This document shows positions 1-64,000 of a stretch of DNA of 64,000 nt, piece by piece. The notes under the pieces were generated by a model, which had not been told where the DNA came from, did not search any database, and saw only the letters and a list, made by a program, of their open reading frames with translations. Positions within the stretch are counted from its first letter, which is position 1. Every line of letters begins with the position of its first letter. The stretch covers positions 1-64,000 of the forward strand of contig JACZJV010000110.1 of assembly GCA_014860355.1 (NCBI GenBank), given 5' to 3'. Made by a program: the position numbers and the translations under genes. The stretch comes from Burkholderiales bacterium. Its GTDB lineage: Bacteria; Pseudomonadota; Gammaproteobacteria; Burkholderiales; SG8-39.

Positions 1-435
1 CTTGTGATCAAGGCGAGGTGGCGTAGATCCGGCGGTTGTGCAGTGAAGGAGTGCGTTCTTACCTGGGGAGATCTCGCCTCATGGCTGAAAGGCCGACGTG
101 GTAACACGGAGCGAGAAGTCAGCAGAGGCCGTAGTAGCTGCCGATACGGGGCGAAGGGCCGAAGGAATAGGAGAAGGTGCCCTTGGATTCTCGGAGATGG
201 ACTGTCTCAGATGTTCGCGCTAGTGAAGCTCGCCGATACGGTGAATAGGGTGAAGCCCAAAGCACTTCGGCAGCGAGAAACCAAATCCGGTGGATCCGAG
301 ACCAGCCACTTCAGGCGGTGCGCAGGGCTTCACTCCTGCGGTCCGACCTCAACTATTCCAACCGCCCGGTGCGGACCCGCATGCCGGCGTGGTGTGGGAG
401 GGGTCCGGTCCGTCAGGACCGGCCCCTATCCCGAT
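1..435 (+). mobile_element. Group II intron remnant (5' truncated by the window, RT/maturase ORF missing)
   Basis: Two blocks look like bacterial group II intron RNA. Positions about 60-175 resemble the conserved stretch that precedes the LtrA-type ORF in many bacterial introns (GATCTCGCCTCATGGCTGA followed by GAAGTCAGCAGAGGCC and a GGGCGAAGGGCCGAA-like block). Positions about 355-435 resemble the 3' end: a domain V-like hairpin near 361-395 (CCGCCCGGTGCGGACC... GTGGTGTGGGAGG), then a domain VI-like stem (GGTCCGGTCC gtca GGACCGGCCCC) ending CTATCCCGAT near 435. Only about 180 bases separate the blocks, where a reverse transcriptase of about 400-480 residues would normally be encoded. No RT motif is readable in any frame, so the element has lost its protein. 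Recognition is from memory of intron consensus sequences. The 5' end lies outside the window. Confidence 0.68.
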
Positions 436-875
436 TGCGCCCGGCAGGGCGCACGCCCACGGTTTCCTGACCGGCAACTCCATGTACGGTCGCCTCTGCT
501 CCCATCCCGGGCGGCGCCGGCATCAGCGCATTTCCACGGCGCGCGGACTGGGTAAACAAGACTGGGGAATCCCCAATTCTGGTGCCCCAGGATTTGGGAA
601 TGGAAGCGGTTTTCCCCAATGTGCCGCGTGAAGTAACCCGACCAGCAAGCGATTTCCCCCTCTGAGTGGGGCATTTGACCCGCAGCCTGTGACTTTTGGC
701 ACGCTTGGTGCATTAGTGGTCCCGACCGTGGTGCAAGGACAGATGTCGTGCATTGCGCCGTCGCGGATTCATGTACATGGCTTGCGGCACGGCAGCGCGG
801 GCACCGGCGGGATGGAAAACGCTTGGACACCTGGGTCTGGGCACGCTTCGTAACTTTGCAATAAGGAGATTTACA
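436..875. other. Intergenic region upstream of the tandem secreted-protein genes
   Basis: About 440 bases with no convincing gene. It holds a near-perfect dyad TGGGGA-A-TCCCCA (563-575), an imperfect 12-bp inverted repeat CCCCAATTCTGG / CCAGGATTTGGG (571-582 and 587-598), and a sigma-54-like promoter at 697-712. A good Shine-Dalgarno (AAGGAG, 863-868) precedes the ATG at 876. An in-frame ATG at 753 exists, but it lacks a ribosome site and would put a non-signal-like extension ahead of the signal peptide. Confidence 0.6.
697..712 (+). promoter_or_regulatory. Candidate sigma-54 (RpoN) -24/-12 promoter
   Basis: TGGCACG-N4-GTGCA matches the YTGGCACG-N4-TTGCW consensus except for one T to G change in the -12 element. 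The invariant GG and GC dinucleotides are correctly spaced. It lies about 165 bases upstream of the ATG at 876, on the same strand. The GGGG/CCCC dyads at 563-598 sit about 100-135 bases upstream, a usual distance for an enhancer-binding activator. No activator gene is in the window. Confidence 0.45.
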
Positions 876-3266
876 ATGTTCGGACCTTCCAAGATCAAGC
901 TCTGCGCGCGTGCGGTTGCGCTAGCCTTTGCGCTCACCGCCAGCAGCTTTTCCGCGCACGCCGCGCTCGAAAGGGTGGGCCCCGTAAACCTCGACCCCTC
1001 GGTGGGCGAATTTCCTGCCTGGTATCAGGACAGCACCGGCATCGCGCTTGAATTCTGCGCCCCGCAGAATGATTCTGAGATAGGCGGCGGCTGGTGTCTA
1101 TTGCTCCCCGCCGACGTAGGTGCAGTGCCGGAGGCGTTTCCCACGAATTTCTCCATCGAACACTTTTACTACGCCGGCACCGCGCTCATGACGCACCCGA
1201 ACGGCGCCAAGTCGCTGCTGGTCCTCGCGCAGGAAGCCTCGTTTTCCAACGACACTACAGCCAGAGCCGGGGACCAGACCGTGTTCTCGCGCATACGCGT
1301 ATCGCTGAATCCGGTGCCCGCTACCGGGACTTACCGCTTCATCCATCCGTATGGCGAAGAAGTGCGCAATGCGGTAGTCGGCGAGACGATATCTTTCACC
1401 AGCGACGTTGGCATCGGCTGCGGACTGGATTTCAGCTGCTCGCTGAACTCGCGTCTGGGGCCCTTCCTGCTGCCTTCGGCCACCCCCGGCGGCGCTGAAA
1501 TGCCACCGCTGACGGCAGCGAACCCGACCCCTGATACCGATCCGGCGCACTTCAAGGGCGCATTCGTCGCTACACCCTATCCTGGCACCGGCAAAGCCTA
1601 TATCGCCGATCCCAACCGCCTGGGTCCGGTCACCGGCAGCCCGCTGCCCGATTTCATCGACTCGACCGGGGCCCAGCGCAACCACAACATCTTCCGCATC
1701 GAAGGGCCGCCCGGTTCCGGACTGGGCGTGGATCCCGCCACGGGCGCGATCGTCGACTGGGCCGAGACCACCGACTTTGCACTGGCGGGCCGCTTGTACA
1801 CTGGAGCGATGCCGGGCCGGGTTACGGTCGATCGCGCCTCGTATGAGCGCAATGCCTCGGGGCAGAAACTCGACGTATTTGCCACCGCCTTCCCGACCAC
1901 CCAGGGCCGCCTGCCCGGCGCTCCCCGGCCCGCGGCGGTGACCTCGTCGCTGACCTTCTTCGACGCGCCCTGCGCCGGCACCGTGGACGCCCTGGGCACC
2001 ATCCAGCCGCCCTACAGTGCGCCTCCAGGCGCCACCGAGACGCCGCTGGTGGCGACCGGCGCGCTGCAGTGGGCGCAGACCCAGCCCACGGTGATTCCTG
2101 CTGCCGTGTGCGTGAAGGACGCCGGCGCGCACGACGCGAGCGGCAATCCCGTGCCCCTGTACCTGCCGCAAGTGGTCACGGATGAAGTCACCGTCACCCC
2201 GGCCTTCTTCGATCCCTCGTCCGGATCCCTGACCGTGGGCGCGAGTTCCAGCGACACCGTCCTGGCGCCCTCGCTGACGCTGGCGTTCGCAGGCTATAAC
2301 GGCGACCTCACCGCCGGCCAGATCACCGTGCCGGGCATGCTCGCGCCACCCGCCAATGTGGTGGTGCAGTCCAGCGGCCTGGGCAGCACGCAGTATCAGG
2401 TCAGCACCGGCTTCGTCGCCGGGCCGGCGCCCGCGATCCCGGTCGCCGCGAACGACAGCTATACGTTTCCGATGAATTCGCCGGCGCAGGTTCTGGACCT
2501 GCTGGCCAACGACAGCAACGTCGCCGGCGGCACGGTGGCGCTGAGCTCGACGCCGACGCACGGTACCGCCGTGGTCAATGCCGACGGCACGGTAACGTAC
2601 ACGCCCTTCCTCAACGCCTTCGGCACGGATGTCTTCACCTATACCGTGACCGTGGGCAGCGATGTATCGAACACCGGCCAGGTGACCCTGGACATCACGC
2701 CGGTGAACCTGCCGCCCTCCGCGGTCAACGATGCGACCGCCACCCTGGTCAACGAACCGGTTGCAATCAATGTGGTCGCCAACGATACCGATCCGAACGG
2801 CGCGGCCGACATCGTAGGCGTGGTGAACCTGACGCAGCCCACGCCCAGCGGGGCGACGGCGATTGCCAACGGCGGCGTGGTGACCTTCAATGCCACGGCG
2901 ACGGGGACCTATACCTTCACCTATCAGGCGATAGACGCGGGCGGACTGCCCTCGGCCACTGCAGCAACGGTGACTGTGCAGGTCGGCGCCGTTGAGACGC
3001 TCACCTTTACGCGGAATCAGTACATCACCAGCAAGTCTCGTCTGCGGGTAGAGGGCACCATCTCCCCGATCGCGGGCCAGGCCGTCAGGGTGGACTTTGT
3101 CAATGGGGCCGGAGCGGTGCTAGGCACTGCAGGTACGGTCTTTTCGACCACTGCAGGCCTTTGGGTGCTAGATAGAGTGGGTATCGCTCTGCCCGCGGGA
3201 ACAGTCGCGGTCAAGGCTACTGGAGCGAACGGCGGAGTCCTGGCGACGGCGCTAACCATTAAATAA
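876..3266 (+). CDS. Secreted protein with C-terminal bacterial Ig-like/cadherin-like repeats, paralog A
   Basis: A 796-residue exported protein of unknown role. Residues 1-28 form a signal peptide (MFGPSKIKLCARAVALAF, then ASSFSAHA) with a likely cleavage after AHA. A roughly 450-residue N-terminal region carries phrases shared with the next gene (RLGPFLLPSATPGGAEMP, NHNIFRIEGPPGS, LGVDPATGA). It is followed by two or three Ig-like repeats of the type seen in VCBS/Big_9 and cadherin-like surface proteins (NDSYTF...LDLLANDSNV, VVNADGTVTYTP, VNDATATLVNEPVAINVVA). The final about 85 residues (NQYITSKSRLRVEGT) look like a further beta-sandwich. No sorting signal, PEP-CTERM tail or membrane anchor is evident. 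The start at 876 is set by AAGGAG and the signal peptide. The paralog follows 86 bases downstream, so co-transcription is likely. Confidence 0.8.
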   Translation: MFGPSKIKLCARAVALAFALTASSFSAHAALERVGPVNLDPSVGEFPAWYQDSTGIALEFCAPQNDSEIGGGWCLLLPADVGAVPEAFPTNFSIEHFYYAGTALMTHPNGAKSLLVLAQEASFSNDTTARAGDQTVFSRIRVSLNPVPATGTYRFIHPYGEEVRNAVVGETISFTSDVGIGCGLDFSCSLNSRLGPFLLPSATPGGAEMPPLTAANPTPDTDPAHFKGAFVATPYPGTGKAYIADPNRLGPVTGSPLPDFIDSTGAQRNHNIFRIEGPPGSGLGVDPATGAIVDWAETTDFALAGRLYTGAMPGRVTVDRASYERNASGQKLDVFATAFPTTQGRLPGAPRPAAVTSSLTFFDAPCAGTVDALGTIQPPYSAPPGATETPLVATGALQWAQTQPTVIPAAVCVKDAGAHDASGNPVPLYLPQVVTDEVTVTPAFFDPSSGSLTVGASSSDTVLAPSLTLAFAGYNGDLTAGQITVPGMLAPPANVVVQSSGLGSTQYQVSTGFVAGPAPAIPVAANDSYTFPMNSPAQVLDLLANDSNVAGGTVALSSTPTHGTAVVNADGTVTYTPFLNAFGTDVFTYTVTVGSDVSNTGQVTLDITPVNLPPSAVNDATATLVNEPVAINVVANDTDPNGAADIVGVVNLTQPTPSGATAIANGGVVTFNATATGTYTFTYQAIDAGGLPSATAATVTVQVGAVETLTFTRNQYITSKSRLRVEGTISPIAGQAVRVDFVNGAGAVLGTAGTVFSTTAGLWVLDRVGIALPAGTVAVKATGANGGVLATALTIK

Positions 3267-3352
3267 CCTTTGGCGCCCTGCGGCCCCTCTGAGCGGGGGT
3301 CGCAGCCTACGCCCCACCACTTATTCGATACCCCACGTTAAGGAGATTTGCA

Positions 3353-5767
3353 ATGTTTGCACCTTCGAAAATCAAGTCTGGCGCGCGCGCAGTTGCGCTT
3401 GCATTCGCGCTCGCCGGCAGCAGCTTTTCCGCGCACGCGGTGCTCGAGCGGATCGGTCCCGTGAGCACCGTGCCCTCGGAGGGCGGCTTCCCGTCCTGGT
3501 ACCAGGACACCACCGGCATTTCGATGCAGTTCTGCGGCCCCAAGAATGATTCGGAACTGGCCGGAGGATGGTGTCTGCTGCTCCCTGGCAACGTAAATGC
3601 CACGCCCGAAACCTTTCCTTCGGAATTCTTCATCGAACACTTCTACTTTGCCGGGACGGCGATCATGGACCACCCCACGGCGGGCGGCGCCAAATCGCTG
3701 CTGGTCGTGGCGCAGGAGGCTACATTTGACAACGGCTTCGATGTCGTACCGGGCGAACAGGTCGTGTTCTCGCGCATCCGCGTCAGGCTGACCCCGGCGC
3801 CCGTAACCGGGACCTACCGCTTCATCCATCCCTATGGCGAAGAGGTGGTGCAAGGCGTGGCCGGCGAAAGGATCAGCTTCACCGAAGACGTCGGCGTCAC
3901 CTGCGTCGGCACCTTCGAGTGCTCGATCGGTTCGCGCCTGGGACCGTTCCTGCTGCCCTCGGCCACCCCCGGCGGCGCCGAGATGCCGGCGCTGACCGCC
4001 GCGAATCCGACCCCGGATACCGATCCCAGCCACTTCAACGGCGCGTTCACGCCTACGCCCTACCCGGGCACCGGGGACGCGTACATCGCCGACCCCGCGC
4101 GTATCGGGCCGGTTACCGGCAGCAGCCTGCCGGACTTCGTCGATTCGAACGGCAATTTGCGCAACCACAATATCTTCCGCATCGAAGGGCCGCCCGGGTC
4201 TGCGTTGGGTGTGGATCCTGCGACCGGCGCGGTGGTCGACTGGGCCGAGACCACCAACTTCAACCTGGCGGGCCGCCTGTACGCCGGCGCCATGACCGGC
4301 AATGCCAGCGTCAGCCGTGCAAGCTACACGCGCAATGCCAACGGCCTGAAGCTGGACGTGCTGGCGAGCGGTAGCCCGGCCACCGGTGCCCGGCTTCCGG
4401 GTCAGCCTGCGCCCGAGTCGATCACGCCTGCGCTGACCTTCTTCGATGCCCCCTGCGCTGGCACCGTCGACGCCCTGGGTACGGTCCGGCCTCCGTTCAG
4501 CGCACCGTTGGGGGCCACCGAGACGCAGATGTTCAACACCGGCGAATCCTATTGGGGACAGGCGCGCCCCGCGGCGCTTCCTGCCGCGGTGTGCGTAAAG
4601 CACGGCAATGCGCGCGACGCTTTCGGCAATATCGTGCCGGCGTTCCTGCCGAAGAACGTCACCGACGAAGTCACCGTGACGCAGGCACTCTACGATCCTG
4701 CCACTACTTCCCTGACGGTGGCCGCGGTCTCCAGCGACGAGACCGAACCGCCTGCGCTGAAGCTGGCCTACCAGGGCTACAGCGGCGACCTCGCCGGCGG
4801 CCAGATCGTGGTGCCGAACATGGTCACGCCGCCGTCCAAGGTGCGTGTGCTCTCCAGCGCATCCGGCACCAGCGAATACCAGGTGAAGACGGTCATCCAG
4901 GCCGCACCAGCCCCGGACGCGCCGGTGGCCGTGGCCGATGCGTATGCGTACACCGAGGATTCCGGCGCGCATATCCTCGACATCCTCGCCAACGACCTCA
5001 ACGTCACTGGCGCCACGGTGAACGTGACCTCCGCGCCGAGTTTCGGCGCCGCGGTGGTCAATGCCGACGGTACGGTGACCTACACCGCGAATCCCAACGC
5101 CTACGGCGCCGACTCCTTCACCTACAAGGTAACGGTGGGCGCGCTGGTATCGGGCTCGGCGACGGTGTCGCTCGACCTCGCGCCGGTGAACGACGCGCCG
5201 GTTGCGGTCGACGACACGGCTACTGCGACCCAGGGTACGCCGCTGCAGATCAACGTACTCGCCAACGATACCGACCCTGACGGTCCGGCGGACCTGTCTG
5301 CGGCGATCCTCGTCGGTGGCGCTCCTGCCGGAACCACCATCACTGGCGGCGCTGGCGGGATCTTCACCTTCAACACCTTGCAGGCCGGCGGCCCCTACGT
5401 GTTCAACTACCGCGCCCAGGATCAGTCGCTGACCGCCTCCGCCAACACGGGGCAGGTGACGGTGACGGTGATTGCGGCGGAGCAGGCCCTCATCAACAGG
5501 AACCAGTACGTGGTGAGAAATAGTCAACTGACGGTGGAGGGCACCACCACCCCGGCAGGGAACCAGACTGTCACCATCCTGTGGCTGGACAATGCCGGCA
5601 ACTCGCTCGGTACCGCGGCGACGACCGTGGCCGCGGCAGGCAGGTGGAAGATCGGCAAACTCCGGGTCACCAAGCCCGCTCTTGCGACCAGGATCGTAGC
5701 CACCACGCCAGCGGCGCCGTATGACCCGGCAAACCAGGCGAACACGGCTACGCTCATCCTGAAGTAA
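3353..5767 (+). CDS. Secreted protein with C-terminal bacterial Ig-like/cadherin-like repeats, paralog B
   Basis: An 804-residue exported protein, clearly a duplicate of the preceding gene. It has the same signal peptide (MFAPSKIKSGARAVALAFAL...SAHA), the same order of conserved blocks (EGPPGSALGVDPATGAVVDW, TFFDAPCAGTVDALGT) and the same Ig-like tail (LDILANDLNV, VVNADGTVTYTANPNAYG, NRNQYVVRNSQLTVEGT). The upstream sequence AAGGAGATTTGCAATG is almost identical to that of paralog A, so the duplication included the ribosome site. The C-terminal 90 residues are the most divergent part. A strong terminator follows 20 bases after the stop and closes the unit. A surface, matrix or adhesion role is an inference from the Ig-like repeats; no enzyme motif was recognised. 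Confidence 0.8.
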   Translation: MFAPSKIKSGARAVALAFALAGSSFSAHAVLERIGPVSTVPSEGGFPSWYQDTTGISMQFCGPKNDSELAGGWCLLLPGNVNATPETFPSEFFIEHFYFAGTAIMDHPTAGGAKSLLVVAQEATFDNGFDVVPGEQVVFSRIRVRLTPAPVTGTYRFIHPYGEEVVQGVAGERISFTEDVGVTCVGTFECSIGSRLGPFLLPSATPGGAEMPALTAANPTPDTDPSHFNGAFTPTPYPGTGDAYIADPARIGPVTGSSLPDFVDSNGNLRNHNIFRIEGPPGSALGVDPATGAVVDWAETTNFNLAGRLYAGAMTGNASVSRASYTRNANGLKLDVLASGSPATGARLPGQPAPESITPALTFFDAPCAGTVDALGTVRPPFSAPLGATETQMFNTGESYWGQARPAALPAAVCVKHGNARDAFGNIVPAFLPKNVTDEVTVTQALYDPATTSLTVAAVSSDETEPPALKLAYQGYSGDLAGGQIVVPNMVTPPSKVRVLSSASGTSEYQVKTVIQAAPAPDAPVAVADAYAYTEDSGAHILDILANDLNVTGATVNVTSAPSFGAAVVNADGTVTYTANPNAYGADSFTYKVTVGALVSGSATVSLDLAPVNDAPVAVDDTATATQGTPLQINVLANDTDPDGPADLSAAILVGGAPAGTTITGGAGGIFTFNTLQAGGPYVFNYRAQDQSLTASANTGQVTVTVIAAEQALINRNQYVVRNSQLTVEGTTTPAGNQTVTILWLDNAGNSLGTAATTVAAAGRWKIGKLRVTKPALATRIVATTPAAPYDPANQANTATLILK

Positions 5768-5787
5768 TCGCACCGGCAGCAAGCATC

Positions 5788-5818
5788 AGCCCCGCCCGCA
5801 AGGGCGGGGCTTTTTTTT
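5788..5818 (+). terminator. Rho-independent terminator of the tandem secreted-protein unit
   Basis: Perfect 10-bp stem AGCCCCGCCC / GGGCGGGGCT with a GCAA tetraloop, running into eight T residues, 20 bases after the stop codon at 5767. Confidence 0.95.
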
Positions 5819-5964
5819 GTGCGCCATGCCGTTGTGCGCCGCGCGGGATGTGGGCGTGGCAGATTGTCTGACCGCAATATCGTTCAGCCTGAAGGTGGGG
5901 CGAAAGGCGCTACCAAAAATACTCTTATCGCCCGGGCACCTGCGGGCCTACACCATAAGCCCAC

Positions 5965-5993
5965 TTGACGGCTTGACATTTAGCGGGTATAAC
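5965..5993 (+). promoter_or_regulatory. Sigma-70 promoter of the cold-shock gene
   Basis: TTGACG (5965-5970), a 17-nt spacer, then TATAAC (5988-5993). Transcription would start near 6000 and give a leader of about 118 bases before the ATG at 6118. Long 5' leaders are typical of cspA-type mRNAs, whose stability and translation depend on temperature. A second TTGACA at 5973 is too close to the -10 to be used. Confidence 0.75.
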
Positions 5994-6117
5994 GCGAACA
6001 AGTGTTTAGTTTCAAGTGCTTGAGAGCGGTTCCCTAAGCGGTAGGTCCTTTTCAGTCTTGAGATTCAAACATTCATCGGGTTAATCCCGAAATTCTCAAC
6101 TTTTAAAGGAACGCGAT

Positions 6118-6321
6118 ATGGCAACCGGTACAGTGAAATGGTTTAACGACTCGAAGGGCTTCGGCTTCATTACCCCGGATGGCGGCGGCGAAGATCTATT
6201 CGCACATTTCTCTGAGATCAATATGCAGGGCTTCAAGACGCTCAAGGAAGGACAGAAAGTGTCCTTCGAGATCGTGGACGGCAAGAAAGGCAAGCAGGCG
6301 GCCAAGATTCAAGCTGCCTGA
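6118..6321 (+). CDS. cspA: Cold-shock protein, CspA family
   Basis: A 67-residue single cold-shock domain, full length for the family. It binds single-stranded RNA and DNA and acts as an RNA chaperone and antiterminator. RNP1 (KGFGFI) and RNP2 (DLFAHF) are intact, and the opening [11 protein letters not shown] is diagnostic. A ribosome site (AAAGGAACG) precedes the ATG. The gene is monocistronic: its own promoter at 5965-5993, a roughly 118-nt leader and its own terminator at 6344-6372. The paralog number cannot be told from sequence alone, so the symbol is a family-level label. Confidence 0.95.
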
Positions 6322-6343
6322 TCCAGTCGTTTTTCCTTTGAAG

Positions 6344-6372
6344 AGCCGGGCACGCTACGCCCGGCTTTTTTT
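6344..6372 (+). terminator. Rho-independent terminator after cspA
   Basis: Stem AGCCGGGC / GCCCGGCT with a 7-nt loop followed by seven T residues, 22 bases after the cspA stop. Confidence 0.93.
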
Positions 6373-6418
6373 ATGTACGCGTCGCTGGCGATGATGGTCT
6401 GCGCGCCTGCGCCCGCGC

Positions 6419-7207
6419 TCATTTCGCGTACTTGCGGAATTCGGGCCTGCGCTTTGCGCGAAATGCGTTGCCGCCTTCCTTCGATTCGTCGGTATCGTAG
6501 TAGAGCTTGAGCGCCTGCATCGCGAACGAAGAAATTCCGCGGATCATCTCGGTATCGACGTTGAACGAGCGCTTGGCCAGCGCGATCGCCGTCGGGCTCA
6601 TCTGCAGTATCTCGGCGCACCACTTTGCAACTTCGCCATCGAGCCGCTCGTGCGGCACTACGGCGTTGACCAGGCCCATGCTCAAGGCCTCCTGCGCGCC
6701 ATAGCGCCGGCACAGGTACCAGATTTCGCGCGCCTTCTTCTCGCCCACGACGCGCGCGAGCAGTGCCGTTCCGAAGCCGGGATCGACCGAGCCCACTTTC
6801 GGACCCACCTGGCCGAACTGCGCCTTGTCCGAGGCGATGGCGAGGTCGCACAGGGTCACCAGCACGTTGCCGCCGCCGATGGCGTAGCCGTTTACGCGCG
6901 CGATCACCGGCTTCGGAATGTCGCGGATGATGCTCTGCAGTTCCTCCACCGGCAATCCGATGGTGCCGCGCCCGCCATAGCCGCCGTCTTCGGCGTCGGC
7001 GCTCTGATCGCCACCGGTACAGAAAGCCTTGTCACCGGCGCCGGTGAGCACGACTACGCCGATGTCGCGGTTCCAGCCGGCTTTGCCGAAGGCCTGGATC
7101 AGCTCTTCGCAGGTGTTGCAGTCAAACGCGTTGTAGACCTTCGGGCGATTGATGGTGATGGTGGCGACTCCGGCCTGTTCGGTGTAGATGATGTTGCTGA
7201 ATTCCAT
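6419..7207 (-). CDS. Enoyl-CoA hydratase/isomerase superfamily, 2-ketocyclohexanecarboxyl-CoA hydrolase (BadI)-like
   Basis: A crotonase-fold protein of 262 residues. In the BadI family the reaction is hydrolytic ring opening of 2-ketocyclohexanecarboxyl-CoA to pimelyl-CoA. The phrases CTGGDQS, GRGTIGLPVEEL, GYAIGGGN, FGQVGPKVGSVDPGFG, VVGEKKAREIWYLC and LKLYYDTDES, and the end RRPEFRKYAK, resemble Rhodopseudomonas BadI as I remember it. MenB (dihydroxynaphthoyl-CoA synthase) is the nearest alternative. The ATG at 7207 is preferred: an upstream ATG at 7243 adds 12 non-conserved residues. It is divergent from the acyl-CoA dehydrogenase at 7439, so the pair may share a regulatory region. No other bad-pathway gene is present, so the substrate assignment is moderate. 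Confidence 0.75.
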   Translation of the reverse strand: MEFSNIIYTEQAGVATITINRPKVYNAFDCNTCEELIQAFGKAGWNRDIGVVVLTGAGDKAFCTGGDQSADAEDGGYGGRGTIGLPVEELQSIIRDIPKPVIARVNGYAIGGGNVLVTLCDLAIASDKAQFGQVGPKVGSVDPGFGTALLARVVGEKKAREIWYLCRRYGAQEALSMGLVNAVVPHERLDGEVAKWCAEILQMSPTAIALAKRSFNVDTEMIRGISSFAMQALKLYYDTDESKEGGNAFRAKRRPEFRKYAK

Positions 7208-7438
7208 GATATGGATTTCCCTGTCCGGTTCGTACTCGGTCATTGTCTAGTTTGGGATCGTTCGGGTATTATGAATACGACATTGCATCGGCGCAATCGG
7301 GTTTCGCGCCAGGGGCAGCACGAAGCAGCCAGACCTTGAGCAGCCCGAGGTTTGAGGTTTGCGCCTTTTTGCCTTTGGCGCTCGGGCGAAACTGTATGCC
7401 GCCGAAATTCCCAAGCAGACAAATCCGGAGAACAAGAC

Positions 7439-8602
7439 ATGGACATTCCCGCGCCCGACCAGCATCAGGAGCTGCGCGAAGCGCTGCGCGATCTTTGCCG
7501 CGGCTATCCCGACGAGTATTGGCGCAAGCTAGACTACGCGCGCGAATTTCCGGTGGAGTTCATCGACGCGCTGACCAAGGCCGGCTGGCTGGCCGCGTTG
7601 ATCCCGCAGGAGTACGGCGGCTCCGGCCTGGGGCTGGCGCAGGCCTCGGTGATCATGGAAGAGATCAATCTTTGCGGCGGAAACTCCGGCACCTGCCATG
7701 GCCAGATGTACAACATGGGCACGCTCTTGCGCCACGGCTCGGAAGCGCAGAAGCGCAAGTACCTGCCCAAGATCGCTTCGGGCGAACTGCGGCTGCAGTC
7801 CATGGGCGTGACCGAACCGACCACGGGCACCGACACCACCAAGCTCAAGACCACGGCGGTGAGGCAGGGTGATCGCTACGTGGTCAACGGCCAGAAGGTG
7901 TGGATCTCGCGCATCCAGCACTCCGACCTGATGATACTGCTGGCGCGCACCACGCCGGTCGCCGAGGTCAAGCGCAAGTCCGAAGGCATGTCGATATTCA
8001 TCGTCGATCTGCGCGAAGCCATCGGCAAGGGGCTTACGCTGCAGCCGATACGCAACATGGTCAGCCACGATACCTGCGAGTTGTTCTTCGACAATCTGGA
8101 GATTCCGGCGCAGAACCTGATCGGCGAGGAGGGCAGGGGATTCAAATACATACTCGACGGCCTGAACGCCGAGCGCATCCTGATTGCGGCCGAATGCATC
8201 GGCGATGCCTACTGGTTCGTCAACCGCGCGAGCGCCTACGCCAAGGAGCGGGTGGTGTTCGACCGGCCCATAGGCCAGAACCAGGGCGTGCAGTTCCCGA
8301 TCGCGGAAGCCTACATGGAGACCGAGGCAGCCAACCTGATGCGCTGGAAGGCCTGCGGCCTGTTCGATCAGCACCTGGCCTGCGGCGCCGAAGCGAACAT
8401 GGCCAAGCATCTTGCCGCCAAGGCTTCGTTCGAGGCCGCCAATATCTGCCTGCAGACCCACGGCGGCTACGGCTTCGCCTGCGAGTATGACGTCGAGCGA
8501 AAATTCCGCGAGACGCGTCTGTACTTGATCGCGCCGATCTCGACCAATCTGATTCTGTCGTACGTCGGCGAGCATGTGCTCGGCCTGCCGCGGTCGTTCT
8601 GA
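7439..8602 (+). CDS. Acyl-CoA dehydrogenase
   Basis: A 387-residue flavin acyl-CoA dehydrogenase, normal length for the family, oxidising an acyl-CoA at alpha-beta and passing electrons to ETF. Readable blocks are WLAALIPQEYGGSGLG (N-terminal helical domain), QSMGVTEPTTGTDTTKLKTTA and VVNGQKVWISRIQHSDL (central beta domain), then GYGFACEYDVERKFRETR. The usual C-terminal YEGT, which carries Glu in the medium-chain type, reads IAPIST here. A Glu occurs instead in NAERILIAAE, the position used by isovaleryl- and long-chain-type enzymes, so catalysis is probably intact. The start at 7439 follows GGAG; an upstream in-frame start at 7352 lacks a ribosome site. It lies two bases before the ThDP enzyme gene and is likely co-transcribed with it. 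Substrate unknown. Confidence 0.88.
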   Translation: MDIPAPDQHQELREALRDLCRGYPDEYWRKLDYAREFPVEFIDALTKAGWLAALIPQEYGGSGLGLAQASVIMEEINLCGGNSGTCHGQMYNMGTLLRHGSEAQKRKYLPKIASGELRLQSMGVTEPTTGTDTTKLKTTAVRQGDRYVVNGQKVWISRIQHSDLMILLARTTPVAEVKRKSEGMSIFIVDLREAIGKGLTLQPIRNMVSHDTCELFFDNLEIPAQNLIGEEGRGFKYILDGLNAERILIAAECIGDAYWFVNRASAYAKERVVFDRPIGQNQGVQFPIAEAYMETEAANLMRWKACGLFDQHLACGAEANMAKHLAAKASFEAANICLQTHGGYGFACEYDVERKFRETRLYLIAPISTNLILSYVGEHVLGLPRSF

Positions 8603-8604
8603 TT

Positions 8605-10269
8605 ATGGCGAAGCTGAGCGGGCGCACGGCGTTCTTGCAACTCCTGGTCGACGAGGGCGTGAGCCATCTCTTTGGCAACCCGGGCACCACGGAGTTGCCG
8701 CTGATGGAAGTGGTGCCCGATTTTCCCGAGTTGAACTATGTGCTCGGGCTGCAGGAAGCCGTGGTGGTGGGGATGGCCGACGGCTACGCGCGCGCCTCCG
8801 GTCGGCTCGCCGCCTGCAGCCTGCATGTCGCCCCGGGCTTGGGCAACGCGATGGGCGCCCTCTACAACGCGAAATTCTCCGGGTCGCCGTTGATCGTGAC
8901 CTGCGGGCAGCAGGAGCAGGGCCACGGCCTGCTCGAACCGCTGCTCTACGCCCCGCTGGTGCCGATCGCGCAGCCCATGGTCAAGTGGGCGGTGGAAGTG
9001 ACGCGCGCCGAGGACATGCCGCGCATCGTGCGCCGCGCCGCGAAAGTGGCGCTGACCCCGCCTACGGGCCCGGTGTTCATCAGCCTGCCCGGCGACGTGC
9101 TCGACGCCGAGGCCGAGCTCGATTTCGGCAAGCCGACCAGGGTGGACGCGCGTGTGCGGCCTTCGGACGAAGCGCTGGCGCAGCTTGCGGCAAAGCTGCT
9201 GGCGGCGAAGAATCCGGTGATCCTGGCGGGCCAGGAACTGGCGATACACGACGCTTTCGCCGAAGCGGCCGAACTCGCCGACTTGATCGGCGCCGCGGTG
9301 TACCAGCAGCCGATTCATTACTGCGCGCAGTTTCCGAGCGCGCATCCGGCCTATCTGGGGGCGTTGACGCGCAGCCAGAAGCAGGTGCGCGCCGCGCTGG
9401 AACCCTACGACCTGATGCTGTGCCTGGGAGCGGACCTGTTGCGCATGTCGGTCTACAGCCCGGTCGCGCCGCTGCCCGCAGGCATGCCGGTGGTGCATAT
9501 CAGCGAGCGCGACTGGGAGCTGGGCAAGAATTATCCGACCGAAATGGCGCTGCGCGCGAACGTCAAGGAGACGCTGCGCGCCCTGCTGCCGCTTCTGCGC
9601 GAGCGGCGCTCGAGCGCCGAAGCGGCAGCAGCCGGCCGGCGCATGGGCGCGCTCAAATCGCGCAACTGGACGGTGCAGCGCGAGCAGGCCCGCGTCGAGG
9701 TGATGCGCGCCGCCGGGACGGTGCCGATCGATCCGGGCTACCTGATGCTTTCCATCTGCGAGACGCTGCCGCAGGATGCGATCGTGGTGGAGGAGGCGCT
9801 GACCTCGGCTACGGCGCTGCCGGGTTTCCTGCATTTGCGCGATCCCAGGTGCTACTACGGCCTGTCCAGCGGCGGGCTCGGCTTCGGCGTACCCGGCGCG
9901 GTAGGCATCAGCCTGGCGCAGCCGGGGCGGCCGGTGGTGGCGATCATCGGCGACGGCAGCATGATGTACGGGGTGCAGGCACTGTGGACCGCGGCGCATC
10001 TGAAGCTGCCGCTCACCTATGTCGTCGCCAACAACCGCAGCTACCGCATCCTCAAGGAACGGCTGGTGTCCATGCGCGCCACCGACCGCTTTACCGGCAT
10101 GGACCTGCGCGATCCGGAAATCGATTACACCGGCCTTGCGCGCTCGCTCGGCGTCGCGGCCGAGCGCGTCACCGATCCGCAGGCGATAGCGCCTGCGCTG
10201 CGCGCCGCGCTCGCCGCGGGCGGCCCGCGCCTGATCGAAGTGATGATCGCCGACGGCTTCGGCAGCTGA
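8605..10269 (+). CDS. Thiamine-diphosphate enzyme, benzoylformate decarboxylase/acetolactate synthase-like
   Basis: A 554-residue ThDP enzyme with the N-terminal Pyr domain (FGNPGTTELPL, LQEAVVVGMADGYARASG with the conserved cofactor Glu), the central domain, and the C-terminal PP domain with the GDGS...NN cofactor motif (IIGDGSMMYG to VVANN). Overall similarity is to MdlC. Of the three catalytic residues described for benzoylformate decarboxylase (Ser26, His70, His281), only the His70 equivalent (SLHVAPG) is clear: Ser26 aligns with Thr (NPGTTE), and the FRYH region reads LRMS. The reaction is therefore probably a ThDP-dependent cleavage or ligation of another 2-keto acid or acyl-CoA, and the true substrate is unknown. 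It follows the acyl-CoA dehydrogenase by two bases. Confidence 0.85.
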   Translation: MAKLSGRTAFLQLLVDEGVSHLFGNPGTTELPLMEVVPDFPELNYVLGLQEAVVVGMADGYARASGRLAACSLHVAPGLGNAMGALYNAKFSGSPLIVTCGQQEQGHGLLEPLLYAPLVPIAQPMVKWAVEVTRAEDMPRIVRRAAKVALTPPTGPVFISLPGDVLDAEAELDFGKPTRVDARVRPSDEALAQLAAKLLAAKNPVILAGQELAIHDAFAEAAELADLIGAAVYQQPIHYCAQFPSAHPAYLGALTRSQKQVRAALEPYDLMLCLGADLLRMSVYSPVAPLPAGMPVVHISERDWELGKNYPTEMALRANVKETLRALLPLLRERRSSAEAAAAGRRMGALKSRNWTVQREQARVEVMRAAGTVPIDPGYLMLSICETLPQDAIVVEEALTSATALPGFLHLRDPRCYYGLSSGGLGFGVPGAVGISLAQPGRPVVAIIGDGSMMYGVQALWTAAHLKLPLTYVVANNRSYRILKERLVSMRATDRFTGMDLRDPEIDYTGLARSLGVAAERVTDPQAIAPALRAALAAGGPRLIEVMIADGFGS

Positions 10270-10350
10270 AAAGGCTCTGCATGCACCGTCTGAAATACTG
10301 TCGCAAGCCATCATCGGACTTGCGCGCTGCGCGCGCCAAGCGCGTTTCCC

Positions 10351-10373
10351 GGACGGATAAAAAACATCCGTCC
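10351..10373. repeat. Inverted repeat GGACGGAT-N7-ATCCGTCC
   Basis: Perfect 8-bp arms around an A-rich 7-nt loop, about 80 bases after the ThDP gene stop and about 100 before the molybdenum hydroxylase. No T tract follows on either strand, so it is not a classical terminator. It may be an operator or an RNA hairpin. Confidence 0.5.
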
Positions 10374-10476
10374 GCGCAACTTTGCGACTCTGCAACAGCG
10401 AGGTGCGCGATTCGAGTCACCGCGTATATAGTTGGAACCCCAGTCCTGTAGTTCGCGGCGTTAGAAGGTCGCTCAT

Positions 10477-12777
10477 ATGTCCAAATTCGCCCTGGGCCAG
10501 TCGCTCACCCGCATCGAGGATACGGCGCTGTTGCGCGGCGCGGGCTGCTATGCCGACGATGTCGCGCTCGCCGGCGCGGCGCACGCCTGCGTTCTGCGCT
10601 CGCCCTACGCGCACGCGAACCTCCTCGGCATCGATACCGCGGCCGCGCGCGCGGCGCCCGGCGTGCTCGCCGTACTGACCGGCGCGGATGCCGCTGCCGA
10701 CGGTCTGGGCGAAATTCCCTGCCTGGTCCCGGTCACCAATATCGACGGCACGCCGCGCGCCGACACGCCGCGGCCGGTGCTAGCAATGAAACGCGTGCGC
10801 CACGTCGGCGACCCGGTGGCGCTGGTGGTGGCCGAGACCCTGGAGCAGGCGAAGGATGCGGCCGAACTGATAGCGGTCGATTACGAGCCGCTGGCGGCGG
10901 TCACCGACACGCGCACAGCGGCGATGGCGGGGGCGGCGCGCACCTGGGACCACATCGTCGGCAATCTTTGCTTTGACATCGGCGCCGGGAGCGACAAGGC
11001 GGTCGTGGACGCGGCGATCAAAGGCGCCGCGCACCTCACCCGGCTCGAACTCATCAACAACCGCGTCGTCGCGAATCCGATCGAGCCGCGTGCGGCGCTG
11101 GCGGATTTCGATGCGGCGAGCGGGCGCTCGACGCTGTACACGCCCAGCCAGGGGCCGCATGTGATTCACGCCCAGCTGACCGAGGCCGTGCTCAGGATCG
11201 GCAAGGAACAACTGCGCGTGATATCGGGCAACGTAGGCGGCGCCTTCGGCATGAAGATCTTCCTGCATCCGGAGCAGCCCCTGGTGGTGTGGGCCTCGCG
11301 CCGCCTCAGGCGCGCCGTGCGCTGGACCGCCGAGCGCAGCGAAAGCTTCGTCTCCGACGTGCAGGGGCGCGACAACTATTCCATCGCCGAACTGGCGCTG
11401 GACGCGAACGGCGGTTTCCTCGCCTTGCGCGTGAGCACCTACGCCAACATGGGCGCCTATCTGTCGAACTACGCGCCCTTCATTCCCCAGCTTGCCGTGC
11501 CCATGCTTTCGGGTGTGTACCGGATCCCGGCGATCTACGCCAACATCCGCGGCGTGCTCACCAACACCGTGCCGGTGGACGCCTACCGCGGCGCCGGGCG
11601 CCCCGAGGCGATCTACCTGCTCGAGCGCATCATCGACGTGGCGGCGAGCGAACTCGGGCTCGCGCCGGACGAATTGCGCCGGCGCAATTTCGTCAAGCCC
11701 GCGGACCTGCCCTATCAGACGCCGGTCGAAAGCTGCTATGACTCGGGCGATTTCGCCGCGGTGATGCAGGGCGCGCTGGAGAAAGCCGACTGGGCGGGCT
11801 TTGGCGCACGGCGCGCCGGGGCGAAGCTGCAGGGCAAGCTGCGCGGCATCGGCATGGCCATGTATATCGAGCGTTGCGGCGGCGGCGAGGGCGATACGGT
11901 CAGCCTCAAGGTCGATCCTGCGGGCAGCGTCACGCTTTTTTCCGGGATGCAGGACAACGGCCAGGGCCATGCCACGACGTTCGTGCAACTGCTCTCGGAC
12001 AGGCTCGGTCTGGACGCGAGCCGGATCCGCGTGGTGCAGGGCGACACCGACCTCGTGCCATCGGGGTTGACCGGCGGCTCGCGCTTTCTTGCGATCGGCG
12101 GCGTCGCCGCGATGAGCGCCGCGGATGAAGTGATCGATCAGGGCAAGGTCGCTGCGGCGAGCCTGCTCGAGGCGGCGCCGGCCGACATCGAATACCGCGA
12201 TGGCGAGTACCGCATCGGCGGCACCGACCGCAAGGTGTCGCTATTCGAGGCAGCGCGCGCCGGCGGCGGGCTGCAGGCCACGCACACGCGCACTCCGGAA
12301 GCCTACACCTATCCCAACGGCTGCCATGTGTGCGAACTCGAAATCGACGCGGACACGGGCGAAGCGCGCATCCTGCGCTACAGCATCGTCGACGATTTCG
12401 GCCGGTCGATCAATCCGCTGCTGCTCGAAGGCCAGGTGCACGGCGGAACGGTGCAGGGCATAGGCCAGGCGCTGCTCGAAATCGCGCACTACGACCCGGA
12501 GTCGGGCCAGTTGCTCAGCGGCTCGTTCATGGACTACGCGCTGCCGCGCGCCGACGACGTGTCCTCGTTCGACTGCGGTTTCCGCCATACGCCCGCAACC
12601 AGCAATCCGCTCGGCGTGAAGGGCGCGGGCGAGGCCGGCGCGGTGGGCGCACCGCCCGCGGTGATCAATGCCGTCGTCGATGCGCTGCATGCCGCGACCG
12701 GGTTGAGGCATATCGACATGCCGGCGACGCGCGAGAAGCTGTGGCGCGCGCTGCGCGCCGCGAAGTATCCCGCTTGA
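10477..12777 (+). CDS. Xanthine dehydrogenase-family molybdopterin (Mo-MCD) large subunit, stand-alone
   Basis: A 766-residue molybdenum-hydroxylase large subunit. It has the aldehyde oxidase/xanthine dehydrogenase a/b hammerhead domain at about 15-125 (SLTRIEDTALLRGAGCY) and the molybdopterin-binding domain after it. Conserved pieces include GNVGGAFGMK, VDAYRGAGRPEA, GMQDNGQGHATTF and the C-terminal GVKGAGEAGAVGAPPAVINA with the catalytic Glu. The active-site loop is AYRGAGRP, not the AYXCSFR of genuine CO dehydrogenase, so this is not CoxL in function. No FAD (CoxM) or 2Fe-2S (CoxS) gene adjoins it; the only 2Fe-2S partner in the window is IorA at 31499-31993. The substrate is unknown, perhaps an aromatic or N-heterocyclic compound. 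Confidence 0.88.
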   Translation: MSKFALGQSLTRIEDTALLRGAGCYADDVALAGAAHACVLRSPYAHANLLGIDTAAARAAPGVLAVLTGADAAADGLGEIPCLVPVTNIDGTPRADTPRPVLAMKRVRHVGDPVALVVAETLEQAKDAAELIAVDYEPLAAVTDTRTAAMAGAARTWDHIVGNLCFDIGAGSDKAVVDAAIKGAAHLTRLELINNRVVANPIEPRAALADFDAASGRSTLYTPSQGPHVIHAQLTEAVLRIGKEQLRVISGNVGGAFGMKIFLHPEQPLVVWASRRLRRAVRWTAERSESFVSDVQGRDNYSIAELALDANGGFLALRVSTYANMGAYLSNYAPFIPQLAVPMLSGVYRIPAIYANIRGVLTNTVPVDAYRGAGRPEAIYLLERIIDVAASELGLAPDELRRRNFVKPADLPYQTPVESCYDSGDFAAVMQGALEKADWAGFGARRAGAKLQGKLRGIGMAMYIERCGGGEGDTVSLKVDPAGSVTLFSGMQDNGQGHATTFVQLLSDRLGLDASRIRVVQGDTDLVPSGLTGGSRFLAIGGVAAMSAADEVIDQGKVAAASLLEAAPADIEYRDGEYRIGGTDRKVSLFEAARAGGGLQATHTRTPEAYTYPNGCHVCELEIDADTGEARILRYSIVDDFGRSINPLLLEGQVHGGTVQGIGQALLEIAHYDPESGQLLSGSFMDYALPRADDVSSFDCGFRHTPATSNPLGVKGAGEAGAVGAPPAVINAVVDALHAATGLRHIDMPATREKLWRALRAAKYPA

Positions 12778-12838
12778 AGCAGCTTCCGGTTTCAGCCGGG
12801 TATCGCGGCCGGATCGCGGCCGCCCGGGGCGCTGCCTT

Positions 12839-13297
12839 TCAGAACAGCAGGCCCTGTGGCAGAGGCACCTGCAGCGCGTAGCGAAATATCGCGTACAGGC
12901 CGCCGAGCACGATTGCGCCGACGGCGGTGTAGGTGAGGGCCAGGCGCGGCGTCCAGCGATCGTAGTTGGCGATCACGAGGATCGCGGCGTAGGCGAACAG
13001 GCTGGTGGAGAGGAAGCCGAATTTCTCGAACAGGAACGCCCACGCGACGAGCACCGCTATGAGCGCGCCGCGCCGCCAATTCGATCCGGCCGGCGTGGCC
13101 GCAGGCGCCTGCGGGCGCAGCAGCGCCATCGCGATGTAGACCGCGGCGCACAGGATCATGACGGCAGCCATGGTGCGCGGGAACACCGAGCCCAGGGGCG
13201 AGAACTCGCGCGCGCCCCAGATCGCTAGGACTCCGACGATGATGAATACCGCCGAGCCGGCGATGCCCGGAATATCGCGGCGTGGCGTTTCACTCAT
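12839..13297 (-). CDS. tctB: Tripartite tricarboxylate transporter small membrane subunit, TctB
   Basis: A 152-residue membrane protein with four hydrophobic segments (IAGSAVFIIVGVLAIWGA, TMAAVMILCAAVYIAMAL, a central AYAAILVIAN segment and AVGAIVLGGLYAIF), as in TctB. TctA, TctB and TctC form a sodium- or proton-driven uptake system for carboxylates. The start ATGAGTGA overlaps the tctA stop by eight bases, which indicates translational coupling. Gene order on the minus strand is tctC, tctA, tctB. Confidence 0.85.
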   Translation of the reverse strand: MSETPRRDIPGIAGSAVFIIVGVLAIWGAREFSPLGSVFPRTMAAVMILCAAVYIAMALLRPQAPAATPAGSNWRRGALIAVLVAWAFLFEKFGFLSTSLFAYAAILVIANYDRWTPRLALTYTAVGAIVLGGLYAIFRYALQVPLPQGLLF

Positions 13298-14795
13298 TGG
13301 CGTTGTCCCTGGCGCGCAGGCGCGCGGTGAACAGGGGGTAGAGCAGTCCGAGCGCAATGAATGCGATGATCCCCAGTGAAATCGGTCGCGTGAAAAATTC
13401 CGCCACCGGCTGACCGCGGGCATTGCCGATGAGGTAACCCTGCACGAAGCCCGACTCGGCGATGGTACCGAGGATGAGCCCGAGGACGATGGGCGAGGCG
13501 GTGTAGCCGAAACGCCCGGCCACCCAGCCGAAGACGCCGAGGGTCACCATCTGCTGCACTTCGCTCGCGTTGTTGTGCACCGCATAGCTGCCGATTACGG
13601 TAAGCAAGGCCACCGACGGGACCAGGGTCGCTTTGGGAATCGCGACTATGGACTTGAACGCGTAACGCCCGATCACCAGTCCGATCGGCAGCATCAGGAT
13701 GGTGGCGATGAGCAGCCCGTAGATGAAGGTGTAGACGATCTGGCTCTGCGCCCCGAACAGCGTCGGCCCGGTGCGGATGCCCTGCACCAGGAGCGCGCCC
13801 AGGATGACGGCGTCCGCGGGCGTACCGGGTATGCCCAGCACCAGCGTCGGGATGAAGCCGCCGCCGACGGTGGCGTTATTGGAGGACTCGGTGGCGATGA
13901 CGCCGTCAGGCTCTCCTTTGCCGAAGCGGCCCGGATCCTTGGCGACGCGTCGGGCTTCCGAATAGGCGACCAGGGAGGCGATGGAACCGCCGGCGCCGGG
14001 CAGGATACCTACCAGCGTGCCGATGACCGAACTTCGCGCCAGGTTGAATTTCGAACGCCACGAGATCGATGCCGCCTCGCGCAGGCGGTAGCCTTTTACC
14101 TCCTGCGTCAGTTTGAGATGGGGGTCGGGGGTCGCCACCAGGTCGATGAGCACGGGCACGCAGTACAGGCCGATCAGCGCCGCGACGACGTCGATGCCGC
14201 CGAGCAGTTCATTGAAACTGCCGACGTAGCGAATATCGCCGCCCACCTCGGCCACCCCGACGGTTCCGAGCAGCAGCCCGACCGCGCCGCCGACGAAACC
14301 CTTGAGCATGCTGCCTTCGGAGAGGCTGGCGATGAGGGTGAGCCCGAATACCGCCAGCCAGAAATACTCGACCGGGCCGAAGGCGAGCGCGAAGCGTGCC
14401 AGCGGCGGGGCGAACATCAGCAGAAACATCGCGCCGACGAGGCCGCCGGTCACCGATGCGATGCATGCGAGGGTGATCGCAAGGTCGCCGTCGCCGCGCT
14501 TGGCCATCGGGTAGCCGTCGAAGGTGGTGGCTATGGCAGACGGAGTCCCGGGGGTGTTCAGCAGAATCGCCGAATAGGCGCCGCCGTATATGGCACCGGT
14601 GTAGATGGCGCCCAGGGCGATCAGCGCCGATTCCGGCCGCATGCCGAAAGTGAACGGTATCAGCACCGCAATCGCCATCGTGGCCGTGAGTCCGGGCAGC
14701 GCGCCGATGACGGTTCCGGCGACGACGCCGGCAACGGCAAGCAGAATGTTGAACGGAGCAAGCGCGGCAAGCAGGAACTCGATGCCAGGCATCAT
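13290..14795 (-). CDS. tctA: Tripartite tricarboxylate transporter large membrane subunit, TctA
   Basis: A 501-residue polytopic inner-membrane protein of standard TctA length with about 11-12 hydrophobic segments. The hallmark block GALPGLTATMAIAVLIPFTFGM-like near residues 30-55 (GALPGLTATMAIA) and the repeated GILPGAGGSIASLVAYSEAR are present. It is the transport channel of the TctCAB system. It lies about 100 bases downstream of tctC and overlaps tctB. Confidence 0.93.
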   Translation of the reverse strand: MMPGIEFLLAALAPFNILLAVAGVVAGTVIGALPGLTATMAIAVLIPFTFGMRPESALIALGAIYTGAIYGGAYSAILLNTPGTPSAIATTFDGYPMAKRGDGDLAITLACIASVTGGLVGAMFLLMFAPPLARFALAFGPVEYFWLAVFGLTLIASLSEGSMLKGFVGGAVGLLLGTVGVAEVGGDIRYVGSFNELLGGIDVVAALIGLYCVPVLIDLVATPDPHLKLTQEVKGYRLREAASISWRSKFNLARSSVIGTLVGILPGAGGSIASLVAYSEARRVAKDPGRFGKGEPDGVIATESSNNATVGGGFIPTLVLGIPGTPADAVILGALLVQGIRTGPTLFGAQSQIVYTFIYGLLIATILMLPIGLVIGRYAFKSIVAIPKATLVPSVALLTVIGSYAVHNNASEVQQMVTLGVFGWVAGRFGYTASPIVLGLILGTIAESGFVQGYLIGNARGQPVAEFFTRPISLGIIAFIALGLLYPLFTARLRARDNANE

Positions 14796-14897
14796 GGAAG
14801 CCCTAGTTTGGCGGCGCGCACCAACCCGGCAGGGGATCGTGTGCGCCCGGAGGGCGCCGCGGCGCCGCGCGTGGCGGTTCCGCGGCGAGCTGCAGAC

Positions 14898-15857
14898 CTA
14901 TTTTTTCATGATGCCCATGTCGCGGGCGATGGCCTCGTATTCCTTCTGCCGCTCGGCCATGAACGCAGGCATGTCCGCCAGCCCCACGTCTATCATGGCG
15001 AAGCCTTTCTCCTCCATTGATTTGATGAAGGCCGGCTCCTTGTTGATCTTGCCGATCAGGTCGGAAATGGTTTGCTGCAGGGCTTTGGGCGTCGTATTGG
15101 GCACGGCGATGCCGCGGTAGGCGCCGCTCACGAGAGCGTAACCTTTTTCCTTGAACGTCGGGCAGTCGGGCAGGGCGGAATGGCGTTTCTCCAGGGCGAT
15201 CGCGAGGCAGCGCACCTGCGCGCCGAGCTGCGTGCCGACCGTGGAGTAGCTGTACGCGCCGGCAACGTGTTTTCCCAGAAGCGCCGTGTTCGATGCGCCG
15301 GTTCCCTTCGCCGGAATGTAGGTCGACTTGATCCCGGCCAGCTTGTCGAAGCGCTGCTGCGCGAGATGGTTGGCCGAATTGGTGCCCGAGCCGCTGAAGG
15401 TCAGCGTTCCAGGTGCTTTTTTCGCGGCGGCGACCAGGTCCTCTAGCGACTTGTACGGACTGTCGGCGGCGACGATGATGGCATCGGGCGTGTAGTGGAA
15501 CCAGTAGACGTTGGCGAGATCCGCCGTCTTGTAGCCCACGTCCTTTTGCAGCGGCTGCAGGACGATGTGCGGCAAATTGGTGCCGATGATGGTGTAACCG
15601 TCGCCGGGGGCCGAGTTGATCTGCGACCAGGCGGCGGCACCGCCCGCACCGGCTTTGTACTGGATCGCCACGGTCTGGCCGGTGAGCTTCTTGAAATACG
15701 GCTCCTGCAGTCGCGCGGAAATGTCCGACTCGCCGCCGGGACCGAAGGCGATGATGTAGCTGATCGTCTTCTCCGGATAGGCGGCGAATGCGACGCCGGC
15801 CGCTATCGCGGTGGCGCCGATGAGACCGGCTGCGACGGATTTGTAGAATCGTTTCAT
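14898..15857 (-). CDS. tctC: Tripartite tricarboxylate transporter solute receptor, TctC/Bug family
   Basis: A 319-residue periplasmic receptor with a signal peptide (MKRFYKSVAAGLIGATAIAA...VAFA). The Bug-family first motif is atypical: YPEKTISYIIAFGPGGESDISAR instead of the usual YPxKPIxxIVPFxPGGxxD. The ligand loops GAGGAAAWSQI and SGSGTNSANH are recognisable. The start at 15857 follows AGGAGC. It heads the tctCAB operon; an FNR-type box with a TAAAAT -10 lies about 100 bases upstream. The ligand is unknown but expected to be a carboxylate. Confidence 0.88.
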   Translation of the reverse strand: MKRFYKSVAAGLIGATAIAAGVAFAAYPEKTISYIIAFGPGGESDISARLQEPYFKKLTGQTVAIQYKAGAGGAAAWSQINSAPGDGYTIIGTNLPHIVLQPLQKDVGYKTADLANVYWFHYTPDAIIVAADSPYKSLEDLVAAAKKAPGTLTFSGSGTNSANHLAQQRFDKLAGIKSTYIPAKGTGASNTALLGKHVAGAYSYSTVGTQLGAQVRCLAIALEKRHSALPDCPTFKEKGYALVSGAYRGIAVPNTTPKALQQTISDLIGKINKEPAFIKSMEEKGFAMIDVGLADMPAFMAERQKEYEAIARDMGIMKK

Positions 15858-15955
15858 GGGGAGTGCTCCTGGTTGTGGAAATCGCGGAAATCGGGGAATG
15901 CGCATACAGCTGCGGGCGGCGCGAACACGGGTCGTCTGGGCCCAGGCACAGCAGC

Positions 15956-15995
15956 ATTTTACAGCAGAATTTTCGCTGCGATTGACGTTGATCAA
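15956..15995 (-). promoter_or_regulatory. FNR/ANR-type box with -10 element upstream of tctC
   Basis: TTGAC-GTTG-ATCAA at 15982-15995 differs from the TTGAT-N4-ATCAA consensus in one base. On the minus strand a TAAAAT hexamer (15961-15956) lies 20 nt downstream, close to the 22 nt expected for class II activation, and points to tctC. The plus-strand gene at 16090 has no comparably placed -10. Confidence 0.5.
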
Positions 15996-16089
15996 GCATT
16001 GACCACATGCGCGCCGCATGCGGGACACCGTCCGGGGCGCAATCGATATTCATCTGCCGAATCCGGAGTCTTGTATCATTCCCCCGCAT

Positions 16090-17241
16090 ATGCATGAACC
16101 AAGCGCGCGAGCACCGAACCGGTTCGACCTGCCAGAGTGGGCCGGGGCTTTCGGCGACCTGGGAACGCTGATTCCCTTCGTGGCAGCATACGTGTCTATC
16201 CTGAAAATGGATGCCAACGGCCTGCTCGTGGCCTTCGGCGCGGCATTGATCGCGGCCGGTTCTATCTATCGCACTCCGTTCCCGGTGCAGCCGATGAAGG
16301 CCATCGGTGCGGCGGCGGTGAGCCAGAGCGCGCTTGCGGCGGGCTTGGGCGCAGCGACCGTGGTCGCAGCGGGATTGACGACCGGGCTCCTGTGGATGGT
16401 TCTGGCGGCGAGCGGCCTGGGCAGGCGGGCGGCAGGCTGGGTGCCGCGCGCGGCGCTCCTGGGCGTGGTCATGGGCCTGGGTTTTTCTTTCATGCTCCAG
16501 GGAATAGGCATGATGTCCGGCAGTCCCGGGATCGCAGGACTGCTGCTTGCGCTGACGCTGTTCCTGCTCGGCCGCCCGCGGGTGCCGGCGATGCTGGTGC
16601 TGCTGGTCTTGGGCGCGATGATCGCGCTGGCCGGCCAGCCGGACCTCGTGCGCGATCTGGGCGCGCTGAAGCCCGAATTCAGACTACCGGGCTTTGCCTG
16701 GGGTACCCTGTCCATGAACGATCTGTGGACGGGATTCGTACTGCTGACTTTGCCGCAGCTGCCATTGACATTCGGCAACGCGTACATCGCGATCACCGAA
16801 GAAAACAACCGGCTGTTTCCGGACCGGCCGGTCAGCGAACGCGCGGTTGCCTATTCCACCGGCCTGATGAACCTGGGCGCCAGCATGATCGGGGGCATAC
16901 CCATGTGCCATGGCGCGGGAGGCATGGCGGGGCATGTCCAGTTCGGGGCGCGCACGGGTGGTTCGTCGATCATACTCGGCAGCGTCCTGCTGTGCGCGGG
17001 GCTGTTCCTGTCTACGTCGATAGTCACGGTGTTCAGGATGTTTCCGCCCAGCGTCCTCGGCGTCATCCTGTTCATGGCCGGTTTGCAGCTCGCGCTGGGC
17101 AGCAGGGACAGCGGCGCGGAAAAAACCGATCGCTTCGTGGTTCTGGCCACGGCGGCGTTTGCGATCTGGAATGTCGGCGCGGCGGTATTGTTCGGAATTC
17201 TGCTGCACCACGCGGCGCGGCGCGGCTGGCTGCGCATCTGA
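16090..17241 (+). CDS. Molybdate/sulfate transporter, MFS_MOT1 family
   Basis: A 383-residue polytopic membrane protein with about ten hydrophobic segments. The opening FDLPEWAGAFGDLGTLIPFV and the repeat-like segment RTPFPVQPMKAIGAAAVSQ are hallmarks of the MOT1 group, related to SulP transporters but without a STAS domain. The second half has LPLTFGNAYIAITEENNRLFP and GGIPMCHGAGGMAGHVQFGAR, also typical. The substrate is molybdate in characterised plant and algal MOT1 proteins, and sulfate is possible. Two molybdenum hydroxylases and a ModA-like protein in this window favour molybdate. The ATG at 16090 is preferred over an upstream in-frame ATG at 16018. It is convergent with the RquA-like gene. 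Confidence 0.85.
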   Translation: MHEPSARAPNRFDLPEWAGAFGDLGTLIPFVAAYVSILKMDANGLLVAFGAALIAAGSIYRTPFPVQPMKAIGAAAVSQSALAAGLGAATVVAAGLTTGLLWMVLAASGLGRRAAGWVPRAALLGVVMGLGFSFMLQGIGMMSGSPGIAGLLLALTLFLLGRPRVPAMLVLLVLGAMIALAGQPDLVRDLGALKPEFRLPGFAWGTLSMNDLWTGFVLLTLPQLPLTFGNAYIAITEENNRLFPDRPVSERAVAYSTGLMNLGASMIGGIPMCHGAGGMAGHVQFGARTGGSSIILGSVLLCAGLFLSTSIVTVFRMFPPSVLGVILFMAGLQLALGSRDSGAEKTDRFVVLATAAFAIWNVGAAVLFGILLHHAARRGWLRI

Positions 17242-17293
17242 AAGCCCCTGGCGGAGCCTGGGTGCAGAATCCGGCGGGCAGGTGCGGATAACG

Positions 17294-18085
17294 CTAGAGC
17301 TTGGTCGCGGTGATGATCTGAAAGTTGCCGAAAAAATAGGTGGTGCGCTCGCAGCTCCAGCCGCCAGCGTTCTCCAGATAGTTGAGCGGGTCGTGCGTGT
17401 CCCACAGCGCCAGACCCAGCGGTTCGAACACCTTGAAGTAAGTCCAGCTGAGCGCGCGCAGCACCCATAGCTGCGGCCGGTGAAATTCCGCGAGGAACAG
17501 CTTGCCTCCGGGGGCGAGCATGCGACCCGCCTCGTCCAGGGTCTGGCCTTTCAGATGGTGCGGCAGTTCGTGCAGCAGAAAGAATATGACGTTGGCGGCG
17601 ACGCCGTCGTCTTTCAGTTTCATCGATGTGGCGTTGTCTTCGACATATTCCACCTTGCCGCCGTACTCGCGCAGCTTGCTTTTCGCATGTACGAGTTCGT
17701 TCTGGATGATGTCGGCGATGAGCACGCGCTCGGCGCCGGACTCGATCGAAGCTTTCACCACGCGCGGAATCACGTTCCCGAACGCGCAGGAAGTGATCAG
17801 CACCTTGCGGTTTTTCAGATCCATCCGCTTGAGTTCGGAAACGATTTTCGAAACCAGGTGGTGATACTGAAACAGCAGTATGGCCGAAATGATGGGTTGA
17901 AAATCGACCAGTTTGATCAGTCGCATGTTCGAATAGATCGGATACACGTGCGATTTCTCGCCCTGCGAACCCGGCGACAATCCGCGCATTACCAGCGCGC
18001 CCCGAGTCACCACGAAGAAAAACACGCCTGTAGACGCCAGTAGAACAAATACGGCAAAAACACTGCTAATCACCCAGCCGTTCAT
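17294..18085 (-). CDS. rquA: RquA-like class I SAM methyltransferase-fold protein (rhodoquinone biosynthesis)
   Basis: A 263-residue protein with an N-terminal membrane segment (VISSVFAVFVLLASTGVFFF) and a class I methyltransferase fold. The motifs match RquA as I recall it: a degenerate glycine motif (ITSCAFGNVIPRVV) in place of GxGxG, IADIIQNELVHAKSKL, FFLLHELP, LAPGGKLFLAEFHRP and the final RTTYFFGNFQIITATKL. RquA converts ubiquinone to rhodoquinone, the low-potential quinone used with fumarate reductase under low oxygen. The alternative is an uncharacterised UbiE-related methyltransferase. A perfect FNR box (TTGAT-GTAC-ATCAA) with a -10 at class II spacing lies upstream, which fits an anaerobic role. 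It is convergent with the MOT1 transporter and has no adjacent quinone genes. Confidence 0.62.
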   Translation of the reverse strand: MNGWVISSVFAVFVLLASTGVFFFVVTRGALVMRGLSPGSQGEKSHVYPIYSNMRLIKLVDFQPIISAILLFQYHHLVSKIVSELKRMDLKNRKVLITSCAFGNVIPRVVKASIESGAERVLIADIIQNELVHAKSKLREYGGKVEYVEDNATSMKLKDDGVAANVIFFLLHELPHHLKGQTLDEAGRMLAPGGKLFLAEFHRPQLWVLRALSWTYFKVFEPLGLALWDTHDPLNYLENAGGWSCERTTYFFGNFQIITATKL

Positions 18086-18458
18086 CGCGTTTCCTTAAAA
18101 CAATGTGGACCTGTGCTCACGCCCGCTAGTATCGCGGCTTTTTACCAGCCCATCAAGCCGGAATTCGGTCAGCCGCTATGTTGGCGGACCAGGCGTCTTT
18201 GCGTTTTGATGTACATCAAGTCCGAAACGTTGCCTGAAATCGACTTTGACAAGATCGCCGGGCGGCGGGGTCCGGATTGCCCGGTGCGCTCATGCGGGCG
18301 AATTCTTCCCAATCCGGCCGCCACCCGGGCCCTCAATACCGTTACCATTGGAGCCTGTGCGAAACGAGGGGGATCGGCCCCCTCCTGCCCCCTGATGCAG
18401 CGGCTGATTCGGCCATTCAGCCGCAGCCACTGCACCGGTTGCGAACTAAGGAGATTCT
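18086..18458. other. Divergent intergenic region between rquA-like gene and DUF971 gene
   Basis: About 370 bases without a supported gene. It carries the FNR-type promoter for the minus-strand gene (18178-18219). An AAGGAG ribosome site lies just before the ATG at 18459. I see no clear sigma-70 promoter for the plus-strand cluster. A GGGGGATCGGCCCCCTCC dyad at 18368-18386 could form a hairpin in the leader of the plus-strand transcript. Confidence 0.5.
18178..18219 (-). promoter_or_regulatory. Perfect FNR/ANR box with -10 element upstream of the rquA-like gene
   Basis: TTGAT-GTAC-ATCAA (18206-18219) is a perfect match to the FNR consensus. On the minus strand CAACAT (18183-18178) begins exactly 22 nt downstream, which puts the box centre at -41.5 from a start near 18171. 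This is the geometry of class II FNR activation. The implied leader is about 86 bases. Confidence 0.7.
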
Positions 18459-18869
18459 ATGTCAGGGTCAGACAAAACCACCCCATCCCCGACCGAAATC
18501 AAGCTGCATCAGAAATCACGCGTGCTGGAAATCTCGTTCGACGACGCCCAGTGCTTTACCCTGCCATTCGAGTTTCTGCGCGTTTATTCGCCTTCGGCGG
18601 AGGTGCGCGGCCATGGCCCGGGACAGGAAGTCCTGCAGGTCGGCAAGCAGAATGTGGAGATCACCCAAATCGAGCCGGTGGGCTCTTACGCGGTGCAACT
18701 GACGTTTTCCGACGGGCACGACAGCGGGCTTTATTCCTGGGATTATCTGTACCGGCTCGGCGCAAATCAGGACTCGATGTGGAAGCACTACCTGGAGCGC
18801 ATGCAGGAGGCAGGTGCAAGCCGCGTCGCGGCCACGGGCGAGTACGCACAACGCCCCAAGTCGAAGTAG
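18459..18869 (+). CDS. DUF971 (gamma-butyrobetaine hydroxylase N-terminal-like) protein
   Basis: A 136-residue soluble protein of the DUF971 family. Typical phrases are PTEIKLHQKSRVLEISFDD, LPFEFLRVYSPSAEVRGHG, VGSYAVQLTFSDGHDSGLYS and WDYLYRLG. In eukaryotic gamma-butyrobetaine hydroxylase and related proteins this domain is a small N-terminal unit; bacterial stand-alone versions often lie near ubiE or Mrp-type genes and have no settled function. The start follows AAGGAGATTCT. It lies six bases before the radical SAM gene, so the two are almost certainly co-transcribed. Confidence 0.88.
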   Translation: MSGSDKTTPSPTEIKLHQKSRVLEISFDDAQCFTLPFEFLRVYSPSAEVRGHGPGQEVLQVGKQNVEITQIEPVGSYAVQLTFSDGHDSGLYSWDYLYRLGANQDSMWKHYLERMQEAGASRVAATGEYAQRPKSK

Positions 18870-18875
18870 GCGCGC

Positions 18876-20333
18876 ATGGATAGCGGCGGTGATTCCCGTC
18901 TGATCGAAGGCGCCGGGGCGGAGACGCGCGCGACCGGCCGCTTCGAGGTCGTGCTGATCAATCCGTATGAGCTGGGCCGCCAGCCCTTCGCCCTGGCCGA
19001 GCCTGCGGCATGGCTGCAACGCGACGGATTCGAGGTTCGCTGCATCGATCTTTCGCTGCAGCAACTCGATCCGGCCCAGCTTGCAGGCGCGCAGCTGGTG
19101 GCCGTGTATGTCGGCATGCACACCGCGACGCGCATTGCGGTCGAAGCGCTTCCGCGCATCCGCGCGCTGGCGCCGCGGGCGCATTTGTGCGTGTACGGGC
19201 TGTACGCGCCGATGAACCAGCAATTGCTGCGCGCATTGGGCGCGAAAACCATACTGGGTGGAGAAGTCGAACCGGCGCTGGCCGGCCTGGCGCGGCGGCT
19301 GCGCGCGGGAGAGGACTGCGATACGCAGGCCGGGCCGGTGGTGAATCTGGCCAGAATCGAATTTCTCACCCCCGAGCGCTCGGGTCTGCCCGAACTCGCA
19401 CGCTACGCCCATTTGGTCCTGCCCGACGGCAGCAGGAAACGCCTGGGCTTCATCGAGGCCAGCCGGGGCTGCAAGCACTTGTGCCGCCATTGTCCGGTGG
19501 TGCCGGTCTATCAGGGCAAGTTCCGCGTCGTGCCGGTGCCGGTGGTGATGGCGGATATCGCGCAGCAGGTCGCGGCCGGCGCGGCGCACATATCGTTCGG
19601 CGATGCGGATTTCTTCAATGGCAGCACGCATGCCATGAAAGTGCTGGCGGCCATGCACGCGCAATTTCCCGGCCTGAGTTTCGATGCCACGATCAAGATC
19701 CAGCACATCATTGCTCACGCCGAATTGCTGCCCGCGCTCAAGGCGGCGGGCTGCCTGTTCATCACTTCGGCGGTCGAATCGGTGGATGCGCAGGTGTTGC
19801 AGCACCTCGCCAAGAACCATACGCCGGCCGACTTCGAGCACGCGCTGCGGCTGTGCCGCGATGCCGGCATCGCCATGGCGCCGACCTTTGTGCCGTTCAC
19901 GCCGTGGACCAGTCTGGAGGGCTACCTCGAGCTGCTGCGCACGCTGTTGCGCCTCGGTCTGGCGGAGGCGGTGCCGCCGATTCAGCTTTGCATACGCCTG
20001 CTCGTGCCCGAAGGCTCCTGGCTGCTGCGCTTGCCGGGATTCGGCGAAATGATCGAAGCCTTCGATCCGAAGTTGCTGGGCTATCCGTGGCGGCACGCCG
20101 ATGCGCGCGTGGACACGCTGCAACGGGAGCTGCAGGCGCTGGCCGCGCAAGGCGATCGCGACAATCTGCCGCGCAGCCGGATATTTTCGCAGATGTGGGG
20201 GCTCGCCCACGATGCGCTGGGCCTGCGCGCGCCGTTCCTGACAGCGGCGGATTTCGGCGCACCCGTTGCGCACCTGTCCGAGCCCTGGTATTGCTGCGCG
20301 GAACCCACCGAACAGCAATTGCAGAGTTTCTGA
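18876..20333 (+). CDS. CUAEP/CCAEP-tail radical SAM protein with N-terminal B12-binding-like domain
   Basis: A 485-residue radical SAM protein. Residues about 23-145 resemble a B12-binding Rossmann-like domain (VVLINPYELGRQPFALAEPA, VAVYVGMHTATR), but the cobalamin DxHxxG motif is not evident. The radical SAM cluster motif CxxxCxxC is C199, C203, C206 (EASRGCKHLCRHC), after which ISFGDADFFN and SFDATIKIQHI fit the barrel strands. The tail carries WYCCAEPT (C473-C474-A-E-P), the signature of a family named for a CUAEP or CCAEP end, in which some members have selenocysteine in place of the second Cys. This one uses an ordinary TGC codon, so it is the Cys form. The product is unknown. The ATP-grasp gene follows after ten bases. 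Confidence 0.87.
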   Translation: MDSGGDSRLIEGAGAETRATGRFEVVLINPYELGRQPFALAEPAAWLQRDGFEVRCIDLSLQQLDPAQLAGAQLVAVYVGMHTATRIAVEALPRIRALAPRAHLCVYGLYAPMNQQLLRALGAKTILGGEVEPALAGLARRLRAGEDCDTQAGPVVNLARIEFLTPERSGLPELARYAHLVLPDGSRKRLGFIEASRGCKHLCRHCPVVPVYQGKFRVVPVPVVMADIAQQVAAGAAHISFGDADFFNGSTHAMKVLAAMHAQFPGLSFDATIKIQHIIAHAELLPALKAAGCLFITSAVESVDAQVLQHLAKNHTPADFEHALRLCRDAGIAMAPTFVPFTPWTSLEGYLELLRTLLRLGLAEAVPPIQLCIRLLVPEGSWLLRLPGFGEMIEAFDPKLLGYPWRHADARVDTLQRELQALAAQGDRDNLPRSRIFSQMWGLAHDALGLRAPFLTAADFGAPVAHLSEPWYCCAEPTEQQLQSF

Positions 20334-20343
20334 GGCTGCCGCC

Positions 20344-21591
20344 GTGAAGCGCGTGCTGCTGCTGCTGCCCACCACCGGTTACCGCAACGAGGATTTTCTT
20401 GCCGCGGCCAGGCGTCTGGACGTCGAAGTCATCAGCGTCGCGAACTACTGCCACCAACTTGCGCCCTCCTGGGGCATGAGTCCGATACGTTCGGTTCCGT
20501 TCGACCAGCCGGTGGCCGCGCTGAAACAATTGCAGTCCGCGCTCGGGCGCAAGCCGGACGCGGTGCTGGCAGTGGACGACAGCGGCCTGGACCTGGCGGC
20601 CTTGTTATGCGAATACCTCTACCTCCCGGGCAATTCTCCCGAGGCGGTGCGGCGCACGCGCGACAAACTGGCGTTCAGGGACCTGCTGCAGGGCGCCGGC
20701 CTGCACTACCCGGATTTCATTCGCCTGGCCAACGATGCACAGACCCGGTCGCTGCCGCCGCCGCTGCGCTTTCCGGTGGTGGTCAAGGCGCGCCGCCTCA
20801 GCGCCAGTCGCGGCGTGATCCGCGCCGATACGCGCCAGGCATACGCGCGCGCCGTGCAATGGGTGCGCGGCATCCAGGCCAAAGCCGACCGCGACGCGGC
20901 CGCGCTGGGCGTGATCGTGGAGAACTTCATCCCCGGCAGCGAACATGCGCTCGAAGGACTGTTGCGCAATGGACGCCTGCAGGTGCTGGCGCTGATCGAC
21001 AAGCCCGATCCGCTGGACGGCCCCTATTTCGAGGAAACGATGTACGTCACGCCATCGCGCCTGGCATCGGAGCGCCAGGCGCAGATCGCGCAGACGGTAC
21101 AGCGCGCCTGCACCCTGGCAGGACTGGAAAGCGGCCCCGTACACGCGGAAATGCGTGTAAATGAACAAGGTGTATGGCTGCTCGAAATCGCTGCGCGTTC
21201 CATCGGCGGCCTGTGCGGCAGGATGCTGCATCCGGTACTGGGCATGAGTCTGGAGGAATTGATCCTGCGCGATGCGCTGAACCTCCCTGCGCCCGCGCCG
21301 GGGGGTAGTGCCGCGAACGGCGTGATGATGATCCCGATTCCGCGGCAGGGCATTTTTCAGGGCGTGCGCGGGCGCGAAACTGCGCTCGCGCTCGCCGGCA
21401 TCAGCGACATCCGCATCAGCGCCATTGCGGGCCAGCTGATTTCGGCGCCACCGGAGGGCGCGGGCTACCTGGGATTCATTTTCGCGCAGGGGGCCAGACC
21501 CGACGAGGTCGAGTCCAGCTTGCGCCGCGCGCTGCAGGCGCTGGAGTTCGACATACAGACGGAAATTCCGCTGAGCGAACTGCGGATCTGA
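20344..21591 (+). CDS. ATP-grasp domain protein
   Basis: A 415-residue ATP-grasp ligase-like protein. It opens with KRVLLLLPTTGYRNEDFLAA (pre-ATP-grasp Rossmann part). The grasp region has RRTRDKLAFRDLLQGAGLHYPDF, FPVVVKARRLSASRGVIRA (ATP-binding Lys strand), VENFIPGSEHALEGLL and VHAEMRVNEQGVWLLEIAARSIGG (Mg-binding E...E). Such enzymes form an acyl-phosphate and join it to an amine, thiol or other nucleophile. The C-terminal FDIQTEIPL part resembles the lid of carboxylate-amine ligases related to BacD. The GTG start at 20344 is set by GAGG, which overlaps the stop of the radical SAM gene, so translation is coupled. It probably modifies a small molecule or peptide together with that enzyme; substrate unknown. 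Confidence 0.85.
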   Translation: MKRVLLLLPTTGYRNEDFLAAARRLDVEVISVANYCHQLAPSWGMSPIRSVPFDQPVAALKQLQSALGRKPDAVLAVDDSGLDLAALLCEYLYLPGNSPEAVRRTRDKLAFRDLLQGAGLHYPDFIRLANDAQTRSLPPPLRFPVVVKARRLSASRGVIRADTRQAYARAVQWVRGIQAKADRDAAALGVIVENFIPGSEHALEGLLRNGRLQVLALIDKPDPLDGPYFEETMYVTPSRLASERQAQIAQTVQRACTLAGLESGPVHAEMRVNEQGVWLLEIAARSIGGLCGRMLHPVLGMSLEELILRDALNLPAPAPGGSAANGVMMIPIPRQGIFQGVRGRETALALAGISDIRISAIAGQLISAPPEGAGYLGFIFAQGARPDEVESSLRRALQALEFDIQTEIPLSELRI

Positions 21592-21645
21592 GAGCCGAAT
21601 TCAATAATTGCAGTGAACTCCCGGCCTGGCGCTCGTTGTCGCCGA

Positions 21646-22956
21646 TTACCAGTAGCGCATCGCGCCGCGGTATAGCGTGCCCAGGTCGCTTTCGCTGATG
21701 TCGCGCGGCGCGTTGGTCAGCAGGCGTTGCTGTGCCCAGGCGCCCTTGGTGAGGCCGGCAACGTCGGCTTCGCCGTAGCCCACGCCGCTTACGCCATTGG
21801 GGATGCCGGTGGCTTTCATCATCTTGATCAGCTGCGCGGAGACAATTTCGGCTGCGTCCGCGGCAGTTGCGCCCTTGGTTTCGGCGCCGAGGCAGGCTGC
21901 GCCGTGGATATGACGCTCGGGGCAGGCGCTCGCGGTGAAACGGAACACCGAAGGCGCGTTGACGATCACGCTCATGCCGTGCGGCACCATCGGTTCTTCC
22001 TGCGGGTAGCCCTCGGGCCGGAAGTCGCGCACCAGCCCCGCCACCGAGTAGGCCATGCCGTGGGGCACGTGCACCCCGGAGTTGCCGAAGGCGATGCCCG
22101 CGAGGGTGGCTGCATACATCATCTCGTCGCGCGCTTCGTGGTCGCTCGCGTCATTCACCGCGCGCTCGAGGTACTGGCCCAGACGTTTCAGTGCCGCTAC
22201 ACAGCCAAGGTCGCTCCAGGGGTTGGCCCCCTGGCTCATCGGGCGCAGCGAGGGCGATTTCGAAGCGGCGCGGCGCGTATACGGTCTGGCGGTATAGGAT
22301 TCGAGCGCATGCGAAAGCACGTCGAAGCCGCTCGCCGCGACGACGTTCTTGGGCAGCGTATAGGTGGCGGCCGGGTCGATCAGCGCGAGCGACGGCTTGA
22401 GGCGCCTGGAGGCGATGCCGGTTTTGACCTGCATCGCCAGCAGGTCGAAAATGGTGATGCCGGTGCACTCCGAGCCGGTGCCGCAGGTGGTGGGGCAGGC
22501 GATATGCGGTTTGAGCGGGCCGGGCACGGGCTTGCCCGCGCCTATGGGTGCGTTGACGTAGTCGAGAAAGTCCGCCGGCCAGGTGGCGTAGAGGTTGGCC
22601 GCCTTACAGGTGTCGATGACCGAACCCCCGCCCACGGAAACATAGCCGTCGAATTTGCCCTCCGCGGCGAATCTCGCCGCGGCGATGAAGGACTGGTCGG
22701 TCGGTTCGACCTTGACCTCGTCGTATATCGCCACATCCACGCCCGACGCCCTGAGCGCATCGCGCACCTGGGCCACGTAGGGCAGGCCGGCCAGCCGCTG
22801 GTCGGTGAACAGCGCGACCCGGCTCATGCCCAGGTGCCTGGCGTGTTCGCCGGCCTCCTTGAGCACGCCGTGGCCGAAGCTGATGCTGGAAATGTCGACG
22901 GCAAATACGCTTTCCCCACCCTCGGCCGTGACGTAGTAGTTGTGACAACAGGACAT
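21646..22956 (-). CDS. Hydroxyacid-oxoacid transhydrogenase (iron-type alcohol dehydrogenase family)
   Basis: A 436-residue iron-containing dehydrogenase that most resembles ADHFE1-type hydroxyacid-oxoacid transhydrogenase, which couples oxidation of 4-hydroxybutyrate to reduction of 2-oxoglutarate. Diagnostic pieces are [23 protein letters not shown], the nucleotide loop [34 protein letters not shown], and the metal-binding His-rich strand [12 protein letters not shown]...VPHGMSV. The length is normal for this subgroup, which is longer than simple iron ADHs. An AGGAG ribosome site precedes the ATG. It is divergent from livJ. The 4-hydroxybutyrate link to the AbfD-like protein at 55904 is tempting, but that protein has lost cluster ligands. 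Confidence 0.85.
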
Positions 22957-23019
22957 GCGGGCTCCTATCTCGATTCAAGGTTCATAAGGTCCTGCGAGCC
23001 AGTATCTTGAGCGCCTGCG

Positions 23020-23115
23020 CGCTTGTCAAGCGGATACGCAGCGACGGCGATGCGCGCTTTCGCACCCTGGTCTGCACGCAACGGCCACTGCAAGTGGCGG
23101 CCGTCTTGACAAGCG
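23020..23115. repeat. 11-bp inverted repeat pair CGCTTGTCAAG / CTTGACAAGCG
   Basis: CGCTTGTCAAG at 23020-23030 and its exact reverse complement at 23105-23115, 74 nt apart, lie in the divergent space between the transhydrogenase gene and livJ. The right copy overlaps the -35 of the livJ promoter. The pair would suit a dimeric or looping repressor. Confidence 0.5.
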
Positions 23116-23134
23116 TGGCAACTGTCAACATACT
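23106..23134 (+). promoter_or_regulatory. Sigma-70 promoter of the livJHMGF operon
   Basis: TTGACA (23106-23111), a 17-nt spacer and CATACT (23129-23134). The start would be near 23141, about 75 bases before the livJ ATG. The -35 overlaps one arm of the 11-bp inverted repeat, so repression at this site is plausible. Confidence 0.65.
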
Positions 23135-23216
23135 CGATTCCAGTCTGCTGAATTTGCGTTCATTCGTATTGGTCACCACCCGTGGTATCACCGTAATCTT
23201 TGCGGAGCCTGCACCC

Positions 23217-24347
23217 ATGCGCACCTTCCTGAGCTCGCTGTTCACCCTCACTCTGCTCGCCGGCATCAGCACTGCGGCGGCCCCGGTACACGCACAGGGC
23301 GCCCCGATCAAGATCGGCGCCATCCTTCCCCTCACGGGATCGGGGGCTTCCTACGGCGTGTGGATGAAAGGCGGCGCCGAGATGGCGGCCGAGGACATCA
23401 ACGCGGCCGGCGGCATCGCCGGGCACAAGCTCGAGGTGATCTACGAAGACCATGCCGCCGACGCATCGAAAGCGGTCAACGCGATGCGGCGCCTGGTGGA
23501 GGTCGAGAAGATACCGTTCAGCATGACTTCGTATTCGTCACCCACGCTGGCGATCCAGCCGATCGCGGCGCAGAACAAGGTGGTGATCATGAACGGCGGC
23601 GGGCAGTCCGACAGTCTCGCGGGCAAGGACTATCTCTACAACAACATCCCGGTGGTATCGAACGAAGTCGGGGTCATCGCCGAGTGGCTGGCAAAGGACA
23701 AGAAGCTCACCAAGGCGGTGCTGATCGTCGCCAACGACGAAGCCGGCCGCAATTCAGCCCAGACTTTCCGCGACAAATTCGGCGCTGCCGGAGGCCAGGT
23801 GCTCGCCGAGGAGCGGGTGGCGCTGGACGCCACCGATTTTCGCGCGCAGCTCGCCAAGCTCAAAGCCCGCGGCGGCGACCTCCTGTACATTTCGTCCTAC
23901 GGCCGCAACGTCTCCATCATCGCGGACCAGGCGCGCGAACTCGGCATCAGCGTCCCGATGGCGGGAACTTCCTGGGTATTGGTTCCGGAGACCTTCAAGT
24001 CCAAGGGCGCCGAAGGCCTGCTGGTGACCAAGCTGCCCTACGATCCGAACTCCGCGTTCGCGAAGAAATTCAAGGACAAGTACAAGACCAATGCAGGTTT
24101 CTTCGCGGTGCAGTACTACAGCGCCACGATGATTTTCGCCAAAGCCGCCGAGGAAGCCATGAAGAAAAACGCCGGCGCGCTGACGGGCGAGGGCGTAAAG
24201 AACGCGATCGAGTCGATCCGCGCCTTCGACACGCTCTCGGGCAAACTCGTGTTCCAGTCCAACCACGGTGCGGTGATGGACATCGAAGCGGGAACCTTGA
24301 AGGGCGGCAAGGTCGAGGTCGAGAAGACCATCAAGGCCGCCCCTTAA
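23217..24347 (+). CDS. Branched-chain amino-acid-type ABC transporter substrate-binding protein (LivJ-like)
   Basis: A 376-residue periplasmic binding protein with a signal peptide (MRTFLSSLFTLTLLAGISTAAAPVHAQ). The mature start APIKIGAILPLTGSGASYG is the standard Peripla_BP_6 opening, followed by AAEDINAAGGIAGHKLEVIYEDHAAD and RRLVEVEKIPFSM. It captures a ligand for the permease encoded downstream. HAAT-family receptors bind amino acids but also aromatic acids and amides, and with aromatic and acyl-CoA genes nearby the ligand may not be an amino acid. The ATG at 23217 follows GCGGAG; an upstream in-frame ATG at 23007 would bury the signal peptide. Confidence 0.92.
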   Translation: MRTFLSSLFTLTLLAGISTAAAPVHAQGAPIKIGAILPLTGSGASYGVWMKGGAEMAAEDINAAGGIAGHKLEVIYEDHAADASKAVNAMRRLVEVEKIPFSMTSYSSPTLAIQPIAAQNKVVIMNGGGQSDSLAGKDYLYNNIPVVSNEVGVIAEWLAKDKKLTKAVLIVANDEAGRNSAQTFRDKFGAAGGQVLAEERVALDATDFRAQLAKLKARGGDLLYISSYGRNVSIIADQARELGISVPMAGTSWVLVPETFKSKGAEGLLVTKLPYDPNSAFAKKFKDKYKTNAGFFAVQYYSATMIFAKAAEEAMKKNAGALTGEGVKNAIESIRAFDTLSGKLVFQSNHGAVMDIEAGTLKGGKVEVEKTIKAAP

Positions 24348-24377
24348 GCCTGCGCACGCCGTCGCAGCGGGCCGGCC

Positions 24378-25262
24378 TTGGATCTTTTCCTCCAGCTCGC
24401 CGCAACCGGCCTGGTCGTAGCCAGCCTGTACGTCCTGTGCGCGATAGGCTGGGGGCTGATCTACGGCACTACGCTGCACTTTCACGTCGCGCACGGGGCG
24501 GTGTTCACGCTCGCCGCCTACTACGCCTACGCGGCGCAGAAGTACCTGCACCTGCCGCTGGCCATCGCCGTAATCGCGGCCATCGCCGCGGCCGCGCTCT
24601 CCGGGATGCTGATCGATCTCTTGGTCTACCAGCCGCTGGAGCGCCGCGGCGCGATCCGCACCACCTTGTTTATCGCGTCGCTGGGCCTGCTGACGCTGAT
24701 CGAGAACCTGCTCGCAATCCTGTTCACGCCGGACCCCCTGCGCATGGACGTGGGCTGGCTAGCCGACGCGGTGCAGCTTGGGCCGGTGTTCCTTACCCGG
24801 CTGCATCTGCTGAGCGTGGCGACCGCCATCCTCGGATTCCTGGCACTGATGGCCTTCCTCAAGTATTCACTGTGGGGCCAGGCGATCCGCGCAGTCTCCT
24901 CCTCGCCCGAAATGGCGCGCACCGTGGGCATCGACTTGAAACGCGTGCATCTGCTGACCTATGCCGTGGGCTCCGCCATTTCCGCGCCGGCCGGGATCCT
25001 GCTGGCGATGGATGTCGGGGCGGAGCCCTACCGCGGCACCACCTTCGTGCTGCTCGCTTCGGTGGCGGTCATCATGGGCGGGATCGGCTCCATACCGGGG
25101 GCGGCCCTGGGTGCAGTGTTCCTTGCGCTGCTCGAGAATCTCGGTGTGTGGAAAATCCCCTCGGAGTGGCAGTCGACCATCTCCTTCGGCGTGTTCCTGG
25201 TATTCATCGTAGTGCGTCCGCGCGGATTCTACGGCCGCAAGATCCAGTCCGCGGAAATCTGA
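24378..25262 (+). CDS. Branched-chain amino-acid-type ABC permease (LivH-like)
   Basis: A 294-residue inner-membrane permease with about eight hydrophobic segments. It has the LivH features LYVLCAIGWGLIYGTT, FHVAHGAVFTLAAYYAY, SSSPEMARTVGIDLKRVHLLTYAVGSAISAPAG-like coupling region (in PEMARTVGIDLKRVH) and the end VRPRGFYGRK. The start codon is TTG at 24378: no ATG or GTG fits the conserved N-terminus. It is the second gene of the liv operon, 30 bases after livJ. Confidence 0.9.
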   Translation: MDLFLQLAATGLVVASLYVLCAIGWGLIYGTTLHFHVAHGAVFTLAAYYAYAAQKYLHLPLAIAVIAAIAAAALSGMLIDLLVYQPLERRGAIRTTLFIASLGLLTLIENLLAILFTPDPLRMDVGWLADAVQLGPVFLTRLHLLSVATAILGFLALMAFLKYSLWGQAIRAVSSSPEMARTVGIDLKRVHLLTYAVGSAISAPAGILLAMDVGAEPYRGTTFVLLASVAVIMGGIGSIPGAALGAVFLALLENLGVWKIPSEWQSTISFGVFLVFIVVRPRGFYGRKIQSAEI

Positions 25263-25280
25263 CCCGGGGATGAAGCCGAA

Positions 25281-26156
25281 ATGACCGCTTACCTTTCGCA
25301 CTTTCTGGTCATGGTCGCGATCTACTCGATCCTGGCCTTGTCGCTGAACCTGCTGATCGGCTACTCCGGCATATTTTCGCTCGCGCATGCGGCGATCTAC
25401 GGCATCGGCGCCTACGCTTCCGCGCTCGCCGCGCTCAAGCTCGGGCTGGGTTTCTGGGGCGGCATGGTGGTCGCCGCGAGCGTGGGCGCGTTCGCCTCCG
25501 CTTTGGTGGCGATTCCGTCGCTGCGCGTCGCGGGCGACTATTACGTGGTGGCCTCATTCGGCCTGCAGGTGGTGGTGCTTGCCATATTCATGAACTGGAC
25601 CGACCTTACCAACGGCCACGCCGGCTTGCCCGGAATTCCGCGGCCCAAGCTGTTCGGCTGGGTCATCGACCAGCCGTTCAAGTACGTGTTTCTCGCTGCG
25701 GGCTTTGCCCTTGCCACCTGGGCGATCTGTCGGCGCCTGACCAATTCGGCGTTCGGGCGCGTGCTGCAGGCGATACGCGACGACGAGATCGCCGCACAGG
25801 CCATGGGCAAGAACGTGGTGCTGGTGAAAATCGTGGTCGCCTGCATCTCGTCGGCGCTAGGCGCGACCGCGGGCAGCCTGTACGCCCACTACATCACCTA
25901 CATCAACCCCTCGAGCTTCTCGCTGCACGAATCGATATTCATCGCCACGCTGGTGATACTCGGCGGAAGCGAACGCCTGTCGGGCCCTGTCGTCGGGGCC
26001 TTCCTGCTGCTCGCGATCCCCGAAGTGCTGAAATTCCTCGCCATCCCGGACACGATTGCGGCGCCGATGCGGCAGATCATCTACGGCGGCCTGCTGATCG
26101 TGTTCATGCTGGTGCGTCCGGAAGGCATACTCGGGCGCGCCCGTCATGGCCGCTGA
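25281..26156 (+). CDS. Branched-chain amino-acid-type ABC permease (LivM-like)
   Basis: A 291-residue inner-membrane permease, partner of the LivH-like protein. Typical segments are ILALSLNLLIGYSGIFSLAHA, YGIGAYASALAAL, RVLQAIRDDEIAAQAMGKNV (cytoplasmic coupling loop) and RQIIYGGLLIVFMLVRPEGI. It is slightly short for LivM, as is common in this subfamily. Its last codons overlap livG by 11 bases. Confidence 0.9.
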   Translation: MTAYLSHFLVMVAIYSILALSLNLLIGYSGIFSLAHAAIYGIGAYASALAALKLGLGFWGGMVVAASVGAFASALVAIPSLRVAGDYYVVASFGLQVVVLAIFMNWTDLTNGHAGLPGIPRPKLFGWVIDQPFKYVFLAAGFALATWAICRRLTNSAFGRVLQAIRDDEIAAQAMGKNVVLVKIVVACISSALGATAGSLYAHYITYINPSSFSLHESIFIATLVILGGSERLSGPVVGAFLLLAIPEVLKFLAIPDTIAAPMRQIIYGGLLIVFMLVRPEGILGRARHGR

Positions 26157-26913
26157 ACCCTCGATCCTGAGCGTCGAGGGCGTATCCCGCTCCTTCGGCG
26201 GAATCCAGGCCGTGGACAATTGCAGCTTCGAGGTGCCGCCGGGGCGGATCACCGGCCTGATCGGACCCAATGGCGCGGGCAAGACGACGGTGTTCAACCT
26301 CATAACGGGTTTTCTCGGCGCGCACCGGGGTTCGATCCGGCTGCAGGGCAGGGAGATACTCGGCCTGTCGCCGCACCGGGTGGAGCGCCTCGGCGTGGTA
26401 CGCACCTTCCAGCACCTGCGGCTATGGGGCAAAATGAGCGTGCTCGAAAACGTGCTGCTCGGCTGCGCGACGGCAGCGGGCGAGAACGTATTCAGCCTGT
26501 TTCTGCGCGCGGGCGCCGTTCGCGCCGAAGAGCAGCGCGCGCGTGAACGCGCGATGGAGGTGCTGCGCTTCTTCGAACTGACGGATCGTGCACTCGCGCT
26601 TGCCGAGGATCTTGCCTACCCCGAGCAGAAGCTGCTATCGATGGCGCGCATTTTCGCCACCGACGCGCCGGTCCTGCTGCTCGACGAACCGACCTCCGGG
26701 CTGGACAGCGAGTCACTGGGCAGGATCGTTCCGCTGGTGCGCCGGCTGGTCGATCACGGCAAGACCGTTCTGCTGATCGAACACAATATGGAGCTGATCT
26801 CCGAACTCGCGGACCAGGTGGTCTTTCTCCACCAGGGCCGCGTACTTGCCGCGGGTCCGCCGGCCGAGATTACGCGCGACCCGGCGCTGACCGAAATCTA
26901 TTTCGGCGTCTGA
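26146..26913 (+). CDS. Branched-chain amino-acid-type ABC transporter ATPase (LivG-like)
   Basis: A 255-residue ABC ATPase. Walker A is GPNGAGKTT and Walker B with the catalytic Glu is VLLLDEPTSGLD. The H-loop is in LIEHNMELI. The C-loop reads LAYPEQKLLSMAR instead of the usual LSGGQ; LivG proteins generally have a LAYGQQ-like variant here, and this one departs further with Pro and Glu. The ATG overlaps the livM end, and livF starts three bases after the stop. Confidence 0.9.
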   Translation: MAAEPSILSVEGVSRSFGGIQAVDNCSFEVPPGRITGLIGPNGAGKTTVFNLITGFLGAHRGSIRLQGREILGLSPHRVERLGVVRTFQHLRLWGKMSVLENVLLGCATAAGENVFSLFLRAGAVRAEEQRARERAMEVLRFFELTDRALALAEDLAYPEQKLLSMARIFATDAPVLLLDEPTSGLDSESLGRIVPLVRRLVDHGKTVLLIEHNMELISELADQVVFLHQGRVLAAGPPAEITRDPALTEIYFGV

Positions 26914-26915
26914 CC

Positions 26916-27629
26916 ATGGCCGAGGTTCTGCTCGAAGTCGAAGCGATCGAATCCGGATACGGCAAGAAAACCGTGCTGCAGGGCGTGAGCCTGCGCGTGC
27001 ACGAGAGCGAGGTGGTGACCGTGCTCGGGCACAACGGCGCCGGCAAATCCACCACGCTCAGGACCATACTCGGCCTGCTGCCCGCGCGCGCGGGCCAGGT
27101 GCGATTCGCCGGTGAGCCCTGGGCCAACGGCAATCCGGTCGAAAACGTCCGGCGCGGCATGGCGCTGGTACCCCAGGGCCGCGGCGTGTTTCCCGATCTC
27201 ACCGTGATCGAGAACCTGATGCTCGGGGCGTACACGCAGCGCGACACGCAATCGAACGCGACCAGGCTGCGCGAGGTGATCGAGCTGTTCCCGATGCTCG
27301 CGGAGCGCCGCGCGCAACGTGCCGGGACGCTCTCGGGCGGCCAGCAGCAGATGGTGGCCGTAGGCATGGCGCTGATGCCGCGGCCCCGGCTGATGATGAT
27401 GGATGAACCTTCGATAGGGCTGGCGCCGGTGCTGGTACAGCGCGTGCTCGAGACCGCACGGCAGATCAATCGCCGCTTCGGCACCGCCATCATCCTGGTG
27501 GAGCAGAACATCAAGACCGCCCTGGGCGTGGCCGAGCGCGCGTACGTGATGAAGTCCGGGCGCGTGATCCTCGAGAAGCCCGCGGCCGAGCTGCTCGCCG
27601 CGCAGGATACCTGGTGGGAGTTGTACTAG
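26916..27629 (+). CDS. Branched-chain amino-acid-type ABC transporter ATPase (LivF-like)
   Basis: A 237-residue ABC ATPase of normal LivF length. Walker A is GHNGAGKST, the signature is LSGGQQQMVAVGMAL, Walker B is LMMMDEPSIGL, and the H-loop is replaced by the LivF-type ILVEQNIKTAL. It is the last gene of livJHMGF and is convergent with the epimerase on the other strand, 17 bases away. Confidence 0.93.
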   Translation: MAEVLLEVEAIESGYGKKTVLQGVSLRVHESEVVTVLGHNGAGKSTTLRTILGLLPARAGQVRFAGEPWANGNPVENVRRGMALVPQGRGVFPDLTVIENLMLGAYTQRDTQSNATRLREVIELFPMLAERRAQRAGTLSGGQQQMVAVGMALMPRPRLMMMDEPSIGLAPVLVQRVLETARQINRRFGTAIILVEQNIKTALGVAERAYVMKSGRVILEKPAAELLAAQDTWWELY

Positions 27630-27646
27630 GCTGCGATTCGCGCCGG

Positions 27647-28582
27647 CTAATGCGAGCGAGCGTCCTTGGCGGAGTCTGCGATGTATCGGGCAATGTCGCG
27701 GACTATCCGCGCGTTGTCAAAGCGCGGCTGCCAGCCGGTTGCCAGCGATTCCTCGATTCCAAGCACATGGGGCTGCGCCAGCATCAGCAGTTGCTCGCGT
27801 GCGAGGATGCGATAGCCGCTCAGGGCAGAGAGCGCACGCACCGGCGCCAGCGGGAGGTGGATTCTGCGTACCGCCCCCAGGGCGAGCTCGGCGCTGATCT
27901 CGTCTATCCATTGCTCGATCGAAAGCGGATCGGGCGCGGCGGCGTTGAACAGCCCACTCGCCCCGCTCTCGATTACGCAGGCGATCAGGGAAGCTACATC
28001 CTTGACATGGACCATGCTGGTCTTGTGGCGTCCGCTGCCTGGGAACGCCACCACACCCAGACTTTGCATCATGTTCACGAAAGACCTGAACAGGCCTTCG
28101 CGTCCCACGCCCCCGATGATGCAGGGAATGATCGTCGCCTTGCTGTTGGGCAGGGCATCGACCCAGGCCTGGGCGGCGAGTTTCGAGCGGCTATAGACGC
28201 CCTGCCCCTGCATCGGGCTGCCCGTGCTGTAGACGGGGGAGCCGTCCTGTGCGTACATCATGCTCGTGCCGACATTCACGAAGCGCGTGGACAGGCCCGA
28301 ATATCTTGCGCACAGCTGCCTAGTTGCCTCCACGTTATTGTGCTGGAAGTAGGCTTGCCGCCGTATCCAGGGCATATCCCGGGACACGTACTGGACCGCG
28401 GCCGCGTGTACCACTGCGTCCGCGTCGGGTAGCGTCGCGCAGAACGCGGTGTCCGCCAGGTCTCCGACATGGTCAACCCGACCCCGGCAGTCGGTGGTGA
28501 GCACTTCATGCCCCCTTGATGCGAGTTCGACCAGGCACGCGCGCGCCAGAAATCCGGCAGCGCCGGTAAGCAGGATTTTCAT
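27647..28582 (-). CDS. NAD-dependent epimerase/dehydratase (extended SDR)
   Basis: A 311-residue extended short-chain dehydrogenase. The N-terminal cofactor motif is GAAGFLA (TGxxGxxA type), the acidic residue for NAD is in TTDCRGR, HAAAVQYVS is the NNAG-equivalent, and the catalytic YxxxK is YSRSKLA. VHVKDVASLI and LFNAAAPDPLSIEQW are usual in sugar-nucleotide and steroid-type epimerases. The substrate is unknown. It appears to be the last gene of the minus-strand operon that begins with the Bug receptor; 50 bases separate it from the ModA-like gene. Confidence 0.85.
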   Translation of the reverse strand: MKILLTGAAGFLARACLVELASRGHEVLTTDCRGRVDHVGDLADTAFCATLPDADAVVHAAAVQYVSRDMPWIRRQAYFQHNNVEATRQLCARYSGLSTRFVNVGTSMMYAQDGSPVYSTGSPMQGQGVYSRSKLAAQAWVDALPNSKATIIPCIIGGVGREGLFRSFVNMMQSLGVVAFPGSGRHKTSMVHVKDVASLIACVIESGASGLFNAAAPDPLSIEQWIDEISAELALGAVRRIHLPLAPVRALSALSGYRILAREQLLMLAQPHVLGIEESLATGWQPRFDNARIVRDIARYIADSAKDARSH

Positions 28583-28632
28583 GGACTAGCCAGCGGGATC
28601 GGTAGAGGCGCGCGCATTGCAGCTGCCGCGAA

Positions 28633-29328
28633 TCAGAGTTCGAATCCGGCTTTGGCGCGCAGCACTTGCGAGGCTGCGCCGCACAGAAGCGCGACAAAAC
28701 GCCGCGCCGCTTCGGGGTTGGCGGCAGCGGTGCATACCCCGGCGGAATACACGGTTGCGAGTTCGAATTCCCGCGGCAGCAGCCCGGCCAGCGCCACGCC
28801 CGGGGTATTGTTGATTTCAGTGACCTGGGTGCATCCCAGCAGGCGCGCGCCCCGGGCCTGCGCCAGTTCGTGCATCGCGGTGGCGCCGTTGGGATAGGTC
28901 TTGAGCCGGGGCTCGACTTCGCCGCGGATGCCGAGGCGGTCCAGCACGCCGGCGAAATGGATGCCCGCGGTCGCTTTTTGCGGATCGGGGAAGAAAATGC
29001 CCCCCGCGGCGAGCAGCGTGCGGCGCAGCGCAGCCGCGCTGGCGATGTCGGGCGGGGGCTCGCCCGCGCGCACGGCGACGCCGGTGCGCACGCGGCCAAG
29101 GTCGGCACAGCTGTCCGCCAGAACCTGTCCGTCCGCGGCTAGTTCCGCGATCAAGGCCTGGGTCAGAATCACCAAATCGGCAGGGGCGCCGGAGAGCAGC
29201 TTGGCCTTCATCGCGCCGACCGCGCTGAAAGTGCAGGCCAGTTCGTAGCCTGTTTCGGCACGGAAATCGCCGGCCAGTCCGTTGACCACGCTTTGCGCGG
29301 CGCCACCACTCAGTATGTCGAGTTGCAT
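28633..29328 (-). CDS. ModA-like solute-binding protein without a signal peptide
   Basis: A 231-residue type II periplasmic-binding-protein fold resembling molybdate-binding ModA (LDILSGGAAQSVVNGLA, FSAVGAMKAKLLSGAPADLVILT, GVAVRAGEPPPD, and the domain hinge ATVYSAGVCTAAANPEAARRFV). Its N-terminus starts directly at the first beta strand (MQLDILSGG), so no export signal is visible. An AAGGAAG ribosome site just before this ATG supports the short start. A cytoplasmic oxyanion- or ligand-binding role, perhaps in cofactor loading of the molybdenum hydroxylase encoded immediately upstream, is inference. Such genes often accompany IorAB-type enzymes. Confidence 0.75.
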   Translation of the reverse strand: MQLDILSGGAAQSVVNGLAGDFRAETGYELACTFSAVGAMKAKLLSGAPADLVILTQALIAELAADGQVLADSCADLGRVRTGVAVRAGEPPPDIASAAALRRTLLAAGGIFFPDPQKATAGIHFAGVLDRLGIRGEVEPRLKTYPNGATAMHELAQARGARLLGCTQVTEINNTPGVALAGLLPREFELATVYSAGVCTAAANPEAARRFVALLCGAASQVLRAKAGFEL

Positions 29329-29351
29329 CTAACTTCCTTCTCGGTGAAAAA

Positions 29352-31502
29352 TCATGTTGCAGCAGCGACGATACGCTCTGCCGTAATCGGCAGGTCGCGC
29401 ACGCGTACGCCCAGCGCGTCGAACACCGCATTGGCGATGGCGGCCGCCGTGGGGCCCTGCGCGGCTTCCCCCGCGCCCAAAGCAGGCTCCTGCGGCCGTA
29501 TCAGCAATTCCACCTCGACTGCCGGAACTTCGGAAAAACGCAAAATCGGATAAGTGTCCCAGCTGTCGCTGGTGATGCGCCTGCGATCGAAACGCACCTG
29601 TTCCTTCAAGGTCCAGCTCACCGCCTGGATTGCGCCGCCTTCGATCTGGTTCGCCACGCCGTCCGGATTGATCGCCAACCCCACGTCGACCGCGATCACC
29701 AGCCGTTCTACGCGGATCTCGCGACCGGCCTCGATCTCGGCGATGACGGCGCACCAGGCGCCGCTGCCCTTGTAGCGCGCAAAACCGACGCCGTGGCCGC
29801 GGCCTTCGCGCCTGATCCATCCCTGCCAGTTGGCGCGCTTGGCGACCGCCTCGAGCACTGCGCGCGCGCGCGGCTCGGACAGTAGGCGCAGGCGCAACGC
29901 GAGCGGATCCTCGCGGCGTTCGGCGGCAAGCTCGTCGAGAAAGGATTCGGCTGCGAACACGTTGGCGTACGCGCCCAGCGATCGCAGTGCCGAGCTGCGG
30001 ATCGGCATGGCGAGCAGCCGGTGGCTGACTATGCGCCACGACGGGAAATCGTATCCGGGGACAGCGTTGCGCTCGGCGCCGCCGCCCGCGGCCGCGGGCG
30101 GATTGATCGAGATCACCCGTTCGAACGGCTGCGCCAGGTGCGCTGCCGCGAGCAGCGCCGGCGTCCTGGCGCGGCCAGGGCGGCTGCTGTGGCCGTTGCT
30201 CCAGATTTCATGGCGCCATGCAAGGACCGATCCGGTCGCGTCGAGGTCGGCTGCGATTTCCACTGTCATTGCAGGGCCGAAGGGCGCCCAGGCAAGTTCA
30301 TCGGCGCGCGTCCACTGCAGCCGCACCGGACGCCCGGCGGCCGCGCGCGCCAGCAGGGCCGCGTCGAAGGCGACGTCGTCCGCGCCGTTGTGCCCATAGC
30401 AACCGGCGCCTTCCACATGCTCTACGACGATGCTCTCGAGCGGCACGGACAGAGCCAGTGCGAGGTCCGCGCGCAGGTTGTAGATGCCCTGGCTATGGCT
30501 CCAGATGTGCAGTCGTCCGGCATCCCATTGCGCCAGCGCACAGGAGGGCGCGATCGAGGCGTGGGCGAGATAAGGGCGGGTATAGCGGGCGCGACGGGTC
30601 AGCGCCGCGCCCTCCGCAGTGCCGAGTCCACGTTCGGAGATGAGCTGCGATTCCGCGGGTTGGGCTTTCAGCCAGTCGTCCAGCTTGGCAGCTTCAGGCA
30701 GGGTATCGGACTCTTTCCACGAAGCGGCCGGGCGCAGCTTTTCGAGTGCCAGCAGTGCAGTTTCCTCGCGCTTGGCCAGCACGCCGACGAAGCTGCCGTC
30801 GCGCACTACGGCGACCACGCCCGGGAGCGCGCGTGCGGCTGTCTCGTCGAGCGAGACGAGTAGCGCCGCAGGCGAGGGCGGCCGCAACACCCGTGCGTGC
30901 AGCATGCCGGGCAATTCGAGGTCGTGCACGAAGCGCGGCAGGCCGAATACTTTTTGCGCAAGGTCGAGGCGCGGCGCGGGCGTGCCAACCAGCTTGTGTC
31001 GCGCAGCGCTTTTCGGAGCGACGTTCGCCGTTGCATCGCGTTCGAGCAGGGCGTCGTCCGCAAGTTCGGCATAGCTGGTGCGCGTGCCGCTGGTGGTGAG
31101 GATTTCGCCGTCCGCGACGTTCAGGGCCGAGGCCGGCACGCCCAGCCGGAGGCCCGCGGCCTCGAGGTAGATCGCGCGCGCCTCGGCGCAGGCGTAGCGC
31201 AGCGCAGTGCCCGATTCCTGCGTGGAGAGGCTGCCGGAGGTCACGCCTTCGTTCGGACTGGATGCGGTGCTTGCCGGCGCCATGCGTATGCGTTCGATCG
31301 CCACATCCAGTTCCTCGGCGGCGATCTGCGCCAGCGCCGTCGCAATGCCCTGGCCGAGTTCGACCTTGCCCGAACGCACTTCGATAGCGCCCTCGGGCAG
31401 GATGCGCAGCCACTGCGACAGGCGCCGGTTCAGCTGCAGGCTGCCTGGCAGGCGCGGCAGATTTCCGTCCCCGCCGGTCGCAAGACGGTAGGCGAGATTC
31501 AC
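29352..31502 (-). CDS. IorB-type molybdenum hydroxylase large subunit (isoquinoline 1-oxidoreductase beta-like)
   Basis: A 716-residue molybdopterin-binding subunit of the isoquinoline 1-oxidoreductase/membrane aldehyde dehydrogenase group, in which the large subunit pairs with a small 2Fe-2S subunit and no FAD protein. Conserved parts include LPEGAIEVRSGKVELGQGI, SGSLSTQESGTALRYA, GYGHNGADD-like (CYGHNGADDVAFDAA), ALRSLGAYANVFAAESFLDE and the active-site Glu segment GAGEAAQGPTAAAIANAVFDAL (Glu in GAGEA). The GTG start at 31502 overlaps the iorA stop as GTGA; an upstream in-frame ATG at 31571 lies inside iorA. No signal peptide is seen, whereas many IorB relatives have a Tat signal. It hydroxylates an unknown, perhaps N-heteroaromatic or aldehyde, substrate. 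Confidence 0.88.
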   Translation of the reverse strand: MNLAYRLATGGDGNLPRLPGSLQLNRRLSQWLRILPEGAIEVRSGKVELGQGIATALAQIAAEELDVAIERIRMAPASTASSPNEGVTSGSLSTQESGTALRYACAEARAIYLEAAGLRLGVPASALNVADGEILTTSGTRTSYAELADDALLERDATANVAPKSAARHKLVGTPAPRLDLAQKVFGLPRFVHDLELPGMLHARVLRPPSPAALLVSLDETAARALPGVVAVVRDGSFVGVLAKREETALLALEKLRPAASWKESDTLPEAAKLDDWLKAQPAESQLISERGLGTAEGAALTRRARYTRPYLAHASIAPSCALAQWDAGRLHIWSHSQGIYNLRADLALALSVPLESIVVEHVEGAGCYGHNGADDVAFDAALLARAAAGRPVRLQWTRADELAWAPFGPAMTVEIAADLDATGSVLAWRHEIWSNGHSSRPGRARTPALLAAAHLAQPFERVISINPPAAAGGGAERNAVPGYDFPSWRIVSHRLLAMPIRSSALRSLGAYANVFAAESFLDELAAERREDPLALRLRLLSEPRARAVLEAVAKRANWQGWIRREGRGHGVGFARYKGSGAWCAVIAEIEAGREIRVERLVIAVDVGLAINPDGVANQIEGGAIQAVSWTLKEQVRFDRRRITSDSWDTYPILRFSEVPAVEVELLIRPQEPALGAGEAAQGPTAAAIANAVFDALGVRVRDLPITAERIVAAAT

Positions 31503-31993
31503 GTCTTCGCTCCCTCCCGCGCCGCGCGCAGCACCGCGCGCACGATGCGGTTGTGCGAACCGCAGCGGCACAGATTCTCATCGAGCGCGGCGCGCACTTC
31601 CGCTTCGTTCGGCAGCGGCGTGCGCCTAAGCAGCGCCGCGGCGCTGATCAGGATGCCCGGCAGGCAGTAGCCGCACTGTCCGGCCTGCTCGGCGATCAAC
31701 GCGTTTTGCAGCGGGTGCGGATGCGCCGCATCGCCCAGCCCTTCGACGGTGGTGACGCGCTTGCCCAGCGCCGCCCACAGCGGCGTATCGCAGGAGGCTA
31801 CGGCCCGGCCGTCGATCAGCACCCTGCAGGCGCCGCACTCGCCGGTGCCGCAGCCGAAGTGTGCCGCCTTAAACCCGAGTTGATTGCGCAGCACATACAG
31901 CAGCGGCGTATCCTCGGCGGCGTCGACTTCGTATTCGTTTCCGTTGACGCTCAGCCGTACAGCCGCGGCGGCGCCGCCGGCGTTTGCGCCCAT
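31499..31993 (-). CDS. IorA-type 2Fe-2S subunit of molybdenum hydroxylase
   Basis: A 164-residue (2Fe-2S)-binding small subunit. The plant-ferredoxin-type cluster is GCGTGECGACRV with a further Cys in VASCDTPL. The second, all-helical cluster domain has CGYCLPG and CRCGSHNRI. Both clusters look complete. It transfers electrons from the molybdenum site of IorB to an external acceptor, probably a cytochrome. It is translationally coupled to iorB and lies four bases after the Bug receptor gene. Confidence 0.93.
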   Translation of the reverse strand: MGANAGGAAAAVRLSVNGNEYEVDAAEDTPLLYVLRNQLGFKAAHFGCGTGECGACRVLIDGRAVASCDTPLWAALGKRVTTVEGLGDAAHPHPLQNALIAEQAGQCGYCLPGILISAAALLRRTPLPNEAEVRAALDENLCRCGSHNRIVRAVLRAAREGAKT

Positions 31994-31997
31994 CGCT

Positions 31998-32966
31998 TCA
32001 GTCGACTTTGGCGCCGGAGATCTTTACCACCTTCGCCCATTTGGCGATGTCTTCGCGCAGGTACTGGCCGAATTCGTCAGTGCTCATGCTCATCGGCGCC
32101 GCGCCCTGCTTGGCCCACGCGTCTTTCACTTCGGTGCTGTTCACGATTTTCTTGATTTCGGCGTTCAGGCGCTCGACGATGGGCTTGGGTGTGCCGGCCG
32201 GCGCCATGACGCCCAGCCAGATGACCGCCTCGTAGCCGGGCACGCCGGCTTCGGATACCGTGGGCACGTCCGCAAGCACCGGCGAGCGCGTCTTGCCCGT
32301 GGTGCCCAGCGCTTTCACCTTCCCCGCGCGCACATTGGGAGCCATGGTCGTAATGGCATCGAACATCATCTGCACCTGACCGCCGAGGACGTCGGTGCGC
32401 GCGCCCGAGCTGCCCTTGTAGGGGACGTGCACGATGTCCAGGCCCGCCATCGCCTTGAACAGTTCGCCGGCCATGTGATAAGGCGTGCCCGGGCCCGAGG
32501 AAGCATAGTTGAGTTCATGCGGTTTGGCCTTGGCAAGCGCAATGAACTCCTTGAGCGTGTTTGCCGGGACCGAGGGGTGCACGACCAGCACCAGGTCCGA
32601 ATAGTTCACCGGGGCGACCGGCGCGAAATCGCGCAGCAGCTGGAACGGCTTGTTCGAGATCAGCGATTCGTTGACGGTGTGCGTGTTGGACATCATCAGC
32701 AGCGTATAGCCGTCCGGATCGGATTTCGCCACCGCGTCGGTGCCGATTATCGAGCCGCCGCCGGGACGGTCCTCGATCACGAAGGGCTGGCCGAGCGCTT
32801 TTTGCAGGTGCTGCCCGAGGAAGCGCGCGTAAATATCCGCGGGGCCGCCGGCGGCGAAGGGCACGATAATGCGCACCGGTTTGCCGGGGTAGCTTTGCGC
32901 GCCCGCGGGCAGCGCCGCAGCAGCGAACAGGATGAGTGCGAATAGACTTCTTGCCAAATCTGCCAT
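31998..32966 (-). CDS. Bug-family tripartite tricarboxylate transporter substrate-binding protein
   Basis: A 322-residue periplasmic receptor with a signal peptide (MADLARSLFALILFAAAALPAGAQ). It has the canonical first motif YPGKPVRIIVPFAAGGPADIYAR and later loops GGGSIIGTDAVAKSDPDGYTLL and YASSGPGTPYHMAGE. No TctA or TctB gene lies beside it, which is common for Bug proteins. It heads a five-gene operon with iorA, iorB, the ModA-like gene and the epimerase, so it probably recognises the substrate or a relative of the substrate of that molybdenum enzyme. A strong AGGAGG-like ribosome site (GGAGGAAGC) sets the start. Confidence 0.92.
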   Translation of the reverse strand: MADLARSLFALILFAAAALPAGAQSYPGKPVRIIVPFAAGGPADIYARFLGQHLQKALGQPFVIEDRPGGGSIIGTDAVAKSDPDGYTLLMMSNTHTVNESLISNKPFQLLRDFAPVAPVNYSDLVLVVHPSVPANTLKEFIALAKAKPHELNYASSGPGTPYHMAGELFKAMAGLDIVHVPYKGSSGARTDVLGGQVQMMFDAITTMAPNVRAGKVKALGTTGKTRSPVLADVPTVSEAGVPGYEAVIWLGVMAPAGTPKPIVERLNAEIKKIVNSTEVKDAWAKQGAAPMSMSTDEFGQYLREDIAKWAKVVKISGAKVD

Positions 32967-33202
32967 GGATGCTTCCTCCGCTGATGAGCCTGCGCTTGCG
33001 CGTGCCAGGCCGCGCCATGCGGCGCGGTCCGGCTTTGTAGCATACGCGCTTGCCGCTCGTCCAGCGCGTTGGCGTGGCCGCGATTTCTTGCGCGTACAAT
33101 GGTAGCGTGACGCATATCGAATCCCCGGACCGCTGCGGGGCGAAGAGCTGCTCGCAACCGTGGCGAAGACATTGAAATTTTCCACAGCTTAGGAGCAAAC
33201 CC

Positions 33203-33790
33203 ATGAGCGCCACCCAGATGGTCGACCCGCACGATGTCGTGATGACCGGCGAAAACTCGTTCATCCGCCTTTCAAACGATGGAGGCAAGACCATGGCAGA
33301 CCGCGTCAGCCACTGGCGCGTGCTGTGGTCGCCCGCGGGCCAGGGGCACGCACTGTTTATCGAAAGTCCGCTTACGGGCAAGGGACCGCGCGTCTATACC
33401 GATAACGCCGGTGTCGCGCGCTTTCTCCAGCGCACCATCGAAGTACTGCTGTATAAGGACTTCGCCGCCGAGTCGCTGCCTCTGATCGACGCCGAATTCC
33501 AGCGCAGCGGCAATTCTCTCAGTACGGTCGAGGAGCGCGTCGTTTCGGATGAGGACGAGATCATTCTCAGTTACTGGGATCTGATGGCGCCGTTCGTGCT
33601 CACCATGCCACCCGGCGCAATGGACCGCCCGATCGGCGTCTACAGCACCTTCCTGCCCGCGCGCAGCGCGCAGCTATCGGTAAATGGCGAAGCCGCGACG
33701 GCGAAGGTGTTTCTTCAGGATCGCTTCGGCAAGCCGAGTTCGAGCTGTTGCCTGGCGTGGTCGGAGACCTGGACGCGTCCCAGGGGCTGA
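33203..33790 (+). CDS. Hypothetical protein, 195 residues
   Basis: A soluble protein with no signal peptide, membrane segment or recognised catalytic motif. It carries SHWRVLWSPAGQGHALFIES, FLQRTIEVLLYKDFA and VFLQDRFGKPSSSCCLAWSETW. A TAGGAGCAAACCC ribosome site supports the ATG at 33203. It is divergent from the Bug-led operon, and their 236-base spacing could hold a shared control region. Codon use fits its neighbours, so it is a real gene. I assign no function. Confidence 0.75.
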   Translation: MSATQMVDPHDVVMTGENSFIRLSNDGGKTMADRVSHWRVLWSPAGQGHALFIESPLTGKGPRVYTDNAGVARFLQRTIEVLLYKDFAAESLPLIDAEFQRSGNSLSTVEERVVSDEDEIILSYWDLMAPFVLTMPPGAMDRPIGVYSTFLPARSAQLSVNGEAATAKVFLQDRFGKPSSSCCLAWSETWTRPRG

Positions 33791-33855
33791 GCCAGGTTCA
33801 ACGGACGCCAGGGTCTGCCGACCGTCACCGCCCATGTGGCAAATGTCGACAGGCC

Positions 33856-34611
33856 CTAGGGCCGATGCAGGCGTGACTTGAGGCCCCACTGAACCGCGAC
33901 GGCGACAGCGATCGCGGCCAGGAACGAGACCGACACGCCTAGTTGCGGCAGCAATACGGCCAGCACCAGACAAAAGCTCGCGAGGGAGTACAGCCCCCAG
34001 ATCATCGCCCTGAGCAGGGTTGCGGTGTATGCCGGACCCGAGGCGCGATGCGAGAACACGGACATGACGATGGTGATCACCGGAAACACGGCGAACATGC
34101 CGCTCCACGAAGGTCCGATGGCCGCCGCAAGCGTGGTTACCGCGAGCGTAACCGCAGCACCTGCCAGCATGCGCAGGGGCAGCTCCCATCCGGGCAGGGC
34201 AGGGGCGAACGCAGGCGCCGCGATATGCGGAAAGAATTTCGGCGCGACCAGGAGGCTGCACAGCGCGATCACCAGGGAAACGGAATTGGACGGCGCAAGC
34301 CGCGTCAGCAGCAATGCAGCGACACACCAGGCGGCCAGGCCGCTGAGCAGGGAAATTCCAGGCGATCTGCGCGTGCAGACACGCGCGTAGGTGACGATGA
34401 AAACGACGGCACCCGACACCGCGGACAGGGACACGGTTGCAGCTGTTGCGGCGAAGGCGGTCCCGTGCTCCAGCGCCAGCAGCAACTGTATCGGGCCGGT
34501 CAGCACCGGAAGGCCGGCCAGCCATCCGGCAACCGCAGGTCCCCAGCGCCTGCCGGCTAGCGAAATCAGCAGCAGAAACGCCGGAACCAGTAACAGCTTG
34601 AGCGCGAGCAC
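33856..34611 (-). CDS. Integral membrane protein of unknown function (GlpM-like two-repeat architecture)
   Basis: A 251-residue protein with about eight hydrophobic segments. The halves look like repeats: LLLVPAFLLLISLAGRRWGP...WLAGLPVLTGPIQLLLALEHG and, later, LAVTTLAAAIGPSWSGMFAVFPVITIVMSVFSH. The pattern of a glycine- and proline-containing xxGxxAxxPxxxG after a helix resembles GlpM-type small membrane proteins joined in tandem. The GTG start at 34611 has no clear ribosome site. It sits 18 bases after the phosphodiesterase gene and is probably co-translated from its mRNA. Confidence 0.68.
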   Translation of the reverse strand: MLALKLLLVPAFLLLISLAGRRWGPAVAGWLAGLPVLTGPIQLLLALEHGTAFAATAATVSLSAVSGAVVFIVTYARVCTRRSPGISLLSGLAAWCVAALLLTRLAPSNSVSLVIALCSLLVAPKFFPHIAAPAFAPALPGWELPLRMLAGAAVTLAVTTLAAAIGPSWSGMFAVFPVITIVMSVFSHRASGPAYTATLLRAMIWGLYSLASFCLVLAVLLPQLGVSVSFLAAIAVAVAVQWGLKSRLHRP

Positions 34612-34629
34612 GGTCGGCGCCAGTGCCGT

Positions 34630-35802
34630 TCAGGCTTCGGCCAGGATCAGCGGCACGTACATTTCCGCGGCGCTCACGCCGCCGTGCACGCCCAGGGTCA
34701 GGTAGCGCGATTCGCCCAGTATCCAGTCCTTGATGGTGTAATCGTCCTTCATCACCAGGGTGTAGTGGCCGACGCGCTCGGCCAGGCGCGGGTTCGCCGG
34801 ACCCAGGCCGAACCAGCCCCGGGCGATCAGCTCGCTGCTGCGGTGCAGGCTGGTGCAGTGCGCGAGCCGGGTCTGCACATAATGCTCGAATGCCGCATCC
34901 TGTCCGCTCTGGACATAGCAATAGGCGGCGCGGCGCTCGCCGCACAGCGGCAGCATCAGCATCTGCCCGAGTTGCGGGTGGTCTTCGAGTTCGACGCAGG
35001 CGGACGCGGGCGAGTCGACGAAGCCGTGGTCGGCGACTGCGATTACCAGCGTGTCGGTGCCTGTGATCTTGTCGAGCAAGTTCGCGTACGCCGCATCGAT
35101 CTGGCGGAATTTCGCCTGCAGCTCGGGGCTCGCGCTGCCGTGGGTATGCGCGGTTTCGTCGAAGTCGTAAGTATAGGCGTGGATGAACTTGCGTTCCCCG
35201 CCGCTCGCCAGGATTTCTGCCACATTCGAAAACAGTCCGGGCAATTCCTGGTAGGGGCGGCGCTGGGCCAGTCCGCAATGCGCGAGGTTGTAGTCCGAAT
35301 CGATGATCCTTGCCGGCGACACCACATAGCATTTCGCCGCCAGCCGGTCGAACACGGGCTCGGCGGTATACACGCTGCGCGCAGCGATGCCCGCCCTGGA
35401 CAGCGCCTCGCCTCCAAAGCGCGGCCGAAAGCGCAGGGTCGCGGTGATGCAGCCCAGTTCGCGCAGCCAGGCATGCCAGCCGGTGAGCGCGTGCTGTTGC
35501 GGGGCGACACCCGTGAGGAAAGTGCTCACCGCGGTGGCCGTGGTGGACGGAAATACCGAGGTGATGCGCGCCTTGAGGTGACGATGCAAGGTGCCGCCCG
35601 CGCCCGGGCCGTTGAGGTAGTCGTAGCCCAGTCCGTCGATCACCAGCAGCACGATGTTGCGCGCGCCCGAGAACGACTGTCCCGGCAAGGCAGTCAACTC
35701 CGGATAGGCCGCAGCGGCCTCGCACGGCCTTGCGTTCAGCGCGCGCTCGATCGAGCGCATCAGATTGACGATGCTGCCGCCGTGGTAGTCGGGTAGATGC
35801 AT
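34630..35802 (-). CDS. Alkaline-phosphatase-superfamily phosphodiesterase/nucleotide pyrophosphatase-like protein
   Basis: A 390-residue metal-dependent hydrolase of the alkaline phosphatase/type I phosphodiesterase superfamily. Metal and nucleophile motifs are readable: VLLVIDGLGYDYL (first metal Asp), VFPSTTATAVST (nucleophilic Thr), YDFDETAHTHG (Asp and His), VADHGF (Asp-His) and GVHGG (final His). It lacks a signal peptide, so it acts in the cytoplasm unless exported otherwise. The substrate is not evident. It is followed by the membrane protein at 33856 on the same strand. Confidence 0.82.
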   Translation of the reverse strand: MHLPDYHGGSIVNLMRSIERALNARPCEAAAAYPELTALPGQSFSGARNIVLLVIDGLGYDYLNGPGAGGTLHRHLKARITSVFPSTTATAVSTFLTGVAPQQHALTGWHAWLRELGCITATLRFRPRFGGEALSRAGIAARSVYTAEPVFDRLAAKCYVVSPARIIDSDYNLAHCGLAQRRPYQELPGLFSNVAEILASGGERKFIHAYTYDFDETAHTHGSASPELQAKFRQIDAAYANLLDKITGTDTLVIAVADHGFVDSPASACVELEDHPQLGQMLMLPLCGERRAAYCYVQSGQDAAFEHYVQTRLAHCTSLHRSSELIARGWFGLGPANPRLAERVGHYTLVMKDDYTIKDWILGESRYLTLGVHGGVSAAEMYVPLILAEA

Positions 35803-35898
35803 GCCCGGATGCTATAAGAAAGATCCAGCGAGAGCCAGTACGCTTGCAAAATGCCGCGCCTGACCCCATGTACCGCACAAGTACGCACGGGAGCTGCC

Positions 35899-36753
35899 AT
35901 GAACACGCATACCTTTGAAACCGGAACCGAAGCCTTCGAGCGCGACGTGCTGCAAGCGTCTGCAAACGTGCCGGTGCTGGTCGATTTCTGGGCGCCATGG
36001 TGCGCCCCCTGCCGGGCGCTCAAGCCCGTCCTGGAGAAGCTGGCAGGCGAATACAAGGGGCGGTTCCTCCTGGCCAAGGTCAATTCCGACGAGCATCCGC
36101 AGCTGTCCGCGCGTTACGGCGTGCGCGGCATCCCCAACGTCAAGGCCTTTGTCGAGGGCAAGCTCGCGGACGAATTTACCGGAGCGCTGCCCGAGAGCGA
36201 GGTGCGCGCATTCATCGACCGGCTGATTCCCACGCCGGGCGAGAAGCTGCGGCGCACAGCGCGTGCCCTCCTGAACCAGGGCGACTTCGACGAGGCCGAG
36301 CGCAATTTGCGCAGCGGGCTCGAGCTCGAGCCGGACAATCACGAAATCCGGCTGGATCTGGTCGAGTTGTTGCTCGCGAATAACAGCCACGCCGAAGCGG
36401 ATCAGCTGTTTGCGCCGATTCCGGAGCGCGAACGCGACGAGCGCGCGGACAGGCTCTATTCCGTGCTGGCCCTGTGGAAAAAAAGCCGGGAAATGCCGCC
36501 GATCGACGTACTGGAAGCGAAACTCGCCACCGATCCCGATGACCTGAATTCGCGTCTGGCGCTGGGCGAGCGCCTGGTCGCCGACATGCAATTCGAGCCG
36601 GCGCTCGCCGCGCTGCTCGAAGTGGTGCGCAAGGACCGCGGCGCCCTGCGCACCAGCGCGCGCAAACTCATGGTCGATGTGTTCAGCCTCGCCGAGAATC
36701 AGGACGAACTGGTGAGCAAGTATCGCAAGCTGCTCGCCGGCGCCCTGTACTGA
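35899..36753 (+). CDS. cnoX: Thioredoxin-TPR chaperedoxin (CnoX/YbbN family)
   Basis: A 284-residue protein with a thioredoxin domain (residues 1-110) and a TPR-like tail. The active site is WCAPC (Cys35, Cys38), intact, unlike E. coli CnoX, which has lost the first Cys. The cis-Pro loop is GIPNVKAF. The tail has RALLNQGDFDEAERNLRSGLELEPDNHE and LDLVELLLANNSHAEADQLF, matching YbbN. These proteins hold unfolded clients under oxidative stress and pass them to GroEL or DnaK. The ATG at 35899 follows GGGAG. Confidence 0.88.
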   Translation: MNTHTFETGTEAFERDVLQASANVPVLVDFWAPWCAPCRALKPVLEKLAGEYKGRFLLAKVNSDEHPQLSARYGVRGIPNVKAFVEGKLADEFTGALPESEVRAFIDRLIPTPGEKLRRTARALLNQGDFDEAERNLRSGLELEPDNHEIRLDLVELLLANNSHAEADQLFAPIPERERDERADRLYSVLALWKKSREMPPIDVLEAKLATDPDDLNSRLALGERLVADMQFEPALAALLEVVRKDRGALRTSARKLMVDVFSLAENQDELVSKYRKLLAGALY

Positions 36754-36802
36754 ACCCGGGTCCGGCCGCGGGGGGGGCGTCCAGCCCCGCATTTGGATAT
36801 GT

Positions 36803-36843
36803 TTGATGCATATCATAGGCCTGTGCACGCAACTCGGTAACCT
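36803..36843 (+). promoter_or_regulatory. FNR/ANR-type box with -10 upstream of the RND efflux operon
   Basis: TTGAT-GCAT-ATCAT (36803-36816) has one mismatch to the FNR consensus. TAACCT (36838-36843) begins 21 nt downstream on the plus strand. The implied start is near 36850, about 26 bases before the ATG at 36877. Confidence 0.55.
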
Positions 36844-36876
36844 AGGTCACATACCCTCCCCGGGCCCGCCGATACA

Positions 36877-37944
36877 ATGATCGCCATGACTACTTCAAAC
36901 ATATCTTTCCTGCGCACCGCGATTGCGGGCCTGGCGCTTGCTATGGCGCTCGGGCCGGCGGCGGCAGCCGACGCGCCGCCTCTACGGACCGCTGCGGTGC
37001 AGTTTCGCGAAGTCGCGCAGACTTACTCCGCTGAAGGCGTGGTCGAGGCGGTGAAGCAAGCCACCGTGGCGGCGCAGATCTCGGGCCGCGTAGTCGAGGT
37101 GAACTTCGATGTCGGTGACCGGGTCAAGAAAGGCCAGGTGATCGTGCGCATCGACCCCGCCGAGGTCAATCAGGCTTATGCCGCGAGCCAGGCCCAGATA
37201 GCCCAGGCCGAGGCGACCTTGCGCAACGCGAAGGCGCAGTTCGAGCGTACGCAGAGGCTGGTCGAGCAGAAATTCATGAGCGCAGCGGCGATGGACAAGG
37301 CGCAGGCCGATTACCAGGCGGCCAGGGCGCAGCTGGCGGTGGCCGAGGCCGGCCGCGGCCAGGCCGCTGCCACCCGCAGCTACGCCACGGTAGTCGCACC
37401 CTATAGCGGCGTGGTGTCCGCGCGCCACGTCGAGTTGGGTGAAATGGCCACGCCGGGAAAACCGCTGATGACCGGATTCGATCCGGGCGAACTGCGCGTC
37501 ACCGCCAGTCTGCCGCAGCAGCAACTGGACGCGGTACGCCGGCTGGCCAGCGCCAGCGTGGAATTTCCGGCCCTGAATATGCGCACGCAAGCATCCAAAT
37601 TATCGATCCTGCCGGCTGCCGACGCCCAGACTCACACGACGCAGGTGCGGCTGGATCTGCCGCCAGGCCTCGAAGGCCTTTATCCGGGCATGTTCGCGCG
37701 CGCGCATTTCGCCGTCGGCAGGGTGAAAAAGCTGCTGATACCGGCGGCGGCGGTGGCAAGGCGCAGCGAAGTGGCCGGCGCCTACGTCGTAAGCGAAAGC
37801 GGCGCCATCAGCTATCGCCAGTTGCGTCTGGGGGAAGCAGCAGAGGCTGGGGAGGTTGAAGTCCTTGCCGGTGTCCTGCCCGGGGAAAAAGTCGCGCTCG
37901 ACCCGGTGGCGGCACTGGCCGCGCTCAAGCGCGGCGGCAAGTAA
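36877..37944 (+). CDS. RND efflux periplasmic adaptor (membrane fusion protein)
   Basis: A 355-residue periplasmic adaptor with a signal peptide (ISFLRTAIAGLALAMALGPAAAA). Its parts are a barrel-sandwich lipoyl half (VAAQISGRVVEVNFDVGDRVKKGQVIVRID), a coiled-coil hairpin (about 95-160, AQIAQAEATLRNAKAQFERTQ), the second lipoyl half (TVVAPYSGVVSARHVELGE) and a beta-barrel domain. It links the inner-membrane pump encoded next to an outer-membrane channel not found in this window. A second ATG at 36886 is equally possible; neither has a good ribosome site. Confidence 0.9.
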   Translation: MIAMTTSNISFLRTAIAGLALAMALGPAAAADAPPLRTAAVQFREVAQTYSAEGVVEAVKQATVAAQISGRVVEVNFDVGDRVKKGQVIVRIDPAEVNQAYAASQAQIAQAEATLRNAKAQFERTQRLVEQKFMSAAAMDKAQADYQAARAQLAVAEAGRGQAAATRSYATVVAPYSGVVSARHVELGEMATPGKPLMTGFDPGELRVTASLPQQQLDAVRRLASASVEFPALNMRTQASKLSILPAADAQTHTTQVRLDLPPGLEGLYPGMFARAHFAVGRVKKLLIPAAAVARRSEVAGAYVVSESGAISYRQLRLGEAAEAGEVEVLAGVLPGEKVALDPVAALAALKRGGK

Positions 37945-38034
37945 GCAGGCCCCGAGGTGCAAGGCGGGCGGGCATCCCGTCCCGATTAGCGCAGGCACAG
38001 TCCTTCAATTCAAACAAGCGCTCAGCAGATCAAC

Positions 38035-41000
38035 ATGGGTATTTCCGGACGCATCAGCCAGACCTTCCTGCAGTCGCAGATGACCCCGCTCATCGCGCTG
38101 ATCGCGCTGCTGCTCGGCGCATTTGCAGTGCTGGTGACACCGCGCGAGGAAGAGCCGCAGATCAACGTCACCATGGCGAACGTGCTGATCCCGTTCCCGG
38201 GCGCCTCCGCCAGGGACGTGGAGACGCTGGTGACCGGGCCCGCCGAACAGGTGCTCTCGCGTATCACTGGCATGGAGCACATCTACTCGGTGACCAAGCC
38301 GGGCATGTCGGTGCTCACGGTGCAGTTCAAGGTCGGCGAGGATCGCACCCAGGCGCTGGTGCGGCTGTATGACACCATCAATTCGAACCGCGACTGGGTG
38401 TCGCCTTCGCTGGGCGTGGGCGAGCCCATCATCAAGCCGATGGGCATCGACGACGTGCCCATCGTCAGCCTGACCCTGTGGACCGCCGACCCCGCGCGCG
38501 GCGCCTATCAACTGGAGCAGATCGCGCACGCTGCCGAGATCGAACTGCAGCGCGTGCCCGGCGTACGCACCGTGGCGACGCTCGGCGGCGCGCGGCGCGC
38601 CTTGCGCGTGCTGCTCGATGTAGAGCGGCTGCACGCCTGGCGCCTTAGCCCGCTCGACGTGCGCAACGCGCTCGTCGCAGCCAATGTGGCGATGCCCTCG
38701 GGCAGCCTGGTCGACGCAAATCGCGAGACCCTGATCGAGACCGGGCAGTTTCTCGCTACGGCCGCGGATCTGAAGCGCCTGGTGGTCGGCGCAGTGCAGG
38801 GCCGGCCGGTCTATCTCGAAGACGTGGCCGAGGTGCAGGACGGCCCGGAACTTCCCGCGCATTACGTCTGGTACGGCAACGGCGTCGCCGGCAAAGGCAA
38901 GGCGCGCGGCGAGTTTCCCGCGGTGACCCTCGCGATTGCCAAGAAGCCGGGCGAGAATGCCGTGGATGTCGCCACGCAGCTGATGCAGCGGGTGGAGCAG
39001 TTGAAGGGCAGCGTGATTCCGGAAGGGGTGGAAGTCTCGCTTACGCGCAACTACGGCGAAACCGCCAACGACAAGGCGCAGAAGCTGATCCAGAAGCTGA
39101 TTTTCGCGACGCTTTCCGTGGTGGCGCTGGTATGGATGGCGCTGGGGCGGCGCGAGGCCGTGATCGTCGGCGCTGCCGTGATTCTGACTCTGGCCGCGAC
39201 CCTGTTCGCTTCCTGGGCCTGGGGTTTCACTCTCAATCGCGTGTCGCTGTTCGCGCTGATATTTTCGATCGGCATCCTGGTCGACGACGCCATCGTCGTG
39301 GTGGAGAACATACACCGGCGCGGCGCGCTCTCCGGCCAGTCGCTGGCGCAGCTGATCCCCGACGCGGTCGACGAAGTCGGCGGCCCCACCATACTCGCGA
39401 CCTTCACGGTGATCGCGGCCCTGCTGCCCATGGCTTTCGTCACCGGCCTGATGGGCCCCTACATGAGCCCGATCCCGATCAACGCCAGCATGGGCATGAT
39501 CATATCGCTCGCGATCGCCTTCATCATCACGCCCTGGCTCGCGCTCAAGCTGCTCAAGCCGCACGCCGGCGCGCACGCCGAGGAGCCGCAGGAGACTCGC
39601 ACGCTGCGCTTTTTTCGCCGCGCCATCGGACCGTTTCTCGGCGGCGCCAGGGGCGGCGCCGCGCGCGTCAAGCTCTACACCGGCATACTCGTACTGATAC
39701 TTGCAGCGGTGTCGCTGGCCGGGTTCAAGCTGGTGGTGCTGAAAATGCTGCCCTTCGACAACAAGTCGGAGCTGCAGGTGGTGGTGGACATGCCGACGGG
39801 CACGCCGCTGGAGCGAACTTCGGCCGCGCTGCAGGAAATGGGCGCCTATCTGGCGACGGTTCCCGAAGTCACCGACTACCAGGTCTACGCCGGCACCAGC
39901 GCGCCGATCAACTTCAACGGCCTGGTGCGCCAGTATTATCTGCGCCAGTCGCCCGAGCTCGGCGACATACAGGTGAATCTGGTGGACAAGCACCAGCGCA
40001 GCCGCAAGAGCCATGAAATCGCGGCCGCGCTGCGTCCGCAGCTGCAGGCGATCGCCGCTCGCCTGGGGGCCTCGCTCAAGGTGGTGGAGGTGCCTCCCGG
40101 TCCGCCGGTGCAGGCGCCGATAGTGGCCGAAGTCTATGGACCCGACTACGCGGGTCAGATCGCAGTGGCGCAGAAGCTGCGCGCCGATTTCGACGGCACA
40201 TCCGACATCGTCGACGTCGATGCGAGCGTCGATGAGCCGGCGCCGAAGCTGCGCCTGCGCGTCGACCAGGCCAAGGCTGCGCTGATGGGCGTGGCGCAGG
40301 GCGATATCGTCGCCGTCGTTCGCATGGGGCTTGCGGGCGAGGATGTCACCCCCCTGCATGAGAGCGGCGCAAAATACGAAGTGCCGGTGAGGGTGTTGCT
40401 GCCCCCGGCGCAGGCGAGCCGCGTCGAATCGCTGCTGCGGCTGAAGGTGCGCGCCGCCGACGGCGCATTGATTCCGCTGGCCGAACTGGTGCACGCCGAG
40501 AGCGTTGCGCGCGACACCACCGTTTATCACAAGGACCTGCTGCCGGTCGTGTACGTGTTCGGCGACATGGCGGGCAAGCTCGACAGCCCGCTCTACGGCA
40601 TGTTCGATATCCGCAGCCGGGTCATGGGCAAAGTGCTGCCGCAGGGCGGACAGCTCGGGGAATACTTCATTTCCCAGCCGGAGGACGCCTACGCCGGCTA
40701 CGCGCTCAAGTGGGACGGCGAATGGCAGGTGACCTACGAGACCTTCCGCGACATGGGGCTCGCCTATGCGGTCGGCCTGATCCTGATCTACCTGCTGGTG
40801 GTGGCGCAGTTCAAGTCCTACCTGGTGCCGCTGATCATCATGGCGCCGATCCCGCTCACCATCATCGGCGTGATGCCGGGGCATGCGCTCCTGGGCGCGC
40901 AGTTCACCGCGACCTCGATGATAGGCATGATCGCTCTGGCCGGCATCATCGTGCGCAATTCCATCCTGCTGGTGGATTTCATCAATCTGCAGATGGAGGA

Positions 41001-41289
41001 GGGCGCCGATTTCGAACACGCCGTGATCAACGCCGGCGCAACCCGCGCCAAGCCCATCGTGCTCACCGGTCTGGCGGCGATGCTGGGCGCGCTGTTCATC
41101 CTCGACGACCCGATTTTCAACGGCCTGGCGATATCGCTGATCTTCGGCATCCTGGTGTCCACCGTGCTCACGCTGGTGGTGATTCCGGTGCTCTATTACG
41201 CCGCGAACTGGAAGCGCTGGCCGGCGCGCCCGATGGAGCCGGATCCGGAGCCGCCCGAACCCAAATTGAATGCCGCAAATCCCAACTGA
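38035..41289 (+). CDS. RND-family efflux transporter permease (AcrB/HME-like)
   Basis: A 1084-residue inner-membrane proton-driven pump of full RND length with two repeats of one TM, a large periplasmic domain and five more TMs. Segments include FLQSQMTPLIALIALLLGAF (TM1), GILVDDAIVVVENIHRR (TM4 with the Asp-Asp proton relay) and NSILLVDFINLQMEEG (TM10-11). The opening SGRISQTFLQSQMTPLI and REEEPQI are shared with pumps common in sulfur-oxidising and other betaproteobacteria. Asp-Asp in TM4 is typical of the drug (HAE) type rather than the metal (HME) type. The adaptor ends 90 bases before it, and a DUF2892 gene follows after 17 bases. Confidence 0.93.
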   Translation: MGISGRISQTFLQSQMTPLIALIALLLGAFAVLVTPREEEPQINVTMANVLIPFPGASARDVETLVTGPAEQVLSRITGMEHIYSVTKPGMSVLTVQFKVGEDRTQALVRLYDTINSNRDWVSPSLGVGEPIIKPMGIDDVPIVSLTLWTADPARGAYQLEQIAHAAEIELQRVPGVRTVATLGGARRALRVLLDVERLHAWRLSPLDVRNALVAANVAMPSGSLVDANRETLIETGQFLATAADLKRLVVGAVQGRPVYLEDVAEVQDGPELPAHYVWYGNGVAGKGKARGEFPAVTLAIAKKPGENAVDVATQLMQRVEQLKGSVIPEGVEVSLTRNYGETANDKAQKLIQKLIFATLSVVALVWMALGRREAVIVGAAVILTLAATLFASWAWGFTLNRVSLFALIFSIGILVDDAIVVVENIHRRGALSGQSLAQLIPDAVDEVGGPTILATFTVIAALLPMAFVTGLMGPYMSPIPINASMGMIISLAIAFIITPWLALKLLKPHAGAHAEEPQETRTLRFFRRAIGPFLGGARGGAARVKLYTGILVLILAAVSLAGFKLVVLKMLPFDNKSELQVVVDMPTGTPLERTSAALQEMGAYLATVPEVTDYQVYAGTSAPINFNGLVRQYYLRQSPELGDIQVNLVDKHQRSRKSHEIAAALRPQLQAIAARLGASLKVVEVPPGPPVQAPIVAEVYGPDYAGQIAVAQKLRADFDGTSDIVDVDASVDEPAPKLRLRVDQAKAALMGVAQGDIVAVVRMGLAGEDVTPLHESGAKYEVPVRVLLPPAQASRVESLLRLKVRAADGALIPLAELVHAESVARDTTVYHKDLLPVVYVFGDMAGKLDSPLYGMFDIRSRVMGKVLPQGGQLGEYFISQPEDAYAGYALKWDGEWQVTYETFRDMGLAYAVGLILIYLLVVAQFKSYLVPLIIMAPIPLTIIGVMPGHALLGAQFTATSMIGMIALAGIIVRNSILLVDFINLQMEEGADFEHAVINAGATRAKPIVLTGLAAMLGALFILDDPIFNGLAISLIFGILVSTVLTLVVIPVLYYAANWKRWPARPMEPDPEPPEPKLNAANPN

Positions 41290-41306
41290 CTGATAGGAGC
41301 ATCACC

Positions 41307-41528
41307 ATGACCGTCAACGACCTGATACACGTATTCGCCGGAAGCTTCATCCTGCTTTCGCTCGCCCTGGGCGTGCCCGCGAGCCCGATTTTCCACAGCG
41401 CCTACTGGCTGTGGTTCACCGCTTTCGTGGGCGCCAACCTGCTACAGTTCGGCTTCACCAAGGTTTGCCCGCTGGGGTTCATGCTGAAAAAACTGGGCGT
41501 GAAGGAGACCTGCGCCAGCGCCAGCTGA
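41307..41528 (+). CDS. DUF2892 (YgaP-like transmembrane domain) protein
   Basis: A 73-residue protein of two membrane helices (LIHVFAGSFILLSLALGVPA and YWLWFTAFVGANLLQFGFT) followed by KVCPLGFMLKKLGVKE. This is the DUF2892 inner-membrane domain found free or fused to rhodanese in YgaP. The conserved Cys-Pro after helix 2 is present. The start follows TAGGAGC. Its position directly after the RND pump is recurrent in related bacteria, but no function is known. Confidence 0.85.
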   Translation: MTVNDLIHVFAGSFILLSLALGVPASPIFHSAYWLWFTAFVGANLLQFGFTKVCPLGFMLKKLGVKETCASAS

Positions 41529-41585
41529 GGCCGGATTGTCGCGGGTGAGGATAGCCGCGACTGTCTCCGCGCGCATCTCACAGGA

Positions 41586-42782
41586 ATGATGATGAGGATT
41601 TCCGCCACGTTGCGGCGACGGCTACTGTTTGCGGCATTCGGCATCGTCCTGCTGCTTGCGTTCGGCTGGGTCGCCAGCAAGAGCGGCCCGTTCGCGCCGG
41701 TCAAGGTGACTGTCACCCGGGTTGTGACCGGGGTAGTGGCGCCTGCCCTGTTCGGTATCGGCACGGTCGAGGCACGCCGCGCCTATCTCATCGGACCGAC
41801 TGTCGCAGGCAGGGTGAGGCGCGTGCTGGTCGATGTGGGCGAAACAGTCCAGGCCGGCCAGCTGCTCGCGGAAATGGATCCGGTGGATCTCGATGCGCGG
41901 ATGCGCTCCGCGGCGGCGGCGGCGGAGCGCGCCAACAGCGGCGTGGACACGGCGCTCGCCCAGGTGCGCGATGCGAAAAGCCGCCTCGAGCTGGCCGGCG
42001 GCGAGGCGCGCCGCTATGAAGATCTCGGGCGCAAGGGATACGTGAGCCCGAGCGTGGTGGAAGCCAAGCTGCAGCAGCGCGCGTCTGCGCAAGCACAGAT
42101 GGATGCGGCCGAAGGCGCGGTTGCGAGCGCGCTACAGGACAGGAGCCGGCTCGAGGCGGAGCGTTCCGCGGCGCTCGAGCAAAGGTCGAATATCCGCCTG
42201 CTGGCGCCGGCCGACGGTGTGGTGACTGCGCGTGATGCCGAGCCGGGCTCCACCGTGGTGGCCGGCCAGGCGGTGCTCAAACTGATGGACCCTGGCAGCC
42301 TGTGGATCAAGCTGCGGCTGGATCAGGGCAGGTCTGCAGGTTTGAGGGTGGGTCTGCCCGCCGACATCAGGCTGCGCTCCCGGCCCGGCGTATCGATTGC
42401 GGGCAAGGTGGCGCGCGTCGAACCCGCCAGCGACAGCGTGACCGAGGAGCGCATCGCGCAGGTGAGCTTCGACGCCTTGCCGCAAAGCCTCTCGACCGGG
42501 GAGATGGCCGAGGTGACGCTGCGCCTGCCCGCCCTGCGCGATGTGCTGCTGATTCCGAATGCCGCGCTGCGCCAGCGTGGCGCCGGAAAAGGGGTCTGGC
42601 TGCACGACAACGGACAATTGCGCTTCGCGCCGGTGATAACGGGTGCGGAAGGCCTGGACGGTAACGTGCAGCTCGTCGAGGGCCTCAAGGCCGGCGACGA
42701 GCTGATCATCTATAGCGAGCGCGATCTAAAGGGCGGCGATCGCATCAAGGTGCTGGCCTCCTTGCTCGGCAAGGCGCGATGA
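41586..42782 (+). CDS. Efflux periplasmic adaptor (HlyD/MacA-like) of the ABC exporter
   Basis: A 398-residue membrane-fusion protein anchored by one N-terminal helix (LLFAAFGIVLLLAFGWVA). It has a barrel-sandwich half (GPTVAGRVRRVLVDVGETVQAGQLLAEMD), a long coiled-coil hairpin (about 110-200), the second half (IRLLAPADGVVTARDAEPGSTVVAGQ) and a membrane-proximal domain. ATGs at 41586, 41589 and 41592 are in frame; the last is best placed after AGGA. It overlaps the permease gene by four bases, defining an adaptor-permease-ATPase exporter. Confidence 0.88.
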   Translation: MMMRISATLRRRLLFAAFGIVLLLAFGWVASKSGPFAPVKVTVTRVVTGVVAPALFGIGTVEARRAYLIGPTVAGRVRRVLVDVGETVQAGQLLAEMDPVDLDARMRSAAAAAERANSGVDTALAQVRDAKSRLELAGGEARRYEDLGRKGYVSPSVVEAKLQQRASAQAQMDAAEGAVASALQDRSRLEAERSAALEQRSNIRLLAPADGVVTARDAEPGSTVVAGQAVLKLMDPGSLWIKLRLDQGRSAGLRVGLPADIRLRSRPGVSIAGKVARVEPASDSVTEERIAQVSFDALPQSLSTGEMAEVTLRLPALRDVLLIPNAALRQRGAGKGVWLHDNGQLRFAPVITGAEGLDGNVQLVEGLKAGDELIIYSERDLKGGDRIKVLASLLGKAR

Positions 42783-43972
42783 TCAGCCTTGCCGGCCGCG
42801 ACATCCTGCACGCCTGGGGCAAGTTCGCGCTGACCGGCCTGGGCCTGGGCCTGCTCATCGGCGTCACACTCAGCATGGCCGGCATCTACCGCGGCATGGT
42901 CGACGATGCGAAGGCGCTGCTCGACAACAGCGGCGCCGACCTGTGGGTCGTGCAGAAGGACACCCAGGGCCCCTATGCCGAGTCATCCAGCATACGCGAC
43001 GACGTCTATCGCGAAATTCTGGGCCTGCCCGGCGTGGCGCAGGCCGCCAACGTCACCTATCTCACCATGCAGGTGCGCGCAGGCGACACCGACGTTCGCG
43101 CCATGGTGGTCGGCTTCGAGCCCGGCGCGCCGGGTGAGCCGGGCTATCTGATAGCGGGCCGGCGCATTACCCGCAGCCATTACGAGGCGGTGGCCGACGT
43201 GAAGACCGGATTTTCCGTGGGCGACCGGCTGCGTATCCGCCGCCATGACTACACCGTGGTGGGTCTGACCCGGCGCATGGTTTCCTCCGGCGGCGACCCG
43301 ATGATATTCATCCCGCTCAAGGATGCCCAGGAGGCGCAATTTCTCAAGGACAACGACGCGATCGTCAACGAGCGCACTCGCACCGCCCTCTATCCCGGCC
43401 TCAACCGCCCCGGCGTGCCCGGCCTGCTGGAGGCCATCAATGCCTCGCAAAGCAACAACCACAACGTCAATGCGGTGCTGGTGCAGGTGGCCGAAGCTCA
43501 TTCGGGCGAGGCGGTGGCGCAAACCATCCGCCGCTGGAAGCATCTGCAGGCGTACACGCGCGCGCAGATGCACGACATCCTGGTCGTCAAACTCATCGCA
43601 AACTCGGCCAGGCAAATCGCCATGTTTCTGGTGATACTGACCATCGTCAGCGCGGCCATCGTGGCTTTCATCATCTACACCATGACGCTGGGCAAGATCC
43701 GCGAGATCGCGGTGTTGAAGCTGATCGGCACCCGCAATCGCACCATCGCCAGCATGATCCTGCAACAGGCGCTGGGGCTGGGCGTCATCGGATTTTTCGT
43801 CGGCGAGATTGCCGCCACGGCCTGGGCGCCGCTGTTCCCGAAGTATGTGCTGCTCGAAACGGGTGACGCCGTGCGCGGCTTCGTCATCGCGATGCTGGTA
43901 TGCGCCCTCGCGAGCACCCTGGCGATACGTGCAGCGCTCAAGATCGATCCGGCGACGGCGATCGGCGGCTGA
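42779..43972 (+). CDS. ABC transporter permease, FtsX/MacB (DevC-like)
   Basis: A 397-residue permease with one N-terminal TM (FALTGLGLGLLIGVTLSMAG), a periplasmic domain (about 40-270) and three C-terminal TMs of the FtsX type (IAMFLVILTIVSAAIVAFIIY, LGLGVIGFFVGEIAATAWAP, VRGFVIAMLVCALASTLAI). Topology and the LKLIGTRNRTIASMILQQ coupling helix fit MacB or DevC permeases that use an MFP and an outer-membrane channel. It starts within the end of the adaptor gene and ends one base before the ATPase gene. Confidence 0.9.
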   Translation: MISLAGRDILHAWGKFALTGLGLGLLIGVTLSMAGIYRGMVDDAKALLDNSGADLWVVQKDTQGPYAESSSIRDDVYREILGLPGVAQAANVTYLTMQVRAGDTDVRAMVVGFEPGAPGEPGYLIAGRRITRSHYEAVADVKTGFSVGDRLRIRRHDYTVVGLTRRMVSSGGDPMIFIPLKDAQEAQFLKDNDAIVNERTRTALYPGLNRPGVPGLLEAINASQSNNHNVNAVLVQVAEAHSGEAVAQTIRRWKHLQAYTRAQMHDILVVKLIANSARQIAMFLVILTIVSAAIVAFIIYTMTLGKIREIAVLKLIGTRNRTIASMILQQALGLGVIGFFVGEIAATAWAPLFPKYVLLETGDAVRGFVIAMLVCALASTLAIRAALKIDPATAIGG

Positions 43973-43973
43973 C

Positions 43974-44684
43974 ATGGATACCGGCGTTGGCATCCATATC
44001 GAAGGCCTGAGCAAGCGCTACGGCGAGGGCGAAGCGGCCGTGGACGCGCTCAAGGAAGTGAACATGAGCGTGGCCCCCGGCGAGGTGGTCGGCCTCATCG
44101 GCCCCAGCGGTTCGGGCAAGACCACGCTGCTCAAATGCCTGGGGGCGGTGATCGAGCCGACCGGCGGGCGCATGACGCTGGGCGGGAAGGTCATCTACGA
44201 CAACGATTGGAAGATTTCGGACCTGCGCGAACTGCGCCGCGACCGCATCGGTTTCATTTTTCAGGCACCCTACCTGATCCCGTTTCTCGACGTGACCGAC
44301 AACGTGGCGCTGCTGCCCATGCTGGCGGGGCGGCCCAACGCCGAAGCGCGCGCGCGCGCGGTGGAGTTGCTGCAGGCCCTGGACGTGGAGCACCGGGCGC
44401 GGGCGCAGCCTTCGGAGCTCTCCGGCGGCGAGCAGCAGCGGGTGTCGATCGCCCGGGCGCTGGCCAACCAGCCGCCGATCATCCTCGCCGACGAGCCGAC
44501 CGCACCGCTGGACAGCGAACGGGCGCTGACGGTGATCCGCATCCTGAACCAGATGGCGCTGCGATTCGGGACGGCGATCATCGTCGTCACGCACGACGAG
44601 AAGATCATCCCGACCTTCCGGCGGATCTACCATATCCGCGACGGGCGCACCTACGAGGAAGCCGGCGAGGGGCGTGCCGCCTGA
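43974..44684 (+). CDS. ABC transporter ATPase, MacB/LolD-like (DevA-like)
   Basis: A 236-residue ATPase. Walker A is GPSGSGKTT, the Q-loop lies in IFQAPYLIPFLDV, the signature is LSGGEQQRVSIARAL, Walker B is ILADEPTAPLD and the H-loop is VVTHDEK. EPTAPLD has Pro where LolD and MacB usually have Asn or Ala, a mild oddity in the D-loop. The ATG at 43974 follows the permease stop directly. It is the last gene of the exporter operon. Confidence 0.92.
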   Translation: MDTGVGIHIEGLSKRYGEGEAAVDALKEVNMSVAPGEVVGLIGPSGSGKTTLLKCLGAVIEPTGGRMTLGGKVIYDNDWKISDLRELRRDRIGFIFQAPYLIPFLDVTDNVALLPMLAGRPNAEARARAVELLQALDVEHRARAQPSELSGGEQQRVSIARALANQPPIILADEPTAPLDSERALTVIRILNQMALRFGTAIIVVTHDEKIIPTFRRIYHIRDGRTYEEAGEGRAA

Positions 44685-44691
44685 GGCGGCG

Positions 44692-45063
44692 TTCAGGCAT
44701 TCAATGAACTACCGCTCGGTGGTGGTCCTCGGCAAGCCCGAATTGGTGCCACAGTCCGAGAAGCGTCACGCATTGCGGGTCATCGTGAACCATGTGATTC
44801 CGGGCAGATGGGACGATGTCCGGGCGCCAAGCTCGCAGGAGCTGGATGCGACCATCGTGGTCAAACTCGCAATCGAAGAAGCTTCGGCCAAAATCCGCAC
44901 CGGCCCGCCGGTTGACGTGGATGAAGATCACGGGCGTGACGTTTGGTCAGGTGTGATCCCGAGCGAGCATAATTGTCGCGTGGGGCAGCCAGCTCCCGAC
45001 TGCGGCGCTACGGCGCCGATGCCGAAATACGCCGCCAAATACGCAAGGTCGGTTAATCGCTGA
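44692..45063 (+). pseudogene. C-terminal fragment of a pyridoxamine 5'-phosphate oxidase-family flavin-binding protein
   Basis: The frame from about 44692 reads FRHSMNYRSVVVLGKPEL, then HVIPGRWDDVRAPSSQELDATIVV and LAIEEASAKIRTGPPVDVDED. This is the second half of a common PNPOx-like/Nim-like FMN protein of about 200 residues. The first half (nucleotide entry and VHATLCDG-like strand) is absent: the sequence upstream runs straight into the end of the ABC ATPase gene. The tail after VWSGVIP is also altered. It is therefore a 5'-truncated relic, probably made by the deletion or insertion that brought this segment next to the exporter. Confidence 0.75.
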
Positions 45064-45309
45064 TTGTCGTGGCCCAAGCTGGCTGTCTCTCCTGGCGTCA
45101 CGACAAGGGCAAAGTATGCAGCAGCTACTGACGTCAGTTTGTCCTGTGACTGCCTTAAACCGATAGCGACATGGACCCTGGTACCCTGAACGTGCGGATC
45201 CGGCCAAGAGGATTCTCGGGCAGCCCGACGCAGGAATATCGGGACGCGAACCTAATATTTATGGAAACGAACTCGGCGATCAAATGTACAAGACATCAAG
45301 GAGGCGGAT

Positions 45310-46290
45310 ATGGCAACGCTCTCAACCCGAATGACCCGTGCGCTCCACTTGCGAAATCCCATCATCTCCGCTCCCATGGCGTTTGCTGCAGGTGGTCGAC
45401 TTGCAGCAGCTGTCAGTCGCGCCGGTGGGCTGGGGCTGATCGGCGGCGGCTACGGGGACCCGGCGTGGTTGGAGGAGCAGTTCGCTGCTGCCGCCGGCGA
45501 GCGCGTAGGCGTGGGCTTCATTACCTGGTCCTTGCGCAAGTCACCGTCACTGTTGGCCGACGTGCTCAAACACCGTCCTGCGGCTGTAATGCTGTCCTTC
45601 GGTGACCCCAGACCTTTTGTTGATGAGATTCGCGCTGCCGGTGCGCTGCTCATTTGTCAGTGTCAGGACATGGGCCACGTGATGGACGCCGTGGATGTGG
45701 GAGCCGATATTGTTGTGGCTCAGGGTGCGGAGGCCGGCGGCCACGGGGCTTTGCGCGGCACGTTGACGTTCGTGCCGGAAACGGCCGACTATTTGATGCA
45801 TCACGCGCCGGATACGCTGCTGCTGGCGGCGGGAGGTATTGGCGACGGCCGCACGCTGGCGGCATCGCTGATGCTGGGGGCTGATGGCGTATTGGTCGGC
45901 ACCCGGCTCTGGGCAGCAAGAGAGGCGCTGGTCAAGGAAGGTCATCACCGAGCCATTCTCGAGACCGACGGCGACGGTACCTTGCGCACAACGATTGCAG
46001 ACATCGCGCGACAGATTCCTTGGCCTCGTGGTTTTACCGCGCGCATCCGCCGCAATGCCTTCACCGAGCGCTGGCACGGCCGTGAGGCTGACCTGGAAAA
46101 GAACGTTGCCGTCGAGGGACCAAAATACCGACAAGCCTTTGCAGCAGGAGATCCGGAGAACACAGGCGTTTGGTTCGGTGAAGCGGCCGGATTGATTGAC
46201 TCGATTGACCCGGCAGCTGCTATCGTAGAGCGGATCGTGAACGAGGCAGCATTTCGGCTGGAACGCAGGGGCGGTGCGATCTTAGCCTGA
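45310..46290 (+). CDS. Nitronate monooxygenase-family FMN enzyme
   Basis: A 326-residue TIM-barrel FMN oxidase of the nitronate monooxygenase/2-nitropropane dioxygenase family. It reads LRNPIISAPMAFAAGGRLAAAVSRAGGLGLIGGGYG at the N-terminus (in parts: NPIISAPMAFAAGG), DIVVAQGAEAGGHGA (FMN phosphate loop and catalytic His) and LLLAAGGIGDGRTLAASLMLGADGVLVGTR (in part AAGGIGDGRTLAASL). It oxidises alkyl nitronates such as propionate 3-nitronate, or acts as an NADH:quinone reductase in some members. The start follows AAGGAGG. Base composition is slightly less GC-rich than its neighbours, and it is flanked by a pseudogene and a gene-poor stretch, so lateral gain is possible. Confidence 0.9.
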   Translation: MATLSTRMTRALHLRNPIISAPMAFAAGGRLAAAVSRAGGLGLIGGGYGDPAWLEEQFAAAAGERVGVGFITWSLRKSPSLLADVLKHRPAAVMLSFGDPRPFVDEIRAAGALLICQCQDMGHVMDAVDVGADIVVAQGAEAGGHGALRGTLTFVPETADYLMHHAPDTLLLAAGGIGDGRTLAASLMLGADGVLVGTRLWAAREALVKEGHHRAILETDGDGTLRTTIADIARQIPWPRGFTARIRRNAFTERWHGREADLEKNVAVEGPKYRQAFAAGDPENTGVWFGEAAGLIDSIDPAAAIVERIVNEAAFRLERRGGAILA

Positions 46291-46782
46291 GAGCGCGGTC
46301 TTCGCGCTTGAGACCGCCGTTGACCTGTGCGGCGGCGTGTTTGGCCATCTGTTCGCGGTGCTCGCGAATGTAGCGTAGTTGCGGCGTGGCGGGGACGGCG
46401 TGCAGCGGACCTCCCGTCGTACTCACCCAGGTCTTGGGCCGTTTCGGTAATTCCGAAATGGCTCTAAGTTCTATGAAGCATCAGCAGCCGTCGCAACCGA
46501 GAGCTCCGCAGATTGGACAGCGTCGGTCTTGAAAGGAATTTGCGGCGTGGCGAGTCCAGGTCGATTGCGGACCTGCTGCGAATTCGCCTTTGGCGGGTTT
46601 CTGCACGTTCCGCAATTGACGCTCGTCCTGCGATTGAAGAGCGTCGTTTTCAAATTTCGAGTCCATGGGGTAATCTAGGCCAATCTTGCAAGGGTGTCTG
46701 TACGGTTTCGTACAGAGTAACTACGCTGGCACTCGATGTCGGAATATCGCGATTGAAATAGCTTACGAGACGGGGAACCGAA
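46291..46782. other. Gene-poor stretch between nitronate monooxygenase and methyltransferase genes
   Basis: Nearly 500 bases without a convincing gene. Two short minus-strand frames read as protein-like pieces: about 46300-46426 (TTGGPLHAVPATPQLRYIRE, then HREQMAKHAAAQVNGG), and about 46484-46666, which ends in a Cys-rich ICGALGCDGC. Neither has a ribosome site or a family I recognise. They may be relics of inserted DNA. A 20-bp dyad lies at 46697-46716. The base composition is lower in GC than the rest of the window. Confidence 0.5.
46697..46716. promoter_or_regulatory. Operator-like palindrome TCTGTACG-GTTT-CGTACAGA
   Basis: Perfect 8-bp arms with a 4-nt centre, 66 bases upstream of the methyltransferase ATG at 46783. 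Size and TGTAC...GTACA symmetry resemble TetR-family operators. No TetR gene is present in the window. Confidence 0.55.
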
Positions 46783-47616
46783 ATGATGCAGACCGAACAG
46801 CTAGTCGCGCAGCACTATGCGCACGGATCGCTGGAGCAAACGATACTGAACGCGCTCGCGGCGGCGGGCAAGGATTTGAACCGTTTGACGCCGAAGGACC
46901 TTGCGCCGGTGGACGAGTTTCATGTCGGCGGCCGCCTGGCCACCGTCGCATTCGCGGAGCAGTTCGACCCGCAACCGGGCATGCGCCTGCTCGATATCGG
47001 TTGCGGGCTGGGCGGCGCGGCGCGCTATTTCGCCCAGGAACATGAGTGCAGCGTGAGCGGAATCGATCTTTCCGGAGAGTATGTCGAGGTGGCCAATGCG
47101 CTCGCGGCGCGGGTCGGCCTGGGCGCGCGCGTGTCCTGCCGGCAGGGCAGCGCGCTGGCCCTGCCGTTTGCACCCGGGAGTTTTGACGCGGTGTATATGT
47201 TTCACGTCGGCATGAACATAGAAGACAAATCCAGGCTGTTTGCCGAGGTGCGCAGGGTCCTGGCGCCCTCGGGCCGGTTCGGAATCTATGACGTGATGCG
47301 CCTCGCGGGCGGGGACCTGTCCTATCCCGTTCCCTGGGCAAGCGGTCCGGAATCGAGTTTCGTCGCCGAGCCCGCGACGTATCGGGGCTTGCTCGCCGCA
47401 GCAGGGTTCGAGGTGCTGAAGGAACGCGTGCGCCGCGACTTCGCGCTGGAGGTTTTCGCACAAATGCGCGCCAAGGGTGCGGCCGCTGGGCCGGCGCCGC
47501 TGGGGCTGCACATCGTCATGGGCGCGACCGCGGCGCAGAAAGTGAAGAACATGATCGGCGACATCACGTCCGGCCTGATCGCGCCGACCGAAATGATCTG
47601 CGCTGCCCGCGCCTAG
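46783..47616 (+). CDS. Class I SAM-dependent methyltransferase
   Basis: A 277-residue methyltransferase. Motif I is LLDIGCGLGGAARYFA, the acidic residue of motif II lies in VSGIDLSGEYVEVA, and GSALALPFAPGSFDAVYMFHVGMNI covers motifs II-III. The pattern HYAHGSLEQTILNALAAAG, NRLTPKDLAPVDEFHVGGR at the N-terminus is shared with the sarcosine/dimethylglycine- and UbiE-like small-molecule methyltransferases. The substrate is not clear. It is a single gene with a 20-bp dyad upstream and is convergent with the sensor kinase gene. Confidence 0.85.
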   Translation: MMQTEQLVAQHYAHGSLEQTILNALAAAGKDLNRLTPKDLAPVDEFHVGGRLATVAFAEQFDPQPGMRLLDIGCGLGGAARYFAQEHECSVSGIDLSGEYVEVANALAARVGLGARVSCRQGSALALPFAPGSFDAVYMFHVGMNIEDKSRLFAEVRRVLAPSGRFGIYDVMRLAGGDLSYPVPWASGPESSFVAEPATYRGLLAAAGFEVLKERVRRDFALEVFAQMRAKGAAAGPAPLGLHIVMGATAAQKVKNMIGDITSGLIAPTEMICAARA

Positions 47617-47633
47617 GCTGACGCGCCGCGTGC

Positions 47634-49076
47634 TCAGGCCGCCGCGCTGCGCGCCAGCGTAAGCACCGCTTCCAGTCCGCCCTCGGGACGGTTGCGCAAC
47701 ACGAGATCGCCGCCGTGCGCGCGCGCGATGCTGCGCGCGATGCCCAGGCCGAGACCGGTCCCGCCGGTCTCGCGGTTGCGCGAAGCCTCGCCTCTGAAAA
47801 AAGGCTCGAACGCCTGATCCAGTTCCGCTTCCGGGATGCCCGGTCCGTCGTCGAGCACGCGGATGGTGAGCCGGTCAGCGGCGTCCTCCAGCCTGATCGC
47901 GGCGCGCCCGCCGTAGCGTATCGCGTTGTCCACGAGATTGGTGAGGCAGCGCCGCAGCGCGAGGGGCCGGCCCGGATAGGGCAGGCCGATGCTGCCTTCG
48001 ATCCCGACCTCGTTGCCCATGTCCTGATAATCGGCTTGCAGGCTTTCCAGCAGCGCCGTCACGTCCACGCGCTGCACCGCTTCCTGGCTGCTCGCTTCGC
48101 GCATGAAATCCAGCGTCTGCGTGACCATCGACTCCATCTCCTCGAGATCCCTGGCGAACTTCGCCCGCAGCGCATCGTCCTCCAGCATTTCAGTGCGCAG
48201 GCGCAGCCGCGTGATCGGCGTTTTGAGATCGTGCGACATCGCGGTGAATATGCGCGTGCGATCGGCGATGAAGCTCGACAGCCGCCGCTGCATGGTGTTG
48301 AACGCGCGCGCGGCGCGCTGCGCCTCGCTCGGCCCGGTCTCCGGCAGCGGCGGGCGATTGATGTCCTCGCCCAGTTTTTCAGCGGCCGTCGCGAGCGAGG
48401 AGAGCGGGCCCGTTACCCAGCGCACGGCGACCAGCGAGAGCGCGATCACGCTGACGAGCAGGATCAGCAGCGTCAGGGCGAGGCGCAGCGGCACGTCGAT
48501 GGCCTGGGGCGAGAGGTAGGAATCGAAGCTCACCCAGGTGCCGTCATGCAGTGCGATCTGCACCGTGAAAAACGTACCCAGTGCGGAGAAACCCGGGCCC
48601 ATGCCGTGCTCCTGGCCCCGGCCCCAGCCGCGGCCCTGCATCATGGGCATCATCGCCATCTCGGGCGGCCGCTCGCGCCGCCGCGCTCCGAAGCTCGCTG
48701 GTGCGTCCTCGAGCCGGACCACGTTCACCTGGGCGTCCTCGCCCAGGGCGAAACGCAACACCGCGGTGAACATGGAATGCTGCAAGTCGCTCTCCGCGCT
48801 ACCCGCGGGCGCCGTGATCCGGGGCCGGTCCAGCGATACTGCCAGCGGCGGCGCGTTGAATACGGCCACTACCTTGCGCCGCTCCGCCGCGGGCAGCGTA
48901 TCGAGCAGCTTGACGATGTCCGACATCTGCTGCGCCAGGCGCATGCCTCCGGCCCGGTACAGCAGCTGGTCGCGTTCGGCCAGGTTGATGTACATGGTGG
49001 CGAACTGCGCGACGATCAGACCGCCGAGCAGGATCAGGACCAGCCTGCCGAACAGACTGCGGGGTGCGAGGCGCAC
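47634..49076 (-). CDS. Sensor histidine kinase (EnvZ-like, OmpR-partner type)
   Basis: A 480-residue inner-membrane kinase. TM1 is LFGRLVLILLGGLIVAQFATM, followed by a periplasmic sensor of about 140 residues rich in Met, Arg and Gly near its centre (RRERPPEMAMMPMMQGRGWG), then TM2 (LALTLLILLVSVIALSLVAV), a HAMP domain, the H-box (AMSHDLKTPITRLR) and N, G1 and G2 boxes (NLVDNAIRYG, LDDGPGIPEAE, GGTGLGLGIARS). The GTG start overlaps the response regulator stop by one base. The Met-rich patch could bind a metal, as in copper or silver sensors, but that is conjecture. Confidence 0.92.
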   Translation of the reverse strand: MRLAPRSLFGRLVLILLGGLIVAQFATMYINLAERDQLLYRAGGMRLAQQMSDIVKLLDTLPAAERRKVVAVFNAPPLAVSLDRPRITAPAGSAESDLQHSMFTAVLRFALGEDAQVNVVRLEDAPASFGARRRERPPEMAMMPMMQGRGWGRGQEHGMGPGFSALGTFFTVQIALHDGTWVSFDSYLSPQAIDVPLRLALTLLILLVSVIALSLVAVRWVTGPLSSLATAAEKLGEDINRPPLPETGPSEAQRAARAFNTMQRRLSSFIADRTRIFTAMSHDLKTPITRLRLRTEMLEDDALRAKFARDLEEMESMVTQTLDFMREASSQEAVQRVDVTALLESLQADYQDMGNEVGIEGSIGLPYPGRPLALRRCLTNLVDNAIRYGGRAAIRLEDAADRLTIRVLDDGPGIPEAELDQAFEPFFRGEASRNRETGGTGLGLGIARSIARAHGGDLVLRNRPEGGLEAVLTLARSAAA

Positions 49077-49798
49077 TATCGCTCCACCTCGACCGGCACC
49101 GACAGTACATAGCCCTCGCCGCGCACCGTCTTGATGATCTGCGGGTCCGCGGGGTCGTCGCCGAGGCGGTGCCGCAGCCGGCTCACCTGAATGTCGATGC
49201 TGCGGTCCAGCGGGTCGGCCTCGTGGCCCTTGGACAGGAGCATGAGCTGGTCGCGCGTAAGCACATGGTTGGGGTGGCTGAGGAAAATCCGCAGCAGCTG
49301 GTATTCGTTGCCGCTGAGCGAGGTGACCACGCCCTGCGGCGACACCAGATGCCGCGCCACGGCGTCCAGGCGCCAGCCGGCGAACGCAATCCCGCGGGCC
49401 TCGTCCGCGCGCAGATTGCGCGGCAGGCTGCGCGTGCGCCGCAGCACGCTCTTGATGCGCGCCAGCAACTCCCTCGGACTGAAGGGTTTGGCCAGGTAAT
49501 CGTCCGCGCCCATCTCCAGGCCGACGATGCGGTCGGTTTCCTCGCCGCGCGCCGTGAGCATGATGACCGGGGTGTCGGACTCGGCGCGCAGTTTGCGGCA
49601 CAGCGTCAGTCCGTCGTCGCCCGGCAGCATCAGATCGAGCACGATCAGATCGACCTTGCCGCGCGCAAGCGCCGCCCACATCCCCTTGCCGTCGGCTACC
49701 AGCCCCGCCTGGTAGCCGTTCTTGCGCAGGTACTCGCCCAGCAGACTGCGGATTTCGGCATCGTCGTCGACGATCAGAATGTGGTCCTGAGTGTCCAT
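49076..49798 (-). CDS. OmpR-family response regulator
   Basis: A 240-residue response regulator: receiver domain with phospho-acceptor Asp55 (LIVLDLMLPGDDG), acidic pocket DDD at 11-13, Thr in MLTARG and Lys in AKPFSP; then a winged-helix DNA-binding domain (SGNEYQLLRIFLSHPNHVLTRDQL, DRSIDIQVSRLRHRLGDDP and TVRGEGYVLSVPVE). The motifs place it in the OmpR subgroup. It is co-translated with the kinase. The divergent space before the ArsR gene contains 21-bp-spaced direct repeats. Confidence 0.95.
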   Translation of the reverse strand: MDTQDHILIVDDDAEIRSLLGEYLRKNGYQAGLVADGKGMWAALARGKVDLIVLDLMLPGDDGLTLCRKLRAESDTPVIMLTARGEETDRIVGLEMGADDYLAKPFSPRELLARIKSVLRRTRSLPRNLRADEARGIAFAGWRLDAVARHLVSPQGVVTSLSGNEYQLLRIFLSHPNHVLTRDQLMLLSKGHEADPLDRSIDIQVSRLRHRLGDDPADPQIIKTVRGEGYVLSVPVEVER

Positions 49799-49953
49799 AT
49801 TCGCATTTATAGCCGTCGGACCGCGCCCCGTGCAGAAAATTTGTAGCGTAGTGTATCAATGCCCGCTTGCGCGCGCCCTGGCGTACAAAAATACGCAGCC
49901 GGGGGCCCCCTGTTCGCGCCGTCCGGCGGACGCCCGCGCCGGCTGCAATTGCC

Positions 49954-49981
49954 ATGCGCAGCATGATTGATAATATGCGCA
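49954..49981. repeat. Direct repeat ATGCGCA with 21-bp period in the rr-arsR divergent region
   Basis: ATGCGCA at 49954-49960 and 49975-49981 are on the same face of the helix, two turns apart. Each core, TGCGCA, is also a palindrome. A GATAAT hexamer (49968-49973) lies between them. A regulator binding here would block or contact polymerase. Confidence 0.45.
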
Positions 49982-50018
49982 ACTGTCGATATAGTCGGTG
50001 CAGACGAACGGAGGTCAA

Positions 50019-50384
50019 TTGGAACAACTCGATCACGCCTTCGATGCCGTGGCGGCGTATTTCAGCGTGCTGTCCGAGCCTACGCGCCTGCGCATCATGC
50101 ACGCCATCTGCGAGGAGGAAAAATCCGTCTGGCAGATAGTCGAAGAACTCGGCGCCACGCAGACGAATATCTCCCGCCACCTGAACATGATGTACCGCGG
50201 CGGGGTGCTCGCGCGGCGCAAGCAGGGCAAGCAGGTCTACTATCGCGCCGCGGACGCGGCTATGGTGCAAATCTGCCGCGACGTATGCAGCCGCATCGCC
50301 GCGCAAATGGACGAGAAAAAGCCGCTGCGGGGCGATCTGCTGCGCCTGATGCCGCGGCCGAAGGGCAAGAAGCGCGCGGGCTGA
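50019..50384 (+). CDS. ArsR/SmtB-family transcriptional regulator
   Basis: A 121-residue winged-helix repressor. FDAVAAYFSVLSEPTRLRIMHAI is the ArsR opening, SVWQIVEELGATQTNISRHLNMMYRGG is the recognition helix region, and RRKQGKQVYYRAADAAMV is the wing. The TTG at 50019 follows CGGAGG by four bases; a GTG at 49998 would lack a ribosome site. There are three Cys (31, 86, 90) but no metal motif of the ArsR (CVC) type. The layout could suit a thiol switch like those of sulfide-sensing members, though spacing differs from BigR or SqrR as I recall it. It is convergent with the YeeE operon end. Confidence 0.87.
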   Translation: MEQLDHAFDAVAAYFSVLSEPTRLRIMHAICEEEKSVWQIVEELGATQTNISRHLNMMYRGGVLARRKQGKQVYYRAADAAMVQICRDVCSRIAAQMDEKKPLRGDLLRLMPRPKGKKRAG

Positions 50385-50428
50385 ATCACCGCGCGCTGCG
50401 TCGCGCCCCGGGCGCACTAGTGGCAGGG

Positions 50429-50445
50429 GCGGCGCCAGGCGCCGC
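50429..50445. terminator. GC-rich hairpin between the convergent arsR and yeeE genes
   Basis: GCGGCGC-CAG-GCGCCGC forms a perfect 7-bp stem with a 3-nt loop, midway between the two stops. It lacks a T tract on either strand, so it is at best a weak bidirectional terminator. Confidence 0.35.
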
Positions 50446-50454
50446 GTGCCCGAG

Positions 50455-51726
50455 CTAGAGCAAGGTGAATTTTTCGGTCGATTCGTTGTAGCGTACGAGC
50501 GCGTACCAGAACAGCAGGAGGACGGCGCTCGCAACGAGCGCCCAGCCCCAGCCGCCGAGCGCGACCGGGAAATAGGCCTGGTAGCCCAACTGTGTCGCTT
50601 CGATCTCCTCCAGCGTCATCTCGCTTACGCTCAGGCCGGACCGGTGCATGAGCGCGCTCGCGATGGAACCCGACCAGGCGAAGAAGAACACTGCGACCCA
50701 GAGCTTGACGTGTCCCTCGGCCATGCGCCAGAGCGAGCCCGAGGCGCAGCCGCCGGCGAAGACCATGCCGATGCCGAATACCGCTCCGCCCGAGAGCGAA
50801 CCCAGCCAGAATCTGGGCGGAATCGCGATATACGGATCGATCAGCTTGCCCTTGAACAGCAGCGCCGCAATCGGAATCCCGAGCGCCAGGCCGAGCATGA
50901 CCGCCTTGGTCATTTCCCCTTCGGCGGTCATGAAGGGTTCGCGGAAGGCGCGCGCAAAGCACAGGCGCGAGCGCTGCATGATGAAGCCGATGGCGAAGCC
51001 CGACAGGATCACGATTCCGCGCACAGCCAGTCTTTGATTCCCCGAGTAATACCAGTTCGCCGCCCAGGCGAGGATGGCGAGCACGATGCCCAGGCCGAGC
51101 CAGGGATAGATCGACACCAGGCCCGCCGGCATGCTCAGCGTCGGCGGCGCCTGCATGCCCCATTCAATGTGCTCCAGCGTCCACAAGAGCAGTTTCAGGC
51201 CGATGGCGGCACCCAGCAGCAGCCCTGCCCACATGGCCCAGGCCGCCGGAGACGAATGCAGCGCAGGGGTGAAAAAACCGCCCGTGGTGCAGCCGCCCGC
51301 GAGCGTGGCGCCCAGGCCCATGAAGCAGCCGCCGAGCGCGGCCCAGATGTATTCGAGCCTGGGCGGCCTGCTGATGCGGAACTGGCGCGAGAGCAGCGCG
51401 GCGCAGAAGGCGCCCAATAGCAGCGTGATGTCCATCAGCGACATGCGGTGCAACAGCGGCCCCTCCAGCGTTTCGGGCAGGCCCAGGGCCGGTCCCAGGC
51501 CGATCGCGTTGTTGAACCAGTCGCCCCACAACTTGAGGCCGCCGAATACGCCCCAGAACAGGCCGCTGATCATCAGGCCGGCGATCACCACCAGCAGCAG
51601 AACGATGCCCAGGTAGGGCGACCATCCCTCGACGAATACGGCTTCGTAGTCCGCTTTGAAACCGGCCAGCCAGGAGGGGGCGCGGCCGGCGCTGGAATCC
51701 GCTGCATAGCTGGTGCTCGTGTTCAT
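50455..51726 (-). CDS. YeeE/YedE (TsuA-like) sulfur-compound transporter
   Basis: A 423-residue inner-membrane protein with about ten helices in two inverted halves. The two conserved GGC turns are LAGGCTTGGFFTPALHSSP and FAGGCASGSLWRMAEG, and a third Cys lies in MQRSRLCFARAFREPF. This three-Cys pattern resembles that of the thiosulfate transporter TsuA, in which Cys residues relay thiosulfate. Here the likely cargo is thiosulfate, tetrathionate-derived sulfane or another sulfur species. It is the last gene of the octaheme cytochrome operon, 68 bases after the monoheme cytochrome gene. Confidence 0.88.
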   Translation of the reverse strand: MNTSTSYAADSSAGRAPSWLAGFKADYEAVFVEGWSPYLGIVLLLVVIAGLMISGLFWGVFGGLKLWGDWFNNAIGLGPALGLPETLEGPLLHRMSLMDITLLLGAFCAALLSRQFRISRPPRLEYIWAALGGCFMGLGATLAGGCTTGGFFTPALHSSPAAWAMWAGLLLGAAIGLKLLLWTLEHIEWGMQAPPTLSMPAGLVSIYPWLGLGIVLAILAWAANWYYSGNQRLAVRGIVILSGFAIGFIMQRSRLCFARAFREPFMTAEGEMTKAVMLGLALGIPIAALLFKGKLIDPYIAIPPRFWLGSLSGGAVFGIGMVFAGGCASGSLWRMAEGHVKLWVAVFFFAWSGSIASALMHRSGLSVSEMTLEEIEATQLGYQAYFPVALGGWGWALVASAVLLLFWYALVRYNESTEKFTLL

Positions 51727-51794
51727 GTCGATTGATCCTCGTTGACCTCGGGCGCTGATGTGAATGGCGGTGCGTTGGGGCGGAGTTCGCCAGG

Positions 51795-52196
51795 CTAACT
51801 GCAGCTCGCCGGCGAGTCGCCATCCTTGGCGCCTTTGAGCATGAAGGCCTTGACGTCGTTGAACAGCTGCTCGTCGGGGACGTCGGCGTACTTCTCGGCC
51901 GCCTTGTTGCTCGCCTTGATGCTGGCGCGATATTCCTTGCTCACGTATTTCTTCAGGGATTCGGTGCCCTTCGCGTGTTTATCCGCGTTCAAATAGGCGG
52001 TCCAGTCCGCAATGGTGCGGCTGTTGGGCGCGACCGGGGCGCCGGTTTTCGCCTTGTGGCAGTCTGTGCACACCCTCTGGTAATACACGCGGCCGCGTTT
52101 CCAGTCGCCCTCGGCCCCATGGGCGGCGCTCATGAGGAGGCCGCAAGCGAGCAGGCCCAGAGACAGGGTGCCGATAGTGGATAGTTTCGCGTTCAT
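51795..52196 (-). CDS. Monoheme c-type cytochrome
   Basis: A 133-residue periplasmic cytochrome with a signal peptide (MNAKLSTIGTLSLGLLACGLLMSAAHGAE) and one heme site, CTDCH, in GRVYYQRVCTDCHKAK. A downstream Met for the sixth ligand is plausible in KAFMLKGAKDG. It may carry electrons between the cytochrome b and the octaheme protein. GGAGC precedes the ATG. It is the third gene of the operon. Confidence 0.87.
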   Translation of the reverse strand: MNAKLSTIGTLSLGLLACGLLMSAAHGAEGDWKRGRVYYQRVCTDCHKAKTGAPVAPNSRTIADWTAYLNADKHAKGTESLKKYVSKEYRASIKASNKAAEKYADVPDEQLFNDVKAFMLKGAKDGDSPASCS

Positions 52197-52270
52197 GCTT
52201 TTGCTCCCATGCGTGTTGGTCGGTATCCGGCGGGGCTCTCCGGCGTCAGGCTTCGTCACCATGGGCGCAC

Positions 52271-52930
52271 TCAGCTCGCTGCCGCGGCGCGGGCCCGCGA
52301 TTCGCCGGCGGGGGATTTCTGCGCCGGTTCGTCCTGATCCTCCCAGCCGGTGATCATCGCCTTGATGTGGGCGAGCGGCGTATGCCCCGTGCTCGAGAGG
52401 TAGAGATGGCCGATCAGGAAGGCCAGCATCATGAATGCGGCCGCGGTATGCACCAGGGCGATCGAACCGAGCTCCAGGCCGCCGATGGCGGCGATCTTCG
52501 AGGCGCCGAGTTCGTTGTAATAGAGGTAGGCGAGGCCGCTCACCCAGATCAGCGGGTTGATGAACAGTTTGACCAGCAGGTAGGCGAGCCGCTGCAGCGG
52601 ATTGTGCTTGCTCAACTGGGTGGCGCGGAACGGATGCGCGGCGCCGGTGAAGATTCCGACCGAGTAGTAATTGGCTACGGCGATGACGTTCTTGCTGGTC
52701 GGGATGTACTGCTTCCATTCGCCCGTGGTGAAGTGCCAGAAAATCGCGAACAGCCACAGGCCGATCAGCGTCCATGCAGCGGTGGTGTGCAGGTCCGCCG
52801 CCTTTTCCCAGCCGAGCAGCGCGTAGCTGCCATGGATCTCGAAGCCGGTCAGCAGCATGAAGATGATGAGCGCGGCCTGCGCCCAGTGCCAGAAGCGCTC
52901 GAAGCGCTTGAAAATATAGATGCGTGCCAT
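52271..52930 (-). CDS. Diheme cytochrome b (Ni/Fe-hydrogenase/thiosulfate-reductase type)
   Basis: A 219-residue inner-membrane cytochrome b with four helices. Heme-ligand His residues are visible in ERFWHWAQAAL, DLHTTAAW, LVHTAAAFMMLAFLIGHLYL and STGHTPLAHIKAMITGWE. This family takes electrons from quinol and gives them to a periplasmic oxidoreductase. It begins 14 bases after the octaheme gene, so the two should act together as a quinol-dependent reductase, or in reverse as an oxidase. Confidence 0.88.
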   Translation of the reverse strand: MARIYIFKRFERFWHWAQAALIIFMLLTGFEIHGSYALLGWEKAADLHTTAAWTLIGLWLFAIFWHFTTGEWKQYIPTSKNVIAVANYYSVGIFTGAAHPFRATQLSKHNPLQRLAYLLVKLFINPLIWVSGLAYLYYNELGASKIAAIGGLELGSIALVHTAAAFMMLAFLIGHLYLSSTGHTPLAHIKAMITGWEDQDEPAQKSPAGESRARAAAAS

Positions 52931-52944
52931 GATCGGTTCTCCCT

Positions 52945-54546
52945 TTATTTCTTGCGCATGGTTACGAGGACGCGCCCGAGGCCGTGGCCGAGCACGCCTA
53001 GCAGCGTCAGCAGCGCCAATGCCCAGCCGGCGCTATCGAGCCAGGCTGCGTGGTCGCTTGCGCGCCCCGGAATGTAGATGTCCGGCACTTTTTCCAGACG
53101 GCCGTTGGCTTTGTGGCACTGGTGGCAGCGCAGGGCGTCCTTGGCCGGCGCCACCATGTGGGTGAGGGGCCAGCTGCTTTCGGTCTCGAGGAAATCGACT
53201 TTGCCCGAGAACGGCGTGCCCACCGAGGCCATGCCGGTGGCGACCGCTTTTTCCCAGTTGAAGTTGGTCCAGAAGGCGGTGTCGTCGTTGCCCGCCATGT
53301 GCAGCACGGCCAGGGTCTTGTTCACCGGGTCATAGGCCTGCTTGCCGCGCATGATTTTGACCGGCCAGATCAGCGACTTTCCGTCGCGGGCGCTGCCTTC
53401 GAAGTGATTGATCCGCGTGGGGTAGCTGCTTTTCTCGACTTTGTCGCGCTGCAGGGTGTACCTCACCCTGCCGTTGAACCACAGGTACTCGGGCACGACG
53501 TTCTCGCCCAGGACGAAGTCGCCTTTGGCCGCGGTATAGATTACATGCCCTTTGGCGTCCTTCTTGGTCAGTGGTTTGCCGTCCGGCCCCATCTTGCCGG
53601 CCGTGGACCAGTCCCAGGACAATTTGGTGGCGACGCCGCCGCGCGCGTAGGTCGGAACGTGGCAGGTCTGGCAGGCGACCTTGTCGGTATGGTCGTTGAG
53701 TTTGGCGATCTTCTTGTGCGGTGCCTGGCCGTGGCAGGACTGGCAGGTGGTCGGGTTGGTCTTGTACTCCTTGCCGCGCACACGCGCGCCGCCCTTGTCC
53801 TGCGCGGTCGGCGCATAGCGGCTGCCGGGCACCTGATGGCCCTTGGTCATATGGCAGGTGGCGCAGGAAAAGTTCAGGCCGAGCGCGTCCATGTGCACGT
53901 CGAGTTCCTTCTCCGGCGCCGCCAGCGAACTGTCCATGTCGCCGTGCTTGACGCCGTCGCCGCCGCCGCCGTAGAAATGACAGGCGCCGCAGGTGTCCCG
54001 GCTGGTCTTGGCGACGGACTGCGCGATTTTCTTCAGGTCGATCGCCTTGAGTATCTTGCCCGAGCCGGGCGGGAATTCCATGTCCCTGGTGACCACGTTT
54101 CCGGCCAGCCCCGCCGGTTTGCGGTAGTTGCCGGTGGTGTCGTGGCAGACCAGGCAGTCGACACTGACTTCGGAAGTGAAATCGAAGCTGTCGTCCTTCC
54201 AGCCATAGCCGACGTGGCAGGAATTGCATGCCGCCTCATTGGATGCCACCGAGGTGCAGAAGTTGTTGATGACGTTCTTCTTGCCCAGCAGCTGGCCTTC
54301 CGGGCTGGTGTATTCCCACTTCCAGTGCTCGGTCTTGTGTATCTGCTTGGCAGCTTCGGTGTGGCAGCCCAGGCAGGCCTTGGTAACCTCCGGACCGGAG
54401 GCGAAGTCCTGCTGCAGCGCCTTGAATTTGGTGTGATCGGAGGTGGATTTCAGCAATTTGTCCGTCGCCGGATCGGACGCGGAATGTGCCCCCGGTGCAA
54501 ACAATATGGACGCCGCGAGGGCAAGCATGAATATTCCAGTACGCAT
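52945..54546 (-). CDS. Tetrathionate reductase-family octaheme c-type cytochrome (OTR)
   Basis: A 533-residue secreted multiheme cytochrome with a signal peptide (MRTGIFMLALAASILFAPGAHSA). Eight CxxCH sites lie at C58, C107, C131, C186, C228, C268, C292 and C474. The segment CGACHFYGGGGDGVKHGDMDSSL matches the motif of the Shewanella OTR family (in pieces: CGACHFYGGGGDGVKHGD). Those enzymes reduce tetrathionate and also nitrite and hydroxylamine in vitro; the physiological substrate is disputed. Unusually, a C-terminal helix (WALALLTLLGVLGHGLGRVLV) ending in RKK should anchor it to the inner membrane. AAAGGAGAG precedes the ATG at 54546. It heads a four-gene operon with an FNR-type promoter. 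Confidence 0.93.
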   Translation of the reverse strand: MRTGIFMLALAASILFAPGAHSASDPATDKLLKSTSDHTKFKALQQDFASGPEVTKACLGCHTEAAKQIHKTEHWKWEYTSPEGQLLGKKNVINNFCTSVASNEAACNSCHVGYGWKDDSFDFTSEVSVDCLVCHDTTGNYRKPAGLAGNVVTRDMEFPPGSGKILKAIDLKKIAQSVAKTSRDTCGACHFYGGGGDGVKHGDMDSSLAAPEKELDVHMDALGLNFSCATCHMTKGHQVPGSRYAPTAQDKGGARVRGKEYKTNPTTCQSCHGQAPHKKIAKLNDHTDKVACQTCHVPTYARGGVATKLSWDWSTAGKMGPDGKPLTKKDAKGHVIYTAAKGDFVLGENVVPEYLWFNGRVRYTLQRDKVEKSSYPTRINHFEGSARDGKSLIWPVKIMRGKQAYDPVNKTLAVLHMAGNDDTAFWTNFNWEKAVATGMASVGTPFSGKVDFLETESSWPLTHMVAPAKDALRCHQCHKANGRLEKVPDIYIPGRASDHAAWLDSAGWALALLTLLGVLGHGLGRVLVTMRKK

Positions 54547-54835
54547 TGTTCCGCTCTCCTTTGGTAAAGAAGCGCCCATGAGCGCCCGCTGTGGTCGGCC
54601 ACCCAAGTTGCATCGGCAACCGATCCTAGCGCGGGCAGGCTTGCGCTATGTTGAGAAATGTCAATATATGCGCATGCACTCATGCAAATTGGCGTCCCCG
54701 GCGCGCGCGCCAAACGACGCAAAGGTGCCGGTTCCCGCGCCTTATCGAGAAATGCAATCGATCAAATCGGGAATTGCGATCGGGTGCGGCGGCGGCTGCC
54801 GCTCGCAGGCTACAGGCGAGGGCGCAGGCCGACTG
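54547..54835. other. Intergenic region upstream of the octaheme cytochrome operon
   Basis: About 290 bases between the octaheme gene start and the end of usp. It contains the FNR-type promoter at 54623-54664. A repeat of ATGCGCATGCACTCATGCA near 54667-54686 has partial symmetry. No gene is supported. Confidence 0.5.
54623..54664 (-). promoter_or_regulatory. FNR/ANR-type box with -10 element of the octaheme cytochrome operon
   Basis: TTGAG-AAAT-GTCAA (54651-54664) keeps the TTGA-N6-TCAA core of an FNR/Dnr box. On the minus strand TAGGAT (54628-54623) starts exactly 22 nt downstream. The box centre is then at -41.5 from a start near 54616, about 70 bases before the ATG at 54546. Confidence 0.6.
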
Positions 54836-55285
54836 CTAGCGGTAGACCAGCACCGGGATCGAGGAATGCGTCAGGACTTTCTGGGTTTCGCTTCCGAGCA
54901 GAAATCCTTCCAGGCCGCGCCTGCCGTGCGAGGCCATGACGATGAGATCGCATTTTTCCTCGCCGGCCTTCTCCACGATCGCCTGCGAAGCCGAGTTGCC
55001 GGTGACATAGGCGGTCGTGCATTGCACGTTCTCGGCGGCGGCGGCTGCCGCGACCGCATCGAGCACGCGCTTTGCGTATTCTTCGCTGCGCTGGGCGAAG
55101 ATTTCCGGCTGCAACTCGGCCACGCCGCTGGCCTCGGCGGCATAGGCGCCTTGCAGCGGATAGGGTTCAACCGCATGGAAGGCGGTGATGCGCGCGCCCG
55201 CGAGCTTGGCCAGCTTGATCGCAGCCTCCACGGCCTTGTCCGAGAGCACCGAACCGTCGGTGGGAACCAGAATGTGCTTGTACAT
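54836..55285 (-). CDS. Universal stress protein, UspA family
   Basis: A 149-residue single-domain Usp. The opening YKHILVPTDGS, the DLIVMASHGRRG segment and the ATP-type loop SHG-9x-GS (SHGRRGLEGFLLGSETQKVL) are present, so it is probably an ATP-binding Usp. The second of two adjacent ATGs (55285) is best placed after GGAGG. The DksA-like gene ends 52 bases upstream on the same strand, so the two probably form a unit under the FNR-type box at 55777. Usp proteins of this type are induced at low oxygen in several bacteria. Confidence 0.9.
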   Translation of the reverse strand: MYKHILVPTDGSVLSDKAVEAAIKLAKLAGARITAFHAVEPYPLQGAYAAEASGVAELQPEIFAQRSEEYAKRVLDAVAAAAAAENVQCTTAYVTGNSASQAIVEKAGEEKCDLIVMASHGRRGLEGFLLGSETQKVLTHSSIPVLVYR

Positions 55286-55337
55286 CATTGCCTCCGCGTC
55301 AGAGTCGTTCAAATTGGCCGCAGGGCCGGATTGCCGC

Positions 55338-55718
55338 CTATGGCCCGGGCTTGAACGGCTGCCCCTGCGTGCGTTCGTATTTTTCCTGGCAGGGCAGGCA
55401 GCGCCTGGCCGCGGGGTAGGCCTTCAGCCGCGCCTGGCCGACCTGCTCGCCGCAGTCGACGCAGCTGCCGTAGCTGCCGTCATGGACGCGCGCAAGCGCG
55501 GCTTCGACCTCCTGCAGTTCCTGGCTCTCGCGTATGACCATCGCTACTTCCATTTCCGCGGCGGCGTCGGCGAGACCTTCGTCGTCGGTGATCTTCGACT
55601 GGTTGACGAAACCGAGGCTGTCCTCGGAGGCGGCGATTTTTGCGCGCACCTCTTCCAGCAGCAACTCGCGTTGCGCTTGCAGCAGCGCGCTGAATTCGGA
55701 AAACTGTTTCCTGGGCAC
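55338..55718 (-). CDS. TraR/DksA-type C4 zinc-finger protein
   Basis: A 126-residue DksA-like protein with an N-terminal coiled coil (FSEFSALLQAQRELLLEEVRAKIA) and a C-terminal C4 zinc finger (CVDCGE...CLPCQEKYE). It binds the RNA polymerase secondary channel in characterised members and modifies transcription with or without ppGpp. The GTG at 55718 gives a typical family length but has no good ribosome site, so the start is uncertain. An FNR-type box lies about 65 bases upstream. It precedes usp. Confidence 0.83.
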   Translation of the reverse strand: MPRKQFSEFSALLQAQRELLLEEVRAKIAASEDSLGFVNQSKITDDEGLADAAAEMEVAMVIRESQELQEVEAALARVHDGSYGSCVDCGEQVGQARLKAYPAARRCLPCQEKYERTQGQPFKPGP

Positions 55719-55749
55719 GATCGGCAGCTTCGGGAAATGATGTGAATTG

Positions 55750-55790
55750 AGCTTAGCCCCGGGACCGCATGGCCGTTTGACGCAGATCAA
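55750..55790 (-). promoter_or_regulatory. FNR/ANR-type box with -10 element upstream of the dksA-like/usp pair
   Basis: TTGAC-GCAG-ATCAA (55777-55790) has one mismatch to the FNR consensus. On the minus strand TAAGCT (55755-55750) starts 21 nt downstream, which implies a start near 55743. In the other direction the box lies about 114 bases ahead of the ATG at 55904, with a weaker GCGAAT at 55814-55819, so bidirectional control is possible. Confidence 0.55.
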
Positions 55791-55903
55791 ACTTGACACC
55801 CGTAGGTGATTGGGCGAATCTCCCCCGCGCCGCGCATGCTCGGCTGCGCGCATGCGCGCGCAGGCTCGCGCACTCGCATGGGCGGCGTCGAAAAGGAGGC
55901 TAT

Positions 55904-57502
55904 ATGTTCATGTCGGGCAAGGATTACCGCGAGTCGCTGGGTGCCTACAAGCCCAGGGTGTATGTAAACGGGCGCAAGGTGAAGTCGGTCGCCGGCGACG
56001 CCGATCTCGCGGCCGGCATCAACGCCCTTGGTCTCAGCTACGATTTCGCCCTCAGGCCGGGACTGGCGCAACTCATGCGCGCGCCGCAGCACAGCTCGGG
56101 GCGCGAGGTAAACCGGCTCACCCATGTCGGCTGCAGCAGCGCCGACCTGCTGAACAAACTCGAGGCGGTGCGGCTGGTGTGCCAGGAGACGGGCTGCGCC
56201 CAGCGCTATCTCACCGGAGACGCCTACAGCGCGCTCTACCAGGCGACCCACCGCGTCGACGCGGAGCGTGGCGGCGACTACCACCAGCGTTTCCTCGCCT
56301 ACATGCACGACGCGCAGGAGCGCGACCTCGCCTGCGCCGTCGCCATGACCGACGGCAAGGGCGATCGCTCGCGGCGCCCGCATCAGCAGGAAAACCCGGA
56401 CAGCCACGTGCGCATCGTCGCGCGGCGCAAGGGCGGCATCGTCATCTCCGGCGTCAAGGCCATAGTCACGGGTGCGCCCTACGTGCACGAAATCCTGGTC
56501 ATGCCCGGGCGCAACATGACCAGGGCAGACGCAGCGTTCGCGGTGTGCTGCGCGGTGCCGGTGGACGCGAAGGGCCTTTGCATCGTCGCGCGTCCGGCAG
56601 GGCGCCCGGGCGTAGCGGCGGCGAAGTTCAGCGCCCGCTACGGCCAGTCCACCGGTGTATGCCTGTTCGAGCGCGTGTTCGTGCCCTGGGAACGGGTGTT
56701 CCTTGCGGGGGAATGGCAGCACGCAGGTTTTCTCACCCATGCCTATGCCACCCACCATCGCCATACCTGCATCGGCGCGCGCGCGGGCTTTGGCGACCTG
56801 TTGATCGGCGCGGGGGCGCTGATGACCGAGGCCAATGGCATCGATCTGGATCGCGCGCACAATCTGCGCGAGCAGATGGTCGAACTGATCAAGATCGTCG
56901 AGGGCTTCTACGCCTGCGGTGTCGCCGCCTCGGTGTACGCCGCGCCTGATCCGGCGGGCAACGTGATGCCCGACGTCGTGTTCTCCAATATCGGCAAGCT
57001 GCTGCTGGCGACGCAGATCTACGACATGCACCGGCTGGCCCACCACGTCTCTGGCGGCCTGATCGTATCCCTGCCGGGTCCGGACGAGGACCACAATCCG
57101 GTCACTGCGGCCAGACTCGCCGATGTGCTGCGCGGGCGCGCCGACATCCCCTACGACAAGCGCATCGAGGTGGCCCGCTTCATCGAGGACCTGACCGCCT
57201 CGAGCCAGGGCGGCTGGTATTCGGTGATCAGCCTGCACGGGGGCGGTTCCCCCGAGGCGATGAAAAAGGAAATCTGGCGCAATTATCCGGTCGGCAACAA
57301 GGTCGAACTGGTCGAGCGCCTGCTCGAGCGCGGCCTGCTCGCCGCTCCCGGGCGCAAGATCGCGAAGAATCGCCAGCCAGGCCGGTGTTGCGACACAGGC
57401 TGCGCGGTACCCGGGGCGCCGCAGATGGTGCCCTTGCCCGATCCCGCCGCCGCGCGCAGAAGAATCAAGCCGGCGAGCACGCGCAAGCCGGCGAAAAAAT
57501 GA
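55904..57502 (+). CDS. 4-hydroxyphenylacetate 3-hydroxylase/4-hydroxybutyryl-CoA dehydratase-family flavoprotein
   Basis: A 532-residue HpaB/AbfD-type flavoprotein with acyl-CoA dehydrogenase-like fold. MSGKDYRESLGAYKPRVYVNG opens it, and GVKAIVTGAPYVHEILVMP and RVFVPWERVFLAGEW are conserved family blocks. In Clostridium AbfD the [4Fe-4S] cluster is held by Cys99, Cys103, His292 and Cys299, as I recall. Here the corresponding segments read CQETGCAQRY (Cys98 kept, Tyr102 for Cys103) and HRHTCIGAR (His285 kept, Ala292 for Cys299), so a normal cluster is unlikely. It may be a monooxygenase or a cluster-free isomerase or dehydratase. The last 55 residues are a Cys-, Pro- and Arg-rich tail. AAGGAGG sets the start at 55904. 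Confidence 0.8.
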   Translation: MFMSGKDYRESLGAYKPRVYVNGRKVKSVAGDADLAAGINALGLSYDFALRPGLAQLMRAPQHSSGREVNRLTHVGCSSADLLNKLEAVRLVCQETGCAQRYLTGDAYSALYQATHRVDAERGGDYHQRFLAYMHDAQERDLACAVAMTDGKGDRSRRPHQQENPDSHVRIVARRKGGIVISGVKAIVTGAPYVHEILVMPGRNMTRADAAFAVCCAVPVDAKGLCIVARPAGRPGVAAAKFSARYGQSTGVCLFERVFVPWERVFLAGEWQHAGFLTHAYATHHRHTCIGARAGFGDLLIGAGALMTEANGIDLDRAHNLREQMVELIKIVEGFYACGVAASVYAAPDPAGNVMPDVVFSNIGKLLLATQIYDMHRLAHHVSGGLIVSLPGPDEDHNPVTAARLADVLRGRADIPYDKRIEVARFIEDLTASSQGGWYSVISLHGGGSPEAMKKEIWRNYPVGNKVELVERLLERGLLAAPGRKIAKNRQPGRCCDTGCAVPGAPQMVPLPDPAAARRRIKPASTRKPAKK

Positions 57503-57598
57503 TTGCGGCTGCCCCCATGCGCTCGGCGATCGACGAGGCGGCGCCGGATGCGCCGGGCTTGCGCAGCACGCTGCACCCCGCCGCAATCGGGGTCTGAG

Positions 57599-58180
57599 AT
57601 GAAACTGCGCATGCACGAAAATTCGCTGTTCGCCATTCTGTGGCGCTCGTCATGGTGGGTCAGCGGCGCAATCGCGCTGGGGGTGATCGCGGTGGCGCGC
57701 ATATTCCTGCCCGGGCCCTACGTGCCTTACGGGATTTTCGTCGCGCTGCCTTTCGTCGCGATCGCGCTGGCTGCGGCCTGGAAGCAATTGCGCCGGCCCA
57801 GCGCAGCGCGCGTCGCCGCAACCATCGAAACGCTGCGCGCCATGGCTGCGGAGGATTTTCTTGCAGCCGTCGAACGGGCGTTTCGCCGCGAAGGCTACGT
57901 GGTGACGCGCCTCGGCGGGGCGGGCGCGGAATTCGAACTGGCCAGGGCCGGGCGCATCGCCCTGGTCGGCGCGAAGCGCTGGAAGGCCGCACGCACCGGC
58001 GTCGAACCCTTGCGCGAGCTGCACGCGGCGGCGCGCGCACGCGAGGCGCAGGAGTGTATCTATCTCGCCGCGGGTGCGTTCAGCGACAAGGCGCTCGACT
58101 ACGCCGCCGGGAAGAACATCCGGCTGGTGCGCGACGCGGAGCTGGCAAGCTTGCTCGGGCCGGCGCTGGCGCAGACCTGA
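57599..58180 (+). CDS. Membrane-anchored Mrr-like restriction-endonuclease-fold protein
   Basis: A 193-residue protein with two N-terminal helices (SSWWVSGAIALGVIAVARIFLP and YGIFVALPFVAIALAAAW) and a C-terminal domain like the Mrr/restriction endonuclease type IV fold (DFLAAVERAFRREGYVVTRLG, IALVGAKRWKAARTGVEPLRELHAA). The usual D-x(n)-QxK core appears as AEFEL...VGAK: Glu in place of Asp and Ala in place of Gln or Cys, so nuclease activity is doubtful. Related small membrane proteins are widespread in betaproteobacteria. The stop of the preceding gene is 96 bases upstream. Confidence 0.72.
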   Translation: MKLRMHENSLFAILWRSSWWVSGAIALGVIAVARIFLPGPYVPYGIFVALPFVAIALAAAWKQLRRPSAARVAATIETLRAMAAEDFLAAVERAFRREGYVVTRLGGAGAEFELARAGRIALVGAKRWKAARTGVEPLRELHAAARAREAQECIYLAAGAFSDKALDYAAGKNIRLVRDAELASLLGPALAQT

Positions 58181-58291
58181 AATTTGAGGCAGAATCTCTC
58201 GTAAGCGCTTGATGGCCGCGGCTTTTTGAGGATTGTTTCGCAGCGCATCAAGACCGGTACAGTGCATTCTGGAGATTTGAGGCAGGCGCAC

Positions 58292-58879
58292 ATGGCGGAA
58301 ATTCCGCTGATCCTGACGCTGGACTTCCATGGCGTCCCGCACCGCTGGGTAACCTGGCAGCAATCCTGCTATTACTACGCGAAGAATCTGGTGGCCTGGA
58401 CGCAGGGCGAGCGCGCGTTCACCTTTTACGGCGGCACCTCGCGCAAGACCGGCGAGCGCTCCAGCATAACCACCAACTCCATCATTGCGATCCGGGGCAG
58501 GGCGATGGCGGCCAAGGGATTCTCGCAGGTGCCGCCGCTGAACAATCGCGAGTTGTTCCGCCGCGACCGCCATATCTGCGCCTACTGCGGCGCCGAGTTC
58601 GGCTATCTGCGCCTCACGCGCGATCACATTACACCGCTGTCGCGCGGCGGACGCGACCACTGGATGAACGTGGTCTCGGCCTGCCGCCACTGCAACAGCA
58701 TCAAGCGCAATCGCAAGCCCGAGGAAGCCGGCATGGAATTGATGTACACGCCTTACGTGCCGAACAAGGCCGAGTACCTGATCCTCACCAACCGCAAGAT
58801 CCTGTCGGACCAGATGGGTTTCCTCGTCCAGCACGTCGCCGCGCACAGCCGCGTCATGCCGCACGCCGTGCGCGCGTAG
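58292..58879 (+). CDS. HNH endonuclease-family protein
   Basis: A 195-residue protein with a C-terminal HNH domain: Zn Cys pairs CAYCG and CRHCN, and the catalytic region TRDHITPLSRGGRDHWMNVVSA (DH...N...H). The N-terminal 90 residues (LDFHGVPHRWVTWQQSCYYYAKN) form a conserved extension of unknown role. The target is unknown. The start at 58292 is preferred over an upstream ATG at 58226. It is followed after 13 bases by the DUF6352 gene. Confidence 0.86.
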   Translation: MAEIPLILTLDFHGVPHRWVTWQQSCYYYAKNLVAWTQGERAFTFYGGTSRKTGERSSITTNSIIAIRGRAMAAKGFSQVPPLNNRELFRRDRHICAYCGAEFGYLRLTRDHITPLSRGGRDHWMNVVSACRHCNSIKRNRKPEEAGMELMYTPYVPNKAEYLILTNRKILSDQMGFLVQHVAAHSRVMPHAVRA

Positions 58880-58892
58880 GACCGGGCCTTCC

Positions 58893-59996
58893 TTGGCTCA
58901 GGATTTCTGGCGCCATTCCGGTTTCCATTTGCTGCGCCGCGACGCGGACGCTCGCCTGCTCGTCACCGATGATTTCCTGCGCGCCTACTATTTGCGCCCC
59001 GAGGTGCAGCCGGTCGAAGACTCCTGCTCAGGCGAGATCGCCCTGCACCGGGCCCTGCTCGCGGCGCCGCGCATGCCCGTGGGGCTGGCGCAGATCGACG
59101 CCATCGCCGATGCGGATGCACGTTCCAACTACCGCCTGCTGCTGGACTTTCGTGCCCGGCTGCTGGCTGCGCCTACGCTGGAGGCCTGTTACGTCGATCT
59201 GTTCGCAGGCGGCAAGCTCAGCGTGCCGCCGCTGTTCATCGACCAGCTGGCGCAGATCATCCTGAGGAACATCCTCGAGGGCGCGGACGATGCGCTGGAA
59301 CTGCGCGCCGCGGAGCTGTTCTATCGCGAGCAGAAGGCGAGCGTGCAGCAGGGCGCCGTGATGCTTGCCGATCTGGAAACGGTCGAGTTGCACGCCGCCG
59401 GCAGCATCGGCGCCGGCGGCAAGACGGTCGGGGGACTCGAGCAGTTGATTGCCGAGGCGCAAGCGCCGTTCCAATTGGGTGCGCAGGCGCCGTTCCAAAC
59501 AGGTGCGCAGGCGCCGTTGCATCAGGCTACGGAGCCGCCGCATGTCGCAAGACTCGACGTAATCGACAGCGGCAATGCGCAGCTGTACTGGGCGCGCGAC
59601 GAGCGCCACGATTTCGTTATCAGCATCAACCACGGGCGTGCGGCGCTCGCGGCGTTTTGCCGGGTGCTGGAGCGCTGGATCGCGCACCTGTCCGGCGTGC
59701 GCGTGAGCGTGAGTTCGGTGCCGCGCATCGACGAGGCGCGCTGGGCATGGCACATAGGCCTGGACGCGCAGTCAACAATGTTGCTGAACGATTTGTGGCG
59801 CGGCGAGGAGGTGGAGCGCGACCGGCTCGCGCGCCTGCTCGCCCTGTTCCGGCTGGATTTTGCGGATGCGGGCGAAATGCGCGCCGACATCGCCGGCAGG
59901 CCGGTCTACCTCGCGCTGTCGATGGGAGAAGACGCGGTGGTGCGCATGAAGCCGCAAAACCTGCTCACCAATCTGCCGCTGGCGCGGGCCGCATGA
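58893..59996 (+). CDS. DUF6352-family protein of unknown function
   Basis: A 367-residue protein opening DFWRHSGFHLLRRDADARLLVTDDFLRAYYLRPEV (in pieces: FWRHSGFHLL, VTDDFLRAYYLRPE), which I associate with DUF6352. No catalytic motif is known. The start is TTG at 58893. An 8-residue unit (AQAPFQxG) is repeated three times at about residues 189-212, an insertion that may be lineage-specific. The stop overlaps the DNA-glycosylase start (ATGA), so the two are translationally coupled. Confidence 0.75.
   Translation: MAQDFWRHSGFHLLRRDADARLLVTDDFLRAYYLRPEVQPVEDSCSGEIALHRALLAAPRMPVGLAQIDAIADADARSNYRLLLDFRARLLAAPTLEACYVDLFAGGKLSVPPLFIDQLAQIILRNILEGADDALELRAAELFYREQKASVQQGAVMLADLETVELHAAGSIGAGGKTVGGLEQLIAEAQAPFQLGAQAPFQTGAQAPLHQATEPPHVARLDVIDSGNAQLYWARDERHDFVISINHGRAALAAFCRVLERWIAHLSGVRVSVSSVPRIDEARWAWHIGLDAQSTMLLNDLWRGEEVERDRLARLLALFRLDFADAGEMRADIAGRPVYLALSMGEDAVVRMKPQNLLTNLPLARAA
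59457..59528 (+). repeat. Tandem repeat, 24 bp x 3, inside the DUF6352 gene
   Basis: Three 24-base units, GCGCAAGCGCCGTTCCAATT-like, encode AQAPFQLG, AQAPFQTG and AQAPLHQA. Units two and three differ mainly in their last third. The period preserves the frame. Confidence 0.85.
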
Positions 59997-60607
59997 ACCC
60001 AGACTACTGGTTGCGCGCCAAGCGCGCGCTGGCGCGCCGCGACGCGGTGCTCGCAGGCATCATCCGCGCCCATCCGCGCATAGCGCTCGCGCGCCGCGGC
60101 GAGCCGTTCAAGACGTTGGCCCGTTCCATCGTCGGCCAGCAGATTTCAGTGAAGGCGGCGCAATCCGTTTGGAACCGGGTGCTCGCCCTCGCCCCGGCGG
60201 CGACCCCGGAGCAGGTGCTCAAGGCGCGCCGCCGGCTCTGCAGCTGCGGCCTGTCGCAGCGCAAATCCGAGTACATCGCGGATCTCGCGCGCCACTTCGC
60301 CGACGGCAGCATCCATGCGCGCGACTGGCCGGACATGGACGACGAGGCCGTGATTGCCGAACTGGTCCAGGTGCGCGGCATCGGCCGCTGGACGGCGGAG
60401 ATGTTTCTGATATTCAACCTGCTGCGACCCGACGTGCTGCCGCTGGACGACCTGGGACTGCAAAAGGCGATCGGCCTGCACTATTTCAACGGTGGGCGCA
60501 TGGGGCGCGAAGCCATGCGCGAACTGGGCGCGAACTGGGCGCCGTGGCGCTCCGTCGCGACCTGGTACTTGTGGCGCAGCCTGGATCCGGTGCCGGTGGA
60601 ATACTGA
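59993..60607 (+). CDS. DNA-3-methyladenine glycosylase, AlkA family (HhH-GPD)
   Basis: A 204-residue HhH-GPD base-excision glycosylase. ARSIVGQQISVKAAQSVWNR is the GQQxS motif, VQVRGIGRWTAEMFLIFNLLRPDVLPLDDLGLQKAI (in pieces: VRGIGRWTAEMFLIF, LPLDDLGLQKAI) is the helix-hairpin-helix with the catalytic Asp. It lacks the N-terminal beta domain of E. coli AlkA, as do the shorter bacterial enzymes. It removes alkylated purines. The start ATGA overlaps the DUF6352 stop. Confidence 0.9.
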   Translation: MNPDYWLRAKRALARRDAVLAGIIRAHPRIALARRGEPFKTLARSIVGQQISVKAAQSVWNRVLALAPAATPEQVLKARRRLCSCGLSQRKSEYIADLARHFADGSIHARDWPDMDDEAVIAELVQVRGIGRWTAEMFLIFNLLRPDVLPLDDLGLQKAIGLHYFNGGRMGREAMRELGANWAPWRSVATWYLWRSLDPVPVEY

Positions 60608-60721
60608 AGCCACGCGGCAAATAGTCGTTTTGCCAGGGCTCGAGGTGCGCGGCGACTGCGTACGCTGCCAGGGCAGTGCGCTAGAATACGCGCTTCCACG
60701 CATACGCGGCGGCGCCAGCCA

Positions 60722-61690
60722 TTGAAGACGAGCTTCCTCGAATTTGAACAAGCCATTTCCGATCTCGAATCCAAGATCGAGGAATTGCGCTTTGTCCAGG
60801 ACGACTCGGCGGTGGACATTTCCGAGGAAATCGCGCGGCTGCAGAAGAAAAGCAATGCGCTGACCAAGGAACTCTACGCCAAGCTCACGCCCTGGCAGAT
60901 GGCGCAGGTGGCGCGTCATCCGCAGCGCCCGTTCACCCTGGATTACATCAATGCGCTGTTCACCGATTTCGAGGAACTGCACGGCGACCGCGCCTATGCC
61001 GACGACCATTCCATCGTCGGCGGCCTGGCGCGCTTCAACGGCCAGTCGGTCATGGTGATCGGGCAGCAGAAGGGGCGCGACACCAAGGAGAAGCTGCTGC
61101 GCAACTTCGGCATGCCGCGTCCGGAGGGCTACCGCAAAGCGATGCGCCTGATGCGCCTCGCGGAAAAATTCGCCATCCCGGTGCTGACTTTCGTCGATAC
61201 CCCCGGTGCCTACCCCGGCATCGGCGCCGAGGAGCGCGGCCAGTCCGAGGCGATCGGCCGCAGCCTCTACGTCATGGCGGAACTGCGGGTGCCCGTCATC
61301 TGCACCGTCATCGGCGAGGGCGGCTCGGGCGGCGCGCTCGCGCTCGCCGTCGGCGATATCGTGATGATGCTGCAGTACGCGATCTATTCGGTGATCTCGC
61401 CCGAGGGCTGCGCCTCCATTCTCTGGAAAAGCGCCGACAAGGCGCCCGAGGCGGCTGAAACGCTGGGCATCACCGCCAGCCGGCTGAAGACGCTGGGGCT
61501 GATAGACAAGATCGTCAACGAACCCCCGGGCGGCGCCCACCGCGACCACGCGGCCATGGCGCAGAACCTGAAGAAGGCCTTGCAGGATGCGCTGCGCGCA
61601 TTTTCGAACAAGGGCGTGGACGAGTTGATCGAGGCGCGCTTCGAGCGGCTGATGAAATATGGCAAGTTCAAGGACGTCGAAACCCAGTAG
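60722..61690 (+). CDS. accA: Acetyl-CoA carboxylase carboxyltransferase subunit alpha
   Basis: A 322-residue AccA, full length. [18 protein letters not shown] opens it, and the carboxyltransferase core has [22 protein letters not shown] and [16 protein letters not shown] (oxyanion-hole Gly pairs). With AccD it transfers CO2 from carboxybiotin to acetyl-CoA in fatty-acid synthesis. The start is TTG at 60722. Its 3' end overlaps tilS by 32 bases, an arrangement that couples the two genes. Confidence 0.96.
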
Positions 61691-63044
61691 CGTCGACCGC
61701 GTCGAATCCACGGTAGGTGCGGCGCTGGCGGCCTTGCTCCCGCGCGGCGCCAGACTGGTGCTGGGCTTGTCCGGCGGCCTGGACTCGATGGTGTTGCTGG
61801 AGGTGCTGCGCCGCCTCGCCGGGCCGCTGGACTTTCGCCTCGCCTGCGTGCACGTCAACCATAACATCAGCCCGAACGCGCGCCGCTGGGCCGCGTTTTG
61901 CGCACGCTGCTGCAAACGGCGCGCAATCGCGCTGGCGGTGCATGAAGCGGATGTCGGACCCTATCGCGCCGAGGGCCTGGAGGCTGCCGCGCGCCGCGTC
62001 CGCTACGAGATCTACGCCAGGCAGAAGCAAGCGGATTTCATCGTGCTTGCGCAGCATCTGGACGATCAGGCGGAAACCCTGCTGTTGCAGCTGCTGCGCG
62101 GTGCCGGGGTGAAGGGCGGCGCGGCGATGCCGTTGATGCGGGCGCAGGCACGCGGCAAGCGCGAACCGGGGGCGCGGGCGCCTGCGATTCTGCGCCCGAT
62201 GCTTGCGCTTTCGCGCAATCAACTCGAGGCCTACGCGCGCGCCAACAGTTTGAAGTGGGTCGAAGACGAGAGCAACGCCGACACGAGCTACGACCGCAAT
62301 TTTCTGCGCCACCGGGTGCTGCCCGTGATCGCGCAGGCGTTTCCCGGATATCGCACGACGCTGGCGCGCGCCGCCGGCCATCTGGCCGAGGCGAGCTTGA
62401 TTCTGGATCAACTGGCCCAGGACGATGCCAAGCGCGCGGCAAAGGGGAACACGCTGGTCGTGGCGCAGCTGCGGCGGTTGGGCATCGCCCGGGCGAAGAA
62501 TCTGCTGCGCTGGATGCTGCAGCGCCAGGGCAGTGCAGCGCCGGAAGCGGACCGGCTGCAGGAAGGGCTGCGCCAGTTGTTCGAAGCGGGCGAGGATGCG
62601 GCCGTGCGCGTCACGCTGGGCAGCACGGAACTGCGCCGCTACGGCGCAAGCGCCTATCTGCTGGCCGCGCTCCCGGACGCGCCCGCGCAATTGCGCCGCG
62701 ACTGGGATGGCAGGCGCCTGTGGGAATTGCCCGAACTGGGCGGGGCGCTGCACTTCAAGCGCAGCCTGGGTGCAGGCCTCGCCTGCGCGCATGTGCGCGA
62801 ACAGGGTTTGAGCCTGCGCTTGCGCCAGGGGGGCGAGAAACTGCGCCTGCGCGCGCAGGGGTCTACGCGCAGCCTGAAAAATCTGTTGCAGGAAGCGCGC
62901 CTGCCGCCGTGGGAGCGCGAGCGCCTGCCTTTAGTCTATTGCGGTGACGTGCTGGTGGCTGTGCCCGGCCTCGGTGTGGCCAGCGGCTGGGAGGCCGGGG
63001 CCAAAGAATACGGTTGGGTGGTCGGCTGGCGGCCGCAGGCTTGA
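61659..63044 (+). CDS. tilS: tRNA(Ile)-lysidine synthase
   Basis: A 461-residue TilS. The PP-loop is [15 protein letters not shown], followed by [13 protein letters not shown] and [24 protein letters not shown] (ATPase core). The middle TilS domain has [19 protein letters not shown], and the C-terminal part has [33 protein letters not shown] (in pieces). It adds lysine to C34 of tRNA-Ile(CAU). The ATG at 61659 lies within the accA end. Confidence 0.95.
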
Positions 63045-63126
63045 GCCGGGGCGACGCCTGCGTCTTGCGCGGGTTCCTGTAGCGCCGAGCCTGCCCCGCC
63101 GGGAATCTGAAATCGGTGCCGCGCAG

Positions 63127-63155
63127 GCGACATAAAGCAAAATCCCTGATAAAAT
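63127..63155 (+). promoter_or_regulatory. Candidate sigma-70 promoter of ndk
   Basis: GCGACA (63127-63132), a 17-nt spacer and TAAAAT (63150-63155). It lies about 45 bases upstream of the ndk ATG. An AT-rich patch (63150-63172), uncommon in this region, surrounds the -10. Confidence 0.5.
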
Positions 63156-63199
63156 ATAGCGTTAAGCATTAACCCGACCTCAAACTATTGGAGATTTGC

Positions 63200-63625
63200 A
63201 TGGCTGTGGAACGCACCCTATCCATCATCAAGCCCGACGCGGTGGCCAAGAACGTCATCGGCAAGATTTATTCGCGCTTTGAAACCAACGGCTTGAAGCT
63301 GATCGCCGCGCGCATGCTGCATTTGTCTCGCGCCGAAGCCGAGGGCTTCTACGCGGTGCACAAAGGCCGGCCTTTTTTCGAGGATCTGGTCAAGTTCATG
63401 ATCTCGGGCCCGGTCATGGTGCAGGTGCTCGAAGGTGAGGATGCGATCGCCAGGAACCGGGAGCTGATGGGTGCGACCGATCCGAAAAAAGCGGACAAAG
63501 GCACGATACGCGCCGATTTCGCCGACAGCATCGATGCCAACGCCGTGCACGGGTCCGACGCCGTGGATACCGCCAAGGTGGAAATCGCCTATTTTTTCCC
63601 CAGCCTGAACATCTATTCGCGCTGA
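63200..63625 (+). CDS. ndk: Nucleoside diphosphate kinase
   Basis: A 141-residue NDK of standard length. [20 protein letters not shown] opens it. The catalytic histidine is in [16 protein letters not shown] (NxxHGSD). It equalises nucleoside triphosphate pools. TTGGAG just upstream supports the ATG at 63200. rlmN follows directly, as in many betaproteobacteria. Confidence 0.96.
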
Positions 63626-63629
63626 ACCC

Positions 63630-64000
63630 GTGCCAGCCGTGAATCCGAACCTGCTCAACTTCGACGCCGCGCAGCTGAATGCCTTCTTCGCCGAAATCGG
63701 CGAGAAGCCGTTTCGCGCCAGGCAACTGCTGCGCTGGATGCACCAGTACGGGGAGGCGGATTTTTCCAACATGAGCGACCTGGCCAAGCTGCTGCGGCAA
63801 AAGCTCGCCGCCTGTGCCAGGATCGAGATGCCACGGGTCAGTTCCGATGCCACTGCCGCAGACGGCACGCGCAAATGGCTCATAGACGTGGGCAATGGCA
63901 ACGCGGTCGAAAGCGTGTTCATTCCGGAAACCAGCCGGGGCACCCTGTGCGTGTCCTCGCAGGCAGGCTGCGCGCTCGACTGCAAATTCTGCTCCACCGG
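63630..64000 (+). CDS. rlmN: Dual-specificity 23S rRNA/tRNA adenine C2-methyltransferase RlmN (5' part, cut by window end)
   Basis: The first about 123 residues of Rlm[39 protein letters not shown] (in pieces: [16 protein letters not shown]) is the N-terminal domain, and [17 protein letters not shown] brings the radical SAM CxxxCxxC motif just before the window ends. It methylates A2503 of 23S rRNA and A37 of tRNAs. The start is GTG at 63630, or the in-frame GTG at 63639. The rest of the gene lies beyond 64000. Confidence 0.93.

What the first reader, a model, noticed from the sequence alone, without database searches (positions are those of the whole stretch)
18459..21591. DUF971 / CCAEP-tail radical SAM / ATP-grasp three-gene cluster
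Seen: three genes at 6- and 10-base spacing, the last started from a ribosome site that overlaps the previous stop. Known: CUAEP/CCAEP-tail radical SAM proteins are a named family without a settled reaction, and some members carry selenocysteine in the tail. ATP-grasp enzymes form amide, ester or thioester bonds. Inference: a radical-SAM modification followed by, or following, ATP-driven ligation of a small molecule or peptide, with DUF971 as an accessory. No precursor peptide was found between or just after the genes. This is the strongest candidate for an undescribed pathway here.
Basis: partly seen in the sequence, partly recalled or inferred. Interest (0 to 1): 0.8.

Follow-up and report, generated by a model that had tools for sequence, protein, structure and literature searches.

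The report
Radical enzyme paired with peptide ligase
Three neighbouring genes encode a radical enzyme with a double-cysteine tail, a ligase that probably joins amino acids, and a small helper protein; the first two look like parts of an undescribed pathway for a small metabolite tied to iron and iron-sulfur handling.

Summary
The three genes are real and spaced as described. The radical SAM (rSAM) protein belongs to the unsolved CUAEP/CCAEP-tail family (595 bits, cut-off 500); its nearest characterised relative is ArsL, the arsinothricin enzyme. The third gene is an L-amino-acid-ligase-type ATP-grasp. The rSAM/ligase link exceeds chance: ligase homologues occur in 18 of 23 rSAM+ genomes against 47 of 346 others and lie directly downstream in 33 of 56 well-flanked loci. 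DUF971 is a clade-level neighbour (28 of 56 loci; largely one clade).

Beyond the window, the ligase belongs to a wider gammaproteobacterial module with an A-type Fe-S carrier and the iron-trafficking protein YggX. There it pairs with a different rSAM that also ends in a Cys-Cys tail: 41 of 47 ligase+/CCAEP- genomes, 0 of 23 CCAEP+, 0 of 70 ligase- controls. ArsL-type clusters also carry an ATP-grasp in 6 of 7 plasmid loci opened.

Best reading: a tail-Cys rSAM makes an unusual amino acid and the ligase turns it into a dipeptide-like metabolite used in iron/Fe-S handling. The product is unknown.

The parts
18450..18453 (+). GGAG ribosome-binding site of DUF971
   Evidence: read; inference
18459..18869 (+). 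DUF971 (PF06155, GBBH-like_N), 136 aa, accessory
   Evidence: Pfam 114.7 bits, gathering 22.8; only copy found in its genome
18876..20333 (+). CUAEP/CCAEP-tail radical SAM protein, 485 aa; cluster Cys199, Cys203, Cys206
   Evidence: NF040546 595 bits, cut-off 500; alignments; AlphaFold2 pLDDT 92.6
20286..20309 (+). C-terminal tail W-Y-C-C-A-E-P-T (residues 471-478)
   Evidence: invariant in 75 of 75 aligned sequences
20332..20335 (+). GAGG ribosome-binding site of the ATP-grasp gene, overlapping the rSAM stop
   Evidence: read; inference
20344..21591 (+). L-amino-acid-ligase-type ATP-grasp, 415 aa
   Evidence: PF13535 104 bits and PF18603 LAL_C2 50.8 bits, both over gathering; model matches BL00235, BacD, RizA

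Best explanation
The rSAM and the ATP-grasp are two steps of one pathway that makes a small, dipeptide-like metabolite. Step 1 (inferred): the rSAM, a close cousin of ArsL, cleaves SAM and joins a SAM-derived fragment (by analogy with ArsL, the 3-amino-3-carboxypropyl group) to an atom or group held on the C-terminal Cys-Cys tail (Cys-Sec in some members), giving an unusual amino acid. Step 2 (inferred from family and fold): the ATP-grasp activates a carboxylate with ATP and joins that amino acid to another. Step 3 (inferred from gene context only): the product serves in iron or Fe-S cluster handling, as glutathione does. DUF971 is an accessory of the betaproteobacterial version, perhaps in Fe-S delivery. 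Shown: the gene pairing, the homologies, the two alternative tail-Cys rSAM partners of the ligase, the Fe-S/iron neighbourhood. Not shown: any reaction, the tail-bound atom, the product. Step confidences: same pathway about 0.75; amino-acid ligation about 0.6; ArsL-like C-X bond formation at the tail about 0.35; role in iron/Fe-S about 0.5.
For: Ligase homologue (E<=1e-40) in 18 of 23 CCAEP+ and 47 of 346 CCAEP- class genomes (Fisher p 5e-11). Directly downstream in 33 of 56 well-flanked loci. ArsL is the only other family with a strong score (248 bits; next 40), and ArsL/RCCLKC plasmid loci carry an ATP-grasp in 6 of 7 opened. The ligase model matches L-amino acid ligases best. An alternative rSAM with a GCDCA...CxxxCC tail occurs in 41 of 47 ligase+/CCAEP- genomes, 0 of 23 CCAEP+ and 0 of 70 ligase-/CCAEP- controls. 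An A-type carrier lies within two genes of the ligase in 27 of 37 stretches and YggX in the stretch in 26 of 37.
Against: No reaction or product is known. 5 of 23 CCAEP+ genomes lack the ligase at E<=1e-40, 4 of 23 at E<=1e-20; 6 of 65 ligase+ genomes have neither rSAM. The two rSAM types share no family in the sample, so exclusivity may be a lineage effect. 20 of 56 well-flanked loci have neither neighbour. The window's genome and G334 have the ligase but not the special A-type carrier. The T. roseum member has no annotated ATP-grasp within 8 kb. The ligases of ArsL loci are only 23-25% identical to this one, so the pairing there may be convergent.
Confidence: 0.45

Rival explanations
1. Protein maturation: the rSAM modifies a protein, possibly the A-type Fe-S carrier with its Gly/Cys-rich C-terminus or YggX, and the ATP-grasp adds an amino acid to it. 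No free metabolite is made.
For: The carrier next to the ligase has a Gly/Cys-rich C-terminal extension in the 32 C-termini printed; YggX is a recurrent neighbour of the ligase and of the second rSAM.
Against: The window's genome has the rSAM and ligase but no such carrier at E better than 1.2e-9. The ligase resembles free-amino-acid ligases, not protein ligases.
Confidence: 0.15
2. The tail Cys pair is a redox relay or ligates an auxiliary Fe-S cluster; the rSAM does ordinary 5'-deoxyadenosyl chemistry on a small substrate before or after ligation.
For: Cys-Cys can be Cys-Sec, as in redox-active tails of other enzymes (recalled); the second rSAM has five tail Cys in most members, enough for a cluster; Fe-S genes are neighbours.
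Against: Only two tail Cys are invariant in the CCAEP family, with no further invariant Cys besides the three of the SAM cluster.
Confidence: 0.25
3. DUF971 is an incidental neighbour: the rSAM/ligase pair settled in the ubiquitous DUF971-ubiE locus of Betaproteobacteria and DUF971 has no part in the pathway.
For: PF06155 is in 284 of 369 class genomes; in L060, L079, L095, L102 the pair lies in a ubiE region; DUF971 flanks 1 of 23 class members; largely one clade with losses.
Against: DUF971 stays 0-15 bases upstream in 23 of 33 measured cases while other flanks change: Suf genes in L054, YggX in L061 and L076, cytochrome c and Sel1 genes in Thiobacillus loci, ubiE in L060 and L079.
Confidence: 0.4

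Closest known systems
ArsL / RCCLKC-tail radical SAM of arsinothricin biosynthesis (NF040542)
   Same: Homologous over about 400 aa at 28-33% identity; C-terminal vicinal Cys; ATP-grasp gene nearby in 6 of 7 loci opened
   Different: 248 bits against a 450-bit cut-off; tail WYCCAEP, not RCCLKC; no ars gene among the recurrent neighbour clusters annotated
L-amino acid ligases (BL00235, BacD, RizA)
   Same: ATP-grasp plus LAL_C2 domains; best structural matches
   Different: About 25% identity; substrates unknown; linked to an rSAM and Fe-S genes
AmmeMemoRadiSam rSAM (TIGR04337)
   Same: Subfamily of the alternative rSAM partner of the ligase (232 bits, cut-off 220)
   Different: The partner has a Cys-rich tail outside the matched region and scores far below the canonical members listed (about 628-675 bits)
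PylB / PylC (pyrrolysine biosynthesis; recalled)
   Same: A radical SAM enzyme followed by an ATP-grasp amino acid ligase
   Different: PylB is a weak fold match (rank 31) and PylC was not among the families listed for the window ligase

Membership tests
CUAEP/CCAEP-tail radical SAM (NF040546) | score over the curated cut-off | tested here: met
   595.3 bits, cut-off 500
CUAEP/CCAEP-tail radical SAM (NF040546) | C-terminal C-[CU]-A-E-P and CX3CX2C | tested here: met
   C473-C474-A475-E476-P477; C199, C203, C206
ArsL (NF040542) | score over the curated cut-off of 450 bits | tested here: not met
   248.1 bits
ArsL (NF040542) | RCCLKC tail | tested here: not met
ArsL (NF040542) | arsenic gene neighbourhood | tested here: inconclusive
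   no ars gene among window neighbours searched or recurrent clusters annotated; other neighbours were not annotated
ArsL (NF040542) | 3-amino-3-carboxypropyl transfer from SAM to As(III) | not testable with these tools
   needs purified enzyme
L-amino acid ligase | ATP-grasp and LAL C-terminal domains | tested here: met
   PF13535 104 bits (27), PF18603 50.8 bits (29.4)
L-amino acid ligase | ATP-dependent dipeptide formation | not testable with these tools
   needs assay
DUF971 / PF06155 | score over gathering cut-off | tested here: met
   114.7 bits, cut-off 22.8
RiPP pathway | precursor peptide gene in the operon | tested here: not met
   gaps of 6 and 10 bases, 54 bases downstream; the 372 bases upstream were not tested for conserved small ORFs
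Selenium-substrate pathway | selD in genomes with the rSAM | tested here: not met
   selD over cut-off in 1 of 23, the window's own genome
Cobalamin-dependent radical SAM | cobalamin binding | tested here: inconclusive
   fold resembles AprD4, TsrM, OxsB, MgmA; Pfam reported only Radical_SAM

The most novel reading that the evidence does not exclude
A widespread but undescribed low-molecular-weight peptide of Gamma- and Betaproteobacteria, made by a tail-cysteine radical SAM enzyme (two interchangeable kinds) plus an amino acid ligase, that works with YggX and an A-type carrier as a glutathione-like iron or Fe-S ligand containing a new carbon-heteroatom bond.
Probability: 0.25. Interest if true: 0.92.

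Novelty: new variant of a known kind. Interest (0 to 1): 0.75.

Why it matters
If right, it gives the unsolved CUAEP/CCAEP family its first pathway partner and a testable reaction, may extend ArsL-type chemistry beyond arsenic, and adds a possible small-molecule component to bacterial iron and Fe-S handling, where YggX and DUF971 still lack clear mechanisms. The co-occurrence of one ligase with either of two tail-Cys radical enzymes makes the question directly testable by gene deletion and metabolomics.

Tried and rejected
Arsenic as the general atom: ars genes mark the ArsL loci, but none was among the recurrent neighbour clusters of the CCAEP loci that I annotated; unshared neighbours were not annotated, so this is weak. 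Selenium as the general atom: selD over cut-off in 1 of 23 CCAEP+ genomes. A viral source: no relative by the patterns used in viral contigs. A solved relative of the rSAM: none at E<=1e-10 by profile; by single sequence AprD4 at 9.7e-07. Literature (open PubMed Central papers only): the five papers listed for CUAEP/CCAEP/radical SAM held neither motif name; CUAEP with selenoprotein gave 0 papers; RCCLKC, NF040546, NF040542, CUAEP-tail gave 0; none of 15 listed of 661 for YggX/ATP-grasp/iron-sulfur/IscA held both YggX and ATP-grasp; none of 12 listed of 41 held both arsinothricin and ATP-grasp. SECIS-like hairpin after the T. roseum TGA: z -1.2, inconclusive. Independent-pairs statistics for DUF971 with the ligase on the rSAM tree: 4 pairs on supported branches, too few. 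One YggX label (L178) proved false on checking and was dropped.
Full report
OBSERVATION. Gaps are 6 and 10 bases, and a GAGG at 20332-20335 overlaps the rSAM stop. The aligned relatives' consensus begins at the same place, so the GTG start is preferred over an upstream TTG in frame. Upstream on the other strand is a UbiE/RquA-like methyltransferase (17294-18085), beyond it a MOT1-type molybdate transporter; downstream, converging, is an iron-containing alcohol dehydrogenase. Among the 81 loci the methyltransferase cluster recurs in 4, the window and its nearest relatives.

FAMILIES. The rSAM protein scores 595 bits with NF040546 (cut-off 500). The next model is NF040542, ArsL (248 bits); all others are at or below 40 bits. 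For a Pantoea ArsL-type protein the order is reversed: 642 bits for its own model, 298 for NF040546, 59 for the next. Identity to five ArsL-type proteins is 28-33% over about 400 aa; they end in RCCLKC where this one ends in WYCCAEPTEQQLQSF. In 75 aligned sequences W471, Y472, C473, C474, A475, E476, P477, T478 are invariant, as are C199, C203 and C206 and no other Cys. The AlphaFold2 model is confident (mean pLDDT 92.6; last 15 residues 73-78) and Foldseek places it with AprD4, then TsrM, OxsB and MgmA. The Thermomicrobium roseum member is annotated as ending at WFC; the next codon is TGA followed by Ala-Glu-Pro, so it is probably a truncated annotation of a selenoprotein; a SECIS-like fold was not established.

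The ATP-grasp carries ATP-grasp_4 and LAL_C2 domains. Its model (pLDDT 89.6) best matches the L-amino acid ligases BL00235 and BacD, with RizA at rank 6. DUF971 is a typical PF06155 protein whose PDB relatives are uncharacterised. A DUF971 domain is fused to the Fe-S scaffold HCF101, where its function is called elusive (PMC7980591, passages); the CxCxxC motif reported there is absent from the window protein, which has one Cys.

DO THEY GO TOGETHER? In 369 class genomes the rSAM passes its cut-off in 23. A ligase homologue (E<=1e-40) is in 65 of 369: 18 of the 23 and 47 of the other 346 (Fisher p 5e-11); at E<=1e-20 in 19 of the 23. Most are not adjacent: within the 1.5 kb flanks in 5 of the 23 loci, the window included. 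In these plus the window (81 loci) the ligase is within 3 kb in 50 and DUF971 upstream in 34. In the 56 with enough flank, DUF971 is directly upstream in 28, ligase downstream in 33, both in 25, neither in 20; YggX is within 2 kb in 8 of 56 (15 of 81). On the rSAM tree the trio is concentrated in one betaproteobacterial part, with at least 10 changes for DUF971 and 6 for the ligase; the independent-pairs test had too few pairs to decide. DUF971 itself is in 284 of 369 genomes (22 of the 23 CCAEP+ ones by my reading of the list, G259 missing) but flanks the rSAM in only one of those 23. In L060, L079, L095 and L102 the pair sits in a ubiE region, with Tim44 and SCP2 genes in the first three. 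So the pair is well supported; DUF971 is a clade-level association.

THE WIDER MODULE. Ligase homologues were opened in 17 stretches from CCAEP+ genomes and 20 from CCAEP- genomes. An A-type Fe-S carrier lies within two genes in 27 of these 37, and one search shows two more that my gene caller missed (G264, G259). YggX, the Fe(2+)-trafficking protein, is in the stretch in 26 of 37 (some stretches are short). Eight CCAEP loci added to the same script because they hold a ligase are not in these counts; five of them served to define the carrier cluster. The carrier has a Gly/Cys-rich C-terminal extension in the 32 C-termini printed. In L172, L173, L177 and L187 the operon reads carrier - ligase - a second radical SAM protein; in L096 and L097 it reads carrier - ligase - CCAEP rSAM. 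The second rSAM is a divergent TIGR04337 (AmmeMemoRadiSam) paralogue at 232 bits. Of 30 C-termini read, all have GCDCA and 28 have C-x3-CC (L207 and L211 have C-x4-CC). At E<=1e-90 it is in 41 of 47 ligase+/CCAEP- genomes, 0 of 23 CCAEP+ genomes and 0 of 70 ligase-/CCAEP- controls; by the coordinates, 13 of the 41 lie within 2 kb of the ligase. Seven of the controls belong to families that hold positive genomes. Thus, of 65 ligase+ genomes, 18 have the CCAEP rSAM, 41 the other, 6 neither (G011, G028, G087, G090, G099, G291) and none both. The positive genomes span 23 and 15 families, with no family shared, so a lineage effect remains possible for the exclusivity. Where the second rSAM stands apart from the ligase, YggX is in 14 of 20 stretches opened. 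In the 22 CCAEP+ genomes searched, the special carrier (E<=2e-28) is in 17; the window's genome and G334 have the ligase without it, and G147 has the carrier at a contig end without the ligase.

ArsL LOCI. Seven of 16 ArsL/RCCLKC plasmid hits were opened. Six have an ATP-grasp gene within 5 kb (Alicyclobacillus, two Priestia, two Pantoea, Klebsiella); Pseudomonas amygdali does not. The four compared are 23-25% identical to the window ligase over the aligned parts. So an ArsL-like rSAM with an amino-acid-ligase-like ATP-grasp recurs in two settings, perhaps by convergence.

MECHANISM. Best reading: the rSAM makes an unusual amino acid from SAM, the tail cysteines holding the atom or group that is alkylated, and the ligase couples it to another amino acid. 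PMC8552651 (abstract and two sections) proposes 3-amino-3-carboxypropyl transfer to As(III) for ArsL; PMC12159101 (passages) states that this radical transfer to arsenic is catalysed by a radical SAM enzyme. The atom here is unknown: selD is over cut-off in only 1 of 23 genomes, and no ars gene was among the recurrent neighbours annotated. The iron/Fe-S role rests on neighbours only: YggX, A-type carrier, Suf genes in L054, DUF971. A glutathione-like function is an analogy: PMC4554457 (passages) relates glutathione to the labile iron pool and cites a study of yggX and gshA mutants that I could not read. Rivals are modification of the carrier or YggX protein, an auxiliary-cluster or redox role for the tail, and an incidental DUF971.

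NOVELTY. Searches listed no paper on this family or module within the open library searched. Radical SAM plus ATP-grasp pairs are known in kind (PylB/PylC, recalled), so at present this is a new variant of a known kind. A shared new iron-related metabolite would be a larger claim, which the evidence does not exclude.

Noticed in passing
L149:7935-9371 and following codons (Thermomicrobium roseum plasmid NC_011961.1): The CUAEP rSAM annotation stops one codon before an in-frame TGA followed by Ala-Glu-Pro; probably a truncated selenoprotein annotation.
   Followed up: partly
L173:5988-7064 and homologues in L192-L221: A divergent AmmeMemoRadiSam-type rSAM with a Cys-rich tail that tracks the ligase.
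   Followed up: yes
L151, L152, L153, L154, L272, L273: ATP-grasp genes inside ArsL-type arsenic clusters, a possible arsinothricin-peptide ligase.
   Followed up: partly
A-type carriers beside the ligase, e.g. L160:6503-6919: ErpA-like carriers with a Gly/Cys-rich C-terminal extension.
   Followed up: partly
L110:10599-11534; cluster in 14 loci: A fructosamine-kinase family gene overlapping or following the ligase gene in Thiobacillus-type loci.
   Followed up: partly
L060, L095, L102 (e.g. L102:2206-3228): An ORF with no Pfam or NCBIfam match downstream of the rSAM and before the ligase.
   Followed up: partly
window 17294-18085, minus strand: A UbiE/RquA-like methyltransferase below the RquA cut-off (112 bits, cut-off 175), divergent from the operon.
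   Followed up: no
G000:C137:9146-10072 and G000:C91:76458-77381: Two selD matches over cut-off in the window's genome, unlike the other 22 CCAEP+ genomes.
   Followed up: no
L061, L078, L115: MAG records titled Acidobacteria, Bordetella parapertussis and Rhizobium carry loci like those of other betaproteobacteria; possibly misnamed or mixed bins.
   Followed up: no
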